A DNA stretch of 34,303 nt from Nitrospirales bacterium (GTDB lineage Bacteria > Nitrospirota > Nitrospiria > Nitrospirales > UBA8639), in contig WHTE01000018.1 of assembly GCA_009377845.1 (NCBI GenBank), forward strand, positions 1-34,303, written 5' to 3'. Positions 1 to 34,303 of the stretch are shown here, one piece after another. Under the pieces are notes generated by a model, which was not told where the DNA came from, searched no databases, and saw nothing but the letters and a program-made list of their open reading frames with translations. The position numbers and the translations under genes were made by a program. The first letter of the stretch is position 1, and every line of letters begins with the position of its first letter.

Positions 1-140
1 CGTGTTGCGGCCTGTTCGGCTCCGGCAAAATTGGGTATCCGTCCGTGCGGAGGAAAAGGGAAACGGGCCACCCGCTCAGCCTGCAGGCGATCCCAGACCT
101 CCTTGCGCGCCGCATCTTTATTCGAAAACCGCTTTCTCAT
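1..140 (-). CDS. 5-formyltetrahydrofolate cyclo-ligase family protein, N-terminal part (runs off the window edge)
   Basis: Own reverse-strand translation from ATG at 140: MRKRFSNKDAARKEVWDRLQAERVARFPFPPHGRIPNFAGAEQAAT..., matching the 'REVW..L....VARFPFPPHGRIPNF.GAE.AA' N-terminus of the COG0212-type family. Not in the ORF track because it is short and truncated. Confidence 0.7.
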   Translation of the reverse strand, partial: MRKRFSNKDAARKEVWDRLQAERVARFPFPPHGRIPNFAGAEQAAT

Positions 141-294
141 CGTATTACAACTTTGCCCCAGCAAATGATACGCGAATAGCCAGTCCGCGAAGGAGCGTCC
201 CGCCCTTAGTGAATACCTCTGTTCGAGCTTCACCCATTCTCTTGAGCGCTTTACTTTTACCTGATAAAGTAAAGCTTGAAAAGGAGGACAGTTC

Positions 295-513
295 ATGGCC
301 ATTCAAAAACTCAGTAGCAAAAATCAAATTGTGCTTCCCAAAGAAGCGCGACAAGCCATGGGGGTAAAGGGAGGCGATGAGTTGCTCGTGGTCGTAAAAA
401 ATGACCTGACCATCGTGATGCCAAAACCCAAGCGCTATACCCGGGCTTTGCGTGGCCTGACAAAAGGAACCTACCCGTCCGGCTATCTTAAACGAGAACG
501 CAAGTCGTGGTAG
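295..513 (+). CDS. AbrB/MazE-type antitoxin
   Basis: MAIQKLSSKNQIVLPKEARQAMGVKGGDELLVVV is a typical SpoVT/AbrB fold sequence; good upstream AAGGAGG; overlaps the PIN gene by 7 nt. Confidence 0.85.
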   Translation: MAIQKLSSKNQIVLPKEARQAMGVKGGDELLVVVKNDLTIVMPKPKRYTRALRGLTKGTYPSGYLKRERKSW

Positions 514-962
514 ACAAGGTGCCCTTGAAAGGTCTGCCGCCCGATCGTGCGCGGATTGGAATTGATACCAACGTCTTCATCTATTTCCTCAAAGATCATT
601 CACGCTACGCCCCATGGTGCGCCTCATTATTTGATCTCATCGAACACGGTCGCAATCCGGCTGTCACGTCCACCATCACACTCTTGGAGCTGTTGGTGCA
701 ACCGTACCGTGAGCGAAAAGAAGAGCTGGCCCAGAAAATATTCGCCCTCACCGGCACATACCCCAAACTCGATTGGGTTCCTGTGACGATGGATATAGCC
801 GACCGGGCTGCCGAACTACGCGCGCGTTACCGCCTCAGCACGCCGGATTCCATCCAATTGGCCACGGCCATCAACCACAAGGCCAAATACTTTTACGGGA
901 ATGATCGGTCTCTTCGACGAGTGAACGAGATTCAATGCCTCATTCTGGATGATGTAACCTGA
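507..962 (+). CDS. PIN-domain toxin (VapC-like ribonuclease)
   Basis: GTG start; GIDTNVFIYFLKDH, ITLLELLVQPYR, LSTPDSIQLATAINHKAKYFYGNDRSLRRV: PIN acidic motifs in the expected order; paired with the AbrB antitoxin. Confidence 0.88.
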   Translation: MVDKVPLKGLPPDRARIGIDTNVFIYFLKDHSRYAPWCASLFDLIEHGRNPAVTSTITLLELLVQPYRERKEELAQKIFALTGTYPKLDWVPVTMDIADRAAELRARYRLSTPDSIQLATAINHKAKYFYGNDRSLRRVNEIQCLILDDVT

Positions 963-974
963 CTCGACTCGGGT

Positions 975-1112
975 AGGCTGCCAGCTCCTTGTTCCCGGCC
1001 GCATAATTAGGGAACCCGCCCGTATGGGGAAAAAGGAAAGCGGACAAACCCTCAGCCTGCTGCTGGTCCCAAACCACTTTGCGAAACTCAGCTTTGGGCG
1101 CATGGTTTTTAA
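975..1112 (-). pseudogene. Decayed second N-terminal copy of a 5-formyltetrahydrofolate cyclo-ligase-like gene
   Basis: Reverse-strand peptide NHAPKAEFRKVVWDQQQAEGLSAFLFPHTGGFPNYAAGNKELAAYPSRV aligns by eye with the window-edge copy (KDAARKEVWDRLQAERVARFPFPPHGRIPNFAGAEQAA). Confidence 0.55.
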
Positions 1113-1393
1113 AGGCACAATCGGCCTCCCAACGCCGGCATGTGCCGATACTGGATTCCTGCATCTGCGAGACTCTTGGCCAGAGCTTCTGAATGAAATT
1201 GAGGATTGCGGCGAGAATACGGAGTCATACGGACGTCGGCCAGGACTTGTATGCCGTGCGTCTGGAGGGGCCCGATGAATTCCTCAATGGGCCGCGTCGA
1301 ATGATCGATGGTCCATAGCTCCGAGAGTGTTGGAGTCTCAGGCGATTGAGGGTGGAGAAGCGTGTTATGTCCATTGGAAAAGTTGTTCGGCAT
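1109..1393 (-). pseudogene. DUF488 family protein, truncated
   Basis: LWTIDHSTRPIEEFIGPLQTHGIQVLADVRMTPYSRRNPQFHSEALAKSLADAGIQYRHMPALGGR is a canonical DUF488 N-terminus; it ends abruptly after LGGR. Confidence 0.75.
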
Positions 1394-1425
1394 CTTTCAG
1401 AATATCCATTGGCACGTCGTAGTAG
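1379..1425 (-). repeat. Short repeated coding remnant (YYDVPMDILKDAEQLFQW)
   Basis: AGTTGTTCGGCATCTTTCAGAATATCCATTGGCAC is near-identical to 5913-5960; the reverse strand encodes related peptides. Confidence 0.55.
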
Positions 1426-1832
1426 GTTTATTGAGGTTCTGCTCGTCAGATTTTGGGCGAACAGATCAAGCATATAATTATCTTATCCCTTATTTGACGC
1501 ACTCGGCGAGTGAGAAAGTGACGGGAATTTATCCGATATGGGAGATTCATGTCGTGCAGGACTTGAAACGTTTGCGGCAATCAATGCCACCTCTCACTGA
1601 TTCTCTTACGATTGCAGCGCGTAATTCCCAGGTTTGTCGAAGTTTCCTTTGAAAGCAACAGTGCGTGGAAGGTTCGGACCCGTAGCAGTTGCTTCTGGAC
1701 CGCCGAGGAAATCCGGCGTTGCTTGAACTTAGCCATCCCTCTCACAAAAGCGATGAAATGCATCCAAGAGATAGAGATCTAGGAGAAATAGCCAGCTAAC
1801 TGCTAGCTCTTAGAGTGAATTGCAGTGTACTG

Positions 1833-1951
1833 AATTGCGCCGAATTGCGTTTAAACCCTGTCTGAAACCCCTTGAAAACTGTGCCATTTCTGACGGTAAT
1901 TGCGCCGAATTACGCCGCATTGACACTTCTTGCTAACTTTTTGGCGCAATT
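1833..1951. repeat. Cluster of AATTGCGCCGAATT-type short repeats
   Basis: AATTGCGCCGAATTGCG at 1833-1849, AATTGCGCCGAATTACG at 1898-1914, and the inverted form GGCGCAATT at 1943-1951. Confidence 0.5.
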
Positions 1952-2651
1952 GTAACCGGGCCGGTTCCTGGGAACCACCGGGAAGATTTGGTTTTCCCAG
2001 TGACGGAAACTAATCCCGCAGATTTGAGTTCTCGCAACAATTTCTGCACCTGATCACGGGTCAGTTGGGGAAGCACCTGCAACAGATCCTGCAGTCTGCT
2101 CCCTTCCTGTCTAAAGTGTTCAATGTGCTGAAGCAAAAGTGCTTTATTCGTCTCACGGTCCAGTCCTCGCTTGTGCGTATAGACACCCTTCTTGCCAAGA
2201 AACGCATAAAAACGCCTTGAGAGAATCGGTTTGGCTCCACGTCCACGTCCCGTCAGTTCGACGATACCACGGTCTTTGAGTAACCCCAGACGGTCTTTGA
2301 GATCCTGCGGAACCGGCTCTTCCCGTTGTACAGAGTCCAATACCAGGAAGTCCTGTGTTGTGAATGGACCCAAACCTTCCTGGGTCACATGCTGGAGGAA
2401 CGTCAAAAAGCGTGGATTTGCACTTCGCCTTTCAGAGTGAGGCTCACCTGGAAGTCGTCCGTTCCTGTGAAATCCGGGCGAGGCTTGCTTTCCTTAATGG
2501 ACTCTTCAAACATCCGATCTGCCCCTTGGCCAGACCGTTCGACGAGTCCACACCGTGCAAACGCTTCGGCCATCCTCCGATTACGCGGAGACTGACGCAA
2601 CAGAATATTCTCCGGCGTGATACCAGGAGGGGAACCCTCCGGGACTGACAC
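1933..2651 (-). pseudogene. C-terminal fragment of a RecG-like/AlbA_2-type ATP-binding regulator, frameshifted
   Basis: PENILLRQSPRNRRMAEAFARCGLVERSGQGADRMFEE...GEVQ (frame 1) continues as NPRFLTFLQHVTQEGLGPFTTQDFLVLDSVQR (frame 2, -1 shift); no N-terminal half present. Confidence 0.7.
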
Positions 2652-2834
2652 TTACCCAGCTAGCGTCTAAAAAGATGCTGACACCATTATTCATTCAGAA
2701 AGGTGATGGTATCGCCATTGGCAATGTGAATGACTTTGGCTTGAAAAGATGAGGTATCGACACTACTTAGAAAAGAAAACCCCAAAAGACAGGAAAAAGA
2801 AAAGGGACGTTCTTCGTATTTTTGAGTGAAGCTC

Positions 2835-4814
2835 TTAATCAGACCTGGGAAGTAGGTGTGGTATACCTAGAGGTAACCATGGGGGTGATTTTTTCTCTTT
2901 ACATGGTTCAGGCCGGGTAAGACCTTCGGGAAGTTTAGTGTATTTATCTACGCAGGCTTGGTTGATTTGAGGTTGGGTAAGGTGTTTGGCGAGATTTAAA
3001 TTCGCCGCTCGGAGTTTGGCCCCATACAGATTCGCCCCCTGCAGGTTGGCCGTCTGCAGGTCCGCCTCCTGCAGGTTGGCCTCGTACAGGAACGCCCCCT
3101 GCAGGTTGGCCATCTGCAGGTTAGTCTCCTGCAGGTTGGCATGGAACAGGAAGGCCCCCTGCAGATTGGCCAACGAAAGGTCCGCCCCCGACAAGTTTGT
3201 CCCGCTCAGTCTCGCCCCCGACAAGTTTGTCTCCCTCAGTTTCGCCCGCTGCAAGTTGGCCATTTGCAGGCGGGCCTTCTGCAGATTGGCCCTTGACAGG
3301 TCCGCGTTGACAATGAACGCACCTACCATGTTTGCATTTTGGAGGTTTGCATTTTGGAGCTTGGCACCCTTTACGAGTGGAATTTCATCCGGTAGTTTTT
3401 CTTCCTGTCCCGTCCAGGTTGGTGGTTTGGTAGAAATATCTGCCTCCTCAAGATTGGCGTACGTCCGGTATCCGAAATAGTCGAACAATCGTGGGAGGAG
3501 TATTAGACCATCGTGCCACTCGTATGGAATCATTTCGGGAGGGGAGGTGGATAAATCCTCCCAAGAATTAATGGGCTGGTATAGGCGGACTCCTTCTATT
3601 GTCCAAATAGAGAGCGTCAAAAATGATATAAGGCACAGTCCCAGGATTCCGAGCGTTAAAGAAGAATGCTGATAGGCTTGGAGACTTTTCATTTTCTCTT
3701 TCCACGACAAAGAAGAAGTCCTTTCACCACGCAAAGTCTTTGCTGCCAATCGATAGAGTAAAAGGGCTGCCGTGATACTGACCGCCAATACCCCTACATG
3801 GAGGGAGGTTCCCACCCAATCATGCCGAGGTACATACCGTAACCAAAAGAGCAGAAAGGTGAAGGGGACTAACCACCAGGCAAGCAGGATGGAAATACCT
3901 GTTTGGATTCGAGATAGGGCCGGACGGTGTTCTTTCAGGATCTGAACATGAGAGCGCACCATGCCACTGATAAGCCAGGGATAGACTTTTTCGTCCAAGG
4001 CTTCCCCATTGGGAAAAACTGCCGGTAATTGTGAAAGGCGTTCCCATAACCGTTGTAGGTACAAATGAAACCAAATGTAAAGACTTAGCAGGATGAGTGG
4101 AGCTGCCGCATAGAATCCGACAATGGGGATGTTGGTTTGAATGATAGGAAGTGAGGACGACCGTGAATTGGTGATGAGTTCCACATCCGTGGTTGTGGAA
4201 ATGGTCAACCAACAATATACACAGCTCAGGAGAAGAGAGAGAAAGAGTTTTTTGGAACATTGGGAAATTTTCTCAATCTGGGTGAGTCCCTCGAATTTGG
4301 CGATGTCGGCAGGCAATTTCGCGCCGGAGACATTGGCCCCAGCTAATTGGCTGGATTGGAGACCTTTTACATCAGTGAGGTTGGCATCTTGCAGATAAGC
4401 TTCTCGTAGAATGGTGGCATTGAGGTCTGCTTGTAAGAAAGCAGTCTCTTCAAGATGGGCCCCCTGAAGGTTCACTTTAAAAAGACTTGCATTTTTAAAT
4501 TTTGACTTTTGAAGATGGGCTCCTTGAAGGTTGGAATAATTAAAACAAACTTCTTCAAAGTCGGTCTCTTGGATATAGGCCCCCTGGAGATTGGCTGCCA
4601 TAACCTTAGCCTTAAAGAAGTCCGCACCGTTTAAAATGGCTCCCCGCAGATTTGTTTCTATAAAATTTGCCTGCTGGAATTTTGCATTCATAAGAACCGC
4701 CTCTGAGAGGTTGGCCCCCGATAGGTCTACCTTAGCCACTCCATGTTGCTCCCTCCACTTATTCCAAGCCTCAACGCCCTGCTCAAGAATTTTTAAATGT
4801 TCTGGGTTGGCCAT
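2835..4814 (-). CDS. Pentapeptide-repeat membrane protein (two repeat blocks flanking several TM segments)
   Basis: A(N/D)LXX repeats at both ends with a hydrophobic middle. Preferred start MANPEHLKILEQGVEAWNKWR at 4814, a common N-terminus in this family, rather than 4946. Confidence 0.9.
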   Translation of the reverse strand: MANPEHLKILEQGVEAWNKWREQHGVAKVDLSGANLSEAVLMNAKFQQANFIETNLRGAILNGADFFKAKVMAANLQGAYIQETDFEEVCFNYSNLQGAHLQKSKFKNASLFKVNLQGAHLEETAFLQADLNATILREAYLQDANLTDVKGLQSSQLAGANVSGAKLPADIAKFEGLTQIEKISQCSKKLFLSLLLSCVYCWLTISTTTDVELITNSRSSSLPIIQTNIPIVGFYAAAPLILLSLYIWFHLYLQRLWERLSQLPAVFPNGEALDEKVYPWLISGMVRSHVQILKEHRPALSRIQTGISILLAWWLVPFTFLLFWLRYVPRHDWVGTSLHVGVLAVSITAALLLYRLAAKTLRGERTSSLSWKEKMKSLQAYQHSSLTLGILGLCLISFLTLSIWTIEGVRLYQPINSWEDLSTSPPEMIPYEWHDGLILLPRLFDYFGYRTYANLEEADISTKPPTWTGQEEKLPDEIPLVKGAKLQNANLQNANMVGAFIVNADLSRANLQKARLQMANLQRAKLRETNLSGARLSGTNLSGADLSLANLQGAFLFHANLQETNLQMANLQGAFLYEANLQEADLQTANLQGANLYGAKLRAANLNLAKHLTQPQINQACVDKYTKLPEGLTRPEPCKEKKSPPWLPLGIPHLLPRSD

Positions 4815-5059
4815 AAGGTTGTCTTCAGAAAACGGTCTTTGGTTGGACGAGGTGATGAGAAATTCCACCATACAAAATTTTGAGATTAAAAGAAATGTAG
4901 GAGGGAAGAAATAGGTGTACTGGAACATTTTCTCCAGTACAGGCAAAAGAGGGGAAAGGGGTTGTGAGTCTTTTAATGAAGGAAAATGATTGCTAGAAGC
5001 ATGGCAGGCTTGTGAGCAAGCATTGCGGAATTCCTCTACACGGGAATAATCTCCCTCTC

Positions 5060-5371
5060 ATGGCGCAAGCTCCATTAATCGAACAAGAACTTACAGCGGC
5101 AGAGGCAGCGATGAAAATCGGCAATGACGGCAAGGCGCGTGTTTGTGCGCGACGGGCGGTGGCTCTTGTGGATGAAACCTGGCTGGCGAAACGATCTGAC
5201 CGACCCTTTCGTGGGGATTCCCTGGCGCATCTTCGCCGGATTCAGGAGGATCTGTCTCTCCCCCTTTCCATCCGACAGACGGCTGAACGCTTGAGTACGA
5301 CCGTCACCAGGAAAGACTCAGCCCCATTCACCATCGACCCCCTTGGCGACGCCAAAATCATGATTGAATGA
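5060..5371 (+). CDS. Small conserved protein, copy A of a duplicated family (possibly HEPN-like; unproven)
   Basis: MAQAPLIEQELTAAEAAMKIGNDGKARVCARRAVALVDETWLAKRSDRPFRGDSLAHLRRIQEDLSLP..., near-duplicate of 12466-12792. Confidence 0.75.
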   Translation: MAQAPLIEQELTAAEAAMKIGNDGKARVCARRAVALVDETWLAKRSDRPFRGDSLAHLRRIQEDLSLPLSIRQTAERLSTTVTRKDSAPFTIDPLGDAKIMIE

Positions 5372-5585
5372 CCCTCCGTAATAGCATATGACGCAATTTG
5401 AATTTGCCCTTACGCAAAGAGTTAGACATCATGTCTCCGCTCTCTTCATTCCAGTTTTCACAATGATCGACAGAACCCTGTACCCCGGTAAGACCGTATT
5501 TTGAAGAAACGAATGCTGCGTTGATCGATACCAGAGAGAATGCCATCATATGGAAATCATTTTCCACAAAAGATTGGAGGGTGTT

Positions 5586-5816
5586 GTGGCACAGATCCTT
5601 GTTCGGCAAATCGATGAGAAAGTCGTGGACCGGCTCAAGAAGCGAGCCAGAGAGCATGGTCGTTCGCTTGAATCTGAAGTCAGGACCATTCTTGAAGAAG
5701 CCGTGCCCGACTATGAGGGGACGTGGAAACGGATTGAGCAATTTCAGAAGCGATTAAGGAAGTCTGGCCGGAAATTCAGCGACAGCGCTGCGTTGATCCG
5801 TGCAGATCATCCATAG
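5586..5816 (+). CDS. FitA-like ribbon-helix-helix antitoxin, no adjacent toxin
   Basis: (V/M)AQILVRQIDEKVVDRLKKRAREHGRSLESEVRTILEEAV is a FitA/VapB RHH signature; GTG at 5586 is the likely start. No PIN ORF follows. Confidence 0.75.
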   Translation: MAQILVRQIDEKVVDRLKKRAREHGRSLESEVRTILEEAVPDYEGTWKRIEQFQKRLRKSGRKFSDSAALIRADHP

Positions 5817-5845
5817 CCCACAGTCTTCATGATCCAGAAGAATCT

Positions 5846-5893
5846 GATGGAACAGGAACTTTCGATGGCCGAAGAAGCGTTGAAGATCGGCAG
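5846..5893 (+). pseudogene. 5' fragment (copy B) of the duplicated small gene
   Basis: MEQELSMAEEALKIG matches IEQELAAAKEALKIG of copy C (12466), then diverges into a different repeated sequence. Confidence 0.55.
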
Positions 5894-5912
5894 GCTTGTT
5901 GGGCTTACTGGG

Positions 5913-5960
5913 GAAATTGTTCGGCATCTTCCAAAATATCCACGGGCACTTCATAGTTAT
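5913..5960 (-). repeat. Second copy of the short repeated remnant (HNYEVPVDILEDAEQFPQ)
   Basis: AATTGTTCGGCATCTTCCAAAATATCCACGGGCAC versus 1379-1425. Confidence 0.55.
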
Positions 5961-6140
5961 GATTCTGAGTCTGTTAATTATGATACCTCAGGTCAATGAT
6001 TTGACACAGAAGGGGATGAATCCTAGATTGTTTACGTTTTCCTGTTTTCTTGATAATTGATTATCTTATAAACCGTCCGTTTTCTGTTGAGATGTTCATG
6101 CTAAGAATGTCCCATTTTAAAGAGTCGCGGAAATAGCAGT

Positions 6141-9104
6141 ATGCTGGACATAGTCGGATTTCTTAAACCGGTTTTCTCTATGGGCCGCAGAGCCTGGAAT
6201 TACCTCTCTCGTTTATTTAGGGAACGTCAAGCTGGGCGTAGGATCTCTCCGACTGATGAAAGCCCTTTAATAGACGAAGAATTCGACAAAACGCTTGCTC
6301 GGCTGAGAGGAGAAGAAGGCGAGGACGCATTTCTAAGTCAAATTAAAACTTTCATTGAGCATTCACTTGTTACTCCACCGTTTCTTCGAGAAGAGGAAAT
6401 AAGATATTGGCTCGCTGCAGAGCAGGTTCGTTGCGACTTGAAGGCATTGGCATCTCTTCGCCTAAGAGGCGTTATTGAAGATGACAACGAGGTAAAACAG
6501 CGCCTTATCCAAGCCTATGGCTCAAGCGTCTCGACCAAGCACAAGGCACTGGCAATCGAGGCAATTGAGGTCATAGTTGCAATCCTTGTTACTGGCTACA
6601 AGACAAGCCTCCAGGGGCCAACATTTCCATTAGCAGGTTTGATTCAGGCCAGTTTTACCGAAAACAGAGAAGAATTAGAAAGAGTTAGCCAAGAAATATC
6701 TGGCGTTGGGGAAAAGCTCGATAGATTCGGGCCAGACAACTTTGTAGTGATGGCGCATACAGACCAAGCCACAAAAGAATTGGATCGAATTCTCAAAAGG
6801 CGTGGATTTCGGGTTGATCGCGTGCATGATGAAGTTCGCCTTCTAGCTCGACAAATCATGGAGGGAGATTTCCGTTACGCGGATCAAAAGACCAAAACGA
6901 AAATCCTATACTGGGCGGCAAGGCTTCACACTTCTGATATCCAGCACATCTTATCTGCAAAAAACTACCTTGCGAAGCTTCACACGCTTGATTCCAACCA
7001 TGACACTCGAATTGTCGACGCATACATCATGGAGAGGGAAGGAAATATTGAAGGGGCGCTTCAACTTTTAAGGGATATCAATGACCCTGATGGCCATTCT
7101 GCTCTTTTGACAGTTCTAATTCGAACTCGCGGAAAAGAGGCTGCTCTGTCGTGGTTTGAGGAACAGCCAGAACACGAGGATGCTAAATTTCTGACTGGCC
7201 TAGGTTGGGTAAATTTGGCAGTTTCATTGGCTGAGATGAATAAATGGGAAAAGGCAATAGACTACCTCGAAGGTGCTCAGGAACATTTAGAAGAATGGCC
7301 GGACTTAGCATTTGTCGAAGGGGTCTTTAACGCGGCCATGTTACTTCCAGCTGAGATGCGACACTTGGCTCTACGAATGCAGATCTTTCATTCACAGATA
7401 CAGACCGTCAAAGGACCTAATATAGACCGGCGACGGATTCGTGCATATGAATGCTTCGATCAGGCGGCGAAACTGATGGCAGCAATTGGTGAGGGTAAAC
7501 GGGCGGAGTTAGCGATAGCCTGGCTTTTGTGGCTTAGACTCACGAATGAAACAGAAGAAATCGCTGGGGCAGCTCGGGAAGAAGTACGAGAGGTCATGAA
7601 AGATCCTGCACAAGCAGTTAATTTACTGCCTGTCGCTCTCGCATTCGGCGTGGATTTTGATAAGGACCCATTCCAACGATACCTTGCACAGCGCAGACAG
7701 ATGGGTGGTTTGGACGGTCAGGAGTCTTTCGCCGAATTTCTTTTGGTCGAGACCACCATGTCTCCTCACGAGTATGCAGAGTTTCTAGAGCGAGAAGAGA
7801 GTCGGCTCGTTAAGAATATTTCCCTTGCATTGATTGCAGGGAAACGAATAGAGGCGCTCCTAGGGGACGGGCAGGTTGCACGAGCAAGGCATGTGTTGGA
7901 AGCGCACAAGAGTGACTTTGTTGGGTATGACTACGATCGCCTCCGTGTAATGATTCTCAAAAGAGAAGGTGGAGATGCCCGAATCTCACTTGAAGAGATT
8001 TATTCAAGGACTGGAGAGTTACTAGATTTACAAAATCTGGTACGAGAAATTGAACAGGCAGGGGATTGGACGGCATTAACTCCGCTGGCGGAAAAGCTAT
8101 TCCAACTCGAACGAACAAAACACAATGCGGGTCGGCTAGTCGAGTGCATGCGGCATGATCCTCAGTTTGGATATTGTTCTATTCTGGAATTCTTCGCGGA
8201 AAATCCAGATGTGGAGGATTGGGGTAATGATTTCAGATCGGCCCAGGCATGGGCACATTTTTATTTGGGCCAATTAAAAGAGTCTCGTGCAATCAATGAC
8301 CAGCTTCTCAAAGCCCGCAACAATCCGGCAGATCTTCAGCTCGATATGAACTTAGCTATTCAGTCTGGAGACTGGGAGCGATTTCCAGCGATCGTCGATC
8401 GGGAATGGAGCAAGCGAGATAAATACAATGCGGATCTACTACTTCGCCTTGCATCGTTAGCTGCTGAAGCTGATGCAACCGCTTGCCGAACAATTGAGCT
8501 AGCCAAACTTGCGGCAAGCAAGGCCCCAAATGATCCAAGTGTGCTTATGAATGCCTATTCACTCACCGTTCAATTGGGGCGAGACCAGGATGCAGATCCA
8601 TCATGGATGTCCCGAGCAGCAGAATTGTCTTCTGACAGTGGTCCGGTCCATCGGATGGACATGCGGACTCTTGTTCAGGAGATGATGCCCGCCCATCGTG
8701 AGCGCGAGCGGTTAATCGAGCGAAATTTACTCCGAGGGGAGGTGCCCTTGCATATGGCAGCTGCCATGCTCCATATCCCACTGTCACGGATACTTATCGA
8801 CCTCCCTCGGCGGAATGCAGACCAGAGTGACGGTCGCCGCCGTGTGATAATTCCAATAGCTTCAGGAGCGCGACAGATCATCGGACTTCAACGGTCCTGG
8901 GTTATGGGTTTAGATATCACCTCCATAATGGTCCTTGGATTCCTGGACCTCCTCAGAAACGTCCTGAAGGCTTTTGATCGTATTGTTCTGACACCTGAGA
9001 CCATGATTGTTCTTCTCGACGAACGTCGCCGAGTGCGCTTTCACCAACCTTCGCGCATCAACAACGCCGAAGAGATTCGTGAGCTCATTGACAAAGACAG
9101 CTAA
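6141..9104 (+). CDS. Large TPR-type helical-repeat protein ending in the first half of a PIN-like domain
   Basis: 987-aa ORF with many TPR-like helices (e.g. EKAIDYLEGAQEHLEEWPDLAFVEGVFNAA). C-terminus IGLQRSWVMGLDITSIMVLGFLDLLRNVLKAFDRIVLTPETMIVLLDERRRVRFHQPSR resembles the start of the PIN domain in 'TPR-GreAB-C-PIN type' proteins. Confidence 0.75.
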   Translation: MLDIVGFLKPVFSMGRRAWNYLSRLFRERQAGRRISPTDESPLIDEEFDKTLARLRGEEGEDAFLSQIKTFIEHSLVTPPFLREEEIRYWLAAEQVRCDLKALASLRLRGVIEDDNEVKQRLIQAYGSSVSTKHKALAIEAIEVIVAILVTGYKTSLQGPTFPLAGLIQASFTENREELERVSQEISGVGEKLDRFGPDNFVVMAHTDQATKELDRILKRRGFRVDRVHDEVRLLARQIMEGDFRYADQKTKTKILYWAARLHTSDIQHILSAKNYLAKLHTLDSNHDTRIVDAYIMEREGNIEGALQLLRDINDPDGHSALLTVLIRTRGKEAALSWFEEQPEHEDAKFLTGLGWVNLAVSLAEMNKWEKAIDYLEGAQEHLEEWPDLAFVEGVFNAAMLLPAEMRHLALRMQIFHSQIQTVKGPNIDRRRIRAYECFDQAAKLMAAIGEGKRAELAIAWLLWLRLTNETEEIAGAAREEVREVMKDPAQAVNLLPVALAFGVDFDKDPFQRYLAQRRQMGGLDGQESFAEFLLVETTMSPHEYAEFLEREESRLVKNISLALIAGKRIEALLGDGQVARARHVLEAHKSDFVGYDYDRLRVMILKREGGDARISLEEIYSRTGELLDLQNLVREIEQAGDWTALTPLAEKLFQLERTKHNAGRLVECMRHDPQFGYCSILEFFAENPDVEDWGNDFRSAQAWAHFYLGQLKESRAINDQLLKARNNPADLQLDMNLAIQSGDWERFPAIVDREWSKRDKYNADLLLRLASLAAEADATACRTIELAKLAASKAPNDPSVLMNAYSLTVQLGRDQDADPSWMSRAAELSSDSGPVHRMDMRTLVQEMMPAHRERERLIERNLLRGEVPLHMAAAMLHIPLSRILIDLPRRNADQSDGRRRVIIPIASGARQIIGLQRSWVMGLDITSIMVLGFLDLLRNVLKAFDRIVLTPETMIVLLDERRRVRFHQPSRINNAEEIRELIDKDS

Positions 9105-9109
9105 GGCCT

Positions 9110-10441
9110 GTGACTTCATCTACAGAACCACCGCCGTGGCTTGCCGAGGAGGTTGGCCGGGACCTTGCTGAGATACTTGAAGATGCCCGTATCAACAATG
9201 GCCGTGTCGTTCGTCCTCGTCCTATATTCCAATTGCGCACATTTCTTGAGAAAGAAGCTGACCTGAAGGAATATGACAAACTAATCTTGTCGACCACAGA
9301 CTTAGGGCGCCTTTTTGTTGAGTCAGGGAAGCTTAGTCGTGAGATATATGAGCAGGCTAGGAAGTATCTGGTTATGCACGACAAAGGCCAGGAAGTGAGC
9401 ACACTGACAGCTGCCTCCATTTTCAACGCCCCCCTATATCTCGATGACCTCGCTGTCATATATCTTCAGCAAGCTGGACTCCTGCAGTCGGTGTGTCGTT
9501 GCAGTGTAGATCTTTGGATCCACCCATCCATGAGGGAAGAGCAGTCCACTCTTGTGGTCACGAACAGAGAGGGTGAACGTCTTAACGAACAAATAGACGA
9601 CATTCGGTCCGCACTACGCGAGGCATTAGATATTGGTAAAGCTGGTTTTCTGCCCCGACATGAGCTCGAAAATGAGATGGTTGGATCTTTGGCAGGATTT
9701 CTTGCGGACACTGGAACGTGCGATATTATCTCCATCGATGACCGCTGCCTGAATCGCCATGGTCTCCTTACGGACAAAAATGGACGCAATGTGCCGATCA
9801 CATGCACTCTGGATCTAATTAGCTATCTGGAAGCTCACGGATTAATAGACACCGCGAAGAAACAGGCGACCTTGCATCGGCTCCGGGAAGGGGGTTTCGC
9901 TTTGGTATCGGTAGACCCTGATGCGCTTCAGCGATTGTTGCGCGCAGCATTATTTGATCAGGACAATAAACTAATCGAGAGTGCTGAGCTAAGGGCTCTT
10001 CGCCAGACCCTTATGCGTATTCGCAGCCTTGATATGATCCAGTGCCCCCTGGAATCACCGTATCTGGCTAGGCTCCGTATTGCCTGTATCCTTACAATTC
10101 GGCGTTTATGGGAGAACAATGATTCGCCCATACAGCATACAGTTGCTCTTACGGACTGGGTTTGGAATAACGTAGCACCTTCGCCGCTTGACTGGGAACG
10201 ACCTGCTTCTTCTAGAGAAGACAGTTTCCCAGTTCGTGAAGCCTATGTTAGGCACCTAGCTCTTCTGCTCAGTCCCATGTCGGGTGTAACAAAGCAACGG
10301 TATGAAACGTACTTGAACTGGATTGAGCGAGGTGTGTTAGAGCCATTGCTACCAGCCAACAATGACTTAATTGATGATTTGGTCAAGCAAATAAAGATCG
10401 AAATCAACCAGCTGGTCGAGAAGTTGAGCAATGAAAATTAG
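9110..10441 (+). CDS. Second half of the PIN-like domain plus C-terminal helical region
   Basis: GTG start after AAGG. PPPWLAEEVGRDLAEILEDARINNGRVVRPRPIFQL and DIISIDDRCLNRHGLLTDKNGRNVPITCTLDLISYLEAHGLID (PIN motif III-like). Its frame is open from 9092, overlapping the ORF1 end. Confidence 0.72.
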   Translation: MTSSTEPPPWLAEEVGRDLAEILEDARINNGRVVRPRPIFQLRTFLEKEADLKEYDKLILSTTDLGRLFVESGKLSREIYEQARKYLVMHDKGQEVSTLTAASIFNAPLYLDDLAVIYLQQAGLLQSVCRCSVDLWIHPSMREEQSTLVVTNREGERLNEQIDDIRSALREALDIGKAGFLPRHELENEMVGSLAGFLADTGTCDIISIDDRCLNRHGLLTDKNGRNVPITCTLDLISYLEAHGLIDTAKKQATLHRLREGGFALVSVDPDALQRLLRAALFDQDNKLIESAELRALRQTLMRIRSLDMIQCPLESPYLARLRIACILTIRRLWENNDSPIQHTVALTDWVWNNVAPSPLDWERPASSREDSFPVREAYVRHLALLLSPMSGVTKQRYETYLNWIERGVLEPLLPANNDLIDDLVKQIKIEINQLVEKLSNEN

Positions 10442-12347
10442 CAGAGCCTTAATCGCTAGACACTTGTGCAACCTTTTGCCCTCACGAGTTAAAAGGCGAG
10501 TTCTAGGGGACCTAACTTTCGTCTCTCAATATGGTCGATTTACTCAAACAATCCTGACGTTTGCTCCTGGAATTTCTATGGATCAAAGTGAGCTCTTTGC
10601 TGCGATCCGTCGTGCACTTGCTTGCCACGGGAATCAAAAAGTTGCAGATATCGAGGGCAATGAATTCTTTGTTATCTTCGAAGATGACATGGTTTTTCTT
10701 AAGAAGATGGTCGAGAAAGGTCCAAGAACATTAGCTCCGCTGGGCCAATTTCTGATTCTTTCACCTGATAAAGATACCCGGATTCGGGCAATTAATAAAC
10801 TTCTGGATTGGCTTGGGCCAACGGCACCGGACTTTTCAGGATTGCTGATGGCAGCCGAGGAACACGATGTCACTGATGCAGAAACTGGAAATATACTAGA
10901 AGAGATTATTAATGGCTTTGAAGCCCACCGAACAAGAATCGTTAAAATGAACAATGGCGGAAAAATCCAGCTCGATGATATCGTGCCAGATTCACTTTCC
11001 TATTTTGAGCGTTTTTGCGGCCCAAATCCTCGGGGTCTTTCGCCAGCGGAGTACCTGACCAAAATACTACCTTCATGTAGGAAACAATTGTTAAGCAGGA
11101 ATCTTGAACGAGGCCTGGAGATCTGCTTACTTGGTGCGTTGCGTGATGATCTTATGCCCGCTGCTTGGACTGACAAAGTAACCGATGAAGAAATGTGGAA
11201 TGCACTAGATTCAATCGAGATGCAGTGCAACCCGTTTGGACTCCTTGGCGTACTTGATATCGCAATAAATCGCCAGCATGACGAGCGATACAGGAACTTA
11301 GCAGATGAGATTATGGGCAAACTCCTACAAGACCAATTGCTTCGTCCAGATGGCGGAGATTGTTATGACCTACTCCCTCTCTTTTCGCAGCTTGTGCTTG
11401 ACCGAATAAACGTACTTGAAGGCGGGGCTTTATGTAGACCATTTTGGAAGCGGATGTGTGCATTGATGCATGCTGGAATACTTATGCAGTCAACCTTGCA
11501 TAGACAAATTAATATGGACGCTTTGCGTGGATGGGTTCTCTCCAATAGAAATATAGCTGGAACATATGCGAAGATGGTTGATCTGCGCCATGAGCCGATG
11601 TACCGAGCAGGGGAAATGTCACGTTCCTCTCTTCGAGAAGAAATTATAGGAAGGCTTGTGATGCTTAGGGATAGACGCCAAGCTACTGGTTTTCCGGTGC
11701 CACGCTCTGAGAAGATTGCCGAGGCCATGACCCGTCTTTCTAGCAAAGGCTCTCCACTAGGCTGGGCAATGCCAGGGCCACTTGATGGACATCGGCGACC
11801 AGCCGAACAGAAAGGACGCAGCCTGTCAGAAACTGACGTCACCAATATTCTCGAAGAGCTTTCCAAGGACCCTTTTGGTCCAATTTGGTCCAAATTAGCC
11901 TACTTCTCTCAATGCTTCGACCTGGGTCCAATAATCCTGCTGCGAGCGTGCGAGGTGAGTTCAGGGTCAGCCTTCGAGATTAAGCAGTTGGAGGGGCAGA
12001 CACAACCAGATCGACTGTTCGATATCTGTCTCGTGGCTGCAGCCCACCGGAATACGGATTTGGCTCGGTCAATCTCTGCCATAGCTCTAGCGAGAGCGCC
12101 GCATGCCCAATCTGGCGTGAAGGCCCTGGCAATCTTTCACATCCTCTTAGTTGCCAGCGCAGCGTTCGAGCGGGATGATGAGTGGTCGCATTGGATTGAG
12201 GAACAACTCGCAGGCCTTGCTAACAGACTGCCGCAGGGTGAAGCTACGAAAACTCTTTTGGAACATATGGACCACATCAAAAGAGTCTTGCCGCTTGAAC
12301 GTTCGATATGCTCACGGGCAGAAGCAATCGTCTCTGCAGCAAATTGA
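10431..12347 (+). CDS. Uncharacterised 638-aa operon partner
   Basis: ATG lies 11 nt inside the end of the preceding gene (coupling). Long uninterrupted ORF; no family recognised. Confidence 0.8.
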   Translation: MKISRALIARHLCNLLPSRVKRRVLGDLTFVSQYGRFTQTILTFAPGISMDQSELFAAIRRALACHGNQKVADIEGNEFFVIFEDDMVFLKKMVEKGPRTLAPLGQFLILSPDKDTRIRAINKLLDWLGPTAPDFSGLLMAAEEHDVTDAETGNILEEIINGFEAHRTRIVKMNNGGKIQLDDIVPDSLSYFERFCGPNPRGLSPAEYLTKILPSCRKQLLSRNLERGLEICLLGALRDDLMPAAWTDKVTDEEMWNALDSIEMQCNPFGLLGVLDIAINRQHDERYRNLADEIMGKLLQDQLLRPDGGDCYDLLPLFSQLVLDRINVLEGGALCRPFWKRMCALMHAGILMQSTLHRQINMDALRGWVLSNRNIAGTYAKMVDLRHEPMYRAGEMSRSSLREEIIGRLVMLRDRRQATGFPVPRSEKIAEAMTRLSSKGSPLGWAMPGPLDGHRRPAEQKGRSLSETDVTNILEELSKDPFGPIWSKLAYFSQCFDLGPIILLRACEVSSGSAFEIKQLEGQTQPDRLFDICLVAAAHRNTDLARSISAIALARAPHAQSGVKALAIFHILLVASAAFERDDEWSHWIEEQLAGLANRLPQGEATKTLLEHMDHIKRVLPLERSICSRAEAIVSAAN

Positions 12348-12465
12348 GAGGAACCAACTTAGGAAATGAATAAGGGGACGGGACACATTGTGGAAGGAAG
12401 CATTTTTGGATTAGACAAACCATTCGAACAAAAATAGTGAAAATACAGCTGTATAATTTCAGCTC

Positions 12466-12792
12466 ATGACTCAACTTGTATTAATCGAACAGGAGCTCGC
12501 TGCAGCCAAAGAAGCGTTGAAGATCGGCAATGAGGGCAAGGCGCGTGTCTGTACGCGGCGGGCGGTGGCGCTTGCCGATGAGGCCTGGCTGGCGAAACAG
12601 TCTGATCAGCCCTTTCGCGGGGATTCCCTGGCGCATCTTCGCCGGATTCAGCAAGATCTGTCCCTCCCGCTTTCCGTTCGCGAGGCGGCTGAACGCTTGA
12701 GTACGACCGTCACCAGAAAAGACTCCGCCCCATTTACCACCGACCCCATTGGCGACGCCAGAATCATCACTACGTATCTGACTGGGCCTTAG
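12466..12792 (+). CDS. Small conserved protein, copy C of the duplicated family
   Basis: Shares exact blocks with 5060-5371, e.g. GGGGATTCCCTGGCGCATCTTCGCCGGATTCAG and CGGCTGAACGCTTGAGTACGACCGTCACCAG. Confidence 0.78.
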   Translation: MTQLVLIEQELAAAKEALKIGNEGKARVCTRRAVALADEAWLAKQSDQPFRGDSLAHLRRIQQDLSLPLSVREAAERLSTTVTRKDSAPFTTDPIGDARIITTYLTGP

Positions 12793-13031
12793 CACCCGCC
12801 TGTTTGCTCCTCCCTGTGTTTGATCAGCCGCCCAGCCTTTAGCTATCGGATTGCCTTATCATGTCGTTTACCTGTTGCGTTGGCTGGTTCAAAGGATGCA
12901 AAAGACATAGCAGACATTTTTGAAATCCTGCTACATTCTGCTTTAGTGGTTTCTAAAAATAAAGCGGAGCCGTTCTTGTTTCAATGAAGGCCTCTGCAGC
13001 AAGAACGGGTGAGAAGAACACGGAATCCGAA

Positions 13032-13064
13032 AATCCCCCTAATCCCCCTTTTTCTAAGGGGGAA
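13032..13064. repeat. Palindromic CCCCCT...AGGGGG dispersed repeat
   Basis: AATCCCCCTAATCCCCCTTTTTCTAAGGGGGAA; a related copy lies at 14556-14592. Confidence 0.65.
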
Positions 13065-13101
13065 TGTAAATATCTTACTTGCCCGCAAATTGAGGTCGAT
13101 C

Positions 13102-13713
13102 ATGCATCGTGTGATTCTTCTTCTTGCCGTCGGATTGTTGTTTTTTTCAGCCGGGTGTACCACCGGGCATCAGGATCTTTCCTCTTTTCCCGAAAGATTT
13201 TCTCCGCAGACGGTCATTGTGTCGCTTGATACGTGGCATGCCATGCTTGCGTTTCCGACTTCAGAAAACGGTGAACAGGTGTATGAAGAATGGGGGTATG
13301 CCGAACGTGCCTGGTATGTGGATGGGGAGCAAGGCATCAGTGGAATGTTCCGCGCGCTGTTTTGGCCGACGGATGGCGTTGTCGAAGTGGGGCGGCATAC
13401 CGCAATCTGGGCGGAGCGGACGCCACAACCGCCGGCCGAAGTGTTTGTGTTTCATCTCGAAACAGAACAATACCGGCAATTACGGCTGTTCCTCGAATCC
13501 ACGCTCTTATCCCGAACGGCTCTTGCCAGTTTTGGAGGTTCAGACTTTTATCCATCGGTCCGGTCCTACCATCTCTTTCACACCTGCCACCAGTATGCTG
13601 CCCATGCGCTTCAGGCAGCCGGCCTTCCGCTCACGCCGGCGTTCGCCTTTAACCGGACCAGCCTCGGGTGGCAATTGAGACGCCTCCCACAGAAATTAGA
13701 TGATTCGTCTTAA
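13102..13713 (+). CDS. DUF2459-like lipoprotein
   Basis: MHRVILLLAVGLLFFSAGC lipobox; WGYAERAWYVDGEQGISGMFRALFWPTDGVVEV resembles DUF2459. Start moved to 13102 because the upstream extension lies in the repeat. Confidence 0.65.
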   Translation: MHRVILLLAVGLLFFSAGCTTGHQDLSSFPERFSPQTVIVSLDTWHAMLAFPTSENGEQVYEEWGYAERAWYVDGEQGISGMFRALFWPTDGVVEVGRHTAIWAERTPQPPAEVFVFHLETEQYRQLRLFLESTLLSRTALASFGGSDFYPSVRSYHLFHTCHQYAAHALQAAGLPLTPAFAFNRTSLGWQLRRLPQKLDDSS

Positions 13714-13775
13714 CGGCGAATGGAAACTTGTCGTGATCGTGAATTCCCCAGGCTTCCTCATCCTTGCCATTACGG

Positions 13776-14459
13776 TTACCGCCGGACGAGGCGGATCCAC
13801 CGCCACAAATTAACGAGGCTGAAGAGTGATGAGGCTAAATAGGTGAGGGCGGCAGCCGTGAGGATACGCTTGGCTCCATATAAATCGGGGGGTGCCAGGT
13901 AACCCCCTTCTCTGAGGATCGGCAAAGCCCGTCGAAAACTCGCATTCCATTCCACCGGCAAGGTGATGAGATGCACCATTGCGGATATGCTCATGGTTGC
14001 CATCGCCGCGACCAATACGGCAAGGCCCACGGCGGGAATCCGGGCAATCCCGGCCAGCACAGGGATGCCCAACATGAGATACGACCCGGCCTTTTCCGCT
14101 TTCTGCGCAAATTTTATCAGGTGAGTCCGATCTTTTAAGAGTGCATAGCCTTCATGATCCTGCAAGGCATGGCCCACTTCATGCGCCGCGATAACCGCGG
14201 CGGTCAGGGATTTGCCGCTGTAATATTGCGGAGTCAGACCGACGACTTTGGTTTCGGGATTGTAATGGTCCCCGAGCGGCGTGGGTTCGACCCGAACCTG
14301 TTGCAGACCAAAACGATTGAGCAAATGACGCGCTAACTCGCCGCCCGTTCCCGGAAGATCGTCACGGTGTTGACGATACTGCCGGAACACCCACCACACC
14401 CACAGTTGGGGTCCCATCACTATTCCGATGAACATGAGGAGGAGAAGAATCAGGCGCAT
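13776..14459 (-). CDS. Zinc metallopeptidase, YugP family (membrane)
   Basis: DHYNPETKVVGLTPQYYSGKSLTAAVIAAHEVGHALQDHEGY with HExxH and TM segments. Confidence 0.9.
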   Translation of the reverse strand: MRLILLLLMFIGIVMGPQLWVWWVFRQYRQHRDDLPGTGGELARHLLNRFGLQQVRVEPTPLGDHYNPETKVVGLTPQYYSGKSLTAAVIAAHEVGHALQDHEGYALLKDRTHLIKFAQKAEKAGSYLMLGIPVLAGIARIPAVGLAVLVAAMATMSISAMVHLITLPVEWNASFRRALPILREGGYLAPPDLYGAKRILTAAALTYLASSLFSLVNLWRWIRLVRR

Positions 14460-14555
14460 GGAACTATTTCGAAGTGGGACGTGAAATGGAACAAGTCAAA
14501 CATTAATAATTTCGCAAGAAGATTGCGCAGTATTCGGGAAAACCATAACATTTGA

Positions 14556-14592
14556 AAATCCCCCTCGCCCACTTTGTCAAAGGGGGAATTTT
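14556..14592. repeat. Second CCCCCT...AGGGGG palindrome
   Basis: AAATCCCCCTCGCCCACTTTGTCAAAGGGGGAATTTTT. Confidence 0.6.
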
Positions 14593-14645
14593 TCCAGGTA
14601 TTACCCCCTGGCAAATTATTTTTTCATTTCTCTCCTCTTAACTTT

Positions 14646-16115
14646 TTACGAGGAGCAGGAGACGATAATCAGGGGCTCACCGGGAGGAGGAGGAACTGCA
14701 TAGGCGTCCATGCCGGGTTGGTCGGTAAACGGGTCACTCAGCAGGTTCAATAATCGGTCAATCTCGGAATAATCCCGCTGCTGTACCGCTTGTGTAATGG
14801 CCCGTTGCACGAGATGATTCCGAAGGATGTACTTGGGATTCACGTTGTCCATTCCGGCTTGACGCTCATCATCACGGCTTTTTTCCGCCCTGAGCCGTTC
14901 CCGATACCGTGCGGCCCAATCATCAAGTGCTTCCCGGTGGAGGAATTGGTCACGTAACCCGGACGGCACCGAGGGACTTTCCTGGCGAAAGGTTCCCAAC
15001 ACCCGGAACAAGGTGGTGTAATCCACGTGGCTGGAATCCATGAGATTCAACAGATCGGTCACGAGTTTGTCGTCTCCCGCGTGCACTTCGACCAGCCCAA
15101 GCTTGGCCCGCATCAATTCGGCATATTTCCCCAGCATAGCCTTTTCATACACGTCAGGAGCCGCATTCACGTCGTCTTGCTCCACTAAGGGGGACATTGC
15201 CCGTGCTAGGGCACGAATATTCCAAAAGCCGATGTCGGGTTGGTTCTGGAAGGAATACCGGCCGTGATGATCCGAGTGATTGCAGATAAACGTCGGATCG
15301 TAGCATTCCATAAATCCAAAAGGGCCATAATCCAAGGTCAAGCCCAGTATCGACATGTTGTCCGTGTTCAGGACGCCGTGTGCCCACCCCACGGCTTGCC
15401 ATTGGGCGACGAGATGCCCGGTGCGGACCGCCACCTCATGCAGCAGCCTGGCATACCCGTTCTCTGATCCCACTAAATGGGGGTAATGATGTTCGATGAC
15501 ATAGTCTGCCAACGTTTTCAGATATTCGTGTTGGCGGCGATAGTAAAACACTTCAAAACTGCCAAACCGCACATGGGTCGGCGCCATCCGGAGCAGCATG
15601 GCCCCCGGTTCCGGCGTTTCCCGCCAGACAACTTCTTCCCCGGCCACAATACACAAACTCCTCGTGGTGGGAATCCCCAGCCCATGCATGGCTTCGCCAC
15701 AGAGATATTCCCGGATGGTCGAGCGCATCACCGCACGGCCATCGCCATCGCGTGAGAATCTAGTGAGCCCCGCGCCTTTCAATTGCAGCTCCCACCGCTC
15801 ACCCTTTTGGTTTCGCACCTCTCCCAGCAGAATAGCCCGCCCATCACCGAGCTGCGGCACGTAATGCCCGAATTGATGCCCGGAATACAGCATGGCAATA
15901 GGGTCACTTCCAGGCAAAAGTTTGGCTCCACAAAAATATTCAGCAAATTCCGGACGGGTCAATTCATGGGGATCAATATTGAGCAATTTGGCGGCCGCCG
16001 GATTCATGCTCACGACATGCGGATTGGGAAAGGGCGTAGGTTTCACCCGTTCATGGAACACTTGAGGTAAGCAAGCATAAGTATTGTGGAAATCGAGATG
16101 TTCTAACTTGACCAT
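14646..16115 (-). CDS. selO: Protein adenylyltransferase SelO (YdiU/UPF0061)
   Basis: MLYSGHQFGHYVPQLGDGRAILLGEV, LKGAGLTRFSRDGDGRAVMRSTIREYLCGEAMHGLGIPTTRSL, GVLNTDNMSILGLTLDYGPFGFMECYDP; C-terminus VSCSS. Confidence 0.97.
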   Translation of the reverse strand: MVKLEHLDFHNTYACLPQVFHERVKPTPFPNPHVVSMNPAAAKLLNIDPHELTRPEFAEYFCGAKLLPGSDPIAMLYSGHQFGHYVPQLGDGRAILLGEVRNQKGERWELQLKGAGLTRFSRDGDGRAVMRSTIREYLCGEAMHGLGIPTTRSLCIVAGEEVVWRETPEPGAMLLRMAPTHVRFGSFEVFYYRRQHEYLKTLADYVIEHHYPHLVGSENGYARLLHEVAVRTGHLVAQWQAVGWAHGVLNTDNMSILGLTLDYGPFGFMECYDPTFICNHSDHHGRYSFQNQPDIGFWNIRALARAMSPLVEQDDVNAAPDVYEKAMLGKYAELMRAKLGLVEVHAGDDKLVTDLLNLMDSSHVDYTTLFRVLGTFRQESPSVPSGLRDQFLHREALDDWAARYRERLRAEKSRDDERQAGMDNVNPKYILRNHLVQRAITQAVQQRDYSEIDRLLNLLSDPFTDQPGMDAYAVPPPPGEPLIIVSCSS

Positions 16116-16513
16116 GACTTCATTATCCGCGACCTACCCTGGGCCGGGCAACCACATGAGCCAAGGCATCACCTTGAGATCTTCTGCGAGACCCTTGCCC
16201 GCATCGAATTATTGCAAGACCATATAAGGCAACCGGCCAAGGCAATCGACGAGAAAAACTATTGAATCGTCAACCAAGTCATTCTGCGCAGAACCGTATC
16301 TCTTTTGATTCAATTGTGTGTGGGATTCTCTCAACACACGTCACGTCATTGTTGCAGAATGTCAAAAAACATCATAAATACAATGCCATATAAATGAAGA
16401 TATTTTTGGTTTGGTTTTTGCTTTTGTTTCTGTCAGACGCACTGAACGTATGAAACGTTTGTTATCTCGTGCATGCGTTTCTTCTCACAACACAGGAAAG
16501 TAAAGGAGTTCGC

Positions 16514-16711
16514 ATGATTCGGATTTGTGCATGGTGTCAACAGGAAGGCAAGCGGGAAATCCTTGGTAGTATGAGCCCTGGGAACATGAATGAACCGGAA
16601 TCCCACGGGATCTGCCAAGACCATGTACTCCGCCTTCGACAATCATACAAACCAAACCGTCGCCGCCCCATTCCGTCAACCACCCTCTTCTCGTCAGCAG
16701 TTTCTCACTAG
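16514..16711 (+). CDS. Small Cys/His-rich protein (possible zinc ribbon)
   Basis: MIRICAWCQQEGKREIL...ESHGICQDHVLRLRQSYK with CxxC...HxxCxxH; AAAGGAG upstream. Confidence 0.55.
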   Translation: MIRICAWCQQEGKREILGSMSPGNMNEPESHGICQDHVLRLRQSYKPNRRRPIPSTTLFSSAVSH

Positions 16712-16828
16712 ACGTCGTTCGTCCATCCATTCTCATGCTGGCACTCCGGGTTGAGTGTTCTTTAAGGGATGTTCGTCCCCGAGCAATGGTGCAGACAAGC
16801 GCTGCAATTGCTGTCATGTGAGCCTTAA

Positions 16829-17080
16829 CGAGGCTGTTGGATATTTGAAATATTTTGATTTTTGATCCGCATGTGGATAACCGAGAGCCATACGAAAAAA
16901 TCGGGAGTGTTCAAAAAGGCCCGGCCAGTCCTGTCCTGAGGCCTCTCGAAGGGAAGGCCGCAGCCACTTGGACGGGCGGAGCGTACGAAGAAGTACGTGA
17001 GCACGGCCAAGGGGCGAGAACGCCGTTGGCCTGCCTGCCGAGCCTACTCCGCCGAAGTAGCTTCGGCTACGAAGGCCGGG
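16829..17080. repeat. Dispersed element, copy 1 (left part), next to IS110 remnant
   Basis: GGGAGTGTTCAAAAAGGCCCG...CTGTCCTGAGGCC...GGGAAGGCCG, with GATCCGCATGTGG upstream, shared with 24830-25144. Confidence 0.65.
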
Positions 17081-17631
17081 TGTCGGCCGGGCAGTTGGGG
17101 CCGCGGGGGCAGACGCTGGTCGCCCAGCATGCCCCCGCGCTCGGGCCGCTTCTCGCCCCCGTAGTCAGTATCTATCAGCACGCACGCGAGGCGGCGAAGG
17201 CGTTGGAGAAGACCGTCAACCGCCAGGCACAGCAGGATGCGGTCTGTCAGCGCTTGATGCCGGTGCCGGGGGTCGGCCCCCTCGTGGCCAGCACGTATGT
17301 GGCCACGATTGATGATCCCACGCGCTTTGCGACCTCGACTCAAGTGCCCGCTTATCTAGGATTGGTGCCACGGGTCCATCAGTCGGGAGAGACCCACTAT
17401 CATGGCCGGTTTTCGAAGGAAGGAGACAAGCTGCTGCGGTGGCTGTGAGTGGAAGCGGCTCATGGGTTGTTGACACGGACCAAGCGGAGCTGGGCGCTCA
17501 AGCGATGGGGGCTGAAGCTGGCCAAGAAGCGCGGACAGGGGAAAGCGACGGTGGCAGTGGCGCGGAACTTGGCCATTTTGTGGCATCGCCTCGGGGGGAC
17601 CGGAGACTCGTTTACGCCGGTCCCCAGTTAA
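17080..17631 (+). pseudogene. IS110-family transposase, 5'-truncated with in-frame TGA
   Basis: LMPVPGVGPLVASTYVATIDDPTRFATSTQVPAYLGLVPRVHQSGETHYHGRFSKEGDKLLRWL*VEAAHGLLTRTKRSWALKRWGLKLAKKRGQGKATVAVARNLAILWH. TGA at 17446-17448 in the same frame; N-terminal DEDD domain missing. Confidence 0.88.
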
Positions 17632-17973
17632 AGCCATCGCCTGCGCTTCATCGAGGAAAAAGGCCGGTGAGAAGGGGAGCAGGTTCGGGGCAGGTGACCT
17701 CGTGAAGTGTTTGAGAAACCGTCTTCTCGCGTTTCAGAGTGAGGCCCCGACTACGACCCCATTCTGTGGCGCTTGGCGACCACGGAGAGAAGCCTGAACC
17801 CTAAGCCCTCGCTCACTGCGACCAAAAAAACTTCTGGGAGAAGTTGACTCTGCTTTAGAGAAACACTCCCATTAAGTAAGAACGCAACGCCCTTCCTGCT
17901 GAAACCAGCGTCCAACGGCACAAAACATTAGAGAGAGGTGAGAAAAAGTTGCAGAAGCCGGAAAGGAACAAAC

Positions 17974-18354
17974 TTAGCGCGCCAGAACCCTTTGAACGGT
18001 TTGAAGGAGCTCATCTACCGTAAAGGGTTTTTGCAATGTGCAGATCGGCTGGTACAATTGGTGACGGAAACTCATGGTTTCACCAGAGGACGGAATATTC
18101 CCGGTCAGTGTAATCAGAGGGATGCTCGAAGATTGTTGAGAAACCCGCCGAATGGGCTCACCTTCTCCATCTTCCAAAGCCACCACATCCATAATAATCA
18201 GGGAGGCCTGAAAGTTTTCATAATTTTGAAGGCCTTCCTGTGATGTCCTGGCAACCATAACTGTATAGCCAGCCGTTTCTAAAGAAAGCGAAACAGACTC
18301 CCTCACCTGTATATCATCATCAATCAGCAAAATTTTGTCCATTGTGTGGACCAT
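17974..18354 (-). CDS. Stand-alone response-regulator receiver domain protein
   Basis: KILLIDDDIQVRESVSLSLETAGYTVMVARTSQEGL...SLIIMDVV...LQKPFTVDELLQTVQRVL. Confidence 0.85.
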   Translation of the reverse strand: MVHTMDKILLIDDDIQVRESVSLSLETAGYTVMVARTSQEGLQNYENFQASLIIMDVVALEDGEGEPIRRVSQQSSSIPLITLTGNIPSSGETMSFRHQLYQPICTLQKPFTVDELLQTVQRVLAR

Positions 18355-18620
18355 AAAAAAAACCCCATGAGAAGAAAAACCTTTTTCTTTTCATTCAAGA
18401 ATGAAGCAATTTATATTCCTTTCTCATTTCCCTTTTCAAGACAACCGGCATTCTCTATGAAAACAATACATTAGGAGTTTGTATTGACTCGGTCCTCGCA
18501 TCATATGCAGGAACAACCCTTCACGTTGCAGGAAATTCCATTCATAGATTCCAACATACCTGCCTGGAGAGCACGGTTAAGAATCTGACTTTTTTGGGAA
18601 ATCTGGCATTACCAAGACGA

Positions 18621-19958
18621 CTACTTTGTGGCATGTAATTGGTTTTTAAACCTGCAACTGTGCTTCCACAGCCACCACATTTGAATCCCCAATCCGGTGA
18701 GCATCGCAGCCAATCCCACATACAGTCCGGTCACTTGCCCATAGAGAACCCCCACAAACAAGAGGAGAGAACTCCCTGCCAGGTACAGACACACCGCTTG
18801 AGTAATACAAGTGGTCAACCCACGATGAACTAATTCGCCTTGAAAAAAACTTTCCCAAGGACTCAGGGCTGGAAAAATCACAACCAGCCAGAGAGCCGTC
18901 GAGGCCAATGCGGAAAGCTCTGGAGTCAGAGCAGCAACCCATTCAAACCAAATAGTGGAAAGCGGAGTCGCCGCAATCAGCAAGAGAGTTCCACTCGTGC
19001 ATAACGAAACTAGTCCCACAAACTGCCTCAGGGGTGCAAGAAAATGAGGCCGGGCATAAAGCGCGACGACCACCTCCTGCATGGCAAACCCCACACTCCG
19101 AAAAACAAATGACAACCCTCCCAGCACTGGCCACACGGCCAAGGATTCCAAAGCCTGTGGCATCCGGCTTATGGCCGCGCTGACAATGGGCAACGTCGCA
19201 AGGGTGATGAGTGGAGTGAAGGCCAGAGGCCAATAAAAGGCGCCTAATTGTTTGAGAGTGAGAGGCGCCACAGGATGAGGATTGCTCTCTTTCAGATCTT
19301 TGAGGATCGGACGCACGAAAAGGAGGATAAAACCAGCCTCCACAATCACCCCGGACGACATCGCCACCGTCGCCACCACAATCCCCGAAAAACTATTGAC
19401 GACCAGTCCCCCCAGCAGAACGGAGCTACTCACGGTTAACCGGACCAAGGTTCCGAGGCCAATAAGGCGAGTCTGACCTGCCCGGATAACCACTCCTTGA
19501 AGAAACCTTCTCACAGCAATCGATAGGGTCCATGGAGTCATGCATTGCATGCCGATTCTGGCCGGTTCCACAATGACCTCAGGAGCCCCTAGCACATCTT
19601 TCGCGATAATGGCATACAAAGGGGTAAAAGCCACCACGATGTGGAGCAAGGTCAGAGTACTTCCCAAGAACAAAATAAAATTTCGAATAAGCCTGTAGGC
19701 GGACCAATCCTTACACAACGCAGTTGAAGCGACCAGAATCATAATAACGGGAGCTTCAATCAACAGTGAGAGAGGAAAGACCACCCCACCATAGGCCGCT
19801 AAATGTACTTCGGGATCAGCCAAGCGAGACATGGTGGCTGCCACAAGAGGCAACTCCAAGCCCATGAGCAACCAACTTGCTGCCAAGGGCCACCACATGC
19901 GGAAAATCATGAAGAACGGAGAAGAATAAGAGGGTGGCACGCGTGAGTGAGAAGCCAC
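18621..19958 (-). CDS. Polytopic membrane protein, MATE-like
   Basis: About 12 hydrophobic segments in 445 aa; LADPEVHLAAYGGVVFPLSLLIEAPVIMI resembles MATE-type TM1-2 regions. Confidence 0.6.
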   Translation of the reverse strand: MASHSRVPPSYSSPFFMIFRMWWPLAASWLLMGLELPLVAATMSRLADPEVHLAAYGGVVFPLSLLIEAPVIMILVASTALCKDWSAYRLIRNFILFLGSTLTLLHIVVAFTPLYAIIAKDVLGAPEVIVEPARIGMQCMTPWTLSIAVRRFLQGVVIRAGQTRLIGLGTLVRLTVSSSVLLGGLVVNSFSGIVVATVAMSSGVIVEAGFILLFVRPILKDLKESNPHPVAPLTLKQLGAFYWPLAFTPLITLATLPIVSAAISRMPQALESLAVWPVLGGLSFVFRSVGFAMQEVVVALYARPHFLAPLRQFVGLVSLCTSGTLLLIAATPLSTIWFEWVAALTPELSALASTALWLVVIFPALSPWESFFQGELVHRGLTTCITQAVCLYLAGSSLLLFVGVLYGQVTGLYVGLAAMLTGLGIQMWWLWKHSCRFKNQLHATK

Positions 19959-20098
19959 GAAACTAATCGCGGCTCAACAGGAAGACTTATTCAAAAAATC
20001 CAACATCGACGGGACACCTGATGTCGGGCGGAAGGATTGTTGCCCCATCATACGTAACTGAATACGGCTATTTGCCTTGGAATGCAGGAAGTGAGCTT

Positions 20099-20127
20099 TT
20101 CACTAAAGAGAATGCCCCTTTAGTGAA
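20099..20127. terminator. Hairpin TTCACTAAAG...CTTTAGTGAA between two minus-strand genes
   Basis: Perfect 10-bp stem with 9-nt loop; no strong T tract, so terminator function is uncertain. Confidence 0.4.
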
Positions 20128-20176
20128 ATTCTACCATATCATGAAAGCGAGCTGGTTCGCCAAAGGACAACGTACC

Positions 20177-22741
20177 TCACTGAGTGGAAGTTGTAGAAGG
20201 GGCAGGATCTGTCGGGATCCCATCGGCGACCAATTCCGTGCCTTCAGACGTAGACATCGTGGCGGACTCAGGAGTGGCAGTGGGGTAGCACTTATGACCA
20301 TTCCCCCTGCCATCCTCTTCCTGAAAATCTTCCTGCTCGACGCATGAAGGCTTCCATGTAGACGCTTCTATTTCACATTCTTCTCCGGGATAAAAACGAA
20401 GGGAATCCCAATGAGTCACCCAACTCTTCACATATTTACGCATACTGGCTCCCGGAACAATTGTGGCCGGACCATCCGTAGCATTCTCCCACATATGCCA
20501 CCCATGCCCTTTGAGGTGAAGCGCACGAATTGCCCGATATGCCTCCTGAATGATGGCCGAAGAGGGATGCCCGATGGGAATACGCTGGGACTGCAATAAA
20601 CCCATGCCCTTCTCAGCTTTGTCGGCTAACAACCGATCGACCTCTGTGTTGTTGGCCCGGAGTTTTTCCAAGAGTTTGACGTTATCTCCTTTTTTCTCCA
20701 GGACCCCTTCTCGAAAATCATTCGTTAACGCGAGCACGGTACCCAACCCCGGTAGGGTAGGGCCGTCATCCAAATTCATTAAGCGTGCCACCTCGGCATA
20801 GGATTTCGCCCGTTGGTTCACAGAATAACGACCAATGAGCTCAGCTTCATCAATCAGCAAAATCCATCCTGCATATCCCGCAGCTTGCATCAGACGAGCG
20901 GCAAACTGAAAGCGTTGAATGGCTAATTCCGCAGCAGACACTTTTCCAAACGTAAAATGCCCTCCAAACCCGGCCTCTTGCAGATACTTTTTTAAATCCC
21001 CGACTCCAATTGGATCCCCGGTCCAAAATCGGGTCATCCGATGACCCAATTCCATATCGGAACTCAATCGTTCATACAGCATCAATGTGGCGGCAAACCG
21101 TGCATCAATCCGACTTTCCGGATTGTTCACCCACGACACTAAATTTTTGTACCGAGGCGTCCAGACATCACATTCTCCGGCTATTTCCGAAAAGATTTCT
21201 CCACGCTTATTAGGAATCACCGCCGTTTCAATTGCGGAATAGTACAGACGGACTGGATGATATAGAGGCGTTTCTTTGCTAATCACAATCCGGCTGCAGA
21301 TAAAATTGGCTTCCAATGCCAGGTTTTGGAGATACTCAAGAATATGCGACTTTCCACTTCCAAACTCGCCTTCTATCACCATGCCACGAGGACACGGACC
21401 GGTTGTAATATTTTGTTGGGTGGCTTCCAGTAACCGTCGAAAACGCCCTTCCACTTCTGGTTGAAGACATCCTAACGCGGTGACCACATGTCGGTTAGGA
21501 ACCCCTGCCCTCAGACCTTCAATGACCCGACGGGCCTCACTATCGGGAACCATACTCTGCGGCTTCGGGCATGGAGGATTGATCCTTCCCTCTGGAGCCG
21601 TATCGGTTACATCTTGAATTCGCACCAAAGACGCTAATGGGTTCTGACGATGTTTAGGACGAATGTCATCCCACACGCGTAATTTCAAGGCTTCATACCG
21701 GTCAACGCCGCGACGGGCATCAGTGAGGAACTCTTGCGGAGCCAAAACCACCATCAACAATCCTTCAGTGTCATCAGCCGAATCAATAAACTGGCGAAGC
21801 AATTCAAATAAATCCATCGTGGCTGACGAAGAAAACGACAAGGTACCATCAGTCGGCAAGGCGTCTTTTTTGGAAAAATAACGGGAGATATCAAGTGAGA
21901 GAATAAGCCCTCCCTGCCCAGTTAACCGCAACCAGCGCGTTAAGGACGACAGCATGTACCGTGCATTATGACGCGACACTTTTTGATAGATGAGGGCTTT
22001 TTTGACTCCAGACACGAGCCGAAGATCTCCACACAACCACTCTTTCACGGCTGTGGCCAAGACCCGGTCGGAATCGCCAGCGTCAAGCTGAGCCATGCAC
22101 AATCGGATCATGGCCATGCGAAATTCGCGACAAAGCCCCGGATCGCCTTCAATGGTTTTTTCTACCCACGTTTGGACATCACGCCGCAGCATGGGCTCCT
22201 TTCGTTCATTCAAGGTCGCAACCTGCCGTAAAGAGAATTCTCTTCGATTTGCGGGAATCCGATGGCCATTCTCTTCAAGAAGCCGCAGAACAAATCGATA
22301 GGCTAACTCATCCCAATCCACTTGTTTCGCGATCTTCTGAAACAGTCGCTCAACCATATGGGCTTTCGTGAATCGCGCGTCGACCTTCGCCAGCACATAG
22401 GCTTCGCGTTTGGCCAGACCGTCCAATTCCTGTTGGCAGGCTTTTAAGGCTTCTTCATGGGGAAACACCGCCACCTTGACAGCTCCGCCTCCCTCCCGTA
22501 CGAAACTCGCAAGATATTCGCTTTGAAGAATGCTCAACCAATCGCTAAGAGGCAGATTAAAGAGTGGAGCCTCCTCCGAGGGAGAATTTTTCTTGGACGA
22601 TGGTTTCGAATCTGATTGATGAGGCAAAAGAAGTTTTGGTGCCGCCAGTTGAGTGACATTGAGCGAAGACGGGAGGGGAGAAAGGCACTCCTCTTCCCTC
22701 ACGGACTGCAACCGATTTAATGCCTCAATTAATTTGCTCAT
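20177..22741 (-). CDS. BREX-type ATP-binding protein (DUF2791/BrxC-BrxD-like), with an additional N-terminal ATPase-like region
   Basis: Walker A GEFGSGKSHILEYL, Walker B GWILLIDEAELIGRYS, ARRVIEGLRAGVPNRHVVTALG; N-terminal KALIYQKVSRHNARYMLSSLTRWLRLTGQGGLILSLDISRY. Confidence 0.78.
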   Translation of the reverse strand: MSKLIEALNRLQSVREEECLSPLPSSLNVTQLAAPKLLLPHQSDSKPSSKKNSPSEEAPLFNLPLSDWLSILQSEYLASFVREGGGAVKVAVFPHEEALKACQQELDGLAKREAYVLAKVDARFTKAHMVERLFQKIAKQVDWDELAYRFVLRLLEENGHRIPANRREFSLRQVATLNERKEPMLRRDVQTWVEKTIEGDPGLCREFRMAMIRLCMAQLDAGDSDRVLATAVKEWLCGDLRLVSGVKKALIYQKVSRHNARYMLSSLTRWLRLTGQGGLILSLDISRYFSKKDALPTDGTLSFSSSATMDLFELLRQFIDSADDTEGLLMVVLAPQEFLTDARRGVDRYEALKLRVWDDIRPKHRQNPLASLVRIQDVTDTAPEGRINPPCPKPQSMVPDSEARRVIEGLRAGVPNRHVVTALGCLQPEVEGRFRRLLEATQQNITTGPCPRGMVIEGEFGSGKSHILEYLQNLALEANFICSRIVISKETPLYHPVRLYYSAIETAVIPNKRGEIFSEIAGECDVWTPRYKNLVSWVNNPESRIDARFAATLMLYERLSSDMELGHRMTRFWTGDPIGVGDLKKYLQEAGFGGHFTFGKVSAAELAIQRFQFAARLMQAAGYAGWILLIDEAELIGRYSVNQRAKSYAEVARLMNLDDGPTLPGLGTVLALTNDFREGVLEKKGDNVKLLEKLRANNTEVDRLLADKAEKGMGLLQSQRIPIGHPSSAIIQEAYRAIRALHLKGHGWHMWENATDGPATIVPGASMRKYVKSWVTHWDSLRFYPGEECEIEASTWKPSCVEQEDFQEEDGRGNGHKCYPTATPESATMSTSEGTELVADGIPTDPAPSTTSTQ

Positions 22742-22859
22742 TGTGAATTCCCATCTCGCATGTTCATCCCCAAGATTTCAGACTGTCGCCGGTACTCCAA
22801 ACCCGCTTCGATTACCATCAAGATTCTCCTACATATTCCCCCCGCATCACGGAATGACC

Positions 22860-23600
22860 TTAAACAGGAAAATGTAAACTAATTTGACAGGCTTGCTTAT
22901 AGAGTTGGCCGGCCCGCGCTTCGCCTGCCTCGGCATCTTGAATCTTGAACAATGTTCGCCCGATTTCCCGAAATGGCACCCCGAGATCCACCGCATCCAA
23001 TACCCGCAAATATATTGGCCATTCATCGCGACATTTCCGCCGTTCAAGATTTCGGCCCACTTGATGCTCTTGCCATTCCATGAGATCGGACCTGACTTTT
23101 TCGATTTGAGCCGGTATCGGCTTTTTAAGGTCAAACACCGCCGCCATCCGCCATTCCGATAAGCACAGGCTGACCTCTTCACCTCCCCCCAGCCAATCCG
23201 GCCCTTGTCCAAAATAGATTCGACCGTAATTCGAATCAAACGACAACATCCAGGGTTTGGCAACTGCTGGATTAGGCAGTCCACTGAGATGGTACTTCTC
23301 CAGTGAATTCGGCATTCGGGCTTTAAAGGCAGGATGATCGGGTGAAAAGACTTTTTTGCGATAACGAGTGGGGTAATGAGGATCGTTGGCGCAGGCCACA
23401 TCAAATTCATATGTTTGGGGGTAATATTTTTCCCAATCCTTCCGGTAATCCGAACGGCGGCGGAGAAACTCCCACCGCCAAAACGTATCGTTTAAACTAT
23501 CCTGCCGAGGATACGTTTCCTCATCCTTCCAGTTTGGAACCGTCCCAATTGCTTGGTGTTGCCCGTTAATTTCCTTTGGGGGTCGCTCACTACCAGGCAT
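22860..23600 (-). CDS. DUF6499-like (transcriptional-regulator-like domain) protein
   Basis: SLNDTFWRWEFLRRRSDYRKDWEKYY resembles the W.WEFLRR..DYR motif of that family. Confidence 0.5.
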   Translation of the reverse strand: MPGSERPPKEINGQHQAIGTVPNWKDEETYPRQDSLNDTFWRWEFLRRRSDYRKDWEKYYPQTYEFDVACANDPHYPTRYRKKVFSPDHPAFKARMPNSLEKYHLSGLPNPAVAKPWMLSFDSNYGRIYFGQGPDWLGGGEEVSLCLSEWRMAAVFDLKKPIPAQIEKVRSDLMEWQEHQVGRNLERRKCRDEWPIYLRVLDAVDLGVPFREIGRTLFKIQDAEAGEARAGQLYKQACQISLHFPV

Positions 23601-24829
23601 AACACAGGTTCTCCTGTTCGGATGTATTCAGGTGTAGATCTCGGTTAAGTTAACACACATAGGCCGGCACTGAGGTGTGCGCAGACATTCCTGGATGACT
23701 CCACATTCTGGCAACCAGCATGAGACCAGCACACACTTAGGAATTCTGAAATCCCTGTCTCAAAATAATTGTGTCGATTCTCAATCTACGTCACGAACAG
23801 CACAGGCAGGCGTCGCAAGATGAGCTGAATGATTTACCTATGATGAGGGGAACACGTCCTTCTCCTTGACCAGGAAACTCCATGCATCCATCCAAACCAA
23901 GAAAGCACGGTCACACAACAGGCTAAAAAAACCATGGCCAAGACGAAACAGATTTTCCCTAACATGTCGAAGACCCCCCAGGATAGCGGTCCTTCATTCC
24001 TGCCATTACTTTATGTATCGGCAGGATTTTTCCAATTCTTTACTTAATCTCTTAAAAAATTTGCTTTCCTCTACCAGAGTCCCCTCTTTCGATTTTACAA
24101 AATATTGGGTTAAAAATTCTACCCCCTTTAGCCCTCGATTTCACACCAAGAAAAGGCCCAACTAGTTATAGATATGAAGAACGAAGGTACTGCACATTTG
24201 TACTCATCTCCCCTGTTCAGACAGGATAAAGTTAGTGAATGAGCATGGATTTTAGAGGCAATTTCTCCAAAAGTACAAACGCATAGTTGAGTTCCAAGAG
24301 GATATGTCTATTGAGAAGAATAGGGAACTACTTCACATATTGAAGGCCATATGACCTTTCAGAGGACTTTGTTATGCTAAAAGTATGTGTTTTGAGAAAG
24401 GCGGAATGATCTTTCCGGTTTTCAAGTGCAGCATGCGCAAATTGAACCCTGGTCAGAAAACACAATTCAGTTACGATAGGGGTTTCCAACATTTCCGTGG
24501 ACAAAAACATATCGAAGTGTCTCCTGAAATAACCCTCCCTTACAGCAAGGAGGAACATGGAGACATTAATCCTCGAGAGAAGAAAGGAATGATTCTTTAA
24601 AGAAAGAACCCGCTGAAAATTCCGAAGATCCCAAAAATAATGGTTGTCGTTATCGACGGAATACTAAACAAAGCTCTCATTTAACAACACCCCTTTTCAA
24701 CCGGTACGTTGGTTGACAGAAAGGGGTTTCTACAATGTCCGTATGAAGAATTTTGGGAATTACGAGTGGATTGAAATCCCATTTGTGAAAAGAAGCAAAA
24801 GCCCACGGCATTCAGCTGTGTTTCAAATG

Positions 24830-25144
24830 AAGCTGTTGAATAATCGAAATGCTTTGCGTTTTGATCCGCATGTGGGCCACCAAGAATTATCAGGATAACA
24901 AAATAGGGAGTGTTCAAAAAGGCCCGTTCAGACCTGTCCTGAGGCCATCAAAGGGAAGGCCGTGACTTGCCTGGTGCATCTCGAATAAGAAACCCGGGCG
25001 GGTGGAGCGTGCGAAGGAGTACGTGAGCGCGCACGACGCGAAGAACGTGATGGCTTGCCGTATCTCGCAGAGGGTAGCGATTACTGTGCGCCCGAAGGCG
25101 GCCAAGGGGCGGGAACACCGCTGGCGGTATTTTTTAACACTCCC
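24830..25144. repeat. Dispersed element, copy 2, with terminal inverted repeats
   Basis: GGGAGTGTTCAAAAA at 24906-24920 and TTTTTAACACTCCC at 25131-25144 are inverted; the internal sequence matches copy 1. Confidence 0.7.
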
Positions 25145-25205
25145 CAAATGGCAACCAGAGAGATTCATTCCTTCATCACAATCCTTTCCACAGGGAAAAC
25201 CAACG

Positions 25206-25832
25206 ATGTCTTACCTCAATAGGTTGAGAGAGAGCGCTAGGCCTTCATTTCTGGAACGGCCCGTTTTAATCCTTTTCCACAAACCCAAAGGGTATATTGT
25301 CACTCGAAAGGATGAGAAGGAGAGAAAAACGATCTATCAAGCACTACCGCCTTTCGTGTTGCAGAAAGGATGGGTGCCAATCGGGCGCTTAGACAAGGAC
25401 TCCCGTGGCCTTTTGCTGTTCACCCGGGATGGAACATTGGTTGACCTGCTGACCGAACCGGGCAGATGCGAAAAAACCTATAAGATTGTTATCCGCGGAA
25501 GAATTTCAGATGAGGACTTATCCCGTGTCTTAATTGGAGTTCCCACCCCCATTGGGACATTGAAGGTGCACAGTATCACCAAGAGAAGAGAAGGCGGGCC
25601 AAAAACTCAATTAGAGGTCGTCTTAAAGGAGGGGAAAAACCGGCATCTTCGCCGGGTCTTTCACGCCCTGAAAGACCAAAAATTTCACACTCCCCTCAAG
25701 GTTCTTGATCTCAAACGTGTGAAGGTTGGCTCGTTGACCTTGGATATCCCAGTCGGAGGTTGGCGTTATTCAACACAGGAAGAAGAGACCCAACTATTCT
25801 CTTCCTTAAAGAAGCCCGCGCAGGAGAATTGA
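25206..25832 (+). CDS. Pseudouridine synthase, RsuA/RluE-like
   Basis: LILFHKPKGYIVTRKD, PIGRLDKDSRGLLLFTRDGTLVDLLTEPGRCEKTYKI, EGKNRHLRRVFHAL. ATG at 25206; the upstream extension lies in the dispersed repeat. Confidence 0.92.
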   Translation: MSYLNRLRESARPSFLERPVLILFHKPKGYIVTRKDEKERKTIYQALPPFVLQKGWVPIGRLDKDSRGLLLFTRDGTLVDLLTEPGRCEKTYKIVIRGRISDEDLSRVLIGVPTPIGTLKVHSITKRREGGPKTQLEVVLKEGKNRHLRRVFHALKDQKFHTPLKVLDLKRVKVGSLTLDIPVGGWRYSTQEEETQLFSSLKKPAQEN

Positions 25833-25851
25833 ATTTCAGAAAGGAGAAAAA

Positions 25852-27540
25852 TCACTCCTTTTCAATTTTTGCCCATGAGTCTCGTAGAGGCACAGTCCGG
25901 TTAAATACCAATTTGTCTTGGGTAGAATCCGGATCCAGGCAAAAATACCCCTGCCGCTCAAACTGAAACCGACTTCCCGGTGTCGCCTTACTGAGATCGG
26001 GTTCTACCTTACAGCCAGAAAGGACGGTCAAGGAATGAGGATTTAACAGCATTTGTAAATCCTGAAGTTCACCTCCCGAACCGGGATTCGATTGAGTCAA
26101 CAAGGCCTCGTATAGACGCACTTCGGCAGGAATGGCATGCTGAGCTGAGACCCAGTGAAGGGTTCCTTTGACTTTTCGACTTGATTGAGTCTTGCCACTT
26201 TTCGTATCTGGATCAAACGTACATCGTAGAGCCATCACCTCGCCTGTTTGCGGATCTTTTTCAAAACCGACACAGCGAATAATGTAGGCGTATCGAAGGC
26301 GAACTTCCTGCCCTGGAGATAATCGGAAAAACTTCTTGGGAGGATCTTCCCGGAAATCCTCTTGTTCAATGTAAATTTCACGACAAAAAGAAATCCGTCT
26401 CTTTCCTTCGCTAGGATCTTCAGGATTATTGACCGCCTCCAATTCCTCGATCTGCCCGACCGGATAATTTTCAATGATCACTTTCAGAGGATGCAAGACG
26501 GCCATCACCCGTGACGCCGACCGATTCAAATCCTCTCTGATCGCATGCTCCAACAGGGCCATTTCAATCACGCTATCACGTTTCGCAACCCCGACCCGCT
26601 CACAAAAATTCCGGATCGCCTCAGGAGTGTACCCACGGCGCCGAAGCCCTTTGAGCGTAGGCAAGCGTGGATCATCCCACCCTTTCACATGCCCCTCTTC
26701 CACCAATTGGAGAAGTTTGCGTTTACTCATCACTGTATGCCCGAGATTCAAACGGGCAAATTCAATTTGTTGGGAATGGCAGGAAACTTCACATTCACGA
26801 AGCACCCAATCATATAATGGTCGGTGATCCTCAAACTCCAGCGTGCACAACGAATGGGTAATGCCCTCCAAGGAATCGGAAAGGGGATGGGCAAAGTCGT
26901 ATGTGGGATAGACACACCAGGCCTCGCCTGTCCGATAATGAGTGGCATGTCGAATGCGATACAATGCAGGATCCCGCAAATTGATATTGGGGGAGGCCAT
27001 ATCAATTTTGGCCCGCAACACGTGCACCCCATTCTCATATTCTCTGGCCCGCATCCGGGAAAATAAGGCCAGATTTTCTTCAATAGTGCGTTTCCGGTGC
27101 GGGCTTTCCCTCCCCGGCTCAGTCAGGGTGCCTCGGTATAAGCGGATTTCCTCAGCGGTTAAACTGTCAACATAAGCTTTGCCTTTCTGAATAAGCATCA
27201 CGGCATACTGATACAATTGCTCAAAATAGTCTGAGGCATAAAAGAGGCGATCGTCCCAATCAAATCCCAACCACTGAAGATCTTCTTGAATGGAGGTGAC
27301 ATACTCCATATTTTCCTTGGTCGGATTCGTATCATCCAGACGAAGATTACACAGCCCTCCAAATTCCCGGGCAATGCCAAAATTCAAACAGATGGATTTC
27401 GCGTGGCCGATGTGTAAATGCCCATTGGGTTCAGGGGGAAAGCGGGTATGGACTCGTTTGCCAAATTTTTGGCTCTCCAGGTCTGCAATGATCTTAGCCC
27501 GGATAAAGTCGATGGAAGAATGTTGGTCGGATGATGACAT
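25852..27540 (-). CDS. glnS: Glutaminyl-tRNA synthetase
   Basis: [73 protein letters not shown]. Confidence 0.96.
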
Positions 27541-28501
27541 AAGGAACTGAGAGGCCTCAGAGTATCGAACGCAAAAAGTTCTGTCCAGTGGCAGATCTCA
27601 AAGACAAGACAATTTTTCCTGGTTTTATTGTCATGGGCTCTAAAAGTCCTGGAAAGACTGCATATTGGCGCCTTTCCCAATAACTCAATCCAAAAACCTT
27701 TGGCCTTTTTTCTACTTACCTCGAGGAAAGAATTCCACCCACGCTACCATGAGCCACGACAACTCTCAACAAAAGAAATAGAATATTCGTATTTCCCGCC
27801 AACGAGAACATTCTTCCTCAACTGCCCTGTCCATTAATTCATCCCCATTCCTACAGTCTGCCATCATCATATAACTCCTAATATTTGGGAGATGGTTTGT
27901 GTGCCGGACTCTTGCTTCTTTTAGTCCTGGTGCATAATCTCCTTCCTGTGATCGCCATCAGTCTGATCGCCCGTGAATGACTCATCCGTGCTTTGAAAAG
28001 GTCATGCTAGACTTTGACATCCAAGCTTAAAATACTTATGAATTGGCATCAAGGCCGAGAAAGTATGAGAGCCGGTTTCCTCTGAAAAAGAGCGGACTAT
28101 TCTAGGAAGAAGGGGAAACGACCGTAAAAAAAGCCATCCGTCGTCCAGGTCCGGTTGTTCTGGTATATTTGGAGTTCTCTTGTCTGTTGTTCGGCGACGA
28201 ACCCAGCTTTGCCGTGCCACTTGAGGAAGCGAAATAACATGGCTGGTTCGGAGAAAGTCCTGACGGCTACTTGGAACTCGTCACTCAATCTTCATCACCG
28301 CATGTGGTGAAACTCATGAAAGACAGCACTGACAAACGGCGGAAGATGTATCAGTAGATTGGATCCAAGCACGGAACAACACGATAGGCTGTGGAAGCCC
28401 TGGCGGGGAAGAAGGCCATTCAACACACTCCATCGGGCGTTTCATTTTGCCTCATGCGGGGGAAGGGATCATCCATCCCTAACACTGACTTCATGACGGT
28501 C

Positions 28502-29179
28502 TTAGGAGAAGGTTTTGGTGTAGACAAAATTCTGACGAACGGATACCCCATCTTTGCCTACCGGGGCCGGTTTTCCTTGTGGGGCAGATTCCTTGTCTTT
28601 AGTCCCCTTCGGGGCTTCATCTTTTTTAGCTTTCAATTCCGGAAATTCCGATACCTTCGTACCTCCGGCTTCTCCTCCCTCTTCCTGCCCCATTTTTAAC
28701 TGTCTTGCCCACAGGTTAGGCTGGCAAACGATGTGAAAATTTGGAGCAGGCACTGAATCGTCAATGCGCCATAATTCCAATTCGGTCCCATAGAAATTCA
28801 CATCATCTCGGGAAACAGCATTAAGCCAATCCAATGTTTGTCGAATTTCCGGGGAAATTTCCTGCGCCACACACACCACGGCCTTGGCATCGAGGCCGGC
28901 GGAATACATAATGAGTTTCCCTAGTGCGTCGGGATTGATGCCTTCCAAATGGCCTAACACAATCACGTAACTACCACTTTTTGCATCCTTCGCGAGAACG
29001 CCTCCAGCCAACGTACTTAAGGGAATTTCACTCCCAGCCGGCTTCAGAGTGCGTTCAATCGTCTCCCCCAAAATTTCTAAAATTTCCTCTTGCTGAAGCC
29101 ACGACGCAAACCCGTCAGCCTCATTTCCCCACACTTCACCCAAGTTAATTTTTCGAAGCTTCCCAACCGGTTTTGCCAT
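28502..29179 (-). CDS. DUF4268-like / PD-(D/E)XK-fold protein, apparently degenerate, with charged C-terminal tail
   Basis: LGEVWGNEADGFASWLQQ.EILEILGETI and INPDALGKLIMYSAGLDAKAVVCVAQEISPEIRQTLDWLN follow the DUF4268-type N-terminal pattern; the usual VVIENQLE is replaced by YVIVLGHLEG. Confidence 0.5.
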   Translation of the reverse strand: MAKPVGKLRKINLGEVWGNEADGFASWLQQEEILEILGETIERTLKPAGSEIPLSTLAGGVLAKDAKSGSYVIVLGHLEGINPDALGKLIMYSAGLDAKAVVCVAQEISPEIRQTLDWLNAVSRDDVNFYGTELELWRIDDSVPAPNFHIVCQPNLWARQLKMGQEEGGEAGGTKVSEFPELKAKKDEAPKGTKDKESAPQGKPAPVGKDGVSVRQNFVYTKTFS

Positions 29180-29641
29180 AACATCCTCAACTTCTCAAAA
29201 TTGTTGGTTTCTGTTCACTTCCCTAAGAGATTTCGGATTTAGTGGTCTTATCGACCATTTCAAAAAAAAGTTAAGGCAATCATATAAAACACACTACTTC
29301 AATGAAAACTCCGTGGGCGTTCATGCTTATTGAACACACTTCCAGCTCTCAAGGGCCGGCTTTCGCGAAGAGACCGCCGGGAGGGAGCTTCAGGGATACC
29401 GTTCGTTTTCGAAATAAGATGCTCTACCCTATCGCGCACCAAGCCATCTTAATAAAATTTTGTTAATTTTCATTGCTCTTTATTCCAATTAGGTTACAAT
29501 GGACTAAGTTCATTTAAGTAAGCACGAATTGGTCCTCGTACCTTTTTCAACAATCCTACCTGATTGTTATTTCCCCCAATGCCACGAGGGACCAAGGATG
29601 GACCCCAACGTGTTTTTCATTTTTAACAGGAGGTTTGTGCT

Positions 29642-29887
29642 ATGAAACGATTTCCCTCATTAGGGCTAAGTGTATTATTCGCATGTGGATTGGCTTTTTC
29701 CGTATCAGGGTGCGGAGAACAAAAAGAGGGCCCCGCCGAACAGACTGGGAAAACACTCGATCAAGCCGCCGAAAAAACAACCGATTCCGTCAAGGAAACC
29801 ATGGATAGCACTGGGGCAGCCATCAATGACGCTGCAGAAAAAACCGGAGAAGCGGTAAAGGAAACTGTGGGTAGCGCGGAAAAATGA
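29642..29887 (+). CDS. Small LEA-like/amphipathic lipoprotein
   Basis: LSVLFACGLAFSVSGCGEQ lipobox, then AEKT..SVKETMDSTGAAINDAAEKTGEAVKETV repeats; AGGAGG upstream. Confidence 0.75.
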   Translation: MKRFPSLGLSVLFACGLAFSVSGCGEQKEGPAEQTGKTLDQAAEKTTDSVKETMDSTGAAINDAAEKTGEAVKETVGSAEK

Positions 29888-30205
29888 TAGAGGATTCCAC
29901 CAAAAAGTAACTCCCTCATTTCCTCAAAACAGGTCTCTGGTATTGACTGAGCGACCTCCCACAGCCCCGAGCATGGCGCAGAAATATCAGGTGGGGGGTC
30001 GGTATCAGGTATTGCCTTCCTCTTTTCCTGCGAATTCAGGTGGTAGGTGTTAAATCAGCTGAATCCTGGAAAGAGAGGAAAAAGGTGATATTTCTCTTAG
30101 GGGGTAGTAGCGTAAAAAAGTTGCAGACTTCGTCAAAAGATGGATATATGACTCAGATTGGGGTATCTTTTTCACTTACCGATGAGGCCAAATAGAGAAT
30201 TCCCG

Positions 30206-30232
30206 CCCTTCGACAGACTCAGGGCTAACGGC
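30206..30232. repeat. CCCTTCGACAGACTCAGGG repeat motif
   Basis: Matches the widespread CCTTCGACAGGCTCAGGG-type intergenic repeat. Confidence 0.45.
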
Positions 30233-30347
30233 CTTCAGAATTTCTGTTTATTATGATGTTCTTGTTGAACCATGAACGGTGATAAACGTATTATTGACCG
30301 ATGCGCTCAGGTACTCAATCAAGAAATTCAGCAATAGGGGAAGATGC

Positions 30348-30878
30348 ATGATGGTGGATAAGTGGGTGAAGACAATTGTTGCAATTTTGGTCCTGCTCTT
30401 CTTTCTCTCAATCGGCAGTCCTCACGTGCGGGCAGAAAACGGGTGGGGGTTTGGAACGGATATCGGCTTTCTGGCGGATACTACAGATGACACTGTTTTC
30501 ACGCTGAGTTTCCAAGGGGACTATTATCTGGACTCACAATTTTCCGTCGGGCCACAACTCTTGATTTCTCCCGGTGGAGACCTCACGCAAATCACATTTG
30601 CCGGTATTGCTCGATATCACATACCCGTAGGTGCCGTGACCGTCATTCCTTTTGGCGGATTGGGGTTTGTCTATGCTGATTTGGAACGGGGCCGTCGAGA
30701 TGAGGACGATATCAGCTATATTTTCCCCTTTGGGGCTACAGCGGCATTCAAAGTCGGTCGGACCATTTCCCTGGCAAGCACGCTCATCTTCACTTTCCAA
30801 GATATTGATTTAAACAACCGGATGAGTAGCGACAATTTCAACATCGGCATGTTATTTGGTTTCCGATTTCAACCCTAA
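30348..30878 (+). CDS. Outer-membrane beta-barrel-like protein
   Basis: Signal peptide (VAILVLLFFLSIGSPHVRAENG), alternating strands, ends FNIGMLFGFRFQP (terminal aromatic pattern). Confidence 0.75.
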   Translation: MMVDKWVKTIVAILVLLFFLSIGSPHVRAENGWGFGTDIGFLADTTDDTVFTLSFQGDYYLDSQFSVGPQLLISPGGDLTQITFAGIARYHIPVGAVTVIPFGGLGFVYADLERGRRDEDDISYIFPFGATAAFKVGRTISLASTLIFTFQDIDLNNRMSSDNFNIGMLFGFRFQP

Positions 30879-31001
30879 AGCCCGGCAACGATAATCATAC
30901 ATGATTCGATCCTGGCGCCTGAACTCAGAGAATCATTGGGCCGGGGAGAAATACTGCAAGATTCAGACAGGTGAATTGACTTCGGAGAAATTGGCCTGCA
31001 C

Positions 31002-31544
31002 TCACTCTTTCAAATCTTCTAAATACTCCGCCATTCGATCCAATGCCATCGCATTGAGCCGCTTCCCATACCATCGGGGCATCACCCGATCGGAGTAACC
31101 GGGCACCACATACGCACCTGGATTCAAAATCGACTCCTGGATATATTCACGAACCGTGGTAGCCGTCCCTTGGTATTGAGGTTCTGCCAATCGAAGCGGA
31201 CCATTGGTGCCTAAGACTAACCGGGGCCCCTCGCGCCCTTGAGCAGGGGCAATACCAGGAATGGTATGACACACCGCACATCCGGATTGCACAAACAACT
31301 TATCCAGCGGCTCGGTGCCGGTGGCCAATGGCACGTCAAGTAACGCCACAGACGGGGCTTTACCCGGTAGGGTATCTTTTTGGTGTTGACTGGTAGATTC
31401 AACCACTTTGGCTTCACCAGGAACGGAAGCCGGTTGATTAAACAGGTTGACTGAAAGCGTGGCCATGATGCCACAGCCCACCACGATAAAAATCAAAAAC
31501 GTTTCCCGACTTCCGGAAAACTTTGATGAATTCGTTTTTTTCAT
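31002..31544 (-). CDS. Membrane-anchored c-type cytochrome
   Basis: SGCAVCHTIPGI haem motif, distal Met in YSDRVMPRWYGKRL, N-terminal TM; start MKKTNSSKF at 31544. Confidence 0.85.
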   Translation of the reverse strand: MKKTNSSKFSGSRETFLIFIVVGCGIMATLSVNLFNQPASVPGEAKVVESTSQHQKDTLPGKAPSVALLDVPLATGTEPLDKLFVQSGCAVCHTIPGIAPAQGREGPRLVLGTNGPLRLAEPQYQGTATTVREYIQESILNPGAYVVPGYSDRVMPRWYGKRLNAMALDRMAEYLEDLKE

Positions 31545-31812
31545 AGACGCCCCCACCGTTTTACTGTAAAGATCAACGGAGTTTTCCCGGAAAAGAGTGG
31601 CAAACAACCCGTGAGGAAAATTCTGAGGTGGTCTACCGGAATTTCTAGTGCCCTGTCAAATTGACGCTCATCTTTTAACGCATTCAACACATTACTGAGT
31701 GACCGGCCTCTGCAACACACCTTGAAATCACTTGTCCCACGCCAGGGACTTTTGGTATCCCACATAAGAAACAGAAGAAGAGCCACCACTATACACCTGA
31801 TCCCGCTCGTCC

Positions 31813-32844
31813 ATGCTTGATCTTAGCCCCATGACTTCCACGCCATTTATTCCACACCCTTGGCTTCCTGGCCCCCACCGCATGACCCTCATTCCGCGAT
31901 GGTGGCCTCGCGGTCGCTTTCCGGCCGGGATGTTCACACAAGACCGGATTTTTCAGGTCACCCCGGAGATCGGCCTCCTCACAAAATGTCATTGGCAACC
32001 GTCCCCCTCAACCCACCCGACTGTGTTGATCGTCCATGGCCTTGAGGGATGCACAGAATCCCACTACATGCGGGGCCTCGCGCAGAAAGCGTGGGAAGCG
32101 GGGTGGAATAGCATTCGCATCAATCAACGAAATTGTGGAGGATCGGAGCACCTCACACCCACCCTCTATCACAATGGCCTCAGTCAGGATTATCTCAGCA
32201 TTATTCGAGAAATCACGGAACAAGACGGATGCCACCAGGTGTGGCTCGTAGGCTATTCCATGGGAGGCAACCTCACCCTCAAATTAGCCGGAGAGTTGGG
32301 TTCGTCTCTCTCTTCGCTTCGTGGTGTTGTGGCCGTGTGCCCGAACATTCAGCCTGCAGCCTGTGTACGCGCCCTTCAACGTCCCTCCAATTGGATTTAT
32401 CATCGATATTTCCTGAAAAGCCTAAAAGCCAAACTGCGCAAAAAATCTCAATTGTATCCTGATCAATGGGACCTATCGCGCCTCTCCAGCATACGGACCA
32501 TGTGGGAATTTGACGAAGTCTATACCGCTCCAGACGGTGGGTATCGAGATGCCACAGACTATTACGAAAAAAGTGCAGCTCGAAATGTGCTGGCTTCAAT
32601 CACCATCCCGACCCTCATCATGACGTCCCAGGATGATCCGTTTATCCCCTACGACATCTTCACCGAACCCTCGCTTCATTCAAACCCATGGATCCAATTA
32701 CTGGCACCGCCACACGGGGGGCACTGCGGGTTTTTTCAGCGATCCCACCCACACGAAGACCCATTTTGGGCTGAAAACCGGATCATCGACTTTATCCGAA
32801 TACATGAAGAGTTTACGAACAAACCCGTCAGTCACGCCACCTGA
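31813..32844 (+). CDS. Alpha/beta hydrolase, YheT family
   Basis: VLIVHGLEGCTESHYMRGLAQKAWEAGWNSIRINQRNCGGSEHLTPTLYHNGLSQDY; nucleophile elbow VGYSMGGNLTLKLAGE; PPHGGHCGFF. Confidence 0.92.
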   Translation: MLDLSPMTSTPFIPHPWLPGPHRMTLIPRWWPRGRFPAGMFTQDRIFQVTPEIGLLTKCHWQPSPSTHPTVLIVHGLEGCTESHYMRGLAQKAWEAGWNSIRINQRNCGGSEHLTPTLYHNGLSQDYLSIIREITEQDGCHQVWLVGYSMGGNLTLKLAGELGSSLSSLRGVVAVCPNIQPAACVRALQRPSNWIYHRYFLKSLKAKLRKKSQLYPDQWDLSRLSSIRTMWEFDEVYTAPDGGYRDATDYYEKSAARNVLASITIPTLIMTSQDDPFIPYDIFTEPSLHSNPWIQLLAPPHGGHCGFFQRSHPHEDPFWAENRIIDFIRIHEEFTNKPVSHAT

Positions 32845-32979
32845 CCGCAGCAATTTCCGGGCAAGAAACACGAAATTGCAGATATCAGTGCCCCCTTACA
32901 AAGATTGCTCTTGCGACACCTGGACCAAGTGCGTTAGAACCCACACCATCTTTCCCGGGACGTAGGACACCACAACACA

Positions 32980-34292
32980 ATGAGCCTGAAGCCACCCATT
33001 CCTGAAAAAACGTTCTTCGACAACTCCATAAACCGCCACAAAAATACGTCGAAGGATGGCTCGATGCCCCAGCTCATATCCATCATACCGCCCATCGAAT
33101 GGCCAATCCCGCCATTGAACGTCCACAGAGCCGCAAAGAATTTCAGGAACTCCTTCATTGTCTGGGCATCAAAAAATCCGATTCGGCCGTGGAGAACAAA
33201 GTAGGATATGGCGTCGCCACCGCTCCCAACGGAGACCGCCTAATCGCCATATGGGAGGCCCACACAGAAAATTACAGCTATCAAATCTGGCACATCCCCG
33301 GCGATCCCGCCCAACTCCTGGAATTCGGCCCGCTGACCTATCCGGGATACACCTTCCCCTTTTCCCCACTAGGATTACAGGTCAATGCGTTGGATATCCT
33401 CATCACCCCCGCCCGCGAGTATGATCAACAGGAGTTAGCCTCACTCCTTCGAGGCCCCCAACTTTATGCCTGTCAGGTCTTGGCAGAATCCATCACGGTC
33501 GCCACCAGCTTTACCCCGGACGAACATGGCAGGGAACGATACCTCATATGGTCTCCCTCGCCCGACCAGATTCGTCCCAAATTACCGCGCCTGATCGATA
33601 TCCTCATCACCGTGGAAAATTATACTCATCTCATCCTGCTCCCCTACTCTGCCTTTACCCATGCTGTCGATCAGGTGCAAATCTTTGAACAACGCCACCT
33701 GTATCAACGCAGTCTCATTACCAAAGAACACCAACAGGCCACGCACGCCATCCTCCAACAATGGCTGGAAAGTCTGACGCAGGATTTTCTCGAAGTGGGG
33801 CGGCTGGCTGATTCCATGCGCTATCGGTTGTCGGCCTCCGTTCCCTATGACCGGATCGTCCACAGCAATACTCTGGCATTACAAGAACAGCCCGTTTCAT
33901 TCGGCCGGACGTTATCCGATTACATCCATTGGAAAATCATCGGAGTCGTCGACGGATACCAACAATTTTTAACGAGAATTCACTCCCTGGAACAAGACTT
34001 TGAAGGCACGATCGCCATCCTTCGCGCCAAAGTAGACCTGGGGTTACAGGAACAAAACCTCTCTTTACAAGATCAAAATAGAAATCTTCTTCTGAGTATG
34101 GATAAAACCACCAAAAGCCAGGCCATTCTCCAACACACCGTCGAAGGTCTCTCCGTCATCGTCATCGCCTATTACCTGAGTGGCTTAGCTACCTTATGCT
34201 TATCCGGTTGTTTCAGCAGACCACCAGATCTTGAGGTCAGCTATTCACCATGCAACTGCGGGAGGTCCTTTCCGCCTTGTATGCGCTTATAG
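32980..34292 (+). CDS. DUF3422-like protein, apparently frameshifted at the 5' end (track ORF begins at 33099)
   Basis: TTKSQAILQHTVEGLSVIVIAYYLSGL is DUF3422-like. The frame upstream of 33099 reads NVLRQLHKPPQKYVEGWLDAPAHIHHTAHRM with no start codon and joins MSLKPPIPE at 32980 by a -1 shift near A6 (33005-33010). Confidence 0.6.
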
Positions 34293-34303
34293 GCCGTGGG
34301 GGC

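Follow-up and report, generated by a model that had tools for sequence, protein, structure and literature searches.

The window analysed here is a stretch of 34,303 nucleotides from a Nitrospirales bacterium (assembly GCA_009377845.1, contig WHTE01000018.1). Three open reading frames follow one another on its + strand, ORF1 at 6141-9104 (987 aa), ORF2 at 9110-10441 (443 aa) and ORF3 at 10431-12347 (638 aa). A gap of 5 nt separates ORF1 from ORF2, and ORF2 and ORF3 share 11 nt, in full agreement with a first-pass annotation made from the letters. When positions 5501-13000 are compared by blastn with the copy in a genome of the same genus (G191, locus L008), DNA similarity is confined to 5924-12351 (+) and falls into blocks of 77% and 83% identity that end just past the ORF3 stop codon. 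These bounds delimit a conserved module that is best read as two genes: gene A, made up of ORF1 (its 5' two thirds) and ORF2 (its 3' part), and gene B, which is ORF3. Scans of the window's ORFs with NCBIfam and PADLOC returned no meaningful match, and most of the domain assignments come from Pfam models, structure prediction and comparison with relatives.

All parts of the module lie on the + strand. ORF1, whose counterpart in relatives belongs to a single gene A, opens with a variable alpha-helical module (6141-6740) and continues as a region of helical/TPR repeats, in which one TPR-like repeat is recognised below threshold (7203-7283; PF07719, E 0.005); TPR families score above cutoff in one relative (L010) and near cutoff in another (L021). 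The end of ORF1 holds a helix-turn-helix domain, HTH_upstream_double_PIN (PF24407; residues 846-911, 8676-8873; E 2.4e-18, 66.7 bits), and the first half of a PIN domain, PIN1, with Asp925 in GLDITS and Glu961 in LLDERR (8913-9023). An HQPSR motif comes after these acids (9042-9056). ORF2 contributes the remainder of PIN1, a second PIN domain (PIN2, 9428-9841; PF20698, E 4e-4, below the curated cutoff) and C-terminal helices. Asp112 of PIN2 lies in YLDD at 9443-9445, and its Asp-Asp-Arg, in SIDDR, runs from 9737. The PIN-like nuclease that the first-pass annotation had placed across the ORF1/ORF2 junction is supported by the succession of PF24407 and GLDITS in ORF1 and the sub-cutoff PF20698 match in ORF2.

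This arrangement is strongly conserved. PF24407 is found in all 38 relatives examined and PF20698 in 37 of them, and the helix-turn-helix domain precedes the two PINs in one open frame, a frame that in the window is broken inside PIN1. The PIN1 acids are kept in 36 of 38 (Asp) and 36 of 38 (Glu) relatives, and the HQPS motif is near-invariant, with H and Q in 38/38; in PIN2 the Asp is present in 36/38 and the residues of Asp-Asp-Arg in 37, 38 and 38 of 38, respectively. An AlphaFold2 model of the corresponding region of locus L025 (pLDDT 86, pTM 0.82) shows two alternating strand-helix units at the PIN positions. Profile (HH) comparison of PIN1 and PIN2 with VapC gave no signal, comparison of PIN1 with PIN2 gave a weak one (22% probability over 40 columns), and a sequence-profile search of the PDB with gene A found no match.

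Why does such a conserved frame appear in two pieces? In G191 one open frame of 735 codons spans, without interruption, the end of the TPR region, the HTH, PIN1 and PIN2, and ORF2 is 74% identical to residues 287-729 of it, in one frame. The window is one base shorter than G191 at about 9097, where the 83%-identity alignment shows a single one-base gap, and this frameshift site (9092-9110) both ends ORF1 and creates the apparent start of ORF2. Read against this copy, ORF1 and ORF2 make up one gene, which a one-nucleotide indel has split, and the three-gene operon with separate ORF1 and ORF2 that had first been described gives way to a two-gene module. No break at the same point occurs in the 41 genome loci of relatives. 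As assembled, the window copy is probably inactive, since its gene A product would be truncated and without an intact PIN1. Because the frame is broken, the D-to-A assays that had been suggested for this copy would be uninterpretable, and it is the wrong one to clone.

That judgement depends on the frameshift being real. An error of sequencing or assembly, which would leave an intact two-gene system in the living cell, comes only a little short of an even chance. The genome is a draft in 169 contigs, and the 6.2 kb are otherwise without a break. Between the window and G191, dN/dS is 0.20-0.29 overall, ORF3 included, and similarly low before (0.198) and after (0.255) the break, so the gene has been under purifying selection until recently. 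Against an error stands the condition of other copies. The G191 copy is itself damaged, by an insertion sequence of ~1.24 kb with matching inverted ends in the TPR region (L008, about 10110-11353) and by a TGG-to-TGA premature stop downstream of it, and gene A is broken or truncated in 3 of the 41 loci (L040, L060, L064), at other positions than in the window; together these lesions suggest that real decay is common in the family. Both copies of the module known from the genus carry lesions.

The boundary between ORF2 and ORF3 is of a different kind. No indel separates the window from G191 at the overlap and both use an ATG at the same position, which shows this split to be genuine. ORF3 had initially been left without a family, and no GreA/B C-terminal domain had been seen at the locus; both statements need revision. 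Pfam's Permuted_GreAB-C (PF24388) matches the window's ORF3 weakly (19.1 bits against a cutoff of 27, E 1e-3), exceeds the cutoff in ORF3 homologues (31.7 and 39.6 bits) and is found in 28 of the 37 proteins of the ORF3 family that were scanned. The AlphaFold2 model of the window's ORF3 (pLDDT 84.6, pTM 0.84) consists of a small beta domain of GreAB-C type at residues 41-103 (10551-10739), followed by an all-helical alpha-solenoid at residues 104-638 (10740-12344). In the beta domain, strands 41-45 and 48-51 precede helix 52-65 and strands 68-72, 78-84, 87-94 and 97-103; the order strand, helix, two strands, two strands is the one expected from a circular permutation of GreA-C.

Other comparisons were negative. 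HH comparison of the beta domain with genuine GreA C-terminal domains, whether native, doubled or un-permuted, did no better than controls; Foldseek searches of the PDB and BFVD with whole-chain models, in which helical repeats dominate, gave nothing at E <= 1e-3; and a sequence-profile search of the PDB with gene B found no match. ORF3 alone as a patterned query of genome contigs retrieved no relatives, the patterns from one divergent protein being too specific. Since the Foldseek, GreA-C and VapC tests were negative, the domain names PIN and, above all, GreAB-C are drawn from Pfam's curated models and from topology, and docking on RNA polymerase is weakly supported.

ORF3 can also be placed by its company. 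A member of its family directly follows the PIN part in 41 of 41 genome loci; the first-pass annotation had named conserved ORF1-ORF3 adjacency as a test of its own reading, and the adjacency holds throughout. At 38 loci gene B is a downstream gene, mostly overlapping gene A by 4 or 8 nt (in one of them, L025, gene B is itself in two frames); at two (L026 and L029) A and B are fused in frame; and at the remaining one (L064) the ORF3 family stands behind a frameshifted gene A. Intact two-gene forms occur in Agrobacterium fabrum (1529 + 639 aa) and Methylophaga (1366 + 624 aa). Cyanobacteria, rhizobia and the same order have the whole as one protein of 2039-2213 aa that is colinear over HTH-PIN-PIN-ORF3, and a further single-protein form (L009) is cut by a contig end. 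A tree built on the HTH-PIN-PIN region places the fused L026 and L029 as sister to the split group of the window, G191 and L025 (SH-aLRT 99), which implies fission or fusion at least twice.

Could ORF3 nevertheless be an antidote or regulator in the manner of a toxin-antitoxin pair, as the first-pass annotation proposed in calling it a regulator or immunity partner? It is conserved, overlapping and downstream of an RNase-like gene, and the split form predominates among the loci found. ORF3 is, however, covalently joined to the PIN part in L026, L029, L009, L010 and the cyanobacterial and rhizobial proteins; it is 638 aa long with a solenoid of its own; and the GreA/B-C domain is placed in the constant core of such systems by Kaur et al. 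(PMC8195603). That several lineages have it fused with the PIN gene makes a core part likelier than an antidote, and the antidote reading is improbable. The sequence comparisons indicate instead that ORF3 is a separate gene that supplies the C-terminal half of the machine to which gene A belongs.

At the other end of the machine, the N-terminus of gene A is exchanged between relatives. For example, it is an Mrr nuclease in L010, a caspase in Leptolyngbya, a DUF676/alpha-beta-hydrolase (esterase) in Agrobacterium, an HNH domain in L057 and an alpha/beta-hydrolase in L042. In a Vibrio/Providencia/Klebsiella group, residues 1-110 of gene A (read in L033) contain two apparent transmembrane helices, and this two-helix module is a possible membrane effector. 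The alpha-helical module of the window is shared by five members (the window, L026, L027, L028 and L029), and no match to the window's module was found in Pfam or in a sequence-profile search of the PDB. Different N-terminal effectors on one constant core are the pattern that Kaur et al. describe for TPR-GreAB-C-PIN systems (PMC8195603).

The module is accessory, as had been supposed from its setting: of 21 genomes searched in the genus, 2 have a homologue of ORF2, and of 296 in the phylum, 6 have PF24407. A conserved Zn-metallopeptidase gene lies on the same side of the module in the window and G191, at different spacing. In G311, where no ORF2 match was found, a small (~105-aa) gene, a FitA-like antitoxin region and the peptidase gene lie within about 3 kb, and the site of the module is variable within the genus. 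In the window, the ~105-aa gene, which has no Pfam family, is duplicated on either side of the module (5057-5361 and 12463-12767, both +, 84% identity, same orientation), a pair that is possibly the relic of an insertion. Relatives are found on conjugative plasmids and beside tyrosine-recombinase cassettes. At L033, L039, L045 and L046 (about 600-5870) a four-gene cassette stands directly upstream of gene A and encodes a tyrosine recombinase, a member of the integrase_1 family, a 675-682-aa protein and a 158-aa protein; the families were assigned in L033, where the third and fourth genes had no NCBIfam match. A neighbour scan that carried no matched random control placed Gabija GajA/GajB, type I-III restriction-modification, SoFic and Shedu genes near relatives. 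Phage records and E. coli genomes held no match to the module.

Several other features of the window were recorded. A FitA-like ribbon-helix-helix antitoxin gene (PF22513; 5550-5816, +) has no identified toxin gene beside it. The genome has ten PF01850 matches, among them a VapC-type PIN toxin gene in the window (507-962, +). A pentapeptide-repeat protein of 703 aa (PF00805) is encoded at 2835-4946 (-). Further along, a BrxC/BrxD-like ATPase of 854 aa (PF10923, E 2.2e-30; 20177-22741, -) and a 445-aa ORF with strong AT skew downstream of its gene (18621-19958) possibly form a second defence locus. A short repeat at about 13010-13066, which reads NPPNPPFSKGE-like in one frame, has copies on several contigs of the same genome and in relatives of the genus.

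Taken together, these parts suggest a single complex. The product of gene A (variable N-terminal module, TPR/helical sensor, HTH, PIN1, PIN2) would assemble with that of gene B (GreAB-C-type domain, alpha-solenoid). The solenoids would act as sensors, either of an invader or of a transcription complex that has been disturbed, and the GreAB-C-type domain would dock the complex on RNA polymerase. The PIN pair would cleave transcripts or other RNA, with PIN2 as the likely catalytic domain and PIN1 possibly lending its Asp and Glu, and the N-terminal module may be a suicide effector or an adaptor, killing or recruiting. The docking on RNA polymerase, and with it the detailed mechanism as published, is plausible but rather less likely than not. 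More speculative, and on balance unlikely, is the fuller proposal that the tandem PINs pool their acids into one composite nuclease site (Asp and Glu from PIN1, Asp and Asp-Asp-Arg from PIN2) within a distinct two-gene immune complex that has a permuted Gre-like platform and swappable N-terminal killers, the helical effector of the window's subgroup among them.

Of the effector-plus-partner model in the first-pass annotation, the defence-like role is supported, as a prediction, and the casting of ORF3 as regulator or immunity protein is not. A housekeeping task in RNA processing or transcription quality control, rather than immunity, would suit the GreAB-C and PIN names, which point to transcription and RNA, and the purifying selection on the module; against it stand the patchy occurrence in genus and phylum, the variable effectors, the occurrence of relatives on plasmids and beside recombinase cassettes, the defence-gene neighbours and the variable site within the genus, and it is quite improbable. 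The adjacency of the ORF1 and ORF2 frames in a -1 relation could also suggest a programmed frameshift that joins them in the window's lineage, but this is rejected as very improbable, as no recognisable slippery heptamer was read around 9092-9110 and relatives read through in one frame, with no need of a shift.

The remaining question is how the module, here preferred as a conflict system, relates to those already described. It shares a PIN nuclease with type II toxin-antitoxin systems of the VapBC kind, and such an assignment was rejected: in place of a small antitoxin there is a multi-domain protein of ~1,430 aa with a 638-aa partner, other lineages have the partner and the PIN part in a single protein, and no similarity to VapC profiles was detected. 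In DS-3 and DS-5, recovered by DefensePredictor (PMC13092281), defence against phage likewise requires a PIN nuclease; DS-3 works without an antitoxin, and DS-5 depends on a further protein, which is no antitoxin either (PMC13092281). They differ in build. In DS-3 a single PIN is divided between the two ends of the protein, the partner in DS-5 has DUF5830 and an AcrIF4-like domain, and the descriptions of the two include neither a TPR-HTH-double-PIN arrangement nor GreAB-C (PMC13092281).

The best counterpart is the TPR-GreAB-C-PIN conflict system, a computational prediction by Kaur, Iyer, Burroughs and Aravind (2021, eLife, PMC8195603, Fig. 2K), in which docking on RNA polymerase would be the task of GreA/B-C, cleavage of the extruded transcript that of PIN, and back-up suicide that of the N-terminal effector. 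The first-pass annotation had noted a likeness to such proteins, and Pfam domains of the system are now seen in all three ORFs; its further view, of a candidate undescribed system, no longer stands, as its parts are already covered by Kaur et al. (PMC8195603) and by Pfam in three entries. The entries PF24407 (HTH_upst_double_PIN), PF20698 (PIN-TPR-GreABC) and PF24388 (Permuted_GreAB-C) are the module's own domains, and relatives pass their curated cutoffs, unlike the window's PF20698 and PF24388 matches. No published experimental function was found for these three entries, and no experimental study of the system was found in a literature search of main article texts; the double-PIN variant may already be catalogued in supplementary files. 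In the relatives, the machine is encoded by one gene or by two and its killing domains are exchanged; they span many bacteria, among them Agrobacterium and Rhizobium, which are easily handled in the laboratory, and so make the published prediction testable.

With high confidence, then, the locus is a broken double-PIN system of the TPR-GreAB-C-PIN type. That it is a broken member of the TPR-GreAB-C-PIN conflict system, with the same general mode of an RNase and a variable effector acting in conflict, is likely, if slightly less secure. The module and that system share an N-terminus that varies as effector or adaptor (REase, HNH, peptidase and others), a helical/TPR core, a PIN and, putatively here, a GreA/B-C-type domain, together with fast evolution and sporadic distribution (PMC8195603); among the relatives, the PF20698-type PIN, the TPR/helical core and the variable effector are all present. 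The archetype is one protein in which TPR is followed by GreA/B-C and a C-terminal PIN (PMC8195603), a layout of effector, TPR, GreA/B-C and PIN that was not encountered here. In the present family TPR-HTH-PIN-PIN comes first, and the permuted GreAB-C domain and its solenoid follow, usually in a second, overlapping gene. Because its GreAB-C-type domain comes after the PINs and usually lies in gene B, the module is classed here as a variant TPR-GreAB-C-PIN system and not as the archetype.
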